A stretch of DNA of 64,000 nucleotides from Tellurirhabdus bombi. GTDB lineage: Bacteria > Bacteroidota > Bacteroidia > Cytophagales > Spirosomataceae. This document shows, one piece after another, positions 1 to 64,000 of the stretch (positions are counted from its first letter, which is position 1; each line of letters opens with the position of its first letter). Below the pieces are notes generated by a model. The model had not been told where the DNA came from, searched no databases, and saw nothing but the letters and a program-made list of their open reading frames with translations. The stretch covers positions 3,980,001 through 4,044,000 of the forward strand of contig NZ_CP090557.1 of assembly GCF_021484805.1 (NCBI RefSeq), read 5' to 3'. Made by a program: the position numbers and the translations under genes.

Positions 1-86
1 TCATGCATATCCGGCGTTCGTTCCCAGTTATAAACCTGTCTTTTGTCCAGGTGTTTGCAATTGTGCCGGAAACTTTGCCTTGCCTG

Positions 87-1076
87 CTACTGATTTAGAG
101 CAACCGCTTTGAAGGTTTCTACCTCATTACGCACGGGCTTGATCGTTTTCAGGTATTCGTACATAGCCCCTAAATCCTGCTCCGTCATACCGGCGTACAT
201 GATCCAGGGCATTAAGGATTGCTTTTCACCCGGCTTCACGCTGTGGGGCGTATAACCACTTGCTGGATCATAAGATTTGAAACGGGCTATAAAAGCGGTC
301 TTTGTCCAATTTCCCAAACCCGTTGCGGCATCGGGCGTTATGTTGGCAGAAGTGACCACGGCACCCGGCATGGCAAACTTCCGCCCGCCAGCCATGTACA
401 TGCCTTCTACCGGTTTGCCTTGCTCCTGCTTGGTGTGGCAATCCATACAGGCCGAGGCGTTAACCAGGTATTTACCATAAGCTACTATGTTTGTTGTATC
501 TGGTCGCTTCTGGAAATCGGGTTTCTGCGGAATCGTATTCAAGATAAAATTCATCGGAAAATCCGCTTCTGATGCGGGTACCGTATTCTGAATTGGTTTC
601 AGCGTACGAACATAGGCAACGAGGGCTTTTACATCTTCCTGATCCATGCGTCCGTACGCCGGATGCGGCATGACGGGAAATATAGCACTCCCGTCCCGTT
701 TCACACCCGAACTGATTGCCCGGAAAATTTCGCCGTCGGTCCATTCGCCAATCCCGGCAGGCGTGATATTTCTAGCATAAAAGGTTCCGGGAAAGCCCAT
801 CTCTGGTCCGAAACGGTCACCACCCTTCCCAAACGTCCCAGCGACAGGCGGGCCTGAAAACTTGCTCCAGTCGCGGCTACTGTGACAGTCCATACAGACG
901 TTGACGTGGTTAGCCAGATAGCGCCCCCGTTCGATCTGAGCGGCACTAGGGTTAATTTTTAATTCAGGCGCTTCGCCTACGTTGGGCAACCCCAGCTTTA
1001 CAAAGGTTAATACCCCTGCAATTCCGACCAGCACAACCGCCAGTCCAATTCCAATGATCTTTACGGCTTTTTTCAT
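87..1076 (-). CDS. membrane-anchored diheme c-type cytochrome
   Basis: A 329-residue electron carrier expected to face the periplasm. One hydrophobic segment (about residues 7-27) acts as an uncleaved signal anchor. Two CxxCH heme sites follow, CMDCH at 61-65 and CMDCH at 210-214, each heading a cytochrome c domain; VMPHP and LMPWIM supply plausible Met axial ligands. The two-domain layout resembles cytochrome subunits of membrane alcohol, aldehyde or gluconate dehydrogenases, but no flavin or PQQ dehydrogenase lies beside it here, so the electron donor is unknown. It starts at ATG with no close upstream co-directional gene. The 86 bases beyond its stop at the window edge show no recognisable feature. 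Confidence 0.9.
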   Translation of the reverse strand: MKKAVKIIGIGLAVVLVGIAGVLTFVKLGLPNVGEAPELKINPSAAQIERGRYLANHVNVCMDCHSSRDWSKFSGPPVAGTFGKGGDRFGPEMGFPGTFYARNITPAGIGEWTDGEIFRAISSGVKRDGSAIFPVMPHPAYGRMDQEDVKALVAYVRTLKPIQNTVPASEADFPMNFILNTIPQKPDFQKRPDTTNIVAYGKYLVNASACMDCHTKQEQGKPVEGMYMAGGRKFAMPGAVVTSANITPDAATGLGNWTKTAFIARFKSYDPASGYTPHSVKPGEKQSLMPWIMYAGMTEQDLGAMYEYLKTIKPVRNEVETFKAVALNQ

Positions 1077-1230
1077 AGGTACTTTTAATCCTTCAGAGAA
1101 AATGCAAAGATCACGGGAAATAATGGAACGAATGGTAGCCGACAGCGCAAGAAAGCGAGCATTACGCGCCAGAACTTACCGTTTACTCAAAAATGTTGCT
1201 TTACCCCTATCTTTCAGGGCTTTTGAAACA

Positions 1231-1303
1231 AAAAACAGGGCAGAAAACGGCCCAAACCAACGGAAAAGCGTCCGTCGTTTCGGGTGTCTTCTGCCCTGTT
1301 TTT
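1231..1303 (-). terminator. rho-independent terminator of gapN-like gene
   Basis: A perfect 15-bp inverted repeat (1231-1245 with 1289-1303; arm AAAAACAGGGCAGAA) lies just past the stop of the aldehyde dehydrogenase gene and ends in a T run on the minus strand. The 43-base loop holds a smaller ACGGA/TCCGT stem. The T-rich ends make it usable on both strands. Confidence 0.8.
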
Positions 1304-1316
1304 GTAGGGGGTTTTC

Positions 1317-2942
1317 TTAGAAAATAAACTTCGTCGATAGGAACTGCGAACGGTTCTTTTCAACGATGTCATTCAGGATTTCCTTATTTCCCTCGGTATC
1401 TTTGGTAGCGACCACCGTCCGAATTGAGAACGAGCGTAGCGCATCTTCCACCGACAGGGTGCCTTCGGCGGAATCCTTACGACCCGTGAAGGGAAACGTA
1501 TCAGGTCCGCGCTGGCACTGGGCATTGATGTTGACGCGGCTCACCTGATTCACTAGTGGATCAATCAGATGGGCGATTTCTTCAGTATCGGTTCCGAAAA
1601 TACTCACCTGCTGGCCGTGATCAGAATTGATGATGTAGTCAATCGGCTCTTCAATGTCGTCAAACGGAACGACTGGAATTACTGGACCAAATTGCTCTTC
1701 GCGGTATAGTTTCATCTGGCTATTAACCGGATATACCACCGCTGGGAAAAACAGGGACTCATTAACAATCCCCCCGCCCTCATTGGTCACCGCCGCGCCG
1801 TGGGCTTCGGCATCCTGAATGCACTCGGCGAGGTAGGCAGGTTTCTGCGGCTCGGGCAACGGCGTAATTTGTGCTCCTTTTTCCCAAGGCAGGCCGGGCT
1901 TTAGCTTATCTACCTCTTCATTCAGGCGTTTCAGGAATTGGTCGGCAACGGACCGATGCACCCACACGATCTTGATAGCCGTACAACGCTGGCCATTAAA
2001 CGAAAGCGTTCCGAGCAAGCATTCTTTCACCGCTAATTCCAGATCAGCGTTGCTGAGAATGATGCCCGCATTTTTCGCATCCAGTCCCAGAACAGCCCGC
2101 AGGCGGTTTACTTTCGGGTGCAATTTCTTCAACTGGTCAGCCACCCGGCTAGATCCGATAAGAGTCAGCACATTGATTTTACCGGATTTCATGAGTGCCG
2201 GAACAACAGTATTTCCCCGACCGTAAATGGTATTTACAACGCCTTTAGGGAAACATTCGCGGAAGGCTTCCAGCAGCGGATAATGCAATAACGTGCCGTG
2301 TTTTGGCGGCTTGAATAAAATGGTATTGCCCATTAAAATGGCCGGAATCAGGGTGGTATAGGTTTCGTTTAATGGGTAGTTAAACGGTCCCATACACAGC
2401 ACCACGCCCAGCGGCGAGCGACGAATCTGTCCGATAATTCCCTGTTCAATCCGAAAACGGGAAGAAGCCCGATCAATATCTTTTAACGCTTCAATTGTGT
2501 CGTATATATACTCAACCGTTCGGTCAAACTCTTTGATGGAGTCGCCCAGGGTTTTACCAATTTCCCACATCAGCAGGTTTACAACCTGTTGTTTCTGTTC
2601 GATCATCCGCCCCACGAATTTCTCCATGCAACTGATTCGGTCGCCAATCGACATGGTTGGCCATTCACCCCGCCCGTTGTCGTAGGCTTTTACGGCAGCG
2701 TCCAAGGCTTCCATCGCCTCTTTTTCCGTATTCGGAAGCGGATAACTACCAATTAGCTTACGCTCCAATCGGCCTTCCTGTTTGATGTATACGGGTGATA
2801 AAACTTCCTGAACCGAGCCATCCCACGGAAGAATTTCCCCGTTAATCAGGTACTCTCGTTGGTGTAATTCGGTAATGCGGTACTCTTCCGGAATCTGATT
2901 TTCAGCCGGAAATACGTCCAATTGCTGTGCAAAGGATTTCAT
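1317..2942 (-). CDS. gapN: NADP-dependent glyceraldehyde-3-phosphate dehydrogenase-like aldehyde dehydrogenase
   Basis: A 541-residue cytosolic aldehyde dehydrogenase. The catalytic thiol is C320 in FNGQRCTA, and the oxyanion Asn sits in MGPFNYP near 188. The FNGQRCTAIK context resembles non-phosphorylating GapN (ALDH11) enzymes, which oxidise glyceraldehyde 3-phosphate straight to 3-phosphoglycerate and make NADPH. It is longer than typical GapN (about 475-500) because of an N-terminal extension. The usual ELGGK block, which carries the general-base Glu, reads GLDAKN here, so the Glu position appears to be Gly. A glycerate kinase gene lies 151 bp upstream on the same strand, which fits lower-glycolysis chemistry. 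The substrate is inferred and another aldehyde is possible. Confidence 0.8.
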   Translation of the reverse strand: MKSFAQQLDVFPAENQIPEEYRITELHQREYLINGEILPWDGSVQEVLSPVYIKQEGRLERKLIGSYPLPNTEKEAMEALDAAVKAYDNGRGEWPTMSIGDRISCMEKFVGRMIEQKQQVVNLLMWEIGKTLGDSIKEFDRTVEYIYDTIEALKDIDRASSRFRIEQGIIGQIRRSPLGVVLCMGPFNYPLNETYTTLIPAILMGNTILFKPPKHGTLLHYPLLEAFRECFPKGVVNTIYGRGNTVVPALMKSGKINVLTLIGSSRVADQLKKLHPKVNRLRAVLGLDAKNAGIILSNADLELAVKECLLGTLSFNGQRCTAIKIVWVHRSVADQFLKRLNEEVDKLKPGLPWEKGAQITPLPEPQKPAYLAECIQDAEAHGAAVTNEGGGIVNESLFFPAVVYPVNSQMKLYREEQFGPVIPVVPFDDIEEPIDYIINSDHGQQVSIFGTDTEEIAHLIDPLVNQVSRVNINAQCQRGPDTFPFTGRKDSAEGTLSVEDALRSFSIRTVVATKDTEGNKEILNDIVEKNRSQFLSTKFIF

Positions 2943-3023
2943 TTTGGAATAAAATAGGTGGTAAATACTACTGTATCAGGCGATTGAAATTCCAGAGAAC
3001 TCGGAACAGATGAAGTGATGGGT

Positions 3024-3043
3024 TTTAGGTATAAAAACCTAAA
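3024..3043. promoter_or_regulatory. inverted repeat upstream of gapN-like gene, possible operator
   Basis: TTTAGGT and ACCTAAA arms (7 bp, perfect) flank a 6-base AT-only spacer, 82 bp upstream of the aldehyde dehydrogenase start and 50 bp past the glycerate kinase stop. Short arms and an AT spacer suit a dimeric repressor site better than a terminator, as no T run follows. No second copy was noticed in the window. Confidence 0.3.
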
Positions 3044-3093
3044 TCGAACGCAATATTACAAAGAAATGGTTACAAACCTGATTTTTCACTCCT

Positions 3094-4215
3094 CTAGTTC
3101 GTTTTTATCAACCTCAGCACCTGTAACGTTGTCTGCTTAAGGTAGATAGCCGCATTTTGCACGGCAGAATCCAGGCTTTGTGGACCTGGCACGATCGAAA
3201 AGGCACTTTTCAAACCAAGTTCATCCATCTCTTCCGACGTTATGGCTAATGTCCCACAGAGGGCAACAACAGGTATCTTTTTTTCCTGAGCGAGCCTGGT
3301 TATGCCAGCAATTAATTTTCCTCTTAATGTTTGCTGATCAATACGTCCCTCACCAGTCAGGATCAGATCAGCGCCAACCATTTTTTCGGCCAGCTTTGTA
3401 TTTTCCATAACCAACTCGATGCCTGCTTTTAGCCGCGCTTTCAAAAAAAATAAGGCTCCAGCTCCGACGCCTCCCGCCGCACCCGCACCGGGCACTTCTG
3501 CGAGATCTACCTGAAACTGCTTTTTAACAATAGCGGCCCAGTGCTCCATTCCCGCATCCAAAAGAGGCAAATCTGCGGGTCGGGCTCCTTTTTGCGGGCT
3601 ATATACATAGGTAGCGCCTTGTGGGCCGCACAAAGGATTGTCTACATCGCAGGCAACCTCCACTTTTACATTTAATTCATTAGCAGGCGGTTGTATTGCA
3701 TGAATAAGCGGCAAACTACCGCCACTGGCTTTTATTTCCTGACCTTCCTTATCCAGAAACTTCCATCCCAACGCCATTGCCATTCCCATACCTGCGTCAT
3801 TCGTAGCACTTCCGCCAATGCCCAGAATAATGTGCTTTACACCTGCGCCGATTGCATGCCGAATTAGTTCACCTAGCCCGTAGGTATGCGTTTTAAAGGG
3901 GTCGTATTCGTCTGGTTTAAGCAGACGCAGGCCGGAAGTCTGGGCCATCTCGACGAAAGCGGTTTGTTTATCTCCAGAGAGCCCGTAACCCGCCTTTATT
4001 GATCGTCCTAACGGATCCTGAACGGTTACTTCATGCCAAGTGCCTGTTGTTGATTCAGTCAGCAACTCAGCGGTTCCTTCTCCCCCGTCGGCCATCGGCA
4101 TTGCTACCACTTCAGCACCCGGAATTGAGAGCTGAATGGCTTGCGTCATAGCCGTGCAAACTTCCTTGGCGGTTAGTGAGCCTTTGAACTTGTCAGGTGC
4201 TACCACTATTTTCAT
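3094..4215 (-). CDS. glycerate kinase, GlxK/GarK family
   Basis: A 373-residue cytosolic kinase of the bacterial glycerate kinase family, phosphorylating D-glycerate (to 2-phosphoglycerate in most studied members). The N-terminus MKIVVAPDKFKGSLTA is the family hallmark. GGSATNDAGMGMA (about 155-168), MADGGEGT near the start and LTGEGRIDQQT (about 285-296) are further conserved blocks. Length matches the family. It starts at ATG after an AT-rich 5' region and may be read through into the gapN-like gene, as no terminator separates them. Together they would feed glycerate and glyceraldehyde phosphate into the phosphoglycerate pool; that link is inference. Confidence 0.92.
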   Translation of the reverse strand: MKIVVAPDKFKGSLTAKEVCTAMTQAIQLSIPGAEVVAMPMADGGEGTAELLTESTTGTWHEVTVQDPLGRSIKAGYGLSGDKQTAFVEMAQTSGLRLLKPDEYDPFKTHTYGLGELIRHAIGAGVKHIILGIGGSATNDAGMGMAMALGWKFLDKEGQEIKASGGSLPLIHAIQPPANELNVKVEVACDVDNPLCGPQGATYVYSPQKGARPADLPLLDAGMEHWAAIVKKQFQVDLAEVPGAGAAGGVGAGALFFLKARLKAGIELVMENTKLAEKMVGADLILTGEGRIDQQTLRGKLIAGITRLAQEKKIPVVALCGTLAITSEEMDELGLKSAFSIVPGPQSLDSAVQNAAIYLKQTTLQVLRLIKTN

Positions 4216-5357
4216 TAAAAACTAAATTAAAATTGTATTAAAATAAGTCGCTTCACTATCAGAAATAAGCTCTTAAATGGCATTAAATTTATTTTCATCA
4301 TTTTCGACGAAGGATCCGTAAAATGCCTTGTGAAACATTTTGGCTGCTATACAATGCCCTCTTATTACGGTACTGTTATCTTCACTCCTGCTTACTTGCT
4401 CAGCACCGAGACATACAGAATATTATTTGGTAAATAACCCAAATAACAATCTTTGACTTATCTATCCAAAACTTATTTAAAGGTTGGAGCAATTTATCTT
4501 TTATACTGATTAATAGTGTCATTTTTACACTCCCTGGCGTATTTCACATCTCTTTTGCTACTGGAATAAATACTTTCTATCCTCTATTTCTATGGTTAAA
4601 GTACGAAACAACTACTAAATAGGCCTGATCAGTACTAGGAATAAAATCTAGGTCTCTACTCCTCCTTTTAGGCATTCTGGTTAATTTATAGTTATCAAAC
4701 TAGGATCAATTGCTAAATAATAATTATTTTTGTAGAAAATAACGCTTCATCTCAATTAGGAATCCTCATGAAAAAAGTCAGCTTTGTGACTAATTTGATT
4801 CTCTGCCTTAGAATACTCCTTGAAGCCAGTACGTTTAAGCCATCCGGTAGCCTAATACATCAGGAAAAATCCATGTATAGCCTTCAGTCAGTGCTGGTCT
4901 AGCTTAACTCTAAAAGTTCTGACAATTTTGAATTCCAGACTTTTCTTTTCTTCTCCAAGCAACTTTACATTTAAGTGAGCCATACTTTCTATGCCCAAAT
5001 GAGCGATTCCCTTATGGCTTTTACTGTTTTTTTAGCAATAAGGCTTCTAATTAATTTCTAATTTCTTATTTTTGGTACTTAATTAGTAACCTATATGACC
5101 TGGAGATTAACTATATCAGTCCTTACAATGTAAATATTCCGGGTTGGCTTACTCGTAATAGCATAAAGAAATTCTTCCTTCCATCCTTGAACACGTTCGG
5201 AAAAGGACTATTGCTTTGTGTAAGATTAAAGCTTGTAGAATCTAGCCGTTGAGAGCAATGGCGATTTAGAATCGAACTTGTCCGGTTACTAGTCATTGTT
5301 CAGCCCATTTAAAATAGTACCAATTTCTGTGTTTTCTTAACCAATAAACTAAGTAGT
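4216..5357. other. 1.14-kb AT-rich intergenic region
   Basis: No convincing gene is seen. Composition is clearly more AT-rich than the flanking genes. A 44-codon reading frame at 4768-4902 (starts MKKVSFVTN) has AGGA about 7 bases before its ATG and a TATTTTTG box at 4725-4732, but lacks other support. A second TATTTTTG lies at 5067-5074. Neither box has a TTG 19-20 bases upstream. The region may hold the SusC promoter, a small RNA, or decayed sequence. Confidence 0.5.
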
Positions 5358-8300
5358 ATGAATCAAAAGTTACTCTTTGTCTTATTGAGCATTTTGCTGA
5401 TGGGATCGGCTTATGCTCAAGACAGACGGGTTACCGGTCGAGTGACCGCCTCGGAAGATGGCTCTTTTCTGCCCGGTGTCTCAATTACGGTTCCTGGCTC
5501 TACGCTGGGGACAACAACTAATGGAAATGGAGAATTTAGTCTAAGTGTACCGAATGGAACGAGAACGTTAGCGTTTTCATTCGTTGGCTTCGTTACCAAG
5601 CGCGTAGACGTTCCGGCAAACAATACCATGAACGTTGTTCTGGAAGCGGATGCCAACATCCTGAACGAAGTCGTTGTAACTGCCGGTGGTTTGACCGCCC
5701 AGCGTCGGGAATTAGGTAACCAGGCAACTACGATTAGAGCGCAGGAAATCACGCAGGCCAAGCCAACGAACATTGCAGCTGGTTTATCCGGTAAAGTTCC
5801 AGGTCTGACGATTACAGCCGTTAGTGGCGGTGTTAACCCTAACTACCGTTTGGTTTTGCGCGGTAACCGTTCATTAACAGGTAACAACCAAGCGCTGATT
5901 ATCATTGATAACATCATCTCGCCAAATAGCATTTTAGGTAACCTCAATCCAGAAGACATTGAAGATATTCAGGTTCTGAACGGTGCGGGTGCGGCGGCTC
6001 TTTACGGATCAGATGCCTCCAACGGTGCGTTGATCGTAACGACGAAGAAAGGGAAAGCAGGCAAAACAGAGGTCAAAATCTCAAATACGACTACTTTTGA
6101 GAAAGTTAGCTACCTGCCTCAACTGCAAACTGGTTTTGGTTCAGGAACAACCCCGGATGATGTACCGACGTATACTCCCTACGAAAACCAACAGTATGGT
6201 CCTGCTTTCAATGGTGAAATGGTAACTATTGGCAAGCCTTTAGAGGATGGTTCTATCCAAACAGTTCCTTACTCTGCGCAGAATTCAAGAGAGAAATTCT
6301 GGAATACGGGGATTGCCAACCAAACAGACTTCAGCATCTCTTCGGGCGACGAAAAAGCGACTTATTACCTGTCGGCTCAGTACTTCGATCAGAAGTCTAC
6401 AGTACCTAGTGATAAGTACCAGCGCTATAGCATCCGGGCGAACAGCACGCGCCAGATCTACAAAAATCTGACGGCTATTTTCAACACAAACTTCATTGCA
6501 AACCGCTACGATCAAAGCAGCGAGACTGGTAATGCTTACCAGAACTTACTGATGTCGCCCGCGCAGGTTGACGTAACGAAATATAAAAACTGGCAAACTG
6601 ATCCGTTCGCTAACCCAAATGGTTACTTTAACGAGTATTTCCAGAACCCGTATTTTACACTAGCTAACAACCGTCGGACAACCCGAAACGATTATTTTCA
6701 GGGTAACTTAGAGTTAAAATACAACCCGATTAAGCCAGTAGTCATTACGTATCGTATAGGTATCAGCACGCGGAACAACTCGTCAAAAACGACAACGGGT
6801 AAATTTACGTATACGGATTATACCAAGAGCATCTCGGGAAGCTCAAAAACGGACATCGCGGGTTCTGTAGCTGATTACAGTGGTTTCAATTCGCAGTTGG
6901 TTAGTGACCTGATCGCTGAATACAAAACAACCCTGAATAAAGACTTTACGTTGGGTGCTGTATTGGGCGCAACAGTTCGTCAGAACCAGTCAAAAGATGT
7001 GAACGTATCTGCGACGGGTATTGTAATCGATAATCTTTACAACATCAGTAACAGCTTGAACAACCCAAATGCCTCTGAAGCAAACTACTTGGCTCGTCAG
7101 GCAGGGGTATACGGTGAAGCACGGCTTGGTTTCCGGGATTTTCTTTACCTGCACGTAACAGGTCGAAATGACTGGCGGTCAGTACTGGCGAAAAGCAACA
7201 GGTCTTTCTTCTATCCGTCTGCTGATGTATCGTTCATCGTTACGGATGCCTTTCCTGCGCTACAATCAAACGAATGGCTGCAGAGCTTGAAAATCAGAGG
7301 TGGTTACTCAAAAGTAGGCCAGGTCAATTTAGGTAACTCAACTACTTTTGGTGCTTATTCACTGCTTCCAACATTCAGCCAGTCATATGGCTATCCATAT
7401 CCAAGTGGGGCTGGCTTTGGTTTGGGTAATACACTGGTATCGTCTGATCTGAGACCAGAAATGACAACGGGTATTGAAGGAGGTTTTGATTTCGAACTGA
7501 AAAAATACAATGTGAACGGTGGTATTACGTTGTATAAAACCAACACTGTTGATCAGACAATTGAGGTAAGCGTTCCTCAATCAACAGGTTACAATATTTT
7601 GCGGACTAACGTAGGTGAGGTTGAAAACAAAGGGATTGAGACGTATTTGAACGTTACGCCAATTAGAACGGCAGGTGGTCTGGAAGTAAGCTTCGGTGCT
7701 AACTACACTCTGAACCGCAACAAAGTGCTTTCATTGGCAGACGGAGCAAATGAATTATCATTGCCAAACGGAGCCCAGGGAACAGTTGCCAAAGTTCTTG
7801 CTTTAGTTGGTCAACCATTCCCGATGTTGCAGGTGACAACGTACAATCGCGATCCACAAGGTCGGATCATCGTTGACCCAATCACAGGCTATCCAGCGAG
7901 CAACGGTTCATTTAGCAATGTCGGTGTAACTAACCCACCGCATATTCTGGGTGCCAATACGGCGATCAAATTCAAAAATTTCCGTTTCACGGCTTTGTTT
8001 GAATACCGAAATGGCCATTACATCTACAACTCCATTTCAACAGCGTACGACTTTTCGGGTGCTGGTATTCGGACGGCCTGGTACAACCGCGATCGTTTCG
8101 TAGTTCCTAACTCATCTTATCTGTCTGCTGACGGCACGACGTATGTACCAAACACAAACATTGCGGTAAGAAGCGGTGGCGCTGACTACTGGACGGATGG
8201 TACTCGTAATACAAACATCGGTGAAAACTACGCGAACTCGGCTGGTTTCTGGAAATTCCGTGAAGCCTCTCTGTCCTACGATTTCACTCCTTTATTAGCT

Positions 8301-8498
8301 TCAAGAACGAAGTTTATCAAAGGCGCTACGTTGAGTGCGCAAGGCCGGAACCTATTTATCTGGGTACCTAAGTCAAACCTGTACACTGACCCTGAATACA
8401 GCAGCAACGGAACGGATAGCAATGCAGTAGGTTTCACAACCATATCGCAAACACCGCCAGCTCGTTATTTCGGTGGTACGTTATCATTAACATTCTAA
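5358..8498 (+). CDS. SusC/RagA-family TonB-linked outer membrane transporter
   Basis: A 1046-residue outer-membrane receptor. A cleavable signal peptide (about 1-20, ending AYA-Q) is followed by a carboxypeptidase-regulatory-like beta-sandwich domain (about 22-105), a TonB plug containing LRGNRSLTGNNQALIIIDN (about 168-186), and a long beta-barrel ending in Phe. SusC proteins pair with a SusD lipoprotein lid and import oligosaccharides, peptides or other large nutrients using TonB energy. The SusD gene starts 7 bp downstream, so the two are surely co-transcribed. No glycosidase, protease, sigma/anti-sigma pair or hybrid sensor lies alongside, so the substrate cannot be read from context. Its promoter must lie in the AT-rich region upstream. 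Confidence 0.95.
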   Translation: MNQKLLFVLLSILLMGSAYAQDRRVTGRVTASEDGSFLPGVSITVPGSTLGTTTNGNGEFSLSVPNGTRTLAFSFVGFVTKRVDVPANNTMNVVLEADANILNEVVVTAGGLTAQRRELGNQATTIRAQEITQAKPTNIAAGLSGKVPGLTITAVSGGVNPNYRLVLRGNRSLTGNNQALIIIDNIISPNSILGNLNPEDIEDIQVLNGAGAAALYGSDASNGALIVTTKKGKAGKTEVKISNTTTFEKVSYLPQLQTGFGSGTTPDDVPTYTPYENQQYGPAFNGEMVTIGKPLEDGSIQTVPYSAQNSREKFWNTGIANQTDFSISSGDEKATYYLSAQYFDQKSTVPSDKYQRYSIRANSTRQIYKNLTAIFNTNFIANRYDQSSETGNAYQNLLMSPAQVDVTKYKNWQTDPFANPNGYFNEYFQNPYFTLANNRRTTRNDYFQGNLELKYNPIKPVVITYRIGISTRNNSSKTTTGKFTYTDYTKSISGSSKTDIAGSVADYSGFNSQLVSDLIAEYKTTLNKDFTLGAVLGATVRQNQSKDVNVSATGIVIDNLYNISNSLNNPNASEANYLARQAGVYGEARLGFRDFLYLHVTGRNDWRSVLAKSNRSFFYPSADVSFIVTDAFPALQSNEWLQSLKIRGGYSKVGQVNLGNSTTFGAYSLLPTFSQSYGYPYPSGAGFGLGNTLVSSDLRPEMTTGIEGGFDFELKKYNVNGGITLYKTNTVDQTIEVSVPQSTGYNILRTNVGEVENKGIETYLNVTPIRTAGGLEVSFGANYTLNRNKVLSLADGANELSLPNGAQGTVAKVLALVGQPFPMLQVTTYNRDPQGRIIVDPITGYPASNGSFSNVGVTNPPHILGANTAIKFKNFRFTALFEYRNGHYIYNSISTAYDFSGAGIRTAWYNRDRFVVPNSSYLSADGTTYVPNTNIAVRSGGADYWTDGTRNTNIGENYANSAGFWKFREASLSYDFTPLLASRTKFIKGATLSAQGRNLFIWVPKSNLYTDPEYSSNGTDSNAVGFTTISQTPPARYFGGTLSLTF

Positions 8499-8505
8499 TT
8501 GAACA

Positions 8506-10110
8506 ATGATGAAAAAAAGTCATATCTTTTTGGGGTTGACCGCGCTAATGCTGGCCACCTCCTCTTGCGATAAGTATCTGGATATTAATACAAACCCGAA
8601 CTCGGCAACGAATGCTTCTGCGCAGCTTGTATTACCACAAGCCATTGCAGGTACGGCCAACTTGGCGTCACAGTACAATACCTATGGTGCTCACTTTGGT
8701 GGGTACATAGCCAATGCGGGTGGTTTTTCAGGGTTTGGCACTTTGCTCAATTACAACATTGTTCCAGGGGAGTATAATGGTATCTGGGTAAATACTTATG
8801 ATAACCTGAATGACTATAAGTACGTGATGGACCAGACAGAAGGCGTAGATGCGCAAGCCTACTACAACGCAACTGCCCGGATCATGACGGCCTTAAACTA
8901 CCAGCGCTTGGTTGATGCCTTTAATGACGTTCCATATACGGAAGCTTTGCAGGGCAGTGCCAACCGACAGCCCAAATACGATGATGCGGCAACAATTTAT
9001 CAGGATTTGATTGTTCAGTTGGATCGCGCTATTGAAACCATTAATAAGGCTCAGAGCCCAGTTGCCTTGAACTCGTCATCAGATCCCATGTTTTCGGGGA
9101 ATATGACAAGCTGGAAACAGTTTGCGAATACCCTGAAGCTACGCATTCTGGTTCGTCTTTCAGGCGTTCAGGCGCTGTCTTCCTTCGTTACGACGAAAGC
9201 AGCAGCTCTGGACAAAACCATAGGTTTCTTAGCAACAGACGCTATCGTTAATCCGGGTTATGTTAAACAGGATGGTAAGCAAAATCCTTTCTGGAATACT
9301 TTCGGTTATTCGATTGCAGGTGCTTTGGGTACTTTAGCTCCATCACGGCTTCCAACTCAATTCGTTTTTGGTTTTTATAATGGGCAAAAGTTGACAGATA
9401 CAGGTCGTGGTTCGGTTACCTTTAAGAATTTTGCGGCGGGTACAACTCCTGTTAATCAACTAGGTAATGAGACAAACGCACCTACTGTAGTTACTAATTA
9501 TCCAACTTGGTATACGGGCGTATTTAGCAGCGCATCGAGCATTGGCAACTCACTGGGCCTTCTAAAAGGCCCAAGCATGGGTCAGCCTATTATGCTGGCG
9601 GCAGAGTCACACTTCTTGCAAGCAGAAGCACGTCTTAAAGGTTATTTGACGGGTGATGTAGCCGAAAGCTTCAACCAGGGGATTACACAGTCGTTTACAT
9701 ACTTGTATAAAGACGTTACTAATGTAGTGGCAGCAACGAAAAATGTGGCAGCCGATGTAGCGGCTTATAAAGCGGCCAATGCAGCGGACAATGCAAATAG
9801 TTATCTGGTTAATTTTGCTCTGGCAACTACCCCCGAGCAGAAGTTAGAGGCGATCATTACGCAGAAATACATTGCGCTTAACATGATCAACTCTGACGAA
9901 GGTTGGAACGAATACCGCAGAACAGGTTATCCTAAAACGAACCCTGCCGGTAACGGATTTACGAACATTGCGTCGAACAAATCCAACTCACCCAGACCAG
10001 ATAGATTACCAACTCGGATTTTATATCCTTCGTCTGAGCAGTCGTTTAACTCGGCTAATTACCGGGCAGTAAATCAGTTTTCGGATAGAATTTTTTGGGA
10101 CCCTAATTGA
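8506..10110 (+). CDS. SusD/RagB-family nutrient-binding outer membrane lipoprotein
   Basis: A 534-residue surface lipoprotein. The N-terminal hydrophobic stretch ends in lipobox ATSSC with Cys at about residue 21, then DKYLDINTNPN, typical of the SusD-like_2 branch. Helical repeats such as YYNATARIMTALNYQRLVDAFNDVPYTEAL follow the TPR-like SusD fold, and the C-terminal segment with EGWNEYRRTGYP is a conserved SusD feature. It would cap the barrel of the SusC protein encoded just upstream and bind the ligand. Two consecutive ATG codons (8506 and 8509) are both possible starts. Confidence 0.93.
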   Translation: MMKKSHIFLGLTALMLATSSCDKYLDINTNPNSATNASAQLVLPQAIAGTANLASQYNTYGAHFGGYIANAGGFSGFGTLLNYNIVPGEYNGIWVNTYDNLNDYKYVMDQTEGVDAQAYYNATARIMTALNYQRLVDAFNDVPYTEALQGSANRQPKYDDAATIYQDLIVQLDRAIETINKAQSPVALNSSSDPMFSGNMTSWKQFANTLKLRILVRLSGVQALSSFVTTKAAALDKTIGFLATDAIVNPGYVKQDGKQNPFWNTFGYSIAGALGTLAPSRLPTQFVFGFYNGQKLTDTGRGSVTFKNFAAGTTPVNQLGNETNAPTVVTNYPTWYTGVFSSASSIGNSLGLLKGPSMGQPIMLAAESHFLQAEARLKGYLTGDVAESFNQGITQSFTYLYKDVTNVVAATKNVAADVAAYKAANAADNANSYLVNFALATTPEQKLEAIITQKYIALNMINSDEGWNEYRRTGYPKTNPAGNGFTNIASNKSNSPRPDRLPTRILYPSSEQSFNSANYRAVNQFSDRIFWDPN

Positions 10111-10118
10111 TCAGAATA

Positions 10119-11078
10119 ATGAAGAATTTCATAAAAATAGTTGGCCTTTTCTTTTTGGGTACGGCATTTACGTCTTGTTTGAAAGATGAAATGTCGCTAG
10201 ACCCGGACAATTCGACAAACGTCATTGAGTTTAAAAACCCAAGTAGCTTTGTCTCTCCATACGGTAGTAAGTATGCATTGTACGCCCAGGCATTTAATTT
10301 GGCACCGGAAAATTCATATCCAGTAACCGTTAGTTACTCTGGCGCTCATGTGGCTCCGGAAGACATTACGGTTACTATTGGAACTGATCCTGCTGCTGTG
10401 ACGCAATACAACACGGAGCAAGGCGCACACTTTGACCTGTTGCCGGCAACGCTTTACACGGCTCCTACGCAAGTAGTCATTCCAAAAGGACAGCGCACGG
10501 CTACGGTGGAGTTGAAGATAAAGAGCAATAATTTCGATTTCTCGAAAAATTATGTTCTACCTATCTCCATTACAGGTGCTTCAAGTGGAACCGTAAGTGG
10601 TAACTTTGGTACAATTTTGCTAAACTTTGGCGCCAAAAATCAGTTTGATGGTCGTTATCGGGTAACAAACGTACGCTTTCGCCACACGACGAACACTGCT
10701 TTTACGGCGAACACCCCTCGTACGAGAGATCTGGTAACCTTGTCCGCTACGTCGAACTACCTATTTGATCCAGGCCTGAATGGTGGTACTCCGTTCTTCA
10801 GCTTTAATAACAACGGCAGCGGTAGCTACTTCGGTGCTTTCTCTCCTGTCTTCGCGTTTGACGCTGCTGGAAATGTAACTGCGGTTACAAACTCTGTGGC
10901 TGTAAATGACCCTTCTAACGCGAACAAGCGGACAGCACGGTTAGATGCAACAGGTGTCAATAAGATCACTATTAGCGGAAATACAAAGGTGATGGACGTC
11001 AGCTATGTCATGGTTCAAAATGGCGTTGATATCTTGTTCATTACAGAGAAATGGGAGTACACGGGTCCTAGACCATAG
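10119..11078 (+). CDS. DUF1735-type lipoprotein of the SusCD locus
   Basis: About 319 residues. It starts at ATG 10119, 8 bp after the SusD stop; an in-frame TTG at 10107 overlaps that stop and is less likely. A signal sequence ends in lipobox AFTSC, so this is a lipoprotein. The N-terminal half (about 35-180) looks like the BT_3987/DUF1735 beta-sandwich often encoded next to SusCD pairs (VSYSGAHVAPEDITV, then PKGQRTATVELKIKS). The C-terminal half resembles the lipocalin-like or adhesion-like tail seen in such proteins. The likely role is as a surface glycan- or ligand-binding accessory of the transporter; the ligand is unknown. Confidence 0.82.
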   Translation: MKNFIKIVGLFFLGTAFTSCLKDEMSLDPDNSTNVIEFKNPSSFVSPYGSKYALYAQAFNLAPENSYPVTVSYSGAHVAPEDITVTIGTDPAAVTQYNTEQGAHFDLLPATLYTAPTQVVIPKGQRTATVELKIKSNNFDFSKNYVLPISITGASSGTVSGNFGTILLNFGAKNQFDGRYRVTNVRFRHTTNTAFTANTPRTRDLVTLSATSNYLFDPGLNGGTPFFSFNNNGSGSYFGAFSPVFAFDAAGNVTAVTNSVAVNDPSNANKRTARLDATGVNKITISGNTKVMDVSYVMVQNGVDILFITEKWEYTGPRP

Positions 11079-11102
11079 TATTCTTAAAAGTTGATACACA
11101 AT

Positions 11103-11134
11103 AAAAAAGGCGGCTCAGATGAGCCGCCTTTTTT
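11103..11134 (+). terminator. terminator of the SusCD-DUF1735 operon
   Basis: A perfect 15-bp stem (AAAAAAGGCGGCTCA with TGAGCCGCCTTTTTT) with a 2-base spacer lies 24 bp past the last stop. The GC-rich core and T run make it a strong intrinsic terminator. Confidence 0.92.
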
Positions 11135-11174
11135 ATTTCCAAGGAGTCAAGTTCGTAATTTTATCTAAAAACAA

Positions 11175-11214
11175 AAAGGCCGCAACCCGCTGAAAACAGC
11201 AAATTGCGACCTTT
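11175..11214 (-). terminator. probable terminator of tRNA-Leu
   Basis: An imperfect 11-bp stem (AAAGGCCGCAA with TTGCGACCTTT, one mismatch) is followed on the minus strand by TTTTTGTTTTT. It lies 6 bp beyond the tRNA-Leu 3' end. Confidence 0.65.
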
Positions 11215-11220
11215 GACGAG

Positions 11221-11304
11221 TACCGGGAGCCGGACTCGAACCGGCATGCCCTTGCAGACATTGGTGTTTGAGACCAACGCGTCTACCGATTCCGCCATCC
11301 CGGC
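11221..11304 (-). tRNA. tRNA-Leu (anticodon CAA)
   Basis: Class II tRNA of 84 bases. The minus strand begins GCCGGGATGGCGGAATCGG and has a long variable arm. The anticodon arm TTGGT-CTCAAAC-ACCAA gives anticodon CAA, reading UUG. The T arm has GGTTCGAGTCC, and the discriminator base is A. The 3' CCA is not encoded. Confidence 0.96.
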
Positions 11305-11321
11305 GTCTTAAAATCGTGGTG

Positions 11322-11351
11322 CAAAAGTAGGCCCTTTTTCTTTATTTCCAA
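11322..11351 (-). promoter_or_regulatory. promoter of tRNA-Leu
   Basis: On the minus strand a TTG (11351-11349) is followed after 19 bases by TACTTTTG (11329-11322), matching the Bacteroidota housekeeping promoter pattern TTG-N19/20-TAnnTTTG. The predicted start is about 10 bases before the mature tRNA 5' end. Confidence 0.75.
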
Positions 11352-11770
11352 TACTAAGCCCTAATTTTTTCTAAATTCTTTTCATTTATAAAATACTGCT
11401 GCCTGTTTATCTTTCCCTTGGTCCAAGGCATTATGATATATAGTGCATCTCAAGTCAGGCTTAATTTTCTAATAATCAACAAAGTACTACTAACCGATTT
11501 TAACTTTATACTCTCCCATCGACTCACGAATGGTTTTGTAATAATATTTGAGATATGTGCTATGCATATCGGCCCATAACTATCGAACGCGTTTTTAGAA
11601 GATCAATAGCTTATAAGTTATCGCTAGGCTTGCGTAGATAGGAAAGAAGAACAATTTAGTAAACCAACAGACCGAAAAGGCGTAATCGTAGTTTCATGAT
11701 GAGATAGACAAATGGTCTTGCTCAAAAAAGCCATTTATCTATACGCAATTTACCAACTTGACTATTTCAC
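11352..11770. other. intergenic region with a hairpin before the oxidoreductase gene
   Basis: AT-rich region without a supported gene. The only structure noticed is a 12-bp hairpin with one mismatch (11704-11715 with 11731-11742, arm ATAGACAAATGG), 28 bp before the downstream ATG. It lacks a T run, so it could be a leader structure or binding site rather than a terminator. Confidence 0.4.
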
Positions 11771-12748
11771 ATGAAAGCTATTGTCATCACTCGCCCCGGA
11801 GATGCCCAGGTTTTGCAGGTTCAGCAGCTTGAGAAGCCTATACCAGCCGCCGGTCAGGTCCTGATTCGGATCAAAGCGGCGGGCCTTAATCGAAGCGACG
11901 TTCTGCAGCGAAAAGGTGCTTACGGCGGAACAGATCCCTCAGGACAAATTCCGGGCCTGGAAGTAGCAGGCATTGTTGATTCCTGCGCTGAACAGGCAAG
12001 TCTTTGGCAGCCGGGTGATGCCGTTTGTGCGCTCATCAGCAGTGGTGGGTATGCCGAATACGTCGCCGTTGACGAACGCCATTGCTTACCCATTCCTGCC
12101 ACGCTGACATTCGAAGAGGCTGCTTCGCTCCCCGAGGCTGCTTTTACCGTTTGGTACAATGTGTTTCGACAGGCTGGTCTAAAAGCCGGCGAAAACTTCC
12201 TAGTGCACGGCGGCAGCAGTGGTATTGGTATTACCGCCATACAACTGGCAAAGGCTTTTGGCGCTATTGTCTATGCCACCGCCGGCAGCGACGAAAAATG
12301 CGCTTTCTGCGAAAGCCTGGGAGCCACGCGCTGCATCAATTACCGCACGGAAGATTTTGAAGCTGGGTTAAAAGAAATAGGCATCGACGTTATTCTGGAC
12401 ATGGTCGGTGGCGAATACACATCTAAAAATCTTCGCATTCTAAAACCCGAAGGCCGACTTACATTTATTAACGCCATGAAAGGTGCCAAAACTGAAATCA
12501 ACGCGCTGGAAGTTATGAACAAGCGGCTCGTTATTTCAGGAAGTACGCTCAAGCCTCGCAGTGCTGATTTCAAGGCGGCTCTTGCGGCCGATGTCGAAAA
12601 GCACGTCTGGCCGCTAGTTGCCTCGGGCGCTCTAAAACCTGTTGTCCATGAAATATTTCCGTTTGAGCAAGCCGCCGAAGCCCAGGAATTAATGGAAAGC
12701 AGCCAGCATATCGGCAAAATTATTCTTAACGTAGACACTGAAAAATAA
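11771..12748 (+). CDS. NAD(P)H quinone oxidoreductase, PIG3/zinc-free MDR family
   Basis: A 325-residue medium-chain dehydrogenase/reductase. The GroES-like N-terminal domain (about 1-120) includes AAGLNRSDVLQRKGAY and GLEVAGIV. The Rossmann domain carries VHGGSSGIGITAIQLAKAFGA (about 144-164), which binds NADPH. It lacks the structural-zinc Cys cluster of alcohol dehydrogenases, as expected for PIG3-type quinone reductases. The likely role is reduction of quinones or reactive carbonyls in the cytosol. It stands alone, with no co-directional neighbour within 400 bp upstream and a convergent gene downstream. Confidence 0.9.
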   Translation: MKAIVITRPGDAQVLQVQQLEKPIPAAGQVLIRIKAAGLNRSDVLQRKGAYGGTDPSGQIPGLEVAGIVDSCAEQASLWQPGDAVCALISSGGYAEYVAVDERHCLPIPATLTFEEAASLPEAAFTVWYNVFRQAGLKAGENFLVHGGSSGIGITAIQLAKAFGAIVYATAGSDEKCAFCESLGATRCINYRTEDFEAGLKEIGIDVILDMVGGEYTSKNLRILKPEGRLTFINAMKGAKTEINALEVMNKRLVISGSTLKPRSADFKAALAADVEKHVWPLVASGALKPVVHEIFPFEQAAEAQELMESSQHIGKIILNVDTEK

Positions 12749-12820
12749 GATAAACTCGTCCTGACATAGGCGGGCTTGACGCGTTTATTAAGCGACCAGT
12801 GAGTTTACTACTAAGCCGTA

Positions 12821-12854
12821 AAAAAAGTGTCTGAGAACTGATTTCCCAGACACT
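12821..12854 (-). terminator. terminator of the DEAD-box helicase gene
   Basis: An 8-bp stem (AGTGTCTG with CAGACACT) is followed by TTTTTT on the minus strand, 75 bp past the helicase stop. The flanking GAA/TTC bases can extend the stem with one bulge. Confidence 0.7.
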
Positions 12855-12929
12855 ATATCTGAACGATTGGTTCCCTTATCGGAACGTGGTAGAATTTATG
12901 ATTAGACAGTGAAGCTATTTCGCTCAAAA

Positions 12930-14165
12930 CTATTTCCCTTTTTTCTTTTTCCGCCCTTTTTCTAGCTCTTCCGCTTCTCGCATTAACGCTTTCAAATCGT
13001 ATACAATATCGCTGCTGAAGTCGCGGGTTGCCATGTAATCGTCTTTGCTAATGTCCAGGATATCAACCGGCCGGTTCAGATAGGTCTCAATTTCCTTCAA
13101 CAGTTCCTTTTCCTCAGGACTGCAAAACGCCACCGCTTCACCTTTCTGCGTTCCTCGCCCCGTCCGTCCGACCCGGTGAACGTAGTTTTCAGGCTGCTCC
13201 GGCAGGTCATAATTAATGACATAATCCACGTTGGGAATATCGATTCCGCGCGCACTCACATCCGTGGCAATTAACACCTTGGCCGCCCCGCTCCGAAACT
13301 GCTTCATCACCGAAAGACGGTCTGTCTGTTCTTTATCGCTGTGAATGGTCAGGCTCTTGATTTCCATGCGTTCCAATGCCTTCGCGACCCGCTCCGCCCG
13401 TACTTTGGTACGAACAAAAACTAGTATTTTGCTATCTGCATGCTCCCGAATGATCCGTTCCAGAAAATAACGCTTGTCGTCCATTTCCACAAAAGCCACC
13501 GAATGGCTGATGTTTTTGTTGACTGGATTATCCGGCGAAATCTGAATCCGGATGGCATTATGCACCATCGAATAAGCCAGTTTTTTGATGGTTTCGTCGA
13601 TGGTAGCCGAGAAAAACAACGTTTGCCGCTTCCGGGGCAGGCGCTTAATCAAATCCTGAATATCCTTTAGAAAACCCAGTTGCAGCATGTGATCCGCTTC
13701 GTCCAGAATCAGGATTTCGACGCGGTCGAGCTTTAGGTGGCCTTGGCTGGCCAAATCGAACATCCGGCCAGGCGTGGCAATCAGAATATCGATTCCTTTT
13801 TCCAGGCGTGTGATCTGCGGATCCTGATCGACGCCGCCAAAAACGCAGAAAGTCTTTACGTGCGTGTGCCCCCCGATGGCGTCAAAAGCTTCGGTGATCT
13901 GGATGGCCAGTTCGCGCGTGGGCACCATCACAATGCATTTGATGCCTTCTGTTCGGGTCGAGCTTTTCCGGTCGTGGAGCATGCTGATAACCGGAATGGC
14001 AAATGCCGCCGTTTTTCCCGTCCCCGTTTGGGCAATCGCCAGTACGTCCTCCCCTTTCAGAATCGGCGGAATGGATTTGTACTGAATATCGGTTGGGCGC
14101 TTAAAACCCAGGTTTTCCAGATTTCGCTTGATTTCCGGAGCAATTTTATAATCGTCAAACTTCAT
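12930..14165 (-). CDS. DEAD-box ATP-dependent RNA helicase
   Basis: A 411-residue helicase core with almost no accessory domain. Motifs in order: Q motif FKRPTDIQ (21-28), Walker A AQTGTGKT (45-52), PTRELAIQ, TPGR, DEAD (about 155), SAT, then in the second RecA lobe FVRTK, TDVSARGIDIPNVDYVINYD and HRVGRTGRG. A short Lys-rich tail (GRKKKKGK) may bind RNA. Such proteins remodel ribosome-assembly intermediates or structured mRNA, often in the cold. It follows the VF530-family gene by 20 bp and ends the minus-strand run that starts with the AddA-like gene. Confidence 0.95.
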   Translation of the reverse strand: MKFDDYKIAPEIKRNLENLGFKRPTDIQYKSIPPILKGEDVLAIAQTGTGKTAAFAIPVISMLHDRKSSTRTEGIKCIVMVPTRELAIQITEAFDAIGGHTHVKTFCVFGGVDQDPQITRLEKGIDILIATPGRMFDLASQGHLKLDRVEILILDEADHMLQLGFLKDIQDLIKRLPRKRQTLFFSATIDETIKKLAYSMVHNAIRIQISPDNPVNKNISHSVAFVEMDDKRYFLERIIREHADSKILVFVRTKVRAERVAKALERMEIKSLTIHSDKEQTDRLSVMKQFRSGAAKVLIATDVSARGIDIPNVDYVINYDLPEQPENYVHRVGRTGRGTQKGEAVAFCSPEEKELLKEIETYLNRPVDILDISKDDYMATRDFSSDIVYDLKALMREAEELEKGRKKKKGK

Positions 14166-14185
14166 GAACTACGTTCTTTGCGTGA

Positions 14186-14407
14186 TTAGTTTGCCTTCAT
14201 CCGCAGATAAAGGTCTTCTACTTTCTGACGCGCCCAGGGCGTTTTGCGCAGGAAGGTCAAACTGGATTTTATACTGGGATCGTGCGTAAAACAGCGGATG
14301 TTAATCCGATAACCCAGTCGCTCCCACCCATAATGATCGACTAGTTCAATCAGAATTGATTCGAGCGTTTTGCCGTGCAGCGGATTATTGGGTTGCGTAT
14401 TCGTCAT
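14186..14407 (-). CDS. VF530 (DUF2132) family small DNA-binding-type protein
   Basis: A 73-residue protein starting at ATG 14407 ([16 protein letters not shown]). A longer in-frame extension into the radical SAM gene is rejected because family members begin near NPLHGKTLE. Conserved blocks are [19 protein letters not shown] and [24 protein letters not shown]530 was named from a Vibrio structure with a suggested nucleic-acid-binding fold; the function is not known. The position just upstream of the DEAD-box gene suggests shared transcription. Confidence 0.85.
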
Positions 14408-14429
14408 TGTTAAATGGGTCAACAAAGAA

Positions 14430-14437
14430 CAAATATA
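14430..14437 (-). promoter_or_regulatory. candidate -7 box before VF530-family gene
   Basis: TATATTTG on the minus strand (TAnnTTTG pattern), 22 bp before the ATG at 14407. No TTG at the standard 19-20 base spacing, so support is the -7 box alone. Confidence 0.35.
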
Positions 14438-14457
14438 ACTCAATCTGCAAGATCTAC

Positions 14458-16704
14458 TTACACAATCAATAGTCCATTCTCCCGCAAGCTCCGCCACGCT
14501 GGCGACTGCTGCCAAACCTCAAAAGGCCCCAGTCCAGCCCGTTCGAAGTCGGCTTTTAACTGGTCAAATAGGTAAGTCTCCTGATTGCTGATCAGCAGCT
14601 TAGGCATTGTATTTTCGAGCCAGTCCGCTTGCTGAATACTGGTTTCCATCGCCCATTCAGCTTTCTTGCTGTAAAAAACCAGTTCAGCCTGCTCAACGCT
14701 CTTTTTGCCTTTTTTTACCTCCACCACCGAAATACTTGGAAGACTTCCTAACCAAATTACCACGGCATTAGGCCGGGGACTGCTTTCTGTTCCCTGACGC
14801 AGGCTGTTCTGGATATAGGTGCGCGGAATGGTTGTGGCGGGCGTTTTAAAATCGAACCAGCTCTTTAGTGGAAACTCAAAACAAACGCCGTGCATGTAAT
14901 TGAAAAGCGATTTCCGCAGCCCTTCCGAAAAAGCGCCATGATCGCAGCCCAGCGGATCGGCATGATCCAGGTCATTATCGGCAAAAGGCCCAACGTCCGG
15001 TCCAATTCGCATGACATCAAACTCCGCCGGTTGCAAGCCTACGGGGCTATGCGCCGTCATGGCAAAGCGGTGCCAGAAGCCCGATTGCACCACTCCCGCC
15101 TCGAATAGCTGCCGCACCATTTCCAATGAATCGATGGTTTCCTGGGCGGTTTGGGTTGGGAAACCGTACATCAGATACGCATGCACCATAATGCCCGCCC
15201 GCGTAAATCCATCGGCCACGCGCGCTACCTGTGCTACCGTCACGCCTTTTTTCATGCGCTCAAGCAGCCGGTCAGACGCCACTTCCAACCCACCAGAAAC
15301 GGCAATGCAACCCGATGCTTTCAGGAGCAGGCACAAATCCGCCGTAAAATTCTTCTCAAACCGAATGTTCGTCCACCACACAACCGTCAGCTTCCGCCGG
15401 ATGATTTCCAGCGCCAGATCGCGCATGAGGGCGGGCGGAGCCGCTTCATCGACAAAGTGAAAACCGTTTTGGCCCGTCTGTTCAATGATTTCTTCGATGC
15501 GGTCACAGAGCAGCGCCGCCGTCATGGGCTCGTAGCGTTTGATGTAATCCAGCGTTACATCGCAGAAGGAACATTTTCCCCAGTAGCACCCGTGGGCCAG
15601 CGTCAGCTTGTTCCAGCGTCCATCGCTCCAAAGCCGGTGCATCGGATTGACAATTTCGATAACCGACAGGTAATCCAGTAGGCGCAAATCACTGTAGTCG
15701 GGGGTCCCGGTATCGCGCTGGGGTACGTCTTTTTCTTTGGCTTTGTTAAAGTACGTCACTACGCCGTCGGTGCGCGCATAGACCCGCTTCAACCCATCCC
15801 GATCCCGCTGCCCACCCAAATATTCCAGCAACGAAAGCAAAGGCGCTTCGCCGTCGTCTAGACAGATGTAGTCGATGAAATCAAAAACGCGGGCCTCCCG
15901 CAGTGAACGAAGTTCCGTGTTGGCGTATCCTCCGCCCATAATAACGGCGATGTGCGGGTAATGTTTTTTCAGGTATTGACCGCATTTGAGTGCCCCATAC
16001 AGATTACCCGGAAACGGTACGGTCAGGCAAACAACATTGGGCTGCCACTGTTGAATGCGTTGCTCAAGCAGCTTCGTCAACGTTTCGGATACGCGTGTAT
16101 CGGGGGCGAGCAAAGCCTCGTGCAATTCATCGAAATGCGTTGCCGAACGGCCCAGGCGCTCGGCATACCGACTAAAGCCAAAATGCGGGTCTACAGCTTC
16201 GGTGAAAAGATCGGCCAGGTCTTCGAGGTAAAGCGTGGCTAAGTGCCGCGCCTTATCGTGAATGCCCATCGTTCCGAACGCCCAATCCAGATCGTCAAGC
16301 TGGGCAAATCGAGAAGCTTCGGGTAAATACGTCCGGTCGCAAATGCTATGCGCCAACGTCGGATTTTTATGCTGCAGAAACCGGATAACCGGCTCAATGG
16401 TACTGATGTAGTCGTCCCGAAGCGAAAAGATTCGGTAGCTGTTTTCGGATAATTCGCAGTCCGAAGCATCTAGTTCAGCGAATAAATCGCGCAATCCTCT
16501 CCGGGAAAACAAATCCAGAATGACCTCAATCCCCAAGTCAACCTGATGCGAAACGTACCCCATGGTATTCAGGAACCCTTTCAGGTAAGCTGTTGCCGGA
16601 TACGGTGTGTTAAGTTGAGTAAAAGGAGGAGTAATAAATAAAATGTTCTGTTCCAAGACGCTACCAATGCTTCGTTCCAACCGCAAAGGTAACGCTTTTG
16701 CCAA
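14458..16704 (-). CDS. B12-binding-type radical SAM protein with CX4CX2C cluster motif
   Basis: Up to 748 residues. The N-terminal part (about 18-300) resembles a cobalamin-binding Rossmann region ([29 protein letters not shown]), followed by a radical SAM TIM barrel. The [4Fe-4S] motif is C373-YWGK-C378-SF-C381, so spacing is CX4CX2C rather than CX3CX2C; I checked this on the nucleotide sequence. [17 protein letters not shown] is a typical barrel strand. The C-terminal 150 residues match nothing I know. No ATG exists near the start. TTG 16704 is the longest frame and TTG 16656 (MEQNILF) also fits, with a TACCTTTG box at 16691-16684 between them. Reaction unknown. Confidence 0.85.
16684..16691 (-). 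promoter_or_regulatory. candidate -7 box before radical SAM gene
   Basis: TACCTTTG on the minus strand. If used, transcription starts near 16677, which would favour the TTG at 16656 as the radical SAM start. There is no TTG at normal spacing upstream, so this is tentative. Confidence 0.35.
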
Positions 16705-16711
16705 AGCCGAC

Positions 16712-19700
16712 CTATTGCGAAACCGTTAGTACCTTTACTACCGGCGTTACGTATACAACACGACCTTCCACGTGTTCGTGCCCCATTTGCTGATACAACT
16801 TTACAAATGAGCGCAGGGTACTTTGGTGCGACTCTGTGGCCGTTTCGTCGTCCTGGTAGTTCACCAGAATCACCTTCCCCGGCAGGTGAACTACTCGGTG
16901 CAAGCCTCCTTTTTTGTTTCCCTTAGGCAGTAAAACAGGGCGGTTTCCGTCGCTTCGCAAGCCGGGAACATACAGCGCGGCCAGTTCTGGATGCGCTATC
17001 GTTTGCTCTAACGCGGCTTTGAGCTGATCGGCTTCAGCCGCCCGAAGCCTTCCTTCCGCCACCATTCGCCGGATAGTTTGCTCAATGCAATCCGGTGTTT
17101 TGACCAGCGCCAGGGCCGTGCAGAGTTTTTGGCCCCATTCGCGACTCTGCTCAAAATCGGCCTGCATGGCATCCGACAAGCGTCGGAGTTGCAGCGACCG
17201 GTTTCCCTCGCGGCTGTGCGCTGCCACGGCCAGCGGATTTCCTGCGGTCGTTTTGGTCTGTTTTCGGCTAGGCACAGTCTGGCATTTGTGCAACGAATAA
17301 CTCAACTGACCTTCCTGCCAACAAGCTCCACCCCGCAGATCATTCAGGTAATTAAACAGCCAGAAATCAATGCCTTCCCGGTTAATAGGCTTCCCGTCTT
17401 TTGCTTCGTATTTATTCTTGGTCGAAAGGATATACAGCCGGTCGGTTGGGCGCGTGAAGGCTACATACAGCATGTTCATGCACTCGACAAAGGTGCGGTA
17501 TAACTCGTCGTGGTACTGCAACGACAGGGGCGTATCGACCAGGTCTTTTTTCAGCGTCACTGAAGCCGCCATAAGCCGCCGCATGGGTATGTCTTCCGTT
17601 GGGGGGCACACCAGCGCATCCAGTTCGTCCATATCCGACAAATCCATCCACATCGTATCGTTGTTTCGTGGCTTGCTCGACCAGTCGGCAAAGGGAACAA
17701 TGACCACCGGGTATTCCAGCCCCTTCGACTTATGAATGGTCGTGATCGTTACGGCATCGCTGTCCGCGGGCGCTGTTACCGAAATTTTGTCCTGCGCCGT
17801 TTCCCAATACACCAGAAAATCGGCCAGGTGGCTGCTAAAGCGGGCGCTAAATGTCAGGACTTCATCCAGAAAGCGGAACAGATAGGCACAGTCGCGTTCG
17901 TTGTCGAATAAGTTGTAGTACAAAGCCAGCTTTTCGGCCAGTTCATACACACTCAACTGGGTCAACGATAACGGTTCCAGTGTTTCTTTCGTAATGGGCG
18001 ATGAAATGTAGCTGAATAGCTGGTACATATCATCCGACTTTGCCCGCTCATCAATGTGATTGGTTAACTGTTCAACCGAAACATCAGGTTTTACTAGACG
18101 GTGATAGAGAAACAACAATTCGTATCGAACCAGCTTATTATCAGGCTGATGAAGCAATTGCATCACACAGGTCAGAAACCGCACGCGTTCCGACGACATC
18201 AGCGTCAACGAATCTTCCGAGGTGAGGGGAATCTTATTTTTTTCCAGAAAATCGGCCAGTAAACGCGCGTTTTTCTTAAATCGGCAAAGAATAGCGATGT
18301 CGCTGTAACGGTAACCTTCGGCTTTTGCCTTTTCGATCAACTCCAGCGTACGGACAGCCATTTGCTCCCCCAGGTCAACCGCATCATCTTCACCTTTTTC
18401 GGGCTTTTCAAAAAAATCCAGTTGCACGTGTCCCCGAATCCCGACTTTACTGGCTGCCTGCTTGAATTCAGCGTCAAATACCTCCGTTACCTGCTCATAC
18501 TCAGTGCCCTGATATTGCTCCGCCAGAAAGCCAAAAAAGTCGTTATTAAACTGGACAATGGATTCGGCACTTCGCCAATTGGTGGCCAGCCGATCCGGAT
18601 TCAGATAAGGGCTCAAGCTAAAAAGCCGCTCCTGCGTCATTTGGCTGTCGGCGTTGGCAAGCAAGAGGTTGTCTAATTTCTTGCGATGGAGCGCCACAAT
18701 CTGGTCCATATCGCCGCCCCGGAAGCGGTAAATCGCCTGCTTCGCATCACCTACCGCCAGATTGAACCGCTCGTATCCCAGGTTATTTTCGATCAGGGGC
18801 AGAAGATTCACAAACTGAAGGCGGGACGTATCCTGAAACTCATCAATCAGAATGTGGTGGTATTTTTCGCCCAACCGCTCATACACAAACGGCACCGGCT
18901 CGTTAGCGACCACCTTTAATATCAGCCGGTTAAACTCCGAAATGTGCACCCGATTTTGCTCGCGCAGCAGCTCATCGCACTCCTGTTTGATTTGCTTGAG
19001 TAACGAAATTTTCTGAAGATGCTGCTCAAGCAGGTTAAACAGAATGTAATCATTCCGCAACTTTTCTATTTGCTCGTGACTGGCAATCAGATCGGCTTTT
19101 ATGCCTTCCAGTTTTGCCCGGGTAATCGGGGTCGCTGCTTTGCCAAACCAAGTGTCGCCTTCCAACGCCTGCAAGGCGTAGCTCCCAGCGCCTTCGTCGT
19201 ATTTGTGCTCTTTTGCTTTTTTCTCGAAATACCCGCCAACGCCGCGCCCACCCTGCAAGAAATCAGTTGTCTTTAAACCCGCCTGGTCGATAATGCCCAA
19301 TGCGGTCTGGGCAATGGCGCAGATGGCCGGTTCAGTCACCTTGCGTTTCTCGATCAACTGAGCGCGAATTTGCCGAAAGTCTTTCGGATCTAAATCCGCC
19401 AGTCGCCGCACAAAATCATAGTTTCGGTCGCCGAGCTGGTTTCTCGAAAATTCCACCAACGTTCCAGCGAGGCCGTTCCAGCTTTTTCCATCAGCGGCCT
19501 TTTCCAGGTAGAATTCCTCGATGGCTTCCGACAGGTATTTATGATCTTCCTGGCCTACTTTTTCCAGCAATCGCTCAATGGCTGTTTGCAAAACCGATTC
19601 GGTTTCCATCTCGACCTCAAACGTGTAAGGCAATTCCAGATCATCGGTGAAAGCCGATACTACCCGTTGCACGAAGCTGTCGATGGTTAATACGGAGAAA

Positions 19701-20035
19701 GAAGAGTAATCGTGCAGGATAGCGTGGAAAACTTCTTTAGCGCGTTTCTGGATGGTAGCAGGCTCGATAGTCGCCAATTCAGCTTCTGCCGCGATCGTTT
19801 TCAGCATCGAATCCGGGTGGCTGTTCGCGATTCGTTCCAGTTCTTTCAAGATTCGCTCCTTCATTTCGTTGGCCGCCGCATTGGTAAATGTTACCGCCAG
19901 GATATGCTTGAACTGAAAAACCTGAAACGCCTCTTTCTCGGATTCCGCACGGTCCCGCAACGCCAGTTTCAGGTATTCCTTGGTGAGCGTGTACGTTTTG
20001 CCGGAACCGGCTGAAGAACTGAAAATCTTAAACAT
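16712..20035 (-). CDS. AddA/RecB-like UvrD-family helicase with degenerate C-terminal nuclease domain
   Basis: About 1107 residues from ATG 20035 (MFKIFSSSAGSGKTYTLTKE); an upstream in-frame TTG (20050) is less likely. Superfamily 1 helicase motifs: Walker A SSAGSGKT near the N-terminus, ILAVTFTNAAANEMKERIL (Ia), HHILIDEFQDTSRLQ (II), GDAKQAIYRFRGGD (III), NWRSAESIVQFN (IV), TTIHKSKGLEYPVVIVPF (V) and LYVAFTRPTDRLYIL (VI). The length and layout match AddA-type recombination nuclease-helicases. The C-terminus resembles the RecB nuclease fold, but GxxDR reads GLHR (H1046) and the DYK position reads NYQ (N1059, Q1061). The helicase is probably active and the nuclease probably not. No AddB-like partner is in the window. 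Confidence 0.88.
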   Translation of the reverse strand: MFKIFSSSAGSGKTYTLTKEYLKLALRDRAESEKEAFQVFQFKHILAVTFTNAAANEMKERILKELERIANSHPDSMLKTIAAEAELATIEPATIQKRAKEVFHAILHDYSSFSVLTIDSFVQRVVSAFTDDLELPYTFEVEMETESVLQTAIERLLEKVGQEDHKYLSEAIEEFYLEKAADGKSWNGLAGTLVEFSRNQLGDRNYDFVRRLADLDPKDFRQIRAQLIEKRKVTEPAICAIAQTALGIIDQAGLKTTDFLQGGRGVGGYFEKKAKEHKYDEGAGSYALQALEGDTWFGKAATPITRAKLEGIKADLIASHEQIEKLRNDYILFNLLEQHLQKISLLKQIKQECDELLREQNRVHISEFNRLILKVVANEPVPFVYERLGEKYHHILIDEFQDTSRLQFVNLLPLIENNLGYERFNLAVGDAKQAIYRFRGGDMDQIVALHRKKLDNLLLANADSQMTQERLFSLSPYLNPDRLATNWRSAESIVQFNNDFFGFLAEQYQGTEYEQVTEVFDAEFKQAASKVGIRGHVQLDFFEKPEKGEDDAVDLGEQMAVRTLELIEKAKAEGYRYSDIAILCRFKKNARLLADFLEKNKIPLTSEDSLTLMSSERVRFLTCVMQLLHQPDNKLVRYELLFLYHRLVKPDVSVEQLTNHIDERAKSDDMYQLFSYISSPITKETLEPLSLTQLSVYELAEKLALYYNLFDNERDCAYLFRFLDEVLTFSARFSSHLADFLVYWETAQDKISVTAPADSDAVTITTIHKSKGLEYPVVIVPFADWSSKPRNNDTMWMDLSDMDELDALVCPPTEDIPMRRLMAASVTLKKDLVDTPLSLQYHDELYRTFVECMNMLYVAFTRPTDRLYILSTKNKYEAKDGKPINREGIDFWLFNYLNDLRGGACWQEGQLSYSLHKCQTVPSRKQTKTTAGNPLAVAAHSREGNRSLQLRRLSDAMQADFEQSREWGQKLCTALALVKTPDCIEQTIRRMVAEGRLRAAEADQLKAALEQTIAHPELAALYVPGLRSDGNRPVLLPKGNKKGGLHRVVHLPGKVILVNYQDDETATESHQSTLRSFVKLYQQMGHEHVEGRVVYVTPVVKVLTVSQ

Positions 20036-20068
20036 ACTGAAAGTTAACAAGAACGACGCAAATAGAAA

Positions 20069-20118
20069 AAAGGAGGGAAAAGAAAGAGGTTTTGCGTCCT
20101 CTTTCTTTTCCCTCCTTT
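20069..20118 (-). terminator. terminator with a perfect 21-bp purine/pyrimidine stem
   Basis: The left arm (20069-20089, all purine) and right arm (20098-20118, all pyrimidine) are perfect complements around an 8-base loop. On the minus strand a T run follows. It sits 17 bp past the stop of the beta-barrel gene and upstream of the helicase gene. Confidence 0.85.
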
Positions 20119-20135
20119 GTCCGTCTTTTTCAGAC

Positions 20136-20675
20136 TTATAAATTAAACCGTAAGCCTATCCCCGATTGAACATTGACGAAGAAAATGGCCGGAACAACCT
20201 CGGCGTACAAGCCTGTCTCAATAAAAATGGACGTAGGTTTGTTGGGCAGAAAATATTCAAGACCGGCTACCGCTGACCCGCCAATACCGATGTTTTTGTT
20301 GTAATCTACTGACTGACCGCGCTGGTTGTCAGGATAATACCGCCGGGATGTTACCTGTCCGCCGAAGCCGTAGTAATAATGCAGCGTCTGCGATTTCCCA
20401 ACTTCGCCATGCCACAAGTAATGCCCCTGGATGACTAGTCCCACGTTTTTAAACCGCCCCCGACGGTAGCTACGGACGTTCCCGTATAAGCCGCCGTAGG
20501 TGCCTACATTCAGGTCAAAAGCGTGATTTTCACCAAAATACTTGCGAATATTCACCCCGGCAGGCTCTCCAATGCGGAAACCACCCGCCCAGTTATTGTA
20601 CTGCGCCTGCGCCTGGTTAGAAGTTCCCAGCCAGCCTAATAAAGCCAGCATCATTACGCTACTTAATTTTTTCAT
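20136..20675 (-). CDS. small outer-membrane beta-barrel protein
   Basis: A 179-residue protein with a clear signal peptide (about 1-24, ending AQA-Q) and alternating aromatic/polar strands throughout, rich in Gly, Tyr and Arg (GFRIGEPAGVNIRKYFG; HYYYGFGGQV), with a C-terminal LRFNL like outer-membrane barrel ends. It resembles the many short uncharacterised porin-like barrels of Bacteroidota. Function unknown. It lies 95 bp downstream of hisC on the same strand but is unlikely to be functionally tied to histidine synthesis. Confidence 0.8.
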   Translation of the reverse strand: MKKLSSVMMLALLGWLGTSNQAQAQYNNWAGGFRIGEPAGVNIRKYFGENHAFDLNVGTYGGLYGNVRSYRRGRFKNVGLVIQGHYLWHGEVGKSQTLHYYYGFGGQVTSRRYYPDNQRGQSVDYNKNIGIGGSAVAGLEYFLPNKPTSIFIETGLYAEVVPAIFFVNVQSGIGLRFNL

Positions 20676-20770
20676 GTTGTCACGGTTTGTGTAAATAGGA
20701 CACGTTCAGGACACTTTACCCTCACGTTTTTTAGCGGTGGTTGTTTGCCACTTGTGCTTGTAAGACGTAT

Positions 20771-21853
20771 TTAGAACGTTGTTGTCACCGTTTCAGCGTA
20801 TTGTTTTAGGATATCCATCAGGTGTTCGTTTTCTGCTTCGGTTCCAACCGTGATCCGCAAACAACCTTCGCAGCGCGTCACCCGCGAACGATCCCGCACG
20901 ATCACCTGGTGTTCAATAAGATAGTCAAATATTGCCTTGGGATCATCAAATTGCACCAGTAGAAAGTTGGCATCTGAATGGTGAATACGGCGCACCAGAG
21001 ACGAAGCAAGCAGTTTTTGGTGCAGATCCGTACGCTGTTCCAGGACTTCAGTTACCATTTTATCTTTATCCCCTACATGATTCAAGGCTTCCAGCGCCAG
21101 TTCCTGGGTGGGAGCGCTAATGTTGTAAGGCGGCTTGATTTTGTTCAGTATCTGAATCAATTCTTCGGAGGCAAAACACATTCCCAAACGCAAGGCAGCC
21201 AGCCCCCAGGCTTTCGAAAAGGTTTGCAGCACGACTAGATTTGGGTATTGGTCCAGCAAAGCAGTCATACTTTCCGTTTCGGCAAAGTCAATATAGGCCT
21301 CATCCACAATAACCAGTCCTCTGAACGCATTCAGCAGCGTCAGAATCGTTTCGCGCTCGATTAAATTACCGGTTGGATTATTCGGCGAACAGACAAAAAG
21401 CAGCTTTGTGCTTGGTTGAATGGCTTCCAGAACGGCGGGTAGATCAAGCTGGTAATCCGGCTTCAGCGGAACCTTGATGATGGCCACATCATTGACTGAA
21501 GCACTGACTTCATACATGCCATAAGTTGGCGGCAGAATCAGGATCGAATCTTTTCCCGGCGTACAGGTTGCGCGTACTAGCAGGTCGATAGGCTCATCAG
21601 AACCGTTCCCCAGGAAAATCTGGCTTGGTCGAACGCCTTTCAGGGGCGCGAGCCGCTCTTTGATGGCCCACTGGTAAGGATCGGGATAGCGGTTATAGGT
21701 ATGCTCATTGGGGCCGGATTTGCCAGCGGAGCCATATGGATTTTCGTTCGCATCCAGAAAAACGCCTTCTTTACCGGTGTATTCGTCCCGGGCGGATGAA
21801 TAAGGGGTCAACGTCAGGATGTGCGGGCGGAGAATATCTTGTAATCGAAACAT
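20771..21853 (-). CDS. hisC: histidinol-phosphate aminotransferase
   Basis: A 360-residue PLP-dependent class I/II aminotransferase that converts imidazole-acetol phosphate to histidinol phosphate. The start is ATG 21853 (MFRLQDILRPHILTLTPYSSARDEYTG), giving the usual family length; a 35-residue in-frame extension upstream is rejected. FLGNGSDEPIDLL, SPNNPTGN (substrate and PLP contacts), VDEAYIDF and FSKAWGLAALRLG (PLP Lys) are all present. It belongs with hisD and hisG but is separated from hisD by an oppositely oriented gene, so it needs its own promoter. Confidence 0.95.
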   Translation of the reverse strand: MFRLQDILRPHILTLTPYSSARDEYTGKEGVFLDANENPYGSAGKSGPNEHTYNRYPDPYQWAIKERLAPLKGVRPSQIFLGNGSDEPIDLLVRATCTPGKDSILILPPTYGMYEVSASVNDVAIIKVPLKPDYQLDLPAVLEAIQPSTKLLFVCSPNNPTGNLIERETILTLLNAFRGLVIVDEAYIDFAETESMTALLDQYPNLVVLQTFSKAWGLAALRLGMCFASEELIQILNKIKPPYNISAPTQELALEALNHVGDKDKMVTEVLEQRTDLHQKLLASSLVRRIHHSDANFLLVQFDDPKAIFDYLIEHQVIVRDRSRVTRCEGCLRITVGTEAENEHLMDILKQYAETVTTTF

Positions 21854-21871
21854 GTGCGTAAGACTATTCTG

Positions 21872-21879
21872 CAAATATA
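21872..21879 (-). promoter_or_regulatory. candidate -7 box before hisC
   Basis: TATATTTG on the minus strand, 18 bases before the hisC ATG, predicting a leader of roughly 12 bases. No upstream TTG at standard spacing. It would explain how hisC is transcribed apart from hisGD. Confidence 0.4.
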
Positions 21880-22000
21880 TCACGCTTATTCGGGTCAGGC
21901 TAGTTTCCGGCTCGACTTTCGTCCCATGCCTGTACTTTCTTAAACTGTCCTCGCCCAAATTGAGTTACAAGAACAACGCATACACCAAATTAATCACACC

Positions 22001-22453
22001 ATGAATACGATGCTGAAAGCCATTGCCAGCGGTTTTGCCGGAGCCTGCGCCCTGACTTTACTCCACGAAACTGCCCGCCGTTTTATTCCCGAAGCACCCC
22101 GGGCCGACATCTTAGGAATGCGGGCTATCGCCAAAGGATTGAGAGCCGCCGATCAGGAGCCGCCCGCCGATCCGGAACTACATACGCTCGCCCTTGGCGG
22201 GGACATTCTCTCCAACTCGATTTATTATAGCTTGATTGGTGTTAGCCAGGGCAAAGGTGTACCCGTCCTGGGAGCAGCTTTGGGCGCGTTGGCTGGTGTA
22301 GGAGCCGTGACTTTGCCGGGACCAATGGGGCTGGGAACGGCACCCAGTTCGCGCACACCCGCTACCGCCGCCATGACCGTTGGCTGGTATTTGTTCGGTG
22401 GATTGGTTGCGGCGGCCGCCTACGAATTCCTTGACAAGCAACTGGAAGACTAA
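22001..22453 (+). CDS. hypothetical glycine/alanine-rich membrane protein inside the his cluster
   Basis: A 150-residue protein, not recognised. An N-terminal hydrophobic segment (about 5-22) is followed by a polar stretch (FIPEAPRADILGMRAIAKGL) and two further Gly/Ala-rich hydrophobic stretches (about 88-108 and 125-142), suggesting an inner-membrane protein with three segments. It is on the opposite strand to hisC, hisD and hisG, and its stop lies 3 bp from the hisD stop. Codon use looks normal for the window and the frame is free of Lys/Asn noise, so I take it as real. It has no visible histidine role. Confidence 0.7.
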   Translation: MNTMLKAIASGFAGACALTLLHETARRFIPEAPRADILGMRAIAKGLRAADQEPPADPELHTLALGGDILSNSIYYSLIGVSQGKGVPVLGAALGALAGVGAVTLPGPMGLGTAPSSRTPATAAMTVGWYLFGGLVAAAAYEFLDKQLED

Positions 22454-22456
22454 TAA

Positions 22457-23731
22457 TTAATACGATTCCAGCGACTTTAACCGCAAGGTCACCGCGTGTT
22501 TATGGGCATCCAGCGATTCTGCTTCGGCCATAATTTCAATGGTCGGGCCAATCAGCCGGATCCCTTCTTCAGTAATCTGCTGAACCGTAATTTTTTTAAC
22601 GAAGCTATCCAGCGAAACACCGCTGTACGCCCGCGCAAAGCCGTTGGTTGGCAAGGTATGATTCGTGCCTGATGCATAATCACCGGCTGATTCGGGCGTA
22701 TAATTTCCTAGGAAGATCGAACCGGCATTGTAAATCCGGTCGGCAACAGCCTCGGCGTTTTCAACGCTCAGGATCAGGTGTTCGGCTGCATAGGCATTTA
22801 GCAGGTCGATGGCTTCATCTTCCGTTTCTACCAAGATGGCCCGGCTGTTCTCGATGGCCTTCACCGCGATTTCCTGACGGCTCAACCGCTGCAACTGCGT
22901 AATTAAGGCAATATTGACCATTTCGACCAGCTTTTTACTGGTTGAGATCAACAGCACCTGACTATCAACGCCGTGTTCGGCCTGGGAAAGTAAATCAGCC
23001 GCCACAAACGACGGAACCGCCGAATCGTCGGCATAAACCGCCACTTCAGAAGGACCAGCGGGCATATCGATGGCAATGCCTTCTTTGGCTACCAGCATTT
23101 TAGCCGCCGTTACGTATTGGTTTCCTGGGCCAAAAATCTTGTAAACCTGTGGTACACTTTCCGTCCCGTAGGCCATCGCCGCAATGGCCTGAGCGCCACC
23201 AATGCGAAATAACTTGGTAACACCCACCAGTTTAGCCGCGTACAAAATAGCTGGGTGGTCACTAGGCGTACACAAAACCACTTCCCGACAACCGGCCAAC
23301 TGAGCCGGAATGCCCAGCATCAATACTGTACTGAACAAGGGAGCCGTCCCGCCCGGAATATACAAGCCTACCTTTTCAATCCCCACGCTTTTGCGCCAGC
23401 AGGTTACGCCCGGCATGGTTTCGATTTTCTCGATGGGCTGCTTCTGCGCTTCGTGAAACGTCCGAATGTTGGCATACGCCTGCTGGATGGCCGCTTTCAG
23501 GTCGTCCGATAGCTGGCTTTCTGCCGCCTCAAGCTCGGCTTGGTCAACGGGCTTGCCAGTATACGCGATCTTGTCGAACCGCTGCGAGAGTTCAGCCAAA
23601 GCCCTGTCGCCCGACTCGCGCACTTGCGCCAAAATGGGAGCAACCGCTTTTTCGATGGTTTCGGTAGACTGCACGGGCCGCGCCAGCAAAGCAGGCCATT
23701 CAGAACGGGAAGGTAGGGACGTAATTTGCAT
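22457..23731 (-). CDS. hisD: histidinol dehydrogenase
   Basis: A 424-residue zinc-dependent NAD enzyme catalysing the last two oxidations from histidinol to histidine. Family blocks: YIPGGTAPLFSTVLMLGIPAQLAGC (about 130-154), GGAQAIAAMAYGTESVP, KIFGPGNQYVTAAK, DMPAGPSEVAVYAD, LLSQAEHGVDSQ and the C-terminal SAGDYASGTNHTLPT, which carry the zinc and catalytic His residues. It follows hisG by 65 bp with no terminator between, so hisGD are probably one transcript. It converges with the opposite-strand membrane-protein gene at its 3' end. Confidence 0.96.
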   Translation of the reverse strand: MQITSLPSRSEWPALLARPVQSTETIEKAVAPILAQVRESGDRALAELSQRFDKIAYTGKPVDQAELEAAESQLSDDLKAAIQQAYANIRTFHEAQKQPIEKIETMPGVTCWRKSVGIEKVGLYIPGGTAPLFSTVLMLGIPAQLAGCREVVLCTPSDHPAILYAAKLVGVTKLFRIGGAQAIAAMAYGTESVPQVYKIFGPGNQYVTAAKMLVAKEGIAIDMPAGPSEVAVYADDSAVPSFVAADLLSQAEHGVDSQVLLISTSKKLVEMVNIALITQLQRLSRQEIAVKAIENSRAILVETEDEAIDLLNAYAAEHLILSVENAEAVADRIYNAGSIFLGNYTPESAGDYASGTNHTLPTNGFARAYSGVSLDSFVKKITVQQITEEGIRLIGPTIEIMAEAESLDAHKHAVTLRLKSLESY

Positions 23732-23796
23732 AAACAGGACAACGAAAAAGGGCCCAAGCAGGAAGCTTTTCCAGCCTCCTACCCCACTCTTTTTTA

Positions 23797-24657
23797 CTAA
23801 TAAATCATTTTTTCAATAGGGATAACCAGAATGCCTTCGGCACCAGCCGCCCGAATGGCCTCAATGTTTTCCCAAAAATCGTTTTCATTCAGAACGGAAT
23901 GCACCGACGACCAGCCTTCCGTAGCAAGCGGCGTTACGGTTGGGCTTTTCATGCCCGGTAACAGCGCCGTGATTGTCTCCAACGACGCGTTGGGTGCGTT
24001 CAGTACGATGTATTTATTGTTTTTCGCAGCCTGCACCGATTTAATACGGAACAGCAGTTTGTCAACTAGCTGCTGCTTATTTTCAGCCAGAGCGGGTCTA
24101 CTAACCAGAATGGCTTCGGAGCGAAAAATGGTTTCTACTTCTTTCAAACCGTTGCTCAACAGCGTACTTCCCGACGAAACAATGTCGCAAATTGCTTCGG
24201 CCAGTCCGATTCCTGGCGCAATTTCCACCGAGCCGCTGATTTCGTGAATTTCTGCCGAAACGCCTTTATCCCGCAGGTAATTACCCAGTAAACGTGGATA
24301 GGAAGTAGCGATATTTTTGCCGGCCAGGTCGTGCAGTCCACTCCAATCGGTTCCCCGAGGAATGGCTAGTGACAAACGGCATTTTGAAAAACCCAATCGG
24401 TGGATTGTTTCCACATTCCGGGCGGTTTCAACGGCGACATTTTCGCCGACAATGCCGAGATCGGCAACCCCATCCTCTACGTAACCCGGAATATCATCGT
24501 CCCGTAAAAACAAAAACTCAGCCGGGAAATTAGACGAAACCGACTTTAGCTTTCCGGTGCCATAATCGAACCGAATACCACATTCTTTAAATAACTGGTA
24601 CGAATCTTCACTCAGACGACCGGATTTTTGCAGCGCAATACGTAGCACAGAAGACAC
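23797..24657 (-). CDS. hisG: ATP phosphoribosyltransferase, long form
   Basis: A 286-residue enzyme catalysing the committed step, ATP plus PRPP to phosphoribosyl-ATP. The N-terminal LRIALQKSGRLSEDS, DLGIVGENV and IVSSGSTLLSNGLKEVE (PRPP-binding loop, about 160-176) are diagnostic. The length shows the hexameric long form, with a C-terminal ACT-like domain (about 210-286) for feedback inhibition by histidine, so no HisZ is required. First gene of the minus-strand hisG-hisD transcript; the remaining his genes (hisB, H, A, F, I) are not in the window. Confidence 0.96.
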   Translation of the reverse strand: MSSVLRIALQKSGRLSEDSYQLFKECGIRFDYGTGKLKSVSSNFPAEFLFLRDDDIPGYVEDGVADLGIVGENVAVETARNVETIHRLGFSKCRLSLAIPRGTDWSGLHDLAGKNIATSYPRLLGNYLRDKGVSAEIHEISGSVEIAPGIGLAEAICDIVSSGSTLLSNGLKEVETIFRSEAILVSRPALAENKQQLVDKLLFRIKSVQAAKNNKYIVLNAPNASLETITALLPGMKSPTVTPLATEGWSSVHSVLNENDFWENIEAIRAAGAEGILVIPIEKMIY

Positions 24658-24994
24658 TTTCTATTGAATCAGTTTTTTGAGTTGCAAAGGTATGAAAAAA
24701 ACGGCGCGCGGACATGAAGAAATCACTTCCTGACTGTGAGGGCCAAACCAGCGCCTTTGGGAAGAACAACGAACGGTCAACCTCATTGATGGTAAGCCTT
24801 TTATTGACAACAAAACTAATCCTCCAAAATCAACCTTTTAAAAACTTAATATTTCCTTGATTAGCAAAATTAACTAGCTGAGTAAAACGCGATTCGGAAA
24901 ATAGTATTCGGTGGATAGCCAATTAGCGGTGGGGATTGCGTAAATTTGTTACCGCTAGATAAGTTATCCAAAACAATTTTATCAACAACCTTAC
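24658..24994. promoter_or_regulatory. divergent promoter region of hisG and the amidohydrolase gene
   Basis: Contains a TACCTTTG box for hisG (minus strand, 24692-24685, 28 bp before the ATG) and TAAATTTG for the amidohydrolase gene (plus strand, 24941-24948, 47 bp before its ATG). Neither has a TTG at standard spacing. No leader peptide rich in His codons and no terminator-antiterminator pair was seen, so attenuation is not supported. Confidence 0.45.
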
Positions 24995-27900
24995 ATGAGG
25001 AAACCTTTCTTAACCGCCTTGCTGGCCATGGGCCTCATCCAGGCCGGCTGGTCGCAGGTTACGTTTCCCCGGAACGGTGTCTACGACGAACGACCGGGCT
25101 TGTATGCCTTCACCAACGCAACTATTATTGTCGATCCTCAAACAACCCTGGAAGGAGCTACCCTGCTGATTCGGGACGGGCGGATCGAAGCCATTGGCAA
25201 AACGGTTACCATTCCCGCCGGAACAGTGGTTGCGGATCTGAAAGGAAAACGCATTTATCCGAGCCTGGTTGATATTGATTCGGACTACGGTATGCCCGAA
25301 ATCGTGCGGGCCGGCAGAGGTAATCGCGGGGCAGCACCTCAGTATGAATCCAACAAAAAAGGCGCTTTTGGCTGGAATCAGGCCATTCAGCCCGAAACAG
25401 ACGCCAGTCTGCTCTTCAAGGTGAACAGCGAAAAAGCAACCGAACTGCGTAAGCTAGGTTTTGGGGCCGTGGTCTCTCACGCCCACGACGGTATTGCGCG
25501 GGGAAATTCGGCTCTGGTTACGCTGGCGGATGATCGGGAAAACAACGTGGTACTGAAAAGCCAGGTAGCCGGGCATTATTCCTTCAGCAAAGGCACCTCA
25601 ACGCAAACGTATCCGAACTCGCCGATGGGCGCGGTGGCGCTGCTTCGCCAGACCTACTATGATGCGAAATGGTACAAGCAGCCATCCAAGAAAAAAGAGG
25701 CAAACTTATCCCTGGAAGCCTTTAATAGATTACAGTCGCTACCTTCTATTTTTGAAGCCAATGACCGACTAGGCATCTTGCGGGCCGATAAGATCGGGGA
25801 TGAATTTGGCATTCAGTACATCATTAAAAGCGGCGGGGATGAATACGCCCGGATCGACGAAATCAAAGCAACGAAAGCGCCCCTAATTGTTTCGTTGAAC
25901 TTTCCGCAGGCGTATGATGTCGAGGATTCCTGGGATGCCGATGTGGTTACGCTGACCGAAATGAAGCACTGGGAGCTGGCCCCTACTAACCCGGCAGCAC
26001 TCGCGCAGGCAGGTATTCCGTTTGCCCTGACCACATCCAGACTGCGGAACAAAACAGAATTCTGGGCTAACCTTCGCAAAGCCATTGAAGCGGGTTTGCC
26101 GGAACAGAAGGCCCTCGAAGCCCTCACAACGGCCCCCGCCAAGCTGCTGAAAATCGACGATCAGGTAGGATCGCTGAAAACAGGCATGGTAGCCAACTTC
26201 CTGATTACGACAGATAATCTGTTTAGCGCGGATAATGCTATTCTGGAAAACTGGGTATCTGGAACCCAGTATGTTTACGGCAATAAAAACGCAATCGACG
26301 CGCGCGGAACCTACAACCTGACCATCGGGAATGTAAGCAATCTGAAACTAAACGTAACGGGTAAACTGGATAAACCCGAATACCAGATTACGCAAAACGA
26401 TACGACAAAGCTCTCCCCTAAGGTTTCGTTGAGCGACAACCTGATTTCGATTCAGGTACAACTGGATAAAAAGCAGCCGGGCACCACGCGCCTGACGGGT
26501 TACCGCGAAGGCAACACCCTGAAAGGGGAAGGCGAAATGCCGGACGGCAGCCGCGTAAAATGGTCGGCAACGCTCGCTTCGGCCTACAAACCGGAAGCCC
26601 CAAAAACCGCATCGAAAGAGGCGAAGAAAGCAGAGCTGGGAGCCTTGTCTTTCCCATTTGTTGGAATGGGTAATACGGAAAAACCGAAAGCCGAAACCAT
26701 GTTGATCCGCAATGCGACGGTTTGGACCAACGAAAAAGATGGTGTGTTGCAAAACGCGGACGTGCTGGTTCAGAACGGCAAGATTTCGCAGGTTGGCAAA
26801 GGGTTGAAAGCGCCTGCTGGTGTTAAAGTCATCGACGGAACGGGCAAACACCTGACCAACGGCATCATTGACGAACACTCCCACATCGCTCTGGCTTCGA
26901 TCAACGAAGGTGCCCAAACCAGCTCCGCCGAAGTTCGGATGAGCGACGTGGTTGACTCGGAAGACATCAATATTTACCGGCAATTGGCGGGTGGGGTTAC
27001 CACGTCGCAGTTGTTGCACGGCTCGGCCAATTCGATTGGTGGTCAGTCGGCCCTAATCAAGCTAAAATGGGGCGAATCGCCAGAAGGCTTGTTGATTAAA
27101 GGGGCGGATGGTTTTATCAAATTTGCGTTGGGTGAAAACGTGAAACAGGCGAACTATCCCAATCCAAACGTATTGACTCGTTTCCCACAAACCCGCATGG
27201 GGGTTGAGCAGGTTTATTTTGACCACTTCACCCGCGCCAAAGAATACCAGGCTAGTTGGGATGCTTATAATGGTCTGAAAGACAAAGAAAAAGCCAAAGT
27301 TGAGGCTCCTCGCCGCGACATCGAACTCGACGCTCTTTCTGAAATTCTGAACAAGAAACGCTTCATTACTTGCCACAGCTACGTCCAGTCGGAAATTAAT
27401 ATGCTCCTGAAAGTAGCCGACTCGCTGAAGTTCAAAGTCAACACGTTTACGCACATTCTGGAAGGCTACAAGCTGGCCGATAAAATGGCGCAGCATGGCG
27501 TGGGGGGCTCGACCTTCGGTGATTGGTGGGCTTACAAAATGGAGGTGAAAGACGCCATTCCGTACAATGCGGCGTTGATGCACCGCCAGGGCGTTGTCGT
27601 TTCGATCAACTCGGATGATGCCGAGATGGCCCGCCGCCTGAACCAGGAAGCCGCCAAAGCCGTCGAATACGGTGGCATTGCGGAAGAAGATGCCTGGAAA
27701 ATGGTCACCCTGAACCCGGCGAAACTGCTCCACCTTGACAACCGCCTGGGCTCTATCCGCGCGGGTAAAGATGCCGACCTGGTTCTGTGGAACAACCACC
27801 CGCTGTCGATCTACGCCCGTCCCGAGAAAACAATCATCGACGGAGCCGTTTATTTTGACCTGGAGAAAGAAGAGCAGAAGCACGAAGCCATGCAGAAAGA

Positions 27901-28057
27901 GCGGGCGCGCCTGATTCAGAAACTGCTGACCGCTAAAGCAGGGGGTGCGTCAACCGCCCGCCCAACGTTCCGCCGGAGCCGGATGTGGCATTGCGAAGAC
28001 GTAGAAGGCATCATTGCCGAAGGAGAAGAGGAGTCTAACCAGCAGGAACAGAAGTAA
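24995..28057 (+). CDS. exported double-module amidohydrolase (one module degenerate)
   Basis: A 1020-residue protein with a signal peptide (about 1-20, GWSQ). Two amidohydrolase modules are fused. Module 1 (about 35-430) keeps the fold signatures, but its metal site reads DIDSD (D95, D97) instead of HxH and it lacks the late SD motif. Module 2 (about 565-980) has DEHSH (H628, H630), CHSYVQSE, THILEGY and SINSDD, so it should bind metals and be catalytic, like imidazolonepropionase or dipeptidase-type enzymes. A beta-rich linker with GYREGNTLKGEGEMPDG joins them. The second amidohydrolase gene starts 3 bp downstream, so expression is surely coupled. Substrate unknown; hydrolysis of a cyclic amide or peptide in the periplasm is inferred. 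Confidence 0.88.
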   Translation: MRKPFLTALLAMGLIQAGWSQVTFPRNGVYDERPGLYAFTNATIIVDPQTTLEGATLLIRDGRIEAIGKTVTIPAGTVVADLKGKRIYPSLVDIDSDYGMPEIVRAGRGNRGAAPQYESNKKGAFGWNQAIQPETDASLLFKVNSEKATELRKLGFGAVVSHAHDGIARGNSALVTLADDRENNVVLKSQVAGHYSFSKGTSTQTYPNSPMGAVALLRQTYYDAKWYKQPSKKKEANLSLEAFNRLQSLPSIFEANDRLGILRADKIGDEFGIQYIIKSGGDEYARIDEIKATKAPLIVSLNFPQAYDVEDSWDADVVTLTEMKHWELAPTNPAALAQAGIPFALTTSRLRNKTEFWANLRKAIEAGLPEQKALEALTTAPAKLLKIDDQVGSLKTGMVANFLITTDNLFSADNAILENWVSGTQYVYGNKNAIDARGTYNLTIGNVSNLKLNVTGKLDKPEYQITQNDTTKLSPKVSLSDNLISIQVQLDKKQPGTTRLTGYREGNTLKGEGEMPDGSRVKWSATLASAYKPEAPKTASKEAKKAELGALSFPFVGMGNTEKPKAETMLIRNATVWTNEKDGVLQNADVLVQNGKISQVGKGLKAPAGVKVIDGTGKHLTNGIIDEHSHIALASINEGAQTSSAEVRMSDVVDSEDINIYRQLAGGVTTSQLLHGSANSIGGQSALIKLKWGESPEGLLIKGADGFIKFALGENVKQANYPNPNVLTRFPQTRMGVEQVYFDHFTRAKEYQASWDAYNGLKDKEKAKVEAPRRDIELDALSEILNKKRFITCHSYVQSEINMLLKVADSLKFKVNTFTHILEGYKLADKMAQHGVGGSTFGDWWAYKMEVKDAIPYNAALMHRQGVVVSINSDDAEMARRLNQEAAKAVEYGGIAEEDAWKMVTLNPAKLLHLDNRLGSIRAGKDADLVLWNNHPLSIYARPEKTIIDGAVYFDLEKEEQKHEAMQKERARLIQKLLTAKAGGASTARPTFRRSRMWHCEDVEGIIAEGEEESNQQEQK

Positions 28058-28060
28058 GCC

Positions 28061-29380
28061 ATGAAAAAAACGATCATCACCCTACTTTCTGCCTTTGCGC
28101 TCCTAACGGGTGCGAGGGCGCAAAATCCTGCCGCCGCCAAGCCTCAAACCCGCACCATCGCCCTCACCGGCGCTACCATTCACGTGGGAAACGGGCAGGT
28201 TATTCAGAACGGAACCATTGTTTTCGATAAAGGCGTCATTACGGCAATCGGCGAAGCCAGCACCCCAACCAGCGGGGCGGAAGTTATTAATGTAAGCGGA
28301 AAGCACATCTACCCCGGCCTGATTTCGCCCGCCTCGACGGTGGGTTTGCAGGAAATCGGGGCGGTTCGGTCCACGCTTGACTTTAACGAAGTGGGCTATA
28401 TTAACCCAAACGTTCGGGCGTTGATTGCCTACAATACGGATTCGGAAATCATCCCAACCATTCGCAACAACGGGGTTTTGCTGACGCAGGCGATGCCGAT
28501 GGGCGGTGTTATTTCGGGAAGTTCGTCGGTGATGCAAGCCGACGGCTGGAACTGGGAAGACGCCGTTTTGCACAAAGATGACGGCATCTGGATGAATTGG
28601 CCGGGTTATTTTATCCGGGATTTCAACTTTGAAGATTTTTCAGCCAGCCTGAAGAAAAACGAAAAACGAGAAGAGGCGCTGAACCCATTGCGCGCCACTT
28701 TTGCCGATGCGAAAGCGTACATTGAGCTTAAAAACCCAACGCCAAAAAACCTGAAGTTTGAGGCCATGCGCGGTCTGTTCGACGGCACGCAGAATCTGTA
28801 TATTCGGGTTGACTACAGCAAGGACATCATTGAGTCGGTTCGCTTTGTCAAGGAGATGGGCATTAAAAAACCGGTTGTTGTTGGCGGCGAAGACGCGGCC
28901 CGCGTGGTCGATTTCCTGAAAACGGAGAACGTGCCGGTCATTTTGAGCGCCTTACACCGTCTGCCTACCCGCGACGATGAAGCCGTTGATTTGCCGTACC
29001 GCCTGCCAAGTATTCTGCAAAAAGCGGGTGTCACCGTTGCCCTTAGCTACGCTGAAGAGTGGTGGCGCACCCGTAACCTGCCTTTCCTGGCGGGAACGGC
29101 CTCGGGATTTGGCATTACCGACCGGGAAGAAGCGTTAAAGCTGATTACGTCTAATACCGCTAAAATTATGGGTATTGATAAGAAGGTTGGGACGCTGGAA
29201 AAAGGAAAACATGCCACGCTGTTTGTCTCTAAAGGCGATGCGCTCGACATGCGGACCAACGTTGTGGAGCAGGTATTTATCCAGGGTCGGAATGTCAATC
29301 TGGATGACCGCCACAAGCGCTTATACCATATCTACAAAGATAAATTTAGCCAGGAAAAGCCGCTGGCCGAGAAAAAGTAA
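28061..29380 (+). CDS. exported amidohydrolase-fold protein lacking the HxH metal site
   Basis: A 439-residue protein with a signal peptide (about 1-20, ARAQ). It has the N-terminal beta-sandwich (TGATIHVGNGQVIQNGTI) and barrel of amidohydrolases, plus the C-terminal SNTAKIMGIDKKVGTLEKGKHA block. But where PGLIDxHxH is expected it reads PGLISPAST (S89, A91, T93), and no clear later His pair or Asp is seen, so catalysis by the usual route is unlikely. Translationally coupled to the 1020-residue protein and closed by a terminator. It may be a structural or substrate-binding partner of that protein. Confidence 0.85.
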   Translation: MKKTIITLLSAFALLTGARAQNPAAAKPQTRTIALTGATIHVGNGQVIQNGTIVFDKGVITAIGEASTPTSGAEVINVSGKHIYPGLISPASTVGLQEIGAVRSTLDFNEVGYINPNVRALIAYNTDSEIIPTIRNNGVLLTQAMPMGGVISGSSSVMQADGWNWEDAVLHKDDGIWMNWPGYFIRDFNFEDFSASLKKNEKREEALNPLRATFADAKAYIELKNPTPKNLKFEAMRGLFDGTQNLYIRVDYSKDIIESVRFVKEMGIKKPVVVGGEDAARVVDFLKTENVPVILSALHRLPTRDDEAVDLPYRLPSILQKAGVTVALSYAEEWWRTRNLPFLAGTASGFGITDREEALKLITSNTAKIMGIDKKVGTLEKGKHATLFVSKGDALDMRTNVVEQVFIQGRNVNLDDRHKRLYHIYKDKFSQEKPLAEKK

Positions 29381-29405
29381 TAATTCGTTAAGTTCTTACA
29401 ACCGG

Positions 29406-29440
29406 AAAGCGGATCGACGAAGTGTCGGTCCGCTTTTTTT
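29406..29440 (+). terminator. terminator of the amidohydrolase operon
   Basis: A 13-bp stem with one mismatch (AAAGCGGATCGAC with GTCGGTCCGCTTT), a 5-base loop and a T7 run, 26 bp past the stop. Confidence 0.85.
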
Positions 29441-29458
29441 CTATCGCTGCCGAAGCCT

Positions 29459-29466
29459 TAACTTTG
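29459..29466 (+). promoter_or_regulatory. candidate -7 box of corA
   Basis: TAACTTTG, 22 bp before the corA ATG, just after the upstream terminator. The T7 tract of that terminator occupies the region where a -33 TTG would fall. Confidence 0.4.
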
Positions 29467-29488
29467 GTCAAAATTAAGGCCAGCCTGT

Positions 29489-30439
29489 ATGATCCGCATC
29501 TTCCAGCAAGACGAAACCGCCGTTCGAAAAGTCAAAGACATTGAATCGTTTTCCAATACCGAACGCACCCTCTGGGTCGATTTGCAGAACCCTTCCAAAA
29601 CAGAGATCAAAAGCGTTGAAGAAAAGTTTGACGTTGATTTTTTGTCGCAGCAGGAACAGTTGGAAATCGAAAGCAGTTCGCGGTATATCGAGGAAGATGA
29701 ACACCTGATTGCCAACTCCAACTTTCTAATTCCCGATAAGGAGCAGCGTTACATTAACGTGCCGGTCAGCTTCATGCTCAAGGACGATGTGCTGTTTACC
29801 TACCGCCACGCCGACCTGAAATCGTTTGCCGATACGGTCAAGAAAATCAAATCCCGCCGGGCGGTTTTCGACGACGGGGCGCAGATTATGATCAACATTT
29901 TCGAATCTCGCGTTGATTATGATGCCGACTTAATCGAAGCTGTTTCGCAGGAGGTCAAGGCCATTAACCGCCAGTTGGATCTGGATGCCAAGCTGGATAA
30001 GAAGATGCTGCTGCGTATCAATGACTACCAGGAATTGACAATGCTGATTCGGGAGAATGTAGTTGATAAACAGCGCGTTATTTCCGCCATGATCCGCTCC
30101 GACGGCTGGTTCAATGACCTGGAACAGCGCCGGCTTCGCACGCTGATTAAAGACATTAATTCCCTGATCGAACACACGAATTTCATTTTCGAACGATTGG
30201 AATTTTTGCAGGATACGTTTCTTGGTTTGGTCAATCTTGAGCAAAACCAGATCATTAAGATATTCACCGTTCTATCGCTGGTGTTCCTGCCGCCCACGCT
30301 TATTGCCAGCATCTACGGAATGAATTTTGCCAATATGCCCGAAGTGAACTGGCAGTATGGCTACCTGTTCGCTATTGGACTGATGGCTTTATCTTCGCTC
30401 GTTACGATCTGGATATTTAAAAAGAAAAACTGGCTATAA
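29489..30439 (+). CDS. corA: CorA-family magnesium/cobalt channel
   Basis: A 316-residue inner-membrane divalent-metal channel. The long cytoplasmic N-terminal domain (about 1-250) is alpha/beta then helical. Two C-terminal transmembrane helices follow, with the pore signature YGMNFANMPE (about 278-287) between them, containing GMN. The Lys-rich end FKKKNW fits the cytoplasmic C-terminus. Pentameric CorA channels gate Mg2+ uptake. Its last 6 bases overlap the convergent EEP-family gene, and no terminator was seen between them. Confidence 0.93.
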   Translation: MIRIFQQDETAVRKVKDIESFSNTERTLWVDLQNPSKTEIKSVEEKFDVDFLSQQEQLEIESSSRYIEEDEHLIANSNFLIPDKEQRYINVPVSFMLKDDVLFTYRHADLKSFADTVKKIKSRRAVFDDGAQIMINIFESRVDYDADLIEAVSQEVKAINRQLDLDAKLDKKMLLRINDYQELTMLIRENVVDKQRVISAMIRSDGWFNDLEQRRLRTLIKDINSLIEHTNFIFERLEFLQDTFLGLVNLEQNQIIKIFTVLSLVFLPPTLIASIYGMNFANMPEVNWQYGYLFAIGLMALSSLVTIWIFKKKNWL

Positions 30440-31303
30440 CTTCACCGGAATCGACAGGCGGCTCAGCACGGGCCAGTGATCCGACACGAAGATGTTTTCT
30501 TTCATGATGGGCAGGTAATCGTGCCGCTTTACGTCGATGCCGGGGCCTACAAAAATAAAGTCGATGGCTGCCCCGCGCTGGTCGGTTTTGAAGCCATTGA
30601 ACGTGGTCGTGCCGCCCGTGTGGGCTTCTTCGGAGAGTTTTTCGGAATTAGTCAACTTGAAGGCCGCGTCTGTCGTCAAGGTCTGAACGGCTGGCGAAGT
30701 TTCCGGTGTGTTGAAATCGCCCGTTAGGATTACAGGCAGTCCTTCGCTCAATTCGTTGATCTTTCTAATCAGTAATTTGGCGCTGTTCTGCCGGGCCTGC
30801 TCGCCCACGTGATCGAAATGGGTGTTTATCACAAACAGCTTCGTTCCCGACTGCTTATCCCGAAAAATGCCGTACGTGGCGACCCGCATAATGGCCGCGT
30901 CCCAGCCTTTGCTACCGACTTCTTCCGGGGTTTCCGACAGCCAGAATGTGCCTTGCTTCTCGATCTCAAATTTGCTCTTCTTGAAAAAAATCGGCGCAAA
31001 CTCACCTTTGGCTTTTCCATCCTCACGCCCGACGCCAATCCAACTATAATTTGGCAATTGGTCTTGTAGATCGGCGATTTGCCCGGCTAACGCTTCCTGA
31101 ACGCCCGCGATGTCTACGCCATAATCGGCCACGGTTTTCGCGGCTATTTCCTTGCGGTTGGGCCAGGCATTCAGACCATCTTCGGTCGTGTTGAAGCGAA
31201 TATTGAACGACATCACGTTCAAGGTCAGGAACGGCTTAGGCGTTTGCTGGGCAAAACCTATTAACAAATTACAAACTAGAAAAACAGTCAGCAAAAATCT
31301 CAT
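30434..31303 (-). CDS. exported endonuclease/exonuclease/phosphatase-family protein
   Basis: A 289-residue metal-dependent phosphoesterase fold with a signal peptide (about 1-19, GFAQQ). Motifs: LNVMSFNIRF, GVQEA (metal-binding Glu), INTHFDHVG (catalytic His), LTGDFNTPETS (Asp and Asn) and C-terminal SDHWPV. The family covers DNases, sphingomyelinases and sugar- or inositol-phosphatases; export suggests scavenging of phosphate esters or nucleic acids. Overlaps the corA 3' end by 6 bp in convergent arrangement. Confidence 0.88.
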   Translation of the reverse strand: MRFLLTVFLVCNLLIGFAQQTPKPFLTLNVMSFNIRFNTTEDGLNAWPNRKEIAAKTVADYGVDIAGVQEALAGQIADLQDQLPNYSWIGVGREDGKAKGEFAPIFFKKSKFEIEKQGTFWLSETPEEVGSKGWDAAIMRVATYGIFRDKQSGTKLFVINTHFDHVGEQARQNSAKLLIRKINELSEGLPVILTGDFNTPETSPAVQTLTTDAAFKLTNSEKLSEEAHTGGTTTFNGFKTDQRGAAIDFIFVGPGIDVKRHDYLPIMKENIFVSDHWPVLSRLSIPVKL

Positions 31304-31407
31304 AAAGTCAATAAATACGAAAATTACTTTTTATTACTGTATCATTTTCAACCGTTCTACAAATCCACCTGGTACCTTTAGGGCTTGTTAGGTGTAAAAT
31401 CCCAACC

Positions 31408-32709
31408 ATGATCTTAATGAATTTACGACTAGCGTTGATTTTCGTCTTTTTTACGGGTATTTCGCAGGCACAAACCAGTTCTTATCTGGCAGACCTGAAG
31501 GCGCTGAAAACTGTTTTACAGAAAACACCGTCCTACAAAGATCAAATAAAAGGCGATAAACTAATGGCCTACGATAATTTATACGAGCAATTGCGCGCCG
31601 ATTCGTTGAATCCCCCAACTAGTTACCACTATTTTTACAATCTATCGCAGCTTCTTTTTCCACTGCGCGACAATCACCTGGCAATTTATCAAGTCCCTGA
31701 TTACAAAATCTTTAAAACAAAGGAGGGCATCGAAAAATTTGTAGCAAGCCAGGAGTTCGCTGAATACCCAGTCTGGCATACCAACCTCGATTCATTAAAA
31801 GCCGTTTTAGCCCAAAAACCAGCCGAGTCCGTCGAAGGAATCTATTATTACGACAAATTTTATACGGTTGGTCTATTCAAACATACAGACAAGGAATACA
31901 TCGGTGTTGTGTTGGAGTCGGCTATCAATCTGTGGCAAAAAGGCCAGATAGCTATTCACCTATACGAACAAGGCCCCAATTTATTCAAAGCTATTTATGG
32001 CCATCCATTAACCAAGAAGTTTTTTCTTTATTCCACCGAAAAGTACAAAAACTATACATTAGTAAATGCGCTTTTTTACGGTTCTTACAACTCGACGGCT
32101 TACTCCAAACATCTTGGTCAGGTTGATTTTGTAAACCTTCCTCCGGCTACTCCCAAGTTTCAATCGAAATGGCTCAATAAAGACATTTTCTATATCAGAG
32201 TTGGGTCTTTTCAGCTTAACCAATCAACCAGACAAAAATCAAAGGCATTTTATGACACGATTCAAAACAAACTCACCACTCCAAACCTAATTTTAGATAT
32301 AAGGAACAACGAGGGCGGAGCCGAAAGTGCGACTCGAAGTTATCGGAAACTGCTGAAAAAATATGCCAGAAAAGGCAACATCTACGTGTTGATCAATAAC
32401 GGTACGCTGAGTCAGGCTGAAATTTTCCTGCTAAAACTAAAAAAGTGGAAATCGTCAACGGTTGTCGGTCAAACCACGAAAGGAATGCTGACCTACGGGA
32501 GCAACTACGGGAAACGGGAAAAGCTACCAAGCGGAAATTTGGAAGTTTACCCGACCGATATGCAAGGCACTAAAAAACTTCTACAATACGAAGATTATGG
32601 AATCGAGCCTGATATTACTCTCACAAATACGACTGACTGGATCGATCAGGTTGTGGAAATAATACAAAAAAAGTCAGGAACACCTGTCCTGACCCATATT
32701 ACTAATTAA
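31408..32709 (+). CDS. exported S41-like (C-terminal processing) peptidase family protein
   Basis: A 433-residue protein with a signal peptide (about 1-22, SQAQ). The catalytic half contains LILDIRNNEGGAES, equivalent to the S41 DLRxNxGG strand, and NNGTLSQAEIFLLKLKK, where Ser in TLSQAE aligns with the nucleophile. VVGQTTKGMLTYGS and LEVYPTD follow, as in tricorn/CtpA-like domains. No PDZ domain is evident, so it belongs to the short Bacteroidota S41 type. It is more Lys/Asn/Tyr-rich than its neighbours. TACCTTTA (31373-31380) is a near-consensus -7 box upstream. Confidence 0.82.
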   Translation: MILMNLRLALIFVFFTGISQAQTSSYLADLKALKTVLQKTPSYKDQIKGDKLMAYDNLYEQLRADSLNPPTSYHYFYNLSQLLFPLRDNHLAIYQVPDYKIFKTKEGIEKFVASQEFAEYPVWHTNLDSLKAVLAQKPAESVEGIYYYDKFYTVGLFKHTDKEYIGVVLESAINLWQKGQIAIHLYEQGPNLFKAIYGHPLTKKFFLYSTEKYKNYTLVNALFYGSYNSTAYSKHLGQVDFVNLPPATPKFQSKWLNKDIFYIRVGSFQLNQSTRQKSKAFYDTIQNKLTTPNLILDIRNNEGGAESATRSYRKLLKKYARKGNIYVLINNGTLSQAEIFLLKLKKWKSSTVVGQTTKGMLTYGSNYGKREKLPSGNLEVYPTDMQGTKKLLQYEDYGIEPDITLTNTTDWIDQVVEIIQKKSGTPVLTHITN

Positions 32710-32716
32710 TGACCTC

Positions 32717-33223
32717 TTACTTTGTATACGACTTGGGATCAATAGCCCTGGGCGACCAGTTGTTCAGAAACTCCCCGACCACTTTGGGACTGTGACCCTT
32801 CCCTTCTTCCAGATAAGCCGAATTCTGCGTATGCAGGCGGTTGCCTTTGCCGTCTAGTACCACAAATACCGGGAAGCCAAAACGCTGCGGGTAGCCCAAT
32901 TGCGCCAATGCTGCCTCATTTTTGTTCTCCGGACTGTAATTGAGGTGATACACCACGTAATTTTTGTCCAGCAACGTATGCAGAGTCGAATCCGTAGTGG
33001 TCAGGTTGTTGAAGCGCAGGCACCAGATGCACCAGTTCCCGCCGATTTGCAGCAGCACGTGTTTGCCTTCTTTGCTGGCCTTATCAACCGCCGCTTTGAT
33101 GTCTTTCTGAGCATCCGCTTTCGGATCGTAGATGCGGGGAGCTGGAGCTTTGGCCGCCTCCTGCGCTTGCACACGGGCCAAGCCAAGCAAGAGAACGGAT
33201 AAAGTAAGCAGTACTTTTTTCAT
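32717..33223 (-). CDS. exported thioredoxin-like protein
   Basis: A 168-residue protein with a signal peptide (about 1-20, VQAQE). It has a thioredoxin fold with active-site motif GNWCIWCLRF (CxxC at about 64-67), and FPVFVVLDGKGN carries the cis-Pro region. It resembles the DUF255/thioredoxin_7 group acting in periplasmic disulfide handling. It follows the M14 peptidase gene by 21 bp and is probably co-transcribed. Electron donor unknown. Confidence 0.88.
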   Translation of the reverse strand: MKKVLLTLSVLLLGLARVQAQEAAKAPAPRIYDPKADAQKDIKAAVDKASKEGKHVLLQIGGNWCIWCLRFNNLTTTDSTLHTLLDKNYVVYHLNYSPENKNEAALAQLGYPQRFGFPVFVVLDGKGNRLHTQNSAYLEEGKGHSPKVVGEFLNNWSPRAIDPKSYTK

Positions 33224-33244
33224 GGTTGTTTATAGGATTTTGCG

Positions 33245-34960
33245 TTACTGAATTCGATACACGGGGTACCGGTTATGCGTTTTTTCGTAATAAGGCGAAT
33301 TTCGGTAAATAAAGTCAAGTTGCGCGGCGGCGCTTTCGGCAAATGCTTTATCGGCCGCTTTGCGCTCGTCCAGTTTTTTGCGCACTTCGGGATGCGATTT
33401 CAGGTATTCGGCGGCTACATCTTCAAAAACGTAGCTGGAAAAATGCTCTTTCTGACCTAAAATTACCTCAAAGAAATTCCAGGCAAAAAACGAGTCGGTT
33501 CCCTGCGGTTCCAGCGTTTCAATCAAATACCGATTGGCCACCTGATTGGTACTGATTAATACGTCATTCTTGTAAAATTGAATTTTCTGCTCTTCCTTCC
33601 GAACCTCAACGCCTGTGTGGACATAATGTCCTTCAAACGGACGCGGCGCATTTTTATAGTCGGTGATGTAGTACGTTTCCACCGTGACCAGCGAGTCTTT
33701 CGGTAGGCGTTGTAGTTTGACCCCATTTCGCTCCAGCCGACTAATCACCTCCATCCAGCCTTGCGGAATCAGGTAGGCTTTGGGCTTTTCGATCTGCACC
33801 GCCGGAACAAAATGATTCCAATAGGGAATTTGCTTCGTAAACGGAGCCGAACGGTCGTACCACAAGCGCCGCAAACCCGAAACGTCGCTGGGCTTATACT
33901 TCGCCTCGAAGCCATTAAACCGGATAGACTCCCCTTTGGCTTTGTCAATTTTCCAGGCGATAGCAAACGTGGTTTGCTCCTGAAGGGCTTTATCCGCTTT
34001 CTGTTTGTTTGCGATGAGTTGCGACGCGTCCCGCTGTACGATCCGCACCGCCTCTTCCATAAACGCCCGCGTTCCCCGCACCCGCGACGGATAGTCTTTC
34101 AGCATGTGCAATTCCACCACAAAGCCAATGCAATTAAACAGCGCCGCGTATCCCGAACTGTAGCGTGCCGCATCGTTGAATCCTTCAATGCCGCTTTCCG
34201 GCGTATTCGAAAAGTTATTGACGTAAGGCACGGGCTCAAAACCACGTTTGGTCAGCGCTTGGTCCAGTTCGGGTTGCAGTTTCTGGGTCATGTAGCCCGA
34301 AACCGCCGGGTGCAACTTGTCTTTCTGCGTAGCGAAGTAGGTTAATATATGCTGGTAATCGGCTCCGTTGCTGGTGTGATTATCGACCAGAATATGCGGT
34401 TTATAGGTCTGAAACATCCGCTGCCAGGATTTTGCCTCCTCGCTGTCGGTTTTGATAAAATCGCGGTTCAAATCGTAATTTCGGCTATTCCCCCGAAAAC
34501 CGTATTCAATGGGTCCATTTTGATTGATTCGCGAAATTCCGCGATTCAGGCAGCCGCCAACGTTGTAAACCGGAACGATCAGCAACAGCACATTTTTGGG
34601 AAGCGTGTTGGCTTTCAGCATGTCCCGCGCCCAAAGCATGGTCGCGTCGATTCCTTCCGGCTCACCGGGGTGAATGCCGTTGTTGATCAGAACCGTTACT
34701 TTGTTAGAGGTCGCCGAGAAATTTTTGTCGGCCGAAACGAGAAAAAGGTGCAGGGGCTTACCCGCATCGGTAGGGCCAACTTCGATGAGTTTAGCCTGCT
34801 CGTATTGCTGGTCCAGCGCCTTGTACCAATCAATGATTTCGGCGTAGGTGGCTGTTTCCTGAAAGTTGGTTCGTTCGTAGCGGGAAACCAGCTGGCCCGG
34901 CTTTTGCCCAAAAAGCAAGGCTGGCATTAAACAGGCAAGCAGTAGGAGAAATTTAGACAT
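33245..34960 (-). CDS. exported M14-family zinc carboxypeptidase
   Basis: A 571-residue peptidase with a signal peptide (about 1-18, LFGQ). Zinc ligands: NNGIHPGEPEG (His and Glu, about 92-102) and LVDNHTSNG (His, about 192-200). YDLNRDF supplies the substrate-binding Arg/Asn block. The catalytic Glu probably lies in FVVELHMLKDYPSR. The C-terminal 250 residues form a separate beta-rich domain common in Bacteroidota M14 proteins. It likely trims C-terminal residues from peptides in the periplasm or outside. First gene of a two-gene transcript with the thioredoxin-like gene. Confidence 0.9.
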   Translation of the reverse strand: MSKFLLLLACLMPALLFGQKPGQLVSRYERTNFQETATYAEIIDWYKALDQQYEQAKLIEVGPTDAGKPLHLFLVSADKNFSATSNKVTVLINNGIHPGEPEGIDATMLWARDMLKANTLPKNVLLLIVPVYNVGGCLNRGISRINQNGPIEYGFRGNSRNYDLNRDFIKTDSEEAKSWQRMFQTYKPHILVDNHTSNGADYQHILTYFATQKDKLHPAVSGYMTQKLQPELDQALTKRGFEPVPYVNNFSNTPESGIEGFNDAARYSSGYAALFNCIGFVVELHMLKDYPSRVRGTRAFMEEAVRIVQRDASQLIANKQKADKALQEQTTFAIAWKIDKAKGESIRFNGFEAKYKPSDVSGLRRLWYDRSAPFTKQIPYWNHFVPAVQIEKPKAYLIPQGWMEVISRLERNGVKLQRLPKDSLVTVETYYITDYKNAPRPFEGHYVHTGVEVRKEEQKIQFYKNDVLISTNQVANRYLIETLEPQGTDSFFAWNFFEVILGQKEHFSSYVFEDVAAEYLKSHPEVRKKLDERKAADKAFAESAAAQLDFIYRNSPYYEKTHNRYPVYRIQ

Positions 34961-35056
34961 AGTTGACGAAGTAAAACGGCAGGTAAATCAGATTTAAGCA
35001 AAAATAGCCCTGCGTTACTGATTGACCAAATAAGCCTTGCCACGTTTTGAAAATGG

Positions 35057-37225
35057 CTATTTTAATACCGCCGTTGTTACTTTCGCGATGTCTGTACTGA
35101 CCCGCTGGATAAACTCCAACTGCTCTTTCAAAAAGTGTTCGTCAGTGTTCAGGCTGCTTTTTTCAGGGGAAGAACTTTCCGCAATCAATGGCTCAGCCGG
35201 GAACGGCGTCCGGGTTGGGTCGAACTTTTTCAGGCTTTCCTGAAGCACACCGAGCGAACGCCGAACCGGACGTAAAATATCCTCCTGGGCAGTGGGCAAC
35301 TCTTTGCTGGCCAGTCCCGAAGTCAGGGTGGCAATGTTTGACGTGAGCAGGTGATTTAGCACCACAAACTGGTGGATTTCCTTTCGGTTCCGCTGTTTGT
35401 TCTTAGGCTCCGAAATCATGCGCTGAAACGCCGCCGACAAGTTGGCCGAACTAACATAAACCTGTTTACGAACCAGTTTATAATCCACCAGCTTAACGGA
35501 TTTACCAGACAACTGTTCGGCCAGTTTGTGCAGGTAATTAATGTTGGCGTCGAGGACTTCCTGCATAAGCTGGGTCAGTTGCTCCGCCTCCCAGTCGGGG
35601 AATAGGAGATAGCTCGCCAGAAAAGCAATAACCGATCCCAGCAACGTATCCAGCACGCGCTCCTCGGCAACGCCCCAGAACCCAACTCCCATCATACTGA
35701 AGAGAATGAGAATAAAAGGCGTCATAAAAAGCACCATAACGATGTAATTCGTCCGCTGGAAGCTATACGAAACAATCATGAATACCACCAGAAACGCAAA
35801 CCGAATTGATTGGTCCTCGACCAGCAAAAGCACAGTGACCCCGATCAACCCACCCGCCAGTGTCCCGATGATGCGTTGCACGTTTCGTTCTTTGGTTAAG
35901 CTAAAGCCTGGTTTCAAGATTACAATAATGGTCAGCAGCACCCAGTAACTATGGGGACCGTGATTTAATAACCGAACAACAATAAACCCAACCAGACAAG
36001 CCAAGGCCACCCGAACCGCGTGGTGAAATACCACCGACTGCTTCGTAATGTTGTCCAGAATGGATTTCGGGTCAATCGCCTGGTGGGAGACAAAGCGATT
36101 CATTTCCAGATGCGTAAGTGACACCTGTTGTCGGGACTGCTGGGCATCAAAATAGACCAGCATGTCCGTGTATTTCCGATTAAGCACCCGCAGGTTCACC
36201 AGAATTTTTCGGAGTACCAGATTGCTCGCTGTTTTATCTTCCTCGCCAATGGCGTCGATGCGGGCTTTTAACTGTTCAAGCTGCGGTATAAAATCGACTT
36301 TCCGGCGGTACGGCAAATTGGATTGAATGGCATACCCCACCCGATCGAACTCACTAGCCATCTGGCTAATTAAAGCCGATACGTCGCTCAACAAACCTGT
36401 TTCCCCGAAGCGCTCCCGAAGCAGGTTGTAGTCGTAGTAGGTTGCCGTAATCTGTTCGTATAAATCCACCGAATCCACAAACGTCAGCACGAGTGCCCGC
36501 CCCGTTGGCGACGATTCTTTGACCAGCTGCCTCCCTTTAAACAAGAGTTCCCGCACGGCATCCTGCTTCTCGCTGACCTTTACCTGCTGGGCTACCAACA
36601 GGCGATAGTCGTCCGTCAATGTCGTTTTTTGATCGTAAAACCGGGCTTTTATGGCCAGAAACTGGGCAATCTCGCGAATGCTTTCACCTAGCGCCTGCCG
36701 GGCCGAACGGTAAGGCTGAAGCCGGTATAGCAACAAACTCAGGCACGTATACCAAAGTCCACCAAGCAGTACCAGACCACTTTGTAACGGCACCTGCGTC
36801 AGCTCACCGGGGCGGTCCATGAACAACACCAGCGACAAGAGCGCAGCCAACCCAACGGCGGCAGCCCGGTTGCCATAGACATTGAACATGGAAAAGAAAA
36901 AGGTCAGAAGCAGCACTTCAGCACCCAGAACATAGCCGTTGAGGCGGGCAAAACCCGTCACGAGCGACACGGCAAAGGCAAAGCCACAACTGGCCAGCAT
37001 TCCATTACGCCGGTGGTGAACCGGCCCCGGCGCATCCGCTATACTCGCAAATACGGCCCCCATCGATAGGGTAACGCCCGTCTGAAACTGGCCTAAATTG
37101 TAAAAAATAAGGGAAGGGACAAGCAGCGCAAACGTCACCCGTAAGCCATCCGAAAAATACTGGCTTAACAGAAAATGCTTAATCTGATGAACTTGTTTGG
37201 TCATTGCTGCGTCAGAGGCAGTCAT
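35057..37225 (-). CDS. FUSC/YccS-family inner-membrane protein
   Basis: A 722-residue membrane protein with two blocks of about five or six transmembrane helices (about 30-185 and 395-545), each followed by a cytoplasmic helical region, the YccS/FUSC layout related to aromatic-acid exporters (AaeB) and plant ALMT-like folds. VLLTIIVILKPGFSLTKERN with GTLAGGLIG is the conserved FUSC block. Starts at ATG 37225 or 37204 (MTKQV) are equally possible. Export of aromatic or amphipathic compounds is inferred. It stands as a single gene. Confidence 0.87.
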   Translation of the reverse strand: MTASDAAMTKQVHQIKHFLLSQYFSDGLRVTFALLVPSLIFYNLGQFQTGVTLSMGAVFASIADAPGPVHHRRNGMLASCGFAFAVSLVTGFARLNGYVLGAEVLLLTFFFSMFNVYGNRAAAVGLAALLSLVLFMDRPGELTQVPLQSGLVLLGGLWYTCLSLLLYRLQPYRSARQALGESIREIAQFLAIKARFYDQKTTLTDDYRLLVAQQVKVSEKQDAVRELLFKGRQLVKESSPTGRALVLTFVDSVDLYEQITATYYDYNLLRERFGETGLLSDVSALISQMASEFDRVGYAIQSNLPYRRKVDFIPQLEQLKARIDAIGEEDKTASNLVLRKILVNLRVLNRKYTDMLVYFDAQQSRQQVSLTHLEMNRFVSHQAIDPKSILDNITKQSVVFHHAVRVALACLVGFIVVRLLNHGPHSYWVLLTIIVILKPGFSLTKERNVQRIIGTLAGGLIGVTVLLLVEDQSIRFAFLVVFMIVSYSFQRTNYIVMVLFMTPFILILFSMMGVGFWGVAEERVLDTLLGSVIAFLASYLLFPDWEAEQLTQLMQEVLDANINYLHKLAEQLSGKSVKLVDYKLVRKQVYVSSANLSAAFQRMISEPKNKQRNRKEIHQFVVLNHLLTSNIATLTSGLASKELPTAQEDILRPVRRSLGVLQESLKKFDPTRTPFPAEPLIAESSSPEKSSLNTDEHFLKEQLEFIQRVSTDIAKVTTAVLK

Positions 37226-37294
37226 GTGGTGTGGTTGTCCCTGGAATTTGTACTTCTCTAATACAACTAAATCGATCCCGGAGAGTTCCCAAAA

Positions 37295-37777
37295 CTAAGT
37301 ATGTTCTTTACCAACCTTCAGCCGGTCAATCATCTTAATGGCCCGATCAATGCGTACCTGAACACTTTTGGCACCATCTACATAATAGAGAATGGCCCGC
37401 TGCCTGCCGGGGGTCAGCGCGTGAAAACGCCGATTCCCTTCCTCATCGATCAACAGGAGTTCCTTTAGCTCGTCGGGCATCTTCCGGCCATACTCGCTTT
37501 CGTCTTTTCGAATAACAACCTTCACTTTCTGCCCTAGTTTCAGCTTCGCCTGCGCCCGAATCGGCGTTCCAACGCTGATGATAAACGTGCCATCTCCTTT
37601 GGGCATCAGCGCACAGTGAAACTCCACTTTGTCGTCAATGGAACACAGGATTCGCGAGACATTTTGGCTGATGAATGGCTGGGAAGCCTCGCTGGGTACA
37701 TCGATGTAATGAAGGCCGCCACGCGCTGTAAAACGGTCCAGAACTGATTCGAAAAAGATAGCCTCAACGGATTCCAT
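37295..37777 (-). CDS. DUF1905 plus YdeI/OmpD-associated domain protein
   Basis: A 160-residue cytosolic protein. The N-terminal half (about 12-95) fits DUF1905 (GLHYIDVPSEAS; GTFIISVGTPIRAQAKLKLGQKV). The C-terminal part (FHALTPGRQRAILYYVDGAKSVQVRIDRAIKMIDRL) is the YdeI/OmpD-associated helix bundle. This fusion is widespread in Bacteroidota; some members are linked to bacteriocin or stress protection, but the activity is unclear. Confidence 0.85.
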   Translation of the reverse strand: MESVEAIFFESVLDRFTARGGLHYIDVPSEASQPFISQNVSRILCSIDDKVEFHCALMPKGDGTFIISVGTPIRAQAKLKLGQKVKVVIRKDESEYGRKMPDELKELLLIDEEGNRRFHALTPGRQRAILYYVDGAKSVQVRIDRAIKMIDRLKVGKEHT

Positions 37778-38162
37778 TTGGTAAACTACTTATTAGTAAA
37801 TACAGCACTGAGATATACTTTTCGCCTCAAAACCCATCGGCAATATATTTGAATTCGGTGTATGGTCTGCAAGTAAGGCTGGATTTATCGCGTCTTAGAG
37901 GATCGCATAAAGTTTACCCGTTGGCTAGATCCGGCCACTCAATGAACCAGGCCGTCGCTTGGGACGGGAAGCTGAAGGGGAGCCATTCTTCGAAGGCCCT
38001 ATGCCTTACCGTAAATTTTCCTTACGTTTTACTGAATAAGGTCGCTATCTTGCAACTAGACAGAATTAATATTTGGTAGGATTTAGTAAATAAGTGCGCC
38101 ATGAAACGCGTTGCTTAATTTTACCGTTATACCAAAAGACTATCTCTTCTTTGATTAAATAT
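37778..38162. other. divergent intergenic region before the S8 protease gene
   Basis: No supported gene. A 76-codon plus-strand frame at 37849-38079 starts with TTG and looks random. A TATATTTG box at 37844-37851 fits the -7 pattern but lies over 300 bp before the protease ATG, so it would give a long leader or a small RNA. No TTG at standard spacing. Confidence 0.4.
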
Positions 38163-39782
38163 ATGGCCTTTAAGAAGTTCGTTTTCCACGTATTTAGTTT
38201 TTCTACAGCCCTCCTTCTGGGAACAGTTGCTAGCCAGGCACAATCCAAACAGTGGTTCCATCTTGATCCTAAAGCAGATACAACGCTGGGCGTAAGCACC
38301 GACCGAGCCTACCGCGAATTACTGCAAAACCGCAAGCCTACGCCCGTAATCGTTGCCGTGATCGACGGGGGCATCGACTCAACCCACGAAGATTTAAAGC
38401 AGATTTTATGGACGAACCCCAAGGAAATTGCCGGAAATGGGATCGATGACGATAAAAATGGCTACGTGGATGACATCCACGGCTGGAATTTTATTGGCGG
38501 TAAAGACGGGAAAAATGTGCATTACGAAACAGCTGAGGTAACCCGCCTATACGCGCGTCTGCGCACCCTTTACGCGGCCAAATCCCGGGCTTCTTTGAAA
38601 CCAGCTCAGCAGAAAGAATACGATCAGTACGTAAAGCTCAAGAAAGAAGTCGAAAGCAAACGCGCTGAATACCAACAACAATACGAATCAATCAATAGCT
38701 TTAACAGCCAGTTCCAGATGATTACGGAACTGTTGAAAAAGGCCCTGGGAACTACTAAACTGGACACTGCCGCGCTGAATAATCCCTCCATTGAAAACCC
38801 AATGGTTAAGAAGCAGGCTGGTGCGATTTATGGCCTGCTGGCCGAGCAAGGTTATACCGACGTTGAGGCGTTGCAAAAAGAACTGGGCCGGACTCTGGAA
38901 GAATTAAAATCACGCGTGGATTTTGCCTATAACCCCGACTTCGATACGCGTTCCATTGTGGGTGATAACCCGGATAATGTGAATGAAACCGCCTACGGAA
39001 ACGCCGACGTTATGGGGCCTGATCCCATGCACGGCACGCACGTAGCCGGTATTATCGCCGCAGACCGCTCCAATAATTTGGGGGTTCAGGGCGTAGCCGA
39101 TCAAGTACGCATCATGGCCGTTCGGGCCGTGCCTAGCGGTGATGAACGCGACAAAGACGTTGCCAACGCCATCCGCTACGCGGTTAATAACGGAGCGCAA
39201 ATTATCAATATGAGCTTCGGAAAAGATTACTCACCCCAGCGCAAAGTGGTTGACGAAGCCATGCGTTATGCGCTGTCAAAAGGTGTACTGCTGGTTCATG
39301 CGGCAGGTAACGACAGCAAATTACTGGATACAACGGCTAGTTTCCCCTCGGATCGGTTTATGGACGGGTCGGCCATTCCCAACCTGATTACGGTGGGCGC
39401 AACGACTCCCCGCAACGACAAAGGATTGGTGGCCCCTTTCTCGAATTATGGCCGTAAAACGGTGGATGTTTTTGCACCGGGTTCGGCCATTTATTCAACA
39501 ACGCCTGGTAGCCAATACGAAAATCTGAGCGGCACGAGCATGGCTGCTCCGGTCGTTGCCGGGGTTGCTGCGGTGCTGAAATCGTATTTCCCCAAGCTGA
39601 ATTATGCCGATTTGAAGCGCATTATTGAGAAATCAGCCATTGTGTACCACACGCAAGTCATTCGTCCAGAATCAACGGAACTGGTTGACTTTGCCGACCT
39701 GTCAAAAACGGGCGCGGTTGTTAATCTCTACGAAGCAATCAAGCTGGCATCCGCCGAGGAAGCTGGCAAAAAAGCCAATTAA
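38163..39782 (+). CDS. exported S8 (subtilisin-like) protease with a large internal insertion
   Basis: About 539 residues from ATG 38163 (MAFKKFVFHVF); a GTG at 38094 would add 23 residues before the signal peptide and is rejected. The signal peptide ends near SQAQ. Catalytic triad: D68 (VIDGGIDSTHEDL), H290 (HGTHVAG) and S459 (SGTSMAAPVVAG). The Asp-His gap is 222 residues against about 30 in subtilisin; the extra 190 residues include a Lys/Glu/Gln-rich, probably coiled-coil segment (about 130-190). No type 9 secretion tail is evident. The protein likely acts in the periplasm or outer envelope. Confidence 0.93.
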   Translation: MAFKKFVFHVFSFSTALLLGTVASQAQSKQWFHLDPKADTTLGVSTDRAYRELLQNRKPTPVIVAVIDGGIDSTHEDLKQILWTNPKEIAGNGIDDDKNGYVDDIHGWNFIGGKDGKNVHYETAEVTRLYARLRTLYAAKSRASLKPAQQKEYDQYVKLKKEVESKRAEYQQQYESINSFNSQFQMITELLKKALGTTKLDTAALNNPSIENPMVKKQAGAIYGLLAEQGYTDVEALQKELGRTLEELKSRVDFAYNPDFDTRSIVGDNPDNVNETAYGNADVMGPDPMHGTHVAGIIAADRSNNLGVQGVADQVRIMAVRAVPSGDERDKDVANAIRYAVNNGAQIINMSFGKDYSPQRKVVDEAMRYALSKGVLLVHAAGNDSKLLDTTASFPSDRFMDGSAIPNLITVGATTPRNDKGLVAPFSNYGRKTVDVFAPGSAIYSTTPGSQYENLSGTSMAAPVVAGVAAVLKSYFPKLNYADLKRIIEKSAIVYHTQVIRPESTELVDFADLSKTGAVVNLYEAIKLASAEEAGKKAN

Positions 39783-39799
39783 TCAGCCATTTACAAGAT

Positions 39800-39835
39800 A
39801 AAAAGCCGCCACTTTGAACGAAGTGGCGGCTTTTT
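39800..39835 (+). terminator. terminator shared by the S8 protease and cupin genes
   Basis: A perfect 15-bp stem (AAAAAGCCGCCACTT with AAGTGGCGGCTTTTT) with a 6-base loop lies between convergent genes. T and A runs on both sides allow termination in both directions. Confidence 0.92.
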
Positions 39836-39849
39836 TATAAGGCTAGATT

Positions 39850-40170
39850 CTAATAGAAAACGGCTAACCAGATTGTCTCCGTCCCTTCTTTTGTCCATTC
39901 AACGCGGTGTTTCAGGTGGGCAGGAATCGTGAAATACATGCCTTCCTGTAGGATAATCCGTTCTTCCTGCCCTTCTATTTGCAAAGCCGCCTCTCCTTTA
40001 ACCAGCATTACCCATTCGTTTTCCTCCTGATCATACCAGAAGCCTTCCGGCGAAGCGTGGCCTTTCGAAATAATCCGCTCTATGCGCACATTTTTTGTGG
40101 ATACGATTTCTTCAAAAAGCTCATCTGGAAGTATATAAGGAATGAAACTCAGTAAGTTGCCTGCTTGCAT
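39850..40170 (-). CDS. small cupin-domain protein
   Basis: A 106-residue single cupin. GHASPEGFWYDQEENEWVMLVKGEAAL is the first cupin motif and LKHRVEWTKE the second, with His and Glu suited to one metal ion. Such proteins bind or modify small molecules, and the reaction cannot be assigned. It follows the M28 peptidase by 23 bp and ends that minus-strand operon. Confidence 0.87.
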   Translation of the reverse strand: MQAGNLLSFIPYILPDELFEEIVSTKNVRIERIISKGHASPEGFWYDQEENEWVMLVKGEAALQIEGQEERIILQEGMYFTIPAHLKHRVEWTKEGTETIWLAVFY

Positions 40171-40193
40171 GGTATCTTCTATGTTTATAATAC

Positions 40194-42503
40194 CTAAAAA
40201 CTGTATTCCTTTCGTACAACCGTCAGGTTACTGCTCCGCCCCTGCTCCGGAATAACGTGGGCGGGAGGAGGTACTTTCACCAGTTGGGCTGGCAAGCCGA
40301 TTGTCTGGTCGTAAAGCAACAGACGAAGCGGTTTCTGCGGTTTTAGCCGCACTTGAAGCGTCGCTTCTTTCGTAGGAGGCAGACCGTGCAAAATGGCGTA
40401 AAAAACCTTTCCACCCGCGGTTTCGATGGCTTTCTTGGGTAATGCCTCACCGTTCAACGTGGCTCCAAGCAGGTCACTTTCTGACGAAGGCTGTAGAACC
40501 AGTTCCATGTGCGCGGCGTTTCGATTTGAACGCAAGAGAATGGTTAACTGACGTTCTTCTGCCGTGGCAGTTTCATTCAGCAACGTTGCCATAGGGGCTG
40601 GAAGATCAATTAATTCGGCTTTGTTTTTGAGGTATAGAACCGACGATGTTGGATATATTTCGGATAATTTACCCCGACTGGACGACGGGAAAAATTGTTT
40701 GTTCCAATCATCCGTTTTCGTAAACAGCGAAGCCCAGAGCGCCTGTTTCGTATCGGTATTTAAGTAATAACTAACATGGCTATGCACCGGGCGACTAGGG
40801 GTAGGCCGTTCGCCGTAAATGGCCCATGCAGTCTGGAAAAAACCACATACCGCAAGGATTATCGGCAAAACCGGAACCGTTTTCCAGCGAAAACTTCGGT
40901 CAATGACGGCCAGTAAAGGCACGAGCAGGCCCAGGATTAGTGTTAATCCAGCCATAGTTCCGGTGGGTAGTTGCAACGCAAACGTCACTGACAATAACTG
41001 GGTGACGGGCATCAACAAGAAAATCGCGGGACAGGCCGCCAGAATCAAAATGACATTGTAGGCAACGCCCGGATCTTTCCGGTGCAGATCCAGACTGAAA
41101 ATAAGCAGCGTGCCCAGCAGGCTAAAAAAGAGCGGAAAGAGCGTTAAGTAATTGGACGAAGGTAAGAAGGCAAATAAGACAACCGTAATGAGAAAAAATA
41201 GCCCGTAAATCCCCACCTGAAGCGAAAACAAACGCAATCGGCGCAGAATTAACCGAACGAGCAGCAGGAAAAGTGCCGTTGCTAACAACAGATAAGCTAC
41301 AAAAAAGGCGTTCGAACCGTATACACCGTTCATGAGGTGCGACTGGGGCATTAGCTGCATTACCAGACTATTTATGGGAAAAAATACGCCGGGTACCACA
41401 ATCAAAATCAGCACGTAAAGTAGCATTCCGTTAAACGTCTGCCAAAGCGTTAAGGCTTCTTTTTTCAGCCCTACCACAATCGTTAGACCAAAAAGTACCG
41501 TTAGTAAGCCAACCCATAACAGGTTCATGCTCATGGGATATTGCACCAGCCAGCTCCCCACCGGATTGAAAAATACTTTATCGGGCGCTTTGGTTTGGGC
41601 CAAGGAAAGATTGCCTATGTGCCGCGTTAGGGCCAGCATGTTGCTGCCGTGGTGCTGCAAGCTCGCCTGATTGAGGTTATCGGGATTATCCGTCCATTTG
41701 TGATAATGAACAAACCCATCGATAAAGGCCGAATTTACCCCCACATAACCCGCATCCCGAAAAACAGTAAAGTCCGTAAAATTCGGCAGCACCCGATACA
41801 CTTCGTACATCACCGAACTGGCAAAAGGCCGGGGAGCCACTTTGGCAAACTCCTCCACAATCCAGCCATTTTCGGGACTAATCTCAAACGTCATGCTCGG
41901 GCCACTGTTTCCGCGAGCTTCAAGATTTACCACAAAACCAACGTCTTTGGCCCAGGGATGGCGCAGAAAAGCACTAGCTCCATACAAACCATATTCCTCG
42001 CCGTCCGTCATCAGCACCACAATGTCGTTCTGAAGCGCTCCTCCCTGCTTGATGGCCCGCATCGTTTCCAGAATGGCGGCCACGCCGGAAGCATCGTCAC
42101 CCGCTCCGGGCGTATTAGGCTGAGAATCATAATGAGCCATCAACAAAATGGCCTTACCGGCGCCTTTTCCCTTTAGCCGACCAACAACATTGTAAACGTG
42201 CCCGATGGCGCTGTTCAGGTTGGGACTGGCAATGGTTGTGTCCTGAATTTCGGTCTGTAACCCCAACTGACGCAACTGATTCACCAAATACGAACGCACA
42301 ACGGCATGGGCCGCCGTCCCCATCGCGTGCGGTTCTTTGGCAATTTGCCGTACATGCCGCATGGCCCGTCCCGCTGAAAACTCAGTAGCCGATGCGGTTT
42401 CCGGCAAGGCGTCGATTGGGCGCACCAGCAGAATACTCCATACGGAAAGGCCAATGAGAATCAGTAATGTAAAAAAAGCAATCAGGGGATTTGGACGGAG
42501 CAT
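40194..42503 (-). CDS. membrane-bound M28-family aminopeptidase
   Basis: A 769-residue protein. An N-terminal membrane anchor (about 8-28) is followed by the M28 zinc-peptidase domain (about 45-300), with LMAHYDSQPNTPGAGDDASG (His and bridging Asp) and LMTDGEEYGLYGA (catalytic Glu pair). About eight transmembrane helices (about 320-560) and a C-terminal soluble beta domain (about 580-769) follow, as in ER metallopeptidase 1-like enzymes. The peptidase should face the periplasm. It lies 16 bp after the serine hydrolase gene, so the two are co-transcribed. Confidence 0.9.
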   Translation of the reverse strand: MLRPNPLIAFFTLLILIGLSVWSILLVRPIDALPETASATEFSAGRAMRHVRQIAKEPHAMGTAAHAVVRSYLVNQLRQLGLQTEIQDTTIASPNLNSAIGHVYNVVGRLKGKGAGKAILLMAHYDSQPNTPGAGDDASGVAAILETMRAIKQGGALQNDIVVLMTDGEEYGLYGASAFLRHPWAKDVGFVVNLEARGNSGPSMTFEISPENGWIVEEFAKVAPRPFASSVMYEVYRVLPNFTDFTVFRDAGYVGVNSAFIDGFVHYHKWTDNPDNLNQASLQHHGSNMLALTRHIGNLSLAQTKAPDKVFFNPVGSWLVQYPMSMNLLWVGLLTVLFGLTIVVGLKKEALTLWQTFNGMLLYVLILIVVPGVFFPINSLVMQLMPQSHLMNGVYGSNAFFVAYLLLATALFLLLVRLILRRLRLFSLQVGIYGLFFLITVVLFAFLPSSNYLTLFPLFFSLLGTLLIFSLDLHRKDPGVAYNVILILAACPAIFLLMPVTQLLSVTFALQLPTGTMAGLTLILGLLVPLLAVIDRSFRWKTVPVLPIILAVCGFFQTAWAIYGERPTPSRPVHSHVSYYLNTDTKQALWASLFTKTDDWNKQFFPSSSRGKLSEIYPTSSVLYLKNKAELIDLPAPMATLLNETATAEERQLTILLRSNRNAAHMELVLQPSSESDLLGATLNGEALPKKAIETAGGKVFYAILHGLPPTKEATLQVRLKPQKPLRLLLYDQTIGLPAQLVKVPPPAHVIPEQGRSSNLTVVRKEYSF

Positions 42504-42519
42504 CAGAATAAGGGTTTCT

Positions 42520-44088
42520 TTATTGGGTAACTTCTCTAAAATCCAGTTGCTGAATCAGAGCCGGATTTTCGGGTGTCAACGTAAAAAAAACGTTGATTTT
42601 GCCGCGCTCGCCTTCCAGCAGAAAGCGCCCCCGAAGCTGATTTTCAGGAATAAGCTCCCCAACCTGTTTGATTTTACCGACTTTGGCGTATAAATCCTGA
42701 ATGGCTTTCCGGCGTAGCTCAACGGGTAGGTCGGGGAAGAAGTTTTCGGCAAAGATTTTACTGGCTTCGGCTTTGGTGAAGTCGGGCAGCAGTTGCACCA
42801 GCTCGGCTTTTCGCTGGGCCAGAATGGGAGAAACGGGCAGTTGTCGCGTTTTCAAACCAGCCAGATTGATGAGCGTATCCAATACCGCAAAGTTTACATT
42901 GCCCATGCTCGCGTAGGTCAAGTTTCCGTAAGCGACCACGCCAATTCCGTATTCGGGCAGCACCCACCATTGGCTTCCGAAACCGGGCAAGCCTCCCGTG
43001 TGTCCGACCATTACCCGGCCTTCGCAGTCGCGGCTCCAGCGCAGGCCGTAACCGTAGGAACTCACCATGGGACAAGCCCGGCCACTGGGATATTTGAAGC
43101 CCGCCGCCAGGTTGTTAAACGTCCAGGGCTGCTGCATTTCGCGCACGGAGCTGCGTTTTACCGGCCCCGTTTCGGCATCGCTACGCGGTGGCCACGCCGA
43201 CTGGTGGAAAGCCATGTATTTGGCAAAGTCGTCAATTGAAGTAATGAGGCCGCCCATGGCTCCGTGCGACCCATCGTGCAGCAGTTCTTCTTCCTGCCAC
43301 TGCTCGCCCTGCCAACGATACCCATGCGCCAGCAAATTGGCTGGTACTTTGGTGTATTCCCATTCCGTGCTGTTCATGCCCAGCGGTTTTAGAATAGCGT
43401 CCGTAATGTATTGCTGGTAAGGCTTTCCAGATACCGTGGTGATAATCCGTCCCAGCATTGCGAAAGCCAGATTGCTGTATTCGTAGGCGATGCCGGTCGC
43501 ATTCGAAAGGGATAGGCCACCTTTGATCAAATCGGTCAACTCTTTTTCGGTATCGCTCAACTGGCGGTCGCCCCAGGGATTATCTTCAGGGAAACCCGCC
43601 GAGTGCGTCATCAAATTCCGAACGGTAATGAGCGGCGAATCACGGGTCACGTAGGTCAGGTTTTTCAGCTCCGGAACGTACAAATAAGCCGGATCATCCA
43701 GACGCAATTTCCCTTCATCCCGCAGCTTTAGAACGGCCATCGTCGTAAAACTCTTGGTCATCGAAGCAATACGAAACAGCGACTTCGATGTAGCCACCGT
43801 TTTTTTCGCTACATCCGTGTAGCCGAACCCGCCGGAATGCATTAACTTTCCATCCACCACAATTCCAAAAGCCATACCCGGAAAATGAGCCTTCTCGGCC
43901 CAATCGCGGTACAGCTTTTCAGCCACCGGATAAGCTGCTTCCAGTTTTCTGAGCCGTTCGGCATCCGTAAAAATCGGAGCCTGGTAGGTTTTCAGAAAAT
44001 TTTCAGGAACTGAATTTTTATTCGGGACGGATTGGCTATGGGCAATGGCAACGGTTAAGGAAGCTAAAAGAGTAATTGTTTTCTTCAT
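42520..44088 (-). CDS. exported serine hydrolase, beta-lactamase class C family
   Basis: A 522-residue protein with a signal peptide (about 1-19, AIAHSQS). Penicillin-binding fold motifs: SMTK (SxxK nucleophile, about 110-113), YSN (in YEYSNLAFAMLG) and HTGG (KTG-like, in VGHTGGLPGFGSQW). The length beyond about 400 is a C-terminal lipocalin-like extension typical of Bacteroidota esterase/peptidase members. True beta-lactamase activity is not implied; DD-peptidase, D-aminopeptidase or esterase are equally likely. First gene of the operon with the M28 peptidase and the cupin. Confidence 0.9.
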   Translation of the reverse strand: MKKTITLLASLTVAIAHSQSVPNKNSVPENFLKTYQAPIFTDAERLRKLEAAYPVAEKLYRDWAEKAHFPGMAFGIVVDGKLMHSGGFGYTDVAKKTVATSKSLFRIASMTKSFTTMAVLKLRDEGKLRLDDPAYLYVPELKNLTYVTRDSPLITVRNLMTHSAGFPEDNPWGDRQLSDTEKELTDLIKGGLSLSNATGIAYEYSNLAFAMLGRIITTVSGKPYQQYITDAILKPLGMNSTEWEYTKVPANLLAHGYRWQGEQWQEEELLHDGSHGAMGGLITSIDDFAKYMAFHQSAWPPRSDAETGPVKRSSVREMQQPWTFNNLAAGFKYPSGRACPMVSSYGYGLRWSRDCEGRVMVGHTGGLPGFGSQWWVLPEYGIGVVAYGNLTYASMGNVNFAVLDTLINLAGLKTRQLPVSPILAQRKAELVQLLPDFTKAEASKIFAENFFPDLPVELRRKAIQDLYAKVGKIKQVGELIPENQLRGRFLLEGERGKINVFFTLTPENPALIQQLDFREVTQ

Positions 44089-44230
44089 AAAGGCTGTATG
44101 GAAGTGCAGCGTCGAAAATACAAATTTCTGTCATACGACCCGCCACCTTGAAGTTTTATAATTCCGTTCTTGCGCCAGAGCCCTCCCCTGCCTTTTTTTG
44201 TGGTTTCAACCCGGACCCACTTTGGTTCAC

Positions 44231-44273
44231 GCCTTCCGGGAAGGTCGCTCACGGATCAACCTTCCCGGAAGGC
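44231..44273. repeat. paired palindromes upstream of tex
   Basis: GCCTTCCGGGAAGGT (44231-44245) and its exact reverse complement ACCTTCCCGGAAGGC (44259-44273) are 13 bases apart. Each arm is itself a palindrome around one central base (CCTTCC-G/C-GGAAGG), so the site can be one long hairpin or two operator-like palindromes. There is no T run. It lies 40 bp before the tex ATG. Confidence 0.6.
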
Positions 44274-44313
44274 CAGACGGGGGCCATTCATTTTAATTCT
44301 GTAAAGCGAATCC

Positions 44314-46446
44314 ATGATTCAACCTCAAGAAAATCGTTCAATAGCAGGACGTATTGCCTCGCTCCTGAACTTATCGAATCGATCTGTTGACAATACGATT
44401 GAATTGCTCGACGGCGGGGCCACCGTTCCGTTTATCTCCCGGTACCGCAAGGAAGCAACAGGCGGCCTGGACGAAGTGCAGATTGCTTCGATCAAAGACA
44501 CGTACCAGAAGCTTCAGGAACTGGACAAACGCCGGGAGGCCATCCTGAAATCCATCGATGAGCAAGGAAAACTAACGCCGGATTTACGTCAGAAAATTTC
44601 ACTGGCGGCAACCCTTACAGAACTTGAAGATTTATACCTACCCTATAAGCAGAAACGAAAAACCCGCGCCAGCATCGCCATTGAGAAAGGGCTGGAACCG
44701 CTGGCCAAGCTCATTTACCTCCAGCAGGAACGCGATCTGTCCCGCAAAGCTCTGACCTTTTTGAACGACAAAGTTGAGTCGGTAGACGACGCTTTGCAGG
44801 GCGCACGGGATATTATTGCTGAATGGATCAACGAAAATGCCGACGCCCGGCAACGCATCCGGGTCTTGTTTGAACGGGAAGCGATTATTCGTTCGGTAGT
44901 CAAGAAAGGCAAGGAAACGGAAGGCATCAAATACAAGGATTACTACGATTTTGCGGAGCCCCTGCGTCGGGTGCCTTCCCACCGCCTGTTGGCGTTGCGC
45001 CGGGGTGAAGCCGAAGGTATTTTGTCGGTAGGCATTGCGCCAGACGAAGAAGCGGCCCTCGAACGCCTGGAGCGGCAGTTTCTGCGCGGATCGGCCAGCA
45101 CGGGCGACCAGATGATTCTGGCCATCAAAGACAGTTACAAACGGCTGGTCAAACCCTCCATTGAAACGGAATTTGATAATCTGTCCAAAGAAAAAGCCGA
45201 TGCGGAAGCCATTCGTATTTTTGCTGATAACCTCCGGCAGTTACTCTTGTCTTCACCACTGGGGCAAAAGCGCGTGCTGGCCATCGACCCCGGTTACCGC
45301 ACGGGCTGTAAGACCGTTTGTCTGGATGCGCAGGGAACATTGCTTACCAATGACGTTATTTACCCGGATCGTAACGGCGGGCAACAGGCGGCGCAGACCG
45401 TGTTAAAACTCGTTCAGCAATACCAGATCGAAGCCATCGCGATTGGTAACGGAACCGCTGGCCGGGAAACGGAGACATTTGTTCGTGGCTTGAATTTCGG
45501 CATAACCATTCCGGTGTTTATGGTTAGCGAACAAGGCGCGTCTGTCTATTCAGCCTCCGATGTGGCTCGTCAGGAGTTCCCCGATCAGGATGTTACTGTG
45601 CGCGGGGCCGTTTCCATCGGTCGCCGACTAATGGACCCCCTGGCTGAAATGGTTAAAATCGACCCTAAATCCATCGGCGTTGGTCAATACCAGCACGATG
45701 TAGACCCGTCGTCTCTGAAGGCCAGTCTGGATTCGGTGGTTGAAAGCTGCGTGAACCAGGTTGGGGTGTCGCTCAACACGGCCAGCGCCCACTTGCTGCG
45801 TTATGTATCGGGTTTAGGTCCGACACTGGCCCAGAATATTGTTGAGTACCGCACGCAGAATGGGGCTTTCAAATCCCGCGATCAGCTGAAAAAAGTACCT
45901 CGGCTGGGGAACAAAGCCTTTGAACAATGCGCCGGCTTCCTTCGCATCGACAACGCTCCTAACCCGCTTGATAACAGCGCCGTGCACCCGGAAAGCTACG
46001 CCGTTGTGGAGAAAATGGCACGGGATCTGAATAGTACGGTTCAGGATTTGGTAAAAAATACGGAGCTTCGGAAGCAAATAAAACCCGAACGCTACGTTAC
46101 TGATACAGTGGGGCTGCCAACGCTGCGGGATATTCTGGCCGAACTCGAAAAGCCCGGTCGCGATCCGCGTGAGCAGCTTTCAGTATTTGAATACGACGAG
46201 CGCGTTAAAAAAGTGGAAGATCTGCACGAAGGCATGATTTTACCAGGCGTGGTCACCAATGTAACTGCTTTCGGTGCCTTCGTTGACATTGGGGTGAAAC
46301 AGGATGGATTGGTGCATATTTCGCAATTATCCCACCAGTTCGTTTCCGATCCGCGTCAAGTGGTAAAAGTTTTCCAGAAAGTAAAAGTTAAGGTGGTTGA
46401 GGTCGATTTACAGCGCAAGAGAATTGCTTTAACCATGAAAATTTAA
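44314..46446 (+). CDS. tex: Tex-family S1 RNA-binding transcription accessory protein
   Basis: A 710-residue cytosolic protein, slightly shorter than typical Tex (about 740-780). The N-terminal helical domain with YRKEATGGLDEVQI (about 40-53) is diagnostic. The YqgF-like RNase H fold follows (VLAIDPGYRTGCKTVCLD, about 325-342), then helix-hairpin-helix repeats (SGLGPTLAQNIVEYR; LKKVPRLGNKAFEQCAGFLRI) and a C-terminal S1 domain (GMILPGVVTNVTAFGAFVDIGVKQDGLVH, shown in part). Tex binds nucleic acid and interacts with transcription machinery. A pair of GC-rich palindromes lies just upstream and may regulate it. Confidence 0.95.
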   Translation: MIQPQENRSIAGRIASLLNLSNRSVDNTIELLDGGATVPFISRYRKEATGGLDEVQIASIKDTYQKLQELDKRREAILKSIDEQGKLTPDLRQKISLAATLTELEDLYLPYKQKRKTRASIAIEKGLEPLAKLIYLQQERDLSRKALTFLNDKVESVDDALQGARDIIAEWINENADARQRIRVLFEREAIIRSVVKKGKETEGIKYKDYYDFAEPLRRVPSHRLLALRRGEAEGILSVGIAPDEEAALERLERQFLRGSASTGDQMILAIKDSYKRLVKPSIETEFDNLSKEKADAEAIRIFADNLRQLLLSSPLGQKRVLAIDPGYRTGCKTVCLDAQGTLLTNDVIYPDRNGGQQAAQTVLKLVQQYQIEAIAIGNGTAGRETETFVRGLNFGITIPVFMVSEQGASVYSASDVARQEFPDQDVTVRGAVSIGRRLMDPLAEMVKIDPKSIGVGQYQHDVDPSSLKASLDSVVESCVNQVGVSLNTASAHLLRYVSGLGPTLAQNIVEYRTQNGAFKSRDQLKKVPRLGNKAFEQCAGFLRIDNAPNPLDNSAVHPESYAVVEKMARDLNSTVQDLVKNTELRKQIKPERYVTDTVGLPTLRDILAELEKPGRDPREQLSVFEYDERVKKVEDLHEGMILPGVVTNVTAFGAFVDIGVKQDGLVHISQLSHQFVSDPRQVVKVFQKVKVKVVEVDLQRKRIALTMKI

Positions 46447-46506
46447 TAGGTTCGTACAGTAGGTGGCCGGCTTCGGTCGGTCACGATTACTATCCCACCC
46501 ATTGCT

Positions 46507-47094
46507 ATGTTTGCGAATTTACACTTTCGGGCGATCTGGCGGCCCTCTGTCTTCACGTTACTTGTTACGCTAAGTCTTTCTTCGTGCTCTTTTTTTCGCT
46601 CGACGCCTTACACCCCGCCTGCGCAGCGAAAAACGGTGGCGGCGCGTAAACCGGCTTCCAACGCCAGGCCCGTTAAAAAAGTCGATACGCATACGTACCA
46701 CAAGAGTTACGTACGCGATGTGGTAAAGATTGCCCGAACCTACACCGGAGTTCCTTACCGCATTGGCGGCTCAAATTCGTCGGGCATGGACTGTTCCGGA
46801 CTGATTTTCGCGGTTTTCAATACGGTTGGTCTACAAATTCCGCGCGTTTCCTGGCAGCAGTCCGAAGTGGGTTATGAAGTAGATATACCAGAAATTGAAG
46901 CGGGTGATTTAGTATTCTTTGTGCCCGATCACGGCAAAGAAGGGTACGTTTCGCACGCGGGTATCATCACCGAAGTACGCGGAAAAGGAGATATTGTTTT
47001 TATTCACGCTTCTTCGTCGCGGGGGGTGCGGGAAGACAACCTGTACTCCAACTATTTCAAAGGCCGATTTGTGAAAGCGATTCGTCCCTATTAG
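46507..47094 (+). CDS. NlpC/P60 (C40) peptidoglycan endopeptidase lipoprotein
   Basis: A 195-residue lipoprotein (signal with lipobox LSSC, Cys near 27). A short linker rich in Lys, Arg and Pro precedes the C40 domain (about 70-195): the catalytic Cys in GMDCSGLIF, His in VSHAGIITEV and third residue His in FIHASSSRGV. It likely cleaves D-gamma-glutamyl-diaminopimelate bonds in peptidoglycan remodelling. It is 60 bp downstream of tex with no clear terminator between, and converges with the NUDIX gene 13 bp away. Confidence 0.92.
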   Translation: MFANLHFRAIWRPSVFTLLVTLSLSSCSFFRSTPYTPPAQRKTVAARKPASNARPVKKVDTHTYHKSYVRDVVKIARTYTGVPYRIGGSNSSGMDCSGLIFAVFNTVGLQIPRVSWQQSEVGYEVDIPEIEAGDLVFFVPDHGKEGYVSHAGIITEVRGKGDIVFIHASSSRGVREDNLYSNYFKGRFVKAIRPY

Positions 47095-47107
47095 AAACCG
47101 GCTTAAA

Positions 47108-47707
47108 TTATAAGTCTTTCCAGCTAAAATAAGGCCGGGCATCGGCGTCTGTTTTCTGACCTGCCTGATACCGCTCCAGCTGTTCCAGAGCGTAGCCGTA
47201 CATATTTGGAAGGGGTACCAGCGGAAAGTCGTCATTGGGCTCTCGCAGCCAGGTTTGCAGTTGACGCACCGATACGAACTGAATAGCAGTGATCTCTTCT
47301 TCCTGAAAATGAAAATCGCGGAGGCTTTTATCCGTTTGCCAGATGAACACCGCCGTATGCTCGCGATCCGTCAGGTTATTGCTCACGTCATACCCATCCA
47401 CCGACATGGAAAAGAGGTATTGAAGTTCTTCCTTGGCCACCGAAATACCTAATTCTTCTTCCAGTTCCCGCCAGGCTCCCTGCCGATAGTCTTCACCCGC
47501 CGAAACGTGCCCCCCGAAACTGATGTCCCACAAGGCCGCAAACATATCTTTATCTGGATGGCGTAAATTACACAACACCTCCCCCGCCGGATTCAGAACA
47601 TAAATGTGGGTTGTCCGATGCCAGTCGCCATCCCGATGAATGTGTTTTTTGGGTTTGGTAAAGCCGAGCGGGCGGTCCTGCTCATCAACTACGTCCAGCC
47701 ATTCCAT
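47108..47707 (-). CDS. NUDIX hydrolase, IPP-isomerase-like type
   Basis: A 199-residue cytosolic protein. The Nudix box GHVSAGEDYRQGAWREL-EEELG is complete (GX5EX7REXXEEXG). The N-terminal EWLDVVDEQDRPLGFTKPKKHIHRDGDWHRTTHIYV matches the YfcD/isopentenyl-diphosphate isomerase-like subgroup, though the isomerase Cys is absent. Substrate unknown; nucleotide-linked or prenyl diphosphates are possible. Confidence 0.9.
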   Translation of the reverse strand: MEWLDVVDEQDRPLGFTKPKKHIHRDGDWHRTTHIYVLNPAGEVLCNLRHPDKDMFAALWDISFGGHVSAGEDYRQGAWRELEEELGISVAKEELQYLFSMSVDGYDVSNNLTDREHTAVFIWQTDKSLRDFHFQEEEITAIQFVSVRQLQTWLREPNDDFPLVPLPNMYGYALEQLERYQAGQKTDADARPYFSWKDL

Positions 47708-47723
47708 TTTTTTGCGATTATAC

Positions 47724-47753
47724 CAAAAGAAAAGCTACCCATTCGAGTAGCTT
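47724..47753 (-). terminator. terminator of the GIY-YIG-like gene
   Basis: A 7-bp stem (AAGCTAC with GTAGCTT) is followed on the minus strand by TTTCTTTT. It overlaps the stop codon of the GIY-YIG-like gene by two bases. Confidence 0.5.
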
Positions 47754-48003
47754 AATGCGCGGCTTGTTCACTTAAAAACTCTTCCAGCCCTTCTCGCTTT
47801 TTGTTTTTCAACTTCATTTCGAGACTTTGGGCTTCGGTTCGTTTCGGAAAGCCCTGTTTAAACTTCACCACCCAGGGTTTCCCCTCAGCCGTGGTTGGAT
47901 TTGCTTTCGCATTATGCTGCCAAAGTGCAATCTGCACATCTTTTGCCAAACCGATAAAATACTGGTTGGCTGTCTCGCTGAAAATAACGTATACGTAAAC
48001 CAT
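47752..48003 (-). CDS. small GIY-YIG-family protein, probably degenerate
   Basis: An 83-residue protein from ATG 48003 (MVYVYVIFSE); a longer in-frame upstream extension is not like the family. YVYVI (3-7) and YFIG (15-18) stand for GIY and YIG, and LWQHN (27-31) matches the RRLxxHN block, but the usual Arg pair before Leu is I25-A26. E62 (SLEMKLKNKK) fits the metal-binding Glu. Loss of the catalytic Arg suggests a binding rather than nicking role. A TACATTTG box (48046-48039) lies 36 bp before the start. Confidence 0.72.
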   Translation of the reverse strand: MVYVYVIFSETANQYFIGLAKDVQIALWQHNAKANPTTAEGKPWVVKFKQGFPKRTEAQSLEMKLKNKKREGLEEFLSEQAAH

Positions 48004-48038
48004 AAAAAGCCACTTGCTCCTGCTCGCCTCAAGAGTCA

Positions 48039-48097
48039 CAAATGTACAATGCCCTCCGGTGAGTTCTATGCTTAGGCGGCAAATATTTGTAACTTTG
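48039..48097. promoter_or_regulatory. divergent -7 boxes for the GIY-YIG-like and beta-helix genes
   Basis: TACATTTG on the minus strand (48046-48039) and TAACTTTG on the plus strand (48090-48097) each match TAnnTTTG and sit 36 and 23 bp before their ATGs. Neither has a TTG at 19-20 bases upstream. Confidence 0.4.
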
Positions 48098-48120
48098 ATT
48101 AGCAACCACACCTTCATTTT

Positions 48121-50118
48121 ATGATTCGTTTTCTTTTTTATTCCTTTCTTCTTATTGGTTATCAGACAATTGCTCAATCCGTTGAAATCAGTACCAAAGA
48201 CAAAACAACGTCCTCGTCTGGCGATGATCGATACCGCCCGTTTCTGGAAGATAAAGGCTCCTGGCTGGAGATGAACGCCAAGGGCCGAACCGGTGCTTCG
48301 GTTCCCGTTGGTCGCCCTTCGCTGCTCACGCTTGATAGCAAGCCTCTGATTCAGAGCTTTTCAGGAGGGGATAATTACATTCAACTGAAAGGCACCGATA
48401 CTTATTTTGTTTATGATCCGTCGGCTACTGACGCGCCCGACGGTTTTTTTGTCCTTCCTGCTCCCGGAAAAAACAATGGCTCCAGTAAGGCGGGTCGCTG
48501 GTTTCTGGCCAACCGTACAGAAATCAATGTACTGGATTTTGGTGCTAAAGGCGATTTCAATGGACAAAATGACCAAACCTGCACGAACAACACCATCCCC
48601 TTTCAGCGGGCGCTGGATGCCGCCCAGAAAGCCACTGATCCGGTTAAATACGTTATGCAAACGCCTTATAAACGCCGCTTCGCTGTTGTTCGCATTCCCA
48701 ATGGAAATTATGCCTTGCGTGATGCGGTCTGGATTCGCGGGGCCGTGTGCATTGAGATGGAACCCGTTGGTTCTTACGGAGGGAGTCGGCTTATTCAGCT
48801 TAGTCCTGGCAAGCATTTGTTTCGGCTTGGCGGCGATCCCGACGGAGCCAGTTCCAATGCGATTTCCATTCGCGGTGGTATTCTACGGGCGAGATCGGCC
48901 ACCCTTACACCCGGCACAGCCCTGATTTTTGGCGGGAACAGCACCGCTCAAGGCGACGGCAATCACAACTCGCTGTACATCGAAAATGTCTGGTTTCAGA
49001 CGCCAGAAGATTATGGAATTCACCTGCAACGCGGTGGCGATGTTGTCATTAATCGCTGCACATTTGACGTTGCGGCCTTTCATTCCCTGCGAATCGGAGC
49101 GGCAAATACCCCGGTTGAAACCGTGGCCATTACCAACAATATTTTCTTTGATGTGCAGGCGGGAGCCATTGATTTGGTCCATGCCAAAGGCATTCAGATT
49201 GCCGATAATCGCGTTATTGGTTTAGAAAACCGGCGAATGCCTTATTTTGTCAAAGACCAGGGTGCGGTTAAGGCGACTAGCATTGGCATTCACAACAATT
49301 ACCTGTCTTTTGTGAACCTTGTTCTGGATGCTTCTTCGGGGGGAAATTATAGTCTAACGAACAATTTTGGCGACGAGTTTAAAGGCCCTAGCATCGTTCT
49401 GGGCAACAATGCGACATACGACGGTATTCTTATTTCGGGCAACCGCTTCGAGGGAAACTATAGCGGCCAGATTCCAAACACAACCATTCCCAACGCTCCA
49501 ATCTGGTGCCCCGCCGCTATCACAAACAGCCGGTTCGACGGAAATATTTTCAAAAATACCGGCAAGACCGCGATAGTAGGACTTCACGCGAACGACAAGC
49601 GTAATCGCCGTTTTTCGTACAAAAACAACTCATTTATTGGCTTTGAGCGGCCTTTTCTGGTAGCTGGAAGTTCGGCGGAAGGCCGGGATGCCGAAAAAAC
49701 GGTTAGCATCACTAATGCGGGTATTCTAGATGTTACACAGGACGATGCGGAATTTTACCTCCTCAACGCGTCCAATGCCTCTACCGCCCTGGCCGATATT
49801 AGTCAGGCTTACATTGGCCAAACTATAAACATAACTTTTGGAGCAAACCGCGTGGTAAAACATAGCAATCGGCTGTTGCTCAACGGAAATCAGAACTTTG
49901 CGGCTCAGGTAGGCAACACCTTGACGTTGAAGCGTGATCATGAGAAATGGGTCGAAATCGCCCGGACGTCGGGTAATACTTCCAGCTCTTACCCGGAAGT
50001 AACACAGGCCCAACGACTAGCCCTTCCCAAACCAAAACCGGGTCACCACGTTTATCAAACCGACCAAAAAGAAGGCGTGTGGGTTTACAAATCATCAGGC
50101 TGGGTCTTTGCTTACTAG
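48121..50118 (+). CDS. exported right-handed beta-helix (pectate-lyase-like) protein
   Basis: A 665-residue protein with a signal peptide (about 1-19, TIAQS). An N-terminal domain of about 120 residues precedes INVLDFGAKGDFNGQNDQT, the start of the pectate_lyase_3 type beta-helix (about 135-165), with many short strands and Asn ladders (AITNNIFFDVQAG; GISGNRFEGN-like repeats) to about 550. A C-terminal segment with YPEVTQAQRLALPKPKPGHHVYQTD resembles tail-fibre or cell-surface attachment ends. It could be a polysaccharide lyase, hydrolase or binding protein. No other carbohydrate gene is adjacent. Confidence 0.82.
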   Translation: MIRFLFYSFLLIGYQTIAQSVEISTKDKTTSSSGDDRYRPFLEDKGSWLEMNAKGRTGASVPVGRPSLLTLDSKPLIQSFSGGDNYIQLKGTDTYFVYDPSATDAPDGFFVLPAPGKNNGSSKAGRWFLANRTEINVLDFGAKGDFNGQNDQTCTNNTIPFQRALDAAQKATDPVKYVMQTPYKRRFAVVRIPNGNYALRDAVWIRGAVCIEMEPVGSYGGSRLIQLSPGKHLFRLGGDPDGASSNAISIRGGILRARSATLTPGTALIFGGNSTAQGDGNHNSLYIENVWFQTPEDYGIHLQRGGDVVINRCTFDVAAFHSLRIGAANTPVETVAITNNIFFDVQAGAIDLVHAKGIQIADNRVIGLENRRMPYFVKDQGAVKATSIGIHNNYLSFVNLVLDASSGGNYSLTNNFGDEFKGPSIVLGNNATYDGILISGNRFEGNYSGQIPNTTIPNAPIWCPAAITNSRFDGNIFKNTGKTAIVGLHANDKRNRRFSYKNNSFIGFERPFLVAGSSAEGRDAEKTVSITNAGILDVTQDDAEFYLLNASNASTALADISQAYIGQTINITFGANRVVKHSNRLLLNGNQNFAAQVGNTLTLKRDHEKWVEIARTSGNTSSSYPEVTQAQRLALPKPKPGHHVYQTDQKEGVWVYKSSGWVFAY

Positions 50119-50159
50119 CTTTGATTTTTGACCCAAGCTGAAGCCTGTCATTACGTAAG

Positions 50160-50657
50160 CTACTCTTTGGAAATATCCGGTGAGGTAAAATCGGCAATGC
50201 GCGCTCTTACTTTCGTGCCTCGATCACTGGTGGGCGCGCTGATGGACTCAGATCCGAAAGGTTTTACCTGATCCAGATAGACAAACTCCTCTTTGTAAAG
50301 TTCACCATTTGCTTTGTAATACCGCACGGAAATTTTCACCTGATCAAATCGAATGGCCGTTGGATTGCGTAGCGTTACTTTTGCTCGTTTAACTCCGCCA
50401 AATGGGAGAATGCGGGCCGCTACGTCTACCGTTACTTTTTTGAGATCGGAACGGCTAATGGCCTCTCTCTTGGCTGTAGTTCTTGGGTCAGGGCGCACAC
50501 TGACCGCAGGTTTCTGTTCTGCTTTTCCGCCTTTTTCTGAGGCTTTTAACGCCTTATTCTCTTGTTCGAGTTTAGCCAGGCGCTGTTCCAGATCGTCTTT
50601 TTTGTTACTGGAACACCCAAGAATGAATACCCATATTACCAGGAATAACGCTCTCAT
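50160..50657 (-). CDS. hypothetical lipoprotein with coiled-coil segment
   Basis: A 165-residue protein. A signal sequence ends in lipobox ILGCSS (Cys near 15), followed by a short coiled coil (DDLEQRLAKLEQENKALKAS, 21-40), a basic linker, and a beta-sandwich-like C-terminal domain (VKRAKVTLRNPTAIRF; YKEEFVYLDQVKPFGSE) similar to FxLYD or DUF3426-type domains. Probably anchored to the inner leaflet of the outer membrane. Function unknown. Confidence 0.78.
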   Translation of the reverse strand: MRALFLVIWVFILGCSSNKKDDLEQRLAKLEQENKALKASEKGGKAEQKPAVSVRPDPRTTAKREAISRSDLKKVTVDVAARILPFGGVKRAKVTLRNPTAIRFDQVKISVRYYKANGELYKEEFVYLDQVKPFGSESISAPTSDRGTKVRARIADFTSPDISKE

Positions 50658-50741
50658 ATTGCGCTGACGCTATCAACCAGAATTTTAGTTCGTATTGCTA
50701 GATGACTATCTTGTCAAATCCATCTATGCGTATAACATAAC

Positions 50742-50769
50742 AAAAGGCTGTCTTCTTGCGAAAACAGCC
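50742..50769 (-). terminator. terminator of tRNA-Ala
   Basis: A nine-pair stem (GGCTGT core with ACAGCC, extended by T-A and T-G pairs) is followed by TTTTG on the minus strand, 16 bp past the tRNA 3' end. Confidence 0.6.
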
Positions 50770-50785
50770 CAGTTTATTCTTTACG

Positions 50786-50859
50786 TGGAGATAGTCGGAT
50801 TCGAACCGACGGCCTCTACAATGCCATTGTAGCGCTCTAGCCAACTGAGCTATACCCCC
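50786..50859 (-). tRNA. tRNA-Ala (anticodon GGC)
   Basis: A 74-base tRNA on the minus strand, starting GGGGGTATAGCTCAG. The anticodon arm CTACA-ATGGCAT-TGTAG gives GGC, and the T arm has GGTTCGAATCC. The acceptor stem has the G3-U70 wobble that defines alanine identity. The discriminator is A; CCA is not encoded. Confidence 0.97.
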
Positions 50860-50862
50860 TTT

Positions 50863-50888
50863 TTAATGAATAAGGCTTTATTCATTAA
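50863..50888. repeat. perfect 11-bp hairpin beside tRNA-Ala
   Basis: TTAATGAATAA and TTATTCATTAA pair around GGCT, 3 bases before the tRNA 5' end. On the minus strand it would lie in the precursor leader of the tRNA. Confidence 0.5.
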
Positions 50889-50901
50889 TTTTATGTGGGT
50901 G

Positions 50902-50932
50902 CAAAGATGCGTAAAATAGGAATGCATGTCAA
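50902..50932 (-). promoter_or_regulatory. promoter of tRNA-Ala
   Basis: On the minus strand TTG (50932-50930), 20 bases, then CATCTTTG (50909-50902), one mismatch from TAnnTTTG. Predicted start near 50895, about 36 bases before the mature tRNA. Confidence 0.65.
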
Positions 50933-50970
50933 CCAAAGTCGAAAACTTTTCCGTTTTCATTTTCCATAAA

Positions 50971-51459
50971 TTACTCAACTATTTCAGCATCAGTCAGAAT
51001 ATAATTCAGTTCGTAAATATTATCGGCATTTAATTTCAGCGTTCCGTGAAACGTCCGGCGCTCATCGGTCTTAAATTTGCGTCCGCCTTTTTTAAATTTC
51101 AACGAAACAACTGATTCCGGACCTGCACCACCGCAAAAGAAACACGCACTAAACGGAAAAGCCGACAATACATACATGTTTGACTCCAGGTCAACCGGCA
51201 ATACGTAGCCAGTTAACTCAACCGGTTTGCCATTCAATTTCTGAACTCCCGGTCCAAAAGTTGGATAAAGCATGTAAACGGACTCTTCGGGATACCATTT
51301 CTTCTTAAAGGTAACATCCCGCAACATTTCCCACGACAACTTTACCGGTTCTGCGGCAACATTGCTTTTCGTGACAGGTATTTCAGGCCCAATAGCCGGG
51401 CGAAAGGCCATAGTCGTTACCAAGGCAAACAAAGTAGCAAGGCAAACAAGTTTTTTCAT
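50971..51459 (-). CDS. exported DUF3299 protein
   Basis: A 162-residue protein with a hydrophobic signal sequence (about 1-20). The DUF3299 core contains LNGKPVELTGYVLPVD (about 79-94) and SACFFCGGAGPES (about 110-122), with a conserved CxxC that may bind metal or form a disulfide. The family is often found near ABC-type or metal-related envelope genes, but its role is unknown and no such partner is adjacent here. Confidence 0.82.
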   Translation of the reverse strand: MKKLVCLATLFALVTTMAFRPAIGPEIPVTKSNVAAEPVKLSWEMLRDVTFKKKWYPEESVYMLYPTFGPGVQKLNGKPVELTGYVLPVDLESNMYVLSAFPFSACFFCGGAGPESVVSLKFKKGGRKFKTDERRTFHGTLKLNADNIYELNYILTDAEIVE

Positions 51460-51584
51460 AGCTGGCTTATCTTCAGGTTCCGTATACTCACAAATCTACG
51501 GTCTTTTCAAAAGCAAAACAACCAACGGTTTGGTTTGGTTCTAGTGCCCGTTTTTTTGCACCAAATGGCATTTTTCCAGTTATA

Positions 51585-53156
51585 TTGTGGTTTTTCCGCT
51601 ACCTTTACTTTGTGATCAATGCAGACAACGATAAACCTCTGTCTGAGCCTACGGATGTCTTAAAAGTGGAGGCTCCTCCCTCTACCCGTCGGTTCATACG
51701 GCTCTTTGCAGCTACCATTGCCATTGTAGCCATCTTACTAACTGTCGGTCAGATAGTTACACAGGTTGTCTTGCGCGATTTGGTCAACATGATTGAAATT
51801 ATCCGCAGTTCGGCCTGGCAGCGCCACCAAAGCCAGCAGCTTACCCGACAGGCCCTGCAATTGACCCAATCGTCGACCAAGGCGGATTATGATTCCAACC
51901 TGATTGAGTTTCGGAAAATCTACAATCAATTTCTTGAAACTCACCTCAACGCCCGGCAGGGAACATTACCGCATAGCGACATTTCGGTTGAGTATAGCGA
52001 CAGTGTTAATATGCGTTATCGCAGCCTTGTTCCTTACTTCTCGGCGCTTCAGAAAAATGCGCTGAGTTTGATTCATAAAGCGGAACAGGCCCCCGAACCC
52101 AAAAGCCTCAACCCTGAGCCCGAACTATCTGCACTTACCCAGTACGATGGCCCTTTCTTGCAGAAAGTGGATGAGGTAATCCAGCAAAGTAATCGCGAAA
52201 ATGCGCGCCGCATGGCAACGCTTAAGCAATTAAATTTATATCTGTACGTATTTACATTACTGGTGTTGGCGTTAGTCGGCTGGTTTATTATTCGACCGGC
52301 TATTTTGCGGTTGCAGCAAGCTATTCGGCAATTGATTGAAGCTGAGACAACTACGGCTATGGCAAACCGGAAACTGCTTTCGTTGAACCGTACCCTGAAA
52401 GAAACGCGGCAACAACTGTTTGACGCAACCCGGCAGCAGTATCAACAACAAATGGATGAACAAAAGCTGCGTACATCGTATTTGTTGGCGGGACAGGAAG
52501 AAGAACGCAAACGACTTTCCCGTGATTTACACGATGGCATTGGCCAAATGCTAACCGCCATCAAATTACAGATTGAAAGCCTGGAAACCAGTCTGAACGG
52601 CCCAAACAAGAAGGCTCAGAACATAGGCACACTCAAGGCACTGGTGACGCAGACTATCCAGGAAGCGCGGAACGTGTCGAACAACCTCATGCCCACGGTT
52701 TTGAGCGATTTCGGACTGATACCAGCGCTGGAAATGCTAGCTGATACCAACGCGCAGGACAGTCCAATTGAAGTTATTTTTCATACCACCTTGAATGATA
52801 TTCGGTTTGAGAAAAATCTTGAAATTGTCCTTTATCGAATTAGTCAGGAAGCGGTCAGCAATGCAATTCGGCACGCAAAACCGCATCAGATTACGATAGA
52901 ATTATTTGAAAAAGATAATTATCTGCATTTAATTGTCTGCGATGACGGAATCGGTTTCCGCGTTCAACGTTCATCGAAACCCCAGAGTGGTCGCCAATCC
53001 CAGGGCATTCATAACATGCAGGAGCGGGCCACCCTGATTAATGCAAAATTTAAATTGACATCGGCTCCCGACAAAGGAACCAGAGTGCAAGTTAGTATCC
53101 CTTTTAAACTCGCTTATCTTGAACATGAATACAATCAAACTGATGCTGGTCGATGA
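51585..53156 (+). CDS. NarL-type sensor histidine kinase
   Basis: Up to 523 residues. There is no ATG near the start; TTG 51585 or GTG 51612 are the candidates, both before the first membrane helix (about 37-60). A periplasmic domain (about 60-210), second helix (about 215-235), a coiled linker (HAMP-like, about 240-300), HisKA_3 dimerisation (EEERKRLSRDLHDGIGQ, His about 316) and HATPase_c domain (SQEAVSNAIRHAK; VCDDGIGF; GIHNMQERA) follow. The ligand sensed is unknown. Its 3' end overlaps the response-regulator gene by 32 bp, so they form a co-translated pair. Confidence 0.92.
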   Translation: MWFFRYLYFVINADNDKPLSEPTDVLKVEAPPSTRRFIRLFAATIAIVAILLTVGQIVTQVVLRDLVNMIEIIRSSAWQRHQSQQLTRQALQLTQSSTKADYDSNLIEFRKIYNQFLETHLNARQGTLPHSDISVEYSDSVNMRYRSLVPYFSALQKNALSLIHKAEQAPEPKSLNPEPELSALTQYDGPFLQKVDEVIQQSNRENARRMATLKQLNLYLYVFTLLVLALVGWFIIRPAILRLQQAIRQLIEAETTTAMANRKLLSLNRTLKETRQQLFDATRQQYQQQMDEQKLRTSYLLAGQEEERKRLSRDLHDGIGQMLTAIKLQIESLETSLNGPNKKAQNIGTLKALVTQTIQEARNVSNNLMPTVLSDFGLIPALEMLADTNAQDSPIEVIFHTTLNDIRFEKNLEIVLYRISQEAVSNAIRHAKPHQITIELFEKDNYLHLIVCDDGIGFRVQRSSKPQSGRQSQGIHNMQERATLINAKFKLTSAPDKGTRVQVSIPFKLAYLEHEYNQTDAGR

Positions 53157-53778
53157 CCATTCCATCGTTCGCAACGGTATTCGCTCTCTTCTTGAACAGG
53201 TTGATGATTTTGAAATCATTGACGAAGCAACCGACGGAGAAGAAGCTCTTGAAAAATTAAAAACGCACCAGCCTGATATCATTATGATGGATATATCCTT
53301 ACCGGGTATGTCAGGAATTCAGACAACGCAGGTTATCAGCCGGTTATACAAAAATGTACGGACACTCATGCTGTCCATGCACAACAATGAAGATTACATC
53401 ATGCGCTCGGTAGAAGCGGGCGCTTATGGATATATCCTAAAAGATTCTTCCAGTGATGAAATGATCAAGGCGCTGCAAACCATCCAAAGTGGGGAAAAAT
53501 ACTTTAGTTCACCCGTAGCCAACATCATTTTAAATGGCTATATGTCGCAGTTGAAGAAGACGGACAAAAACAGCCGCCTGCGCCGCTCGAAGCTTTCTAA
53601 AAAGGAAAAAGAAATTCTTCAATTTCTGGTAGATGGTATGAGCAGTCGGGAAATTGCCGAAAAACTGCAACTTTCCGTTCGGACTGTAGACAACCACCGC
53701 GCCAACATGATGCGTCGATTGCAGGTAAAGAATGCCGCTGAGTTAGTCAAAATGGCGGTGGAAGAGAAATTAATTTGA
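53125..53778 (+). CDS. NarL/FixJ-family response regulator
   Basis: A 217-residue transcription factor from ATG 53125. The receiver domain (about 1-120) has DD acid pocket LMLVDDHS, phospho-acceptor Asp in IIMMDISLPGMSG and Lys in YILKDSS. The LuxR-type helix-turn-helix (about 150-215) shows LSKKEKEILQFLVDGMSSREIAEKL and SVRTVDNHRANMMRRL. Cognate kinase is the overlapping upstream gene. Targets unknown; the downstream peroxiredoxin gene is a candidate by position only. Confidence 0.95.
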   Translation: MNTIKLMLVDDHSIVRNGIRSLLEQVDDFEIIDEATDGEEALEKLKTHQPDIIMMDISLPGMSGIQTTQVISRLYKNVRTLMLSMHNNEDYIMRSVEAGAYGYILKDSSSDEMIKALQTIQSGEKYFSSPVANIILNGYMSQLKKTDKNSRLRRSKLSKKEKEILQFLVDGMSSREIAEKLQLSVRTVDNHRANMMRRLQVKNAAELVKMAVEEKLI

Positions 53779-53949
53779 CATTATTGGCGGTATCTCTAAT
53801 TTTAAGCCGCATCACGGAATGATATTCCTCGTTTGATGGTTATTTTACTCAGTATAAAGTAGAACATCCGATGGCGGAATATCTTTTCCACTAAGGATAA
53901 TTCTAGTTAATTGATCGAATAAATAGCAAACACAAAACCTATCCAAATT

Positions 53950-54585
53950 ATGGCACTGCGATTAGGCGATGTTGCCCCGGACTTTACTGCTGAAACAACC
54001 GAGGGAACCATCAATTTTCACGAATGGCTGGGCAACTCCTGGGGAATGATTTTTTCCCACCCTGCTGACTTCACCCCGGTTTGTACCACAGAGTTAGGCC
54101 GTACGGCTCAACTAAAAGATGAGTTTGATAAACGCGGCGTAAAAGTTATTGCCGTGAGTGTTGATCCACTGGATTCGCATAACAAGTGGATTGGCGATAT
54201 TAATGAAACCCAGAAAACAACCGTTAATTTCCCCCTCATTGCCGATGAGAACCGGAAAGTGGCGGAGTTGTACGATATGATTCACCCCAATGCCAGCGAA
54301 AAAGCAACGGTTCGTTCGGTGTTCATTATCGGACCGGATAAGAAAATTAAGCTTACGCTGACTTACCCTGCATCAACAGGTCGTAACTTCTTTGAAATTC
54401 TGCGCGTCATTGATTCCTTGCAGCTAACGGCTAATTACCAGGTTGCTACCCCTGCTGATTGGCAGGAAGGAGATGACTGTATTGTTGTTCCGGCTGTTAG
54501 TACGGAAGATGCCATTCAGAAATTCCCGAAAGGCGTAAACGTAATCAAGCCTTACCTGCGCACCACGCCGCAACCGAATAAATAA
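53950..54585 (+). CDS. 1-Cys peroxiredoxin, Prx6 type
   Basis: A 211-residue cytosolic peroxidase reducing hydrogen peroxide and organic hydroperoxides. The peroxidatic Cys is C45 in DFTPVCTTELG with the partner Thr upstream and RSVFIIGPDKKIKL supplying the Arg. Length and C-terminal arm (DWQEGDDCIVVPAVS) match Prx6. A second Cys in GDDCIVV might act as a resolving or regulatory thiol. Transcribed alone between the regulator and a terminator. Confidence 0.94.
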   Translation: MALRLGDVAPDFTAETTEGTINFHEWLGNSWGMIFSHPADFTPVCTTELGRTAQLKDEFDKRGVKVIAVSVDPLDSHNKWIGDINETQKTTVNFPLIADENRKVAELYDMIHPNASEKATVRSVFIIGPDKKIKLTLTYPASTGRNFFEILRVIDSLQLTANYQVATPADWQEGDDCIVVPAVSTEDAIQKFPKGVNVIKPYLRTTPQPNK

Positions 54586-54603
54586 TCGGCGGTAAGGGTC
54601 ATA

Positions 54604-54638
54604 AAAAGGGAACGGCAGATTAGTCTCCGTTCCCTTTT
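54604..54638 (+). terminator. terminator of the peroxiredoxin gene
   Basis: A 12-bp stem (AAAAGGGAACGG with CCGTTCCCTTTT) plus an inner AGA/TCT pair; 18 bp past the stop. Confidence 0.85.
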
Positions 54639-54724
54639 CTATTTATAGATTAAATGATTGTTACAAAACATTTGCCTTTGACCTGCGGTTAACGATGTTG
54701 TATTTAAAACAAACACTAATCGTT

Positions 54725-55012
54725 ATGACAGCTTTGAAAGACAAGGTCAAGGACACCTTCGGCAAAGAATTTAATGACTCGCACGATGAAGGTATTGTTG
54801 CCAGAACCATTGAGGAACAAACGGCGAAATTACCTTCTGATATATTCCTATGGGCTTCGCTTGCTTCGATGGGCGCTTCGCTATTTTATAAGTTCCAGGA
54901 AGAAAATGATAAAGCACTTTTTGTTGGCCAATGGGCGGCACCTTTCCTCCTACTGGGTATTTACAACAAATTGGTAAAACTCGAAGGCTCCGACAAGTCG
55001 GACAAAGAGTAA
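54725..55012 (+). CDS. hypothetical small membrane-associated protein
   Basis: A 95-residue protein from ATG 54725 (MTALKDKVKDTFGKEFNDS). An ATG at 54695 would add ten residues (MLYLKQTLIV) and is less like a conserved start. The N-terminal half is charged and helical; two short hydrophobic segments (about 44-58 and 70-84) suggest membrane contact. Not recognised as a named family. Lies between terminators as a single gene. Confidence 0.72.
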   Translation: MTALKDKVKDTFGKEFNDSHDEGIVARTIEEQTAKLPSDIFLWASLASMGASLFYKFQEENDKALFVGQWAAPFLLLGIYNKLVKLEGSDKSDKE

Positions 55013-55034
55013 ACCGTAATAGTGCGCAATTTTT

Positions 55035-55060
55035 AACCCGGTTAACGCCGGGTTTTTTAT
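55035..55060 (+). terminator. terminator of the small membrane-protein gene
   Basis: A 7-bp GC-rich stem (AACCCGG with CCGGGTT), 6-base loop and T6 run. Confidence 0.75.
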
Positions 55061-55072
55061 TTTTGCCCCATC

Positions 55073-55849
55073 ATGGAGCGAATTATTCTTTTTTTGTACC
55101 GAACACGCAAAACGCTGGTTTTGCCGTTGCTCGCAATCGCTGTGCTATTTGGGCTCTGGTGGCTATTTCGGGAGGGCGAAGTACAAAAAAGAGAGTGGCA
55201 TTATATCCCCGACTTTGGCATTCGGGTGCCGACTGCCTATCCCATCCACGGCATTGACGTTTCGCACCACAACAAAAAAATCAATTGGCAAAAAGTACGG
55301 CGTATCCAAGCCAACGGCATCGGGCTTCAGTTTGTGTTTGTTAAAGCCACTGAAGGCGTCACGCTGGTGGATCGGCAGTTCAAAACCAACTGGCGCGAGG
55401 CAGGAAAAGCCGGGTTGAAACGGGGTGCCTACCATTTTTACCATCCTCGACGGGATGCCGAAAAGCAAGCCAAAAACTTTATTAAAACCGTTGATCTCGA
55501 CGCGGGTGACTTTGCGCCCGTTCTGGATTTTGAGATTGATTGGAATGTTAATTCGGAGAAGCTTATTGCTGACTTACAGCTTTGGCTTAACCTGGTTGAA
55601 AACCATTATGGCGTTAAACCCATTATTTATACCAATCGGCACTTCTACCGGCGTTATATTGCCGGAAATTTCGATGACTATCCACTCTGGCTGGCTGATT
55701 ATACGAAAGAACATCTGGACGATTACCAAACTGAACGACTTTATTTCTGGCAACACAATAAAGGCGGCTCAGTGAGCGGTATCCGCGGTCAGGTAGATTT
55801 TAACGTTTTTCTATTTGACTCGACCCGGGTACAGGAAGTATGCCTTTGA
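55073..55849 (+). CDS. GH25-family lysozyme, membrane-anchored
   Basis: A 258-residue muramidase. A basic N-terminus then one transmembrane segment (about 15-33) anchors it. The GH25 barrel (about 58-258) has HGIDVSHHNKKINW (catalytic Asp), VFVKATEGVTLVD, GAYHFYHPRRDAEKQA and FAPVLDFEID (Asp and Glu catalytic pair) and IYTNRHFY. Expected to cut beta-1,4 MurNAc-GlcNAc bonds in peptidoglycan. Only 30 bp separate it from pgi, so they may be co-transcribed. Confidence 0.92.
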   Translation: MERIILFLYRTRKTLVLPLLAIAVLFGLWWLFREGEVQKREWHYIPDFGIRVPTAYPIHGIDVSHHNKKINWQKVRRIQANGIGLQFVFVKATEGVTLVDRQFKTNWREAGKAGLKRGAYHFYHPRRDAEKQAKNFIKTVDLDAGDFAPVLDFEIDWNVNSEKLIADLQLWLNLVENHYGVKPIIYTNRHFYRRYIAGNFDDYPLWLADYTKEHLDDYQTERLYFWQHNKGGSVSGIRGQVDFNVFLFDSTRVQEVCL

Positions 55850-55879
55850 CTTTATTCTTAAAAATCGTAGATCGCAACT

Positions 55880-57532
55880 ATGTTAACCAACTACTCGTTT
55901 GCTCAGCTTCCGGCTTACCTGCAACTTCAGGAGCACTTCCAACACCTGAAAGATCGCCATATCAAAGATCTGTTTTCGGACAATCCAGATCGGTTTAGCC
56001 AATTTTCGCTTCGTTTTGAAGACATGCTGGTCGATTTCTCCAAGAACCGCATCACTGCCGAAACACTGGAGCTACTTCGCGCACTGGCTGGACAAGCTGG
56101 CTTACACGAAGCCACTGAAAAGATGTTTACGGGCGACAAAATTAACGCTACGGAGAATCGATCCGTACTCCATGTTGCCCTGCGAAATCGGTCTAACGAG
56201 CCAATTTTGTCCGACGGTCGGGATGTCATGCCCGAAGTAAATGAGGTGCTTGACAAGATGAAAGGTTTTTCGGAGCGCATCATTTCCGGCGATTGGAAAG
56301 GGTATTCCGGCAAAGCCATTACGGATATTGTCAACATCGGCATTGGGGGTTCTGACCTCGGCCCGGTGATGGTCACAGAAGCGCTGAAGCCTTACGCCAA
56401 GCCTAATCTGAACGTTCATTTTGTTTCAAACGTCGATGGGGTACATATTTACGAAACCCTGCAAACGGTCGATCCGGAAACGACGCTCTTCATGATCGCT
56501 TCGAAGACGTTTACCACGCAGGAAACCATGGCAAACGCCCATTCAGCGCGGCAATGGCTTATTGATAAAGCAGGTGACGAAAGTGCTGTTGCAAAACATT
56601 TTGTGGCCATTTCGACGAACAAATCTGAGGTAGAGAAATTCGGTATCGATGCCGATAATATGTTCGTTTTTTGGGACTGGGTAGGCGGTCGCTATTCGCT
56701 CTGGTCGGCCATTGGTCTTTCGATTGTTTGCTACCTCGGTTTCGAGAACTTTGAGCAGCTACTCGCTGGTGCCCACGAAATGGATAACCACTTTCGGCAC
56801 GCCTCTTTCGAAGAAAACATTCCGGTAACGCTGGCACTTCTGGGTATCTGGTACAATAATTTTTTCGGCGCCGAATCAGAAGCCATTCTGCCTTACGATC
56901 AATACATGCACCGTTTTGCCGCCTATTTCCAGCAAGGTGACATGGAAAGCAATGGCAAATCCGTAGATCGGAACGGGCAGCCTGTTGATTACCAAACTGG
57001 GCCAATCATTTGGGGAGAACCCGGCACAAACGGCCAACATGCCTTTTACCAGCTGATTCACCAGGGTACAAAGTTGATTCCCTGCGACTTTATAGCTCCC
57101 GCCATTAGCCACCGGCCACTAAGCAATCACCACCAAATGCTGCTGTCTAACTTTTTTGCCCAGACGGAAGCCCTAATGAATGGTAAAACGCGGCACGAAG
57201 TTGAAGAAGAGTTGCGGAAAGCAGGAAAAAACGAAGAAGAAATCACTTTCCTGACTCCATTTAAGGCCTTTTCGGGCAATCGACCTACTAACTCCATCTT
57301 GGTGCGGCAGATAACGCCACGCTCACTGGGTAGTCTGATTGCCATGTACGAACATAAAATTTTCGCGCAGGGCATTATCTGGAATATTTTCAGTTTCGAC
57401 CAGTGGGGCGTAGAACTTGGCAAGCAGCTAGCCAATCGGATTTTACCCGAACTCGCTGACGATGAGCCAATCGATTCGCACGATAGCTCTACCAATGGGC
57501 TAATCAATGCCTACAAAGCGATGCGGAAATAA
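55880..57532 (+). CDS. pgi: glucose-6-phosphate isomerase
   Basis: A 550-residue cytosolic enzyme interconverting glucose 6-phosphate and fructose 6-phosphate. Signatures: [20 protein letters not shown], the G-6-P site [13 protein letters not shown] (about 271-283), catalytic Glu in GESNGKS-like [12 protein letters not shown] (about 357-368), and [17 protein letters not shown] near the C-terminus. Length is normal for the long bacterial/eukaryotic form. Closed by a perfect palindromic terminator. Confidence 0.97.
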
Positions 57533-57555
57533 CTCATAGATAACTTATTTTATCC

Positions 57556-57590
57556 AAAAGGGGAAGAATTAATTCTTCCCCTTTTTTTAT
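57556..57590 (+). terminator. terminator of pgi
   Basis: A perfect 30-base palindrome (AAAAGGGGAAGAATT and complement) ending in T7, 24 bp past the stop. Confidence 0.9.
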
Positions 57591-57664
57591 GGATTGTTGA
57601 CAAACGGCCACTTCCAACGTCATAGAATAAAGCATTCACTATTCTATCTTAAAACCATATCACG

Positions 57665-58366
57665 ATGAAACTGTACGTTGGAATTGCAAGTGCCTTGTTA
57701 GTAACCCATGTAGCCGTAGCTCAATCAGATTCTTGGACCTTGGAGCACACATCTTCGTCTAGAGTGACCTTTACTCAAACCCATCATCCTGAAGTAACTT
57801 CATCCCGAACGGCGGAGAAAGCCAACTATAAAAACTTTACAGTAGGGATCTACGCGGGTGTTAATTCGACTCGTTTTAAAAGCGAAGAAAGTCTTGATAA
57901 AAATAATTTAAAGGGTCGCTTAGGGTACCAACTTGGTATCTTCACCCGGTTCGGCGGACGGCTATATGGACAGATTGGTGCAGAATATTTAGCTTCTTCT
58001 TCAAATTTTTTCACGCAGGGAGACGGATCAACGATTTCTGATATAAAGGATAAAATCGACCTGAAATACATTCAGATTCCCGCCTTGATCGGTTTCAAAT
58101 TGCTTCAATCCCAACGCGGGACGTCGGCTATCCGATTGGCTGGAGGCGCAGAATTTACGCATCAACTAGACGTAAATAATAATAAATTTAATTTTGAGAA
58201 GGAAAATTTTAATAACTCAACGCTCAACGCGTTGGCTAACCTTGGTTTTGATATTGGCCTGTTTACAATCGACCTGACTTATCATCATGGATTTGCTGAT
58301 GTTTTAAAAAATCAGAATTCTGCCAAACGCCGGATGGCTAGTGCAAGCGTAGGATTCAAGTTTTAA
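57665..58366 (+). CDS. outer-membrane beta-barrel protein (PorT-like), first paralogue
   Basis: A 233-residue protein with a signal peptide (about 1-19, AVAQS). After a short Ser/Thr-rich stretch (about 20-55), an eight-strand-type barrel follows: NFTVGIYAGVNSTRF, GRLGYQLGIFTRFGG, GRLYGQIGAEYLASSSNFF and a C-terminal VGFKF. It is clearly paralogous to the next gene. Function unknown; related barrels include PorT/PG1058-type proteins. A terminator separates the two genes. Confidence 0.85.
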   Translation: MKLYVGIASALLVTHVAVAQSDSWTLEHTSSSRVTFTQTHHPEVTSSRTAEKANYKNFTVGIYAGVNSTRFKSEESLDKNNLKGRLGYQLGIFTRFGGRLYGQIGAEYLASSSNFFTQGDGSTISDIKDKIDLKYIQIPALIGFKLLQSQRGTSAIRLAGGAEFTHQLDVNNNKFNFEKENFNNSTLNALANLGFDIGLFTIDLTYHHGFADVLKNQNSAKRRMASASVGFKF

Positions 58367-58393
58367 ACATTCCTAAAATTAAGCTGTTATTAG

Positions 58394-58424
58394 AGGTGTA
58401 TGAGTGATCATGCACCTTTTTTTA
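58394..58424 (+). terminator. terminator between the two beta-barrel paralogues
   Basis: A 10-bp stem with one G-T pair (AGGTGTATGA with TCATGCACCT), a 4-base loop and T7. It overlaps the first codons of a longer frame from 58400, which supports the later start of the second paralogue. Confidence 0.75.
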
Positions 58425-58441
58425 TTACACTTAAAAACGTT

Positions 58442-59317
58442 ATGAACATGAAACGCAGTAGTACTTTGCTTGCCCTGTGCTTGATAGGTTCGTGGAGCGC
58501 ATTCGCCCAGACAAGCACGTCTTACTCATCTGATACGTCTCGGACCAACACGACGGATCCATCAAGAACCGGCACGACCTCAACGTACACAACTACACCA
58601 ACGGAGCCGACTAATACAAGCACAAGTTCGCCCTACACGTCCGGTACATCCAACTATTCGAGCTCAACGACACCGATGAGCACCACTTCCAGCACAAGCA
58701 CTTATTCGTCTACTACTGGCACCTCTTCTTATGACCAGGGTTACCGCGAAGGCCGTGCTTCACGCCCAAGAGCCGAAAAAGCTTACAAAGCGTTCACGGG
58801 TGGTTTCTACGTAGGTGCTAACACAACTCGTTATCGGGGTGAAGATGTTGATGGAGATAACCTGTCAGGTCGTTTAGGCTATCAGGCTGGTGTTTTTGTA
58901 CGCGGTGGTGGTCGTATTTACGGCCAAATCGGGGCTGAATACTTTGCTTCCAGCTCAAATTATTTCCGGGAAGGTGATGGTTCTTCACTACAGGACATTA
59001 CGGAGCGTATCAATGTAAAATGGTTGCAGATTCCGGTTTATCTTGGTGTTAAACTGGTTGAGTCTGACCGTGGTATTTCGGCCATTCGTTTGGCCGTTGG
59101 TGCTGAGTATGCGAACCGCCTAAGCTCAAGCAGCAGCGTTAGTGTAAACGAAGCAGAGATAAAAAGCGGTGCCTTCTTAGGTTTGGCTAATCTTGGTTTC
59201 GATATCGGTCCCCTGCTGATTGACCTCGTATATCACCATGGATTCTCAGGCGCTGTACGTGGCTTCAACGACTCACAACGTCGTTCGCTGGGTGTAAACG
59301 TCGGATTTAAATTCTAA
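58442..59317 (+). CDS. outer-membrane beta-barrel protein, second paralogue with Ser/Thr-rich insert
   Basis: About 291 residues from ATG 58442 (MNMKRSSTLL); the next Met two codons on is also possible. The signal peptide ends near AFAQ. Residues about 22-105 are a low-complexity Ser/Thr/Pro region (TSTSYSSDTSRTN, TTPTEPTNTST), much longer than in the first paralogue. The barrel then repeats the sister gene: FTGGFYVGANTTRYRGE, GRIYGQIGAEYFASSSNYF, GVNVGFKF end. The insert may be an exposed, possibly glycosylated linker. Function unknown. Confidence 0.83.
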   Translation: MNMKRSSTLLALCLIGSWSAFAQTSTSYSSDTSRTNTTDPSRTGTTSTYTTTPTEPTNTSTSSPYTSGTSNYSSSTTPMSTTSSTSTYSSTTGTSSYDQGYREGRASRPRAEKAYKAFTGGFYVGANTTRYRGEDVDGDNLSGRLGYQAGVFVRGGGRIYGQIGAEYFASSSNYFREGDGSSLQDITERINVKWLQIPVYLGVKLVESDRGISAIRLAVGAEYANRLSSSSSVSVNEAEIKSGAFLGLANLGFDIGPLLIDLVYHHGFSGAVRGFNDSQRRSLGVNVGFKF

Positions 59318-59334
59318 GAGTACCCACTCTTAAT

Positions 59335-59366
59335 AAAAAAGCAGCTTCCAACGAAGCTGCTTTTTT
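59335..59366. terminator. terminator shared by the second paralogue and hisS
   Basis: A 14-bp stem (AAAAAAGCAGCTTC with GAAGCTGCTTTTTT), loop CAAC, between convergent genes; A and T runs allow use in both directions. Confidence 0.88.
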
Positions 59367-59391
59367 ATTTTATAGTATACTAGCGCTGCGT

Positions 59392-60753
59392 TCACTGAAC
59401 TTCAGTTACAATAGCCTCAACAGACAGCTTTTTCTGTTCACCAGTGACCATGCTTTTGAGCGTTAGCAGGCCCGTCTGCATTTCCTCTGACCCAATGAGA
59501 ACAACATACGGAATGTATTTCTGATTGGCGTAATCCAGTTGTTTCTTCAGCTTTGCCGAATCTGGGTAGGCTTCCGCAGCAATGTCTTTTTCGCGCAGTT
59601 TAGTCAACAGCGGCAACCCGACTGCCTTTGCTTCCGGGTCCATGTGAATGACTAAAACGCGCGTTGATTGCAGTTGCGTATCTGGGAAAAGTCCTAGCTC
59701 TTCCATTACATCGTAAATTCGGTCAACACCCAGTGAAATTCCAACGCCCGACAATCCCGGCATACCAAACGTACCCGTCAGGTTGTCGTAACGCCCTCCC
59801 CCGCTGATTGAACCAATCTGCACCCCATTTGCTTTCACTTCGAAAATTGCCCCCGTATAATACGAAAGTCCTCGGGCCAACGTCACGTCAAACTGCATTT
59901 GCGGCGCTTGTAATCCGTATTGTTCTACTAGCTGCCACACTTCTTCCAATTCAGCTAATCCTTTCTGGGCAATTTCTGAATCCGCCAGCCACGTTTTTAG
60001 CTGCGCGAAAGCTGCTTTTGTTTCGTTGGGGAAATTGAACATGGGCTCCAGACGGTTAATGGCCTCGTCTGAGAAACCTCGTTGGCGCAGCTCTTCTACA
60101 ACGGCCTCTTTCCCGATTTTATCCAGTTTATCGATGGCAACCGCCAGTGTGCTTTCCTGCCCGGATTCACCAATGAATTCAGCAATACCGGTTAGAATCT
60201 TCCGATTATTGATCTTTACTGTAAAATGCTGAATACCCAGGTTGCGGAGTGCTTCATGCAGCATGAGCACAATTTCCGCTTCACACAAGAGCGATTCCGT
60301 ACCTACCACGTCGGCGTCGCATTGCACGAACTCCCGATAGCGGCCTTTCTGGGGCCGGTCTGCGCGCCACACAGGTTGAATCTGGTAACGCTTGAAAGGC
60401 ATCGTCAACGCGTGGCGGTTCATTACTACGTAACGGGCGAAAGGCACTGTGAGATCGTACCGAAGTCCTTTTTCCGCAATTTTAAGCGTTAGTTTTTTTG
60501 AGCCTTCCTCTAAATCTGCTGGAGTTACTTTCCCGGCGAAATCACCTGAATTCAGAATTTTAAAGAGAAGCTGATCTCCTTCCTCACCGTATTTACCCAT
60601 CAAGACGGACAGGTTTTCGAGGGTAGGCGTTTCGAGTGGCTGAAATCCATAACGCCGGAATGTCTGCCGGATGGTATCCAGCAGGAACATGCGCTTGCTC
60701 ATTTGCTCCGGGCCAAAATCACGGGTGCCACGAGGTACACTTGGTTTTTGCAT
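59392..60753 (-). CDS. hisS: histidyl-tRNA synthetase
   Basis: A 453-residue class II synthetase charging tRNA-His. Motif 1 region PRGTRDFGPEQM and YGFQPLETPTLE; motif 2 RYQIQPVWRADRPQKGRYREF (about 122-142); histidine A box ARGLSYYTGAIFEV (about 293-306); motif 3 GVGISLGVDRI. The anticodon-binding domain occupies about 360-453. A TATTTTTG box lies 5 bases before the ATG, so the mRNA may be leaderless. Confidence 0.96.
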   Translation of the reverse strand: MQKPSVPRGTRDFGPEQMSKRMFLLDTIRQTFRRYGFQPLETPTLENLSVLMGKYGEEGDQLLFKILNSGDFAGKVTPADLEEGSKKLTLKIAEKGLRYDLTVPFARYVVMNRHALTMPFKRYQIQPVWRADRPQKGRYREFVQCDADVVGTESLLCEAEIVLMLHEALRNLGIQHFTVKINNRKILTGIAEFIGESGQESTLAVAIDKLDKIGKEAVVEELRQRGFSDEAINRLEPMFNFPNETKAAFAQLKTWLADSEIAQKGLAELEEVWQLVEQYGLQAPQMQFDVTLARGLSYYTGAIFEVKANGVQIGSISGGGRYDNLTGTFGMPGLSGVGISLGVDRIYDVMEELGLFPDTQLQSTRVLVIHMDPEAKAVGLPLLTKLREKDIAAEAYPDSAKLKKQLDYANQKYIPYVVLIGSEEMQTGLLTLKSMVTGEQKKLSVEAIVTEVQ

Positions 60754-60757
60754 GCTG

Positions 60758-60765
60758 CAAAAATA
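60758..60765 (-). promoter_or_regulatory. candidate -7 box immediately before hisS
   Basis: TATTTTTG on the minus strand. Its G lies 5 bases from the A of the hisS ATG, so transcription would start at or next to the start codon. There is no TTG at normal spacing upstream. Confidence 0.4.
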
Positions 60766-60894
60766 AAAAGGTGCAGGCAGTTTGCCGCGCTCATGTGGCT
60801 CGGAGCTAACAAAATATTTCGTTCTCGCCCTAACGGATCAGAAAAACTGTTGACTTTTATCCGCAAATGACTGGTATAATTGCCTTCTTTCTGC

Positions 60895-60902
60895 TAATTT
60901 TG
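60895..60902 (+). promoter_or_regulatory. candidate -7 box before the small basic protein
   Basis: TAATTTTG, 37 bp before the ATG at 60940, on the opposite strand from hisS. It predicts a leader of about 30 bases. Confidence 0.4.
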
Positions 60903-60939
60903 CGGACTCTTTTGATATAGATACCTAATAAATACAACG

Positions 60940-61104
60940 ATGGGAGTTACTGAACTAAAGCGTAAAGACCGTAAGAACAAGGCTCGCGCTAACAATAAGC
61001 AGCAAAAAATTAAGCAATTACTGCGTAGACCAGATATCAAAAACGTAGACGTAGAAGCCATCAAAGCTTCGTTTGCGGAGAAAAAAGGGCAAGCAGCTGC
61101 TTAA
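60940..61104 (+). CDS. 54-residue highly basic small protein
   Basis: A short frame from ATG 60940 to TAA 61104. The N-terminal half (MGVTELKRKDRKNKARANNK) is strongly basic; the C-terminal half (KNVDVEAIKASFAEKKG) looks like an amphipathic helix. More than a quarter of residues are Lys or Arg, and Asn and Gln are frequent, as in RNA- or ribosome-associated small proteins. It reads cleanly from a candidate promoter and ends before the next gene. I do not recognise a named family; ribosome or RNA binding is inference from composition. Confidence 0.72.
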   Translation: MGVTELKRKDRKNKARANNKQQKIKQLLRRPDIKNVDVEAIKASFAEKKGQAAA

Positions 61105-61153
61105 TGATTAGTTACCGCATTCAAAGTGACAAAGATCTGTAACTATTTCTTTG

Positions 61154-61522
61154 TCACTTCGTTTCAATGTCACTTCGTTTACCTCGTTCCGGCTTTCGAA
61201 CGGGGTTTTCTTTTTTCAGGTGTTCCCGAATTTCTTTCCGGATACGTCGGCGGTATTCCCGGCGGATTGTTAATTGCGCCCGGTAAATAACGGACTGTCC
61301 AAACAAAGAAATTCCGGTATTGATGACTATCAGACTATAGGTACCCAGCAAAAACCAGCGTCTAAAGGGTTCTCCTGTATTTTTTAAATAAGCCGCTTCA
61401 CTGAATACGCAAAGTCCATAGCCAATCAGTACCAGACTTATGGGAGCCAGTAGGAGCCATTTTGTTCGCGTACTCATGCGTTTCACCAATCGACGGCCGG
61501 GTGGTTTTGCTGGATTTGCCAT
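61154..61522 (-). CDS. hypothetical two-helix membrane protein
   Basis: A 122-residue protein. The basic N-terminus (RRLVKRMSTRTK) is followed by transmembrane segments at about 23-42 and 58-76, and a strongly charged C-terminal tail (REYRRRIRKEIREHLKKEN) likely in the cytosol. No named family recognised. Orientation is convergent with the small basic protein gene. Confidence 0.75.
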   Translation of the reverse strand: MANPAKPPGRRLVKRMSTRTKWLLLAPISLVLIGYGLCVFSEAAYLKNTGEPFRRWFLLGTYSLIVINTGISLFGQSVIYRAQLTIRREYRRRIRKEIREHLKKENPVRKPERGKRSDIETK

Positions 61523-61639
61523 ACTATCTAGATTATTTAATCAACAAAAGTATGAGCCTAACTACATTTAGTCACTACTTGTTAAGAAAAAGTTATCATT
61601 TTGATGTATTCTTGCCGGTTATTCGGTTAAAATAACCCT

Positions 61640-62404
61640 ATGAAACAACTAATCAGTCTAGTTCTCCGGTACATTCCACGCCCTATTCTGCAACGCATTA
61701 GCCCTTATGGGATGAAAATAATGGCCCTGTTTTATCGGGGTGATAATGTTGTCTGCCCGGTTTGCAATAACCACTTCCGGGAATTTTTACCCTATGGCCG
61801 GATGCCCGCCCGTCCAAATGCGCTTTGCCCGGATTGCCTTTCTCTGGAACGCCACCGATTGATGTATCTTTACCTCCAACGTAACACAAATTTTTTCCGG
61901 GATAATCTTAAAGTCCTGCACGTAGCTCCCGAGCATTGCTTTATCGACCGGTTCGAAAAACAAAAAAATCTGGATTACATCACGGCTGATATTGAGTCGC
62001 CATTGGCCAAAGTGAAAATGGATATTCACCAGATTCCGTTTCCCGACAATACGTTTGATGTTGCATTCTGTAACCACGTGATGGAACACGTTGACGACGA
62101 CATTAAGGCGAGCAGTGAACTTTATCGGGTGCTAAAGCCCGGCGGCTGGGCAATCATCCAGTCACCTATTGATTACAGCCGCACGACTACCTACGAAGAC
62201 CCGAGCATCACGGATCCCCGCGAACGGGAGAAACATTTCTGGCAGAGCGATCACCTCCGTTTGTTTGGGCAGGACTACCCTGAACGCCTCGCCAAAGGTG
62301 GTTTCACCGTGAAGGAAGATCGGTTTGTGATGGAAATGCCGAAGGAAGAAGTTGCCAAGTTTGCCCTGCCCGGCGGAGAGATTATCTACTTCTGCAAGAA
62401 GTAA
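61640..62404 (+). CDS. class I SAM-dependent methyltransferase with N-terminal Cys pairs
   Basis: A 254-residue protein. A basic amphipathic N-terminus precedes two Cys pairs, CPVC (about 39-42) and CPDC (about 63-66), which probably hold a zinc ion. The methyltransferase fold follows: LKVLHVAPEHCF (motif I variant), DYITADIE, MDIHQIPFPDNTFDVAFCNHVMEHV (about 130-153) and LKPGGWAIIQSPI. The substrate is unknown; proximity to a family 2 glycosyltransferase on the other strand hints at a cell-surface sugar or lipid, but this is weak. Confidence 0.88.
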   Translation: MKQLISLVLRYIPRPILQRISPYGMKIMALFYRGDNVVCPVCNNHFREFLPYGRMPARPNALCPDCLSLERHRLMYLYLQRNTNFFRDNLKVLHVAPEHCFIDRFEKQKNLDYITADIESPLAKVKMDIHQIPFPDNTFDVAFCNHVMEHVDDDIKASSELYRVLKPGGWAIIQSPIDYSRTTTYEDPSITDPREREKHFWQSDHLRLFGQDYPERLAKGGFTVKEDRFVMEMPKEEVAKFALPGGEIIYFCKK

Positions 62405-62412
62405 GCTTGAAA

Positions 62413-62456
62413 CAGCAAAGGGACACATCCCCATTTTACAACGTGGCCCTTTGCTG
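62413..62456. terminator. hairpin between convergent methyltransferase and glycosyltransferase genes
   Basis: A 10-bp perfect stem (CAGCAAAGGG with CCCTTTGCTG) with a 24-base loop. T runs are short on both sides, so efficiency is uncertain. Confidence 0.45.
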
Positions 62457-62462
62457 ATTTAT

Positions 62463-63473
62463 TTAGGAAGGATATTCCATAAACTCCCCCGTTTCTTTGT
62501 GTTCTTTCGGCTCACGCAGGCGCTTCCAGCCTTCCAATAAAAAGCCCATTCCATAGCCCGTAAGCTGCACATACGCTGCTACTACGCTCAGTAAACCTAC
62601 CTTCAGGCTTTTTTCTTTCCGGCTGGCATCAATGAGAATCGCCAGCGAAAAAATACTTAGTACCCCCACTGCCAGACTAAAAAGTAGCTTACTCGTGAAC
62701 GCCCAAACCGGAATCGAGGCCAAAAAAAGCGTAAATAAGGCGGGAAACGCATGTACCAGTTTCAATTCTGCCGGGAAGAAACGAGAAATATTAATTCTGG
62801 CCCGCCCAAAGAAACGCAACTGGCGGTAAAACTGCTGAAAATCCGTGCGTCGCTTGTGGTAGATAAACGCCTCGGGGATCAGTCCGGTTTTAAACCCGTT
62901 TTCAATAATCCGAATGGCAAACTCGATGTCCTCGCCCATCCGACTAATCTTGTAGCCTCCAATTTTCTCGTATACCCGCCGCGAAAAGCCCATGTTAAAA
63001 CTGCGGGGATGATACGTACCCCCCAGGTTTTTTTTGCTGCCCCGGATCCCTCCCGTCGTAAACGGCGAAGTCATGGAATAGCTAATGGCTTTCTGGATGG
63101 GCGTGAACTGCGGATGCGCCGCATCAGGACCTCCGTAAGCATCCAGCTTAGATTCCTGAAGGTGTTTTTCAACCAGTTCCAGGTAGTTTGCCGGAACAAT
63201 GGCATCAGAGTCGAAGATAATGAAATAGTCGCCCGTAGCCCGCTCAAATCCGTAGTTACGTGTAAATCCCTGCCCGGTGTTAGGTTTGAAGTAATAATAG
63301 ATGGTCAATCGATCCATAAATGCGTTGACGACGGCTTCAGCCTTATCGACTGAGCCATCCTCAACGACTACCACTTCATCGGGCAAACGGGTTTGCGCCA
63401 CCAGACTTTCCAGCAGCTCTCGCAACTCCTCGGGGCGATTATAAACAGGTATGATGACCGAAAAGCGCATCAT
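62463..63473 (-). CDS. family 2 glycosyltransferase
   Basis: A 336-residue membrane-linked transferase. The GT-A domain (about 1-240) has SVIIPVYNRPEELRELLESL (3-22), VVVEDGSVD, and FDSDAIVP (DxD metal site, about 93-100). C-terminal hydrophobic segments (about 245-320) suggest membrane association. It transfers an activated sugar to a lipid or polysaccharide acceptor that cannot be named. Its first ATG lies 5 bp after the hemL stop, so it is probably co-transcribed with hemL. Confidence 0.9.
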   Translation of the reverse strand: MMRFSVIIPVYNRPEELRELLESLVAQTRLPDEVVVVEDGSVDKAEAVVNAFMDRLTIYYYFKPNTGQGFTRNYGFERATGDYFIIFDSDAIVPANYLELVEKHLQESKLDAYGGPDAAHPQFTPIQKAISYSMTSPFTTGGIRGSKKNLGGTYHPRSFNMGFSRRVYEKIGGYKISRMGEDIEFAIRIIENGFKTGLIPEAFIYHKRRTDFQQFYRQLRFFGRARINISRFFPAELKLVHAFPALFTLFLASIPVWAFTSKLLFSLAVGVLSIFSLAILIDASRKEKSLKVGLLSVVAAYVQLTGYGMGFLLEGWKRLREPKEHKETGEFMEYPS

Positions 63474-63478
63474 GCTTT

Positions 63479-64000
63479 CTAGCGTGTCTGAAGTACTTCT
63501 GCCAAAGATTCTTCGTTGGCCTGAATCACCTGATCAACCAGCTCGTCTGTCAACGCAACCGAAAGAAACAGGCTTTCAAACTGCGACGGAGCCAGGTAAA
63601 CACCCCGCTTTAGCATGGCCTGAAAATAACTTCCGAACAAAGTTAAATCGCAGGATTTAGCATCCGTAAAGTTGATAACCGGATTCTCGGTCATGAACAG
63701 CGTGTACATTGAACCAAGGTGATTGATGGTATAATTCAGACCGAGCTTTTGTAAGCTGGCTTGAAAACCCGTTGTCAATCGCTCGCCCGTTGCTTCCAGA
63801 CGAGTATACACTTCCGGATGTTCATTCAAGTAGCGTAACATGGCTAAACCTGCCGACATAGCAATCGGATTTCCCGAAAGCGTTCCAGCCTGATAAACGG
63901 GTCCTGCCGGCGAAACCATGTCCATGATTTCCTTCCGACCGCCATAAGCTCCTACCGGCATGCCTCCACCGATGATTTTACCCATCGTTGTCAGGTCAGG
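63479..64000 (-). CDS. hemL: glutamate-1-semialdehyde 2,1-aminomutase, C-terminal part (truncated by window edge)
   Basis: The 3' 174 codons of a PLP enzyme that makes 5-aminolevulinate for tetrapyrrole synthesis. The frame continues off the window; the ATG seen at 63985 is internal. PDLTTMGKIIGGGMPVGAYGGR contains the PLP Lys, and PVYQAGTLSGNPIAMSAGLAML and GVYLAPSQFESLFLS are conserved family blocks. About 60 percent of the gene is outside the window. Confidence 0.93.
   Translation of the reverse strand, partial: PDLTTMGKIIGGGMPVGAYGGRKEIMDMVSPAGPVYQAGTLSGNPIAMSAGLAMLRYLNEHPEVYTRLEATGERLTTGFQASLQKLGLNYTINHLGSMYTLFMTENPVINFTDAKSCDLTLFGSYFQAMLKRGVYLAPSQFESLFLSVALTDELVDQVIQANEESLAEVLQTR

Follow-up and report, generated by a model that had tools for sequence, protein, structure and literature searches.

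Organization of the locus

What does an amidohydrolase gain from being encoded together with two barrels of its own family that lack metal ligands? This question is raised by two adjacent genes on the plus strand of the window analysed here (a stretch of 64,000 nucleotides from Tellurirhabdus bombi), both of whose open reading frames lie where a first, sequence-only reading of this DNA had placed them. The first gene, P1 (24995..28057, 1020 aa; delimited by ORF, Pfam and the AlphaFold2 model), encodes a putative signal peptide (MRKPFLTALLAMGLIQAGWS, 24995..25054), the pseudo-barrel M1 (25085..26284), a domain of beta strands seen in the AlphaFold2 model (26285..26674), the active barrel M2 (26675..27889) and a tail with the cysteine C1000 (codon 27992..27994). 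The second, P3 (28061..29380, 439 aa; ORF and Pfam), consists of a putative signal peptide and the pseudo-barrel M3 (28136..29335). Both N-termini were read by eye and look like signal peptides. The beta domain has no Pfam family (26285-26662 searched), its best match (E 0.13) lying below the cut-off.

P1 and P3 are separated by only 3 bp (TAA GCC ATG), as noted earlier, and P3 is followed by an intrinsic terminator (29404..29438, plus strand; 15-pair stem, -23 kcal/mol, z -5.49), a hairpin whose 3' arm passes into a T run and which was spotted by eye, a consensus terminator scan being without it. Given the short gap and the hairpin, P1 and P3 appear to share a short mRNA, and the terminator likely marks the end of the two-gene unit. 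Three genes on the minus strand (20771-24657) diverge from P1 and resemble hisC, hisD and hisG by eye; two of these are separated by an ORF on the plus strand (22001-22453). A gene for a CorA-family transporter (29489-30439, E 2.9e-66) lies downstream of the terminator. No flanking gene recurs within a few kb of other such loci: the top neighbour cluster occurs in only 18 of 150, which speaks against a larger conserved operon and makes the P1-P3 unit seem complete in itself.

Family membership and substrate

The three barrels are all members of the 3ooq family, matching this Thermotoga maritima MSB8 amidohydrolase in sequence over nearly its full length and far above other branches of the superfamily. 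The profile of M1 finds 3ooq at E 2.3e-53 (next best 8.3e-18) and that of M3 at E 2.1e-68 (next best 1.1e-17); the models of M2 and M3, the latter a full barrel, match it with Z 47.8 and 44.9, the next entries being at about 25 in both cases. Pfam Amidohydro_1 (cut-off 25 bits) is found in P1 (82.4 bits), in P3 (31.5) and in M1 alone (28.8). The amidohydrolase fold is therefore recognizable in M3 by profile and model and in M1 by the sequence profiles (3ooq, Pfam); M1 has mostly high pLDDT in the P1 model, with no structural match listed for it alone. Unlike the three modules here, 3ooq has one intact barrel per chain. Open-licence literature gave no function for it, and neither 3ooq nor TM0814 was found alongside 'amidohydrolase'. 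The CRMP or dihydropyrimidinase-related proteins are eukaryotic, cytosolic and held to lack catalytic activity despite their amidohydrolase fold; they represent another branch of the superfamily with only partial matches to P1.

Among the NCBIfam models matched (67 by P1, 42 by P3), the top 25 for each protein all scored far below their cut-offs, e.g. D-hydantoinase/dihydropyrimidinase TIGR02033 (P1 63.4 bits vs 393.25) and Xaa-Pro dipeptidase NF051886 (P1 71.4 and P3 39.1 bits vs 500), so we assign no substrate to the pair. NagA, hydantoinase, imidazolonepropionase and Xaa-Pro dipeptidase, among others, were discarded as substrate guides on the same grounds, and the hydantoins or cyclic dipeptides proposed in the sequence-only reading found no backing in NCBIfam or the literature.

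Conservation across Bacteroidota

Among 70 Bacteroidota loci (L034-L103) fetched for their three-module-type M3, M1, M2 and M3 follow each other in this order on one strand in 63, and M3 stands alone in seven. M1 and M2 form one gene in 33 of these 63 loci and two genes in the other 30. Where M1 has a gene of its own, the protein is either long (~560-600 aa) or shorter (~440-500 aa), and the shorter version presumably lacks the beta domain. The loci with M3 alone fall in three families (f21, f23 and f26) where P1 and P3 are unlinked; a full P1 was present elsewhere in the genome in all ten cases tested, and six further genomes in this test had only the M2'/M3' type described below. In two genomes assembled as one contig each (G043 and G059), P1 and P3 lie about 1.0 and 1.4 Mb apart.

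A search starting from P1 gave a similar picture. The best 80 of at least 592 pattern matches in genome contigs are named loci of Bacteroidota (in the broad GTDB sense) by title, including Spirosoma, Dyadobacter, Pontibacter, Hymenobacter, Pedobacter and Chitinophaga, with one titled Ignavibacteria. Among these best 80, an M3 on the same strand accompanies P1 in 73; the two lie no more than 168 bp apart in 70 of them and 415 to 1582 bp apart in three. Of the seven genomes without a neighbouring M3, six encode a complete M3 at another site and one shows only a 61-residue piece. Large open-frame counts in four genomes (G198, G371, G318, G381) suggested a triple fusion M1-M2-M3, which was absent from all four fetched loci, two of them being without M3 in the stretch. 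Conservation of the pair across the phylum is thus borne out both by gene order and by co-occurrence where the genes lie apart. Frequent separation of the two genes had been named in advance as grounds for giving up a fixed partnership; separation does occur, in a minority of loci, and both genes are still found in the genome there.

P3-like matches (E<=1e-20, M2'/M3' type included) were found in 93 of 148 Bacteroidota genomes, and an M2-M3 query (E<=1e-100) had matches in 186 of 395 genomes. The three-module set is not universal, since about half of the searched genomes have nothing above the cut-off. The listed genomes of one family (f16) and part of one genus (g10, other genomes of which do match) gave no match at these cut-offs, which suggests that some lineages can do without the set. 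Open-licence literature searches returned nothing on this gene pair, and the excerpted text of a P. gingivalis vesicle paper names only other amidohydrolases (PMC7847538).

A second family of adjacent pairs consists of an intact barrel, M2', beside a ligand-free one, M3' (L104-L113). These ten loci come from several Bacteroidota families and repeat the order of intact and ligand-free barrel seen in M2-M3 here, with ~30% identity to the modules of the window and no M1 detected beside them.

Loss of the metal site

An HMM trained on M2 and M2' sequences served to score the metal ligands, unaligned positions being counted as not kept. M2 has all five ligands (H628, H630, H794, H820 and D874 in the window) in 154 of 154 sequences, as does M2' in ten of ten. 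No ligand is kept in 131 of 154 M1 modules, one in 19 and two in four, with the reservation that M1 is often unaligned at H820 (119/154) and H794 (105/154); in a joint MAFFT alignment of 64 M1, none has a His at H820 and the other ligand positions hold mixed letters. M3' keeps none in four and one in six of ten cases. M3 keeps none in 51 of 144 sequences, one in 61 and two in 32, and some M3 may therefore have an altered metal site; the Asp ligand is kept in 61 M3. The sequences are nearly all distinct (152 M1, 152 M2 and 142 M3). In the window, M1 has D, D and S at three aligned ligand positions, the other two being unaligned, and M3 has A, T, R, G and E at the five. The HxH, H, H, D set of catalytic members is consequently found in M2 and missing from M1 and M3.

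The residues picked out earlier are all as described (D95/D97 at the HxH place of M1, H628/H630 in M2, and S89, A91 and T93 in M3), and the loss of ligands in M1 and M3 beside an intact M2 proved to extend beyond HxH. What did not hold is D95/D97 as a conserved replacement of HxH: M1 relatives carry many residues there, and the Asp pair is a local feature. Ligands supplied from elsewhere in the chain were considered for M1, which contains an HAH (in SHAHDG), and were rejected because this motif falls in a different part of the alignment and the relatives inspected do not retain its second His. Judged from the alignments, the metal-site loss in M1 and M3 is not local decay, and the Pfam family name given to all three modules hides that M1 and M3 cannot be ordinary amidohydrolases.

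Selection and evolutionary history

Median dN/dS values were 0.166 for M1, 0.131 for M2 and 0.113 for M3, with a maximum of 0.30, in 13 close pairs (dS below 1.5); six of these pairs are drawn from one group of four loci, and the window is in none. On these ratios all three modules, dead ones included, are under purifying selection.

In a 219-row tree, the sequences of each module type group into a single clade. When rooted with 3ooq as a single outgroup (14 loci for M1-M3, plus seven of ten M2' and M3'), M1, M3 and M3', all ligand-free, cluster in a single clade (100/97), within which M1 and M3 group together (100/95), and M2 and M2' remain outside, M2' being nearer to the ligand-free clade than M2 with weaker support (92/85). 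The unrooted tree likewise splits ligand-free from intact modules (100/98.9), and the same split can be read from the drawing of the 219-row tree, where the branch joining M1 and M3 is very short (0.0033). In the simplest history, the metal site was probably lost once and the inactive line doubled later, although long M1 branches, the odd composition of some M1 rows and the single outgroup weaken this reading. An ancestral duplicate would have lost its metal site; the inactive line would have persisted beside an active one and given rise, by a further duplication, to M1, which in the window is fused in front of M2, and to M3, which is made from the next gene. Distances among loci are correlated between the modules (r 0.88-0.92; partial 0.34-0.62; 135 loci), for which shared ancestry may be the cause.

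Structural models and the role of the inactive barrels

Two large domains without a set relative placement would give a pTM near 0.5. AlphaFold2 modelled P1 without its signal peptide at pLDDT 86.9 and pTM 0.83 (44 sequences), and an M2-M3 read-through chain of 906 residues, which tethers the barrels, at pLDDT 83.0 and pTM 0.84 (32 paired sequences). As both pTM values are well above ~0.5, the packing of M1 on M2 and of M2 on M3 appears defined in the models. Modelling as single chains thus yielded confident two-barrel models for M1-M2 and for the tethered M2-M3; contact between P1 and P3 as separate chains is a prediction.

Synteny, fused and split gene forms, co-occurrence, selection and the two-barrel models together uphold the view of three modules with one intact site, made from one transcript in a fixed partnership. 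We therefore favour, with a probability of roughly 0.6, an exported hetero-oligomeric metal hydrolase of the 3ooq family in which M2 is catalytic and the pseudo-barrels M1 and M3 are needed as partners; the physical complex, the need for partners and a role at the M2 site are predictions. The pseudo-barrels would retain the fold and, by implication, the subunit contacts of a former homo-oligomer, so that M2 would do the chemistry and be kept in the oligomer by M1 and M3, which are most likely needed for assembly, stability and the shaping or gating of the M2 entrance. A fixed complex with decayed barrels had already been suggested, and a fixed partnership is supported; the binding or regulatory role given to the barrels fared less well, scaffolding or completion of the M2 site being at least as likely.

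The dead barrels might instead be binding or sensing subunits that hold a substrate, a product or a cell-wall or peptide fragment and feed or regulate M2. This would fit barrels that are modelled complete and kept under purifying selection, as well as invariant M3 residues such as R110, P121, G128 and Y195 (numbering of alignment A5, 41 rows), but the ligand positions of M1 and M3 differ from clade to clade, which disfavours one kept pocket chemistry, and we consider such a role doubtful though worth keeping in mind. It is quite unlikely that the three barrels are merely co-inherited neighbours, with M1 and M3 functioning separately and never binding M2: the unlinked genes in three families and the seven of the best 80 (of at least 592) named loci without an adjacent M3 would suit this explanation, whereas co-occurrence that persists without linkage, the fusion of M1 to M2 in about half of the ordered loci and the confident joint models argue against it. 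It is similarly unlikely that M1 and M3 act independently as hydrolases that use another set of catalytic residues or metals, for although both are under purifying selection and some M3 keep two old ligands or the Asp, neither module ever has more than two of the five, and the invariant columns of A5 and A7, inspected by eye, hold no His/Asp/Glu/Cys set able to replace those lost.

A conserved cysteine in the tail of the active chain

The tail cysteine of the active chain is a new observation. A Cys occurs after M2 in 144 of 153 three-module chains of other loci (L034-L103, L114-L123, L192-L271), where 30.2 would be predicted by the Cys frequency in the remainder of each chain, and it is as common in fused (116/123) as in split genes (28/30); by comparison, only one of ten tails in the M2'/M3' pairs has it. 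The tail is otherwise variable, with more than one Cys in two of the M2 tails, and its end is modelled with low confidence in P1. His precedes the tail Cys in 55 of 144 chains, and Glu or Asp follows it in 79 of 144. A disulfide with C793 was rejected as a rule because the tail Cys persists in 11 sequences whose residue at that place is S, A or T, and one with P3 because the P3 of the window has no Cys.

The tail Cys is possibly a latch, a metal ligand or a redox site. In a more speculative version of the partnership, which we regard as improbable, the pseudo-barrels would form part of the M2 site or gate it, and the thiol of the disordered tail would latch onto the metal site or a partner, giving a switch controlled by redox state or metal. 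If true, this would be a widespread exported amidohydrolase of Bacteroidota with a redox or metal-controlled switch.

Implications

In the ATCase-pseudo-dihydroorotase complex of Pseudomonas aeruginosa, the active partner is a transcarbamoylase and not a barrel of the same family. The inactive dihydroorotase homologue is reported to be necessary for ATCase activity (PMC7053772), which makes this complex the nearest tested precedent found for an inactive homologue needed by its partner. Unlike there, the partnership proposed here would join an exported active barrel with two inactive paralogues of itself. M2 with M1 and M3 would represent an ancient and widely distributed example of an enzyme family keeping inactive copies of itself as partners, and it turns the role of a dead enzyme copy for the live one into a question that can be tested with two genes.
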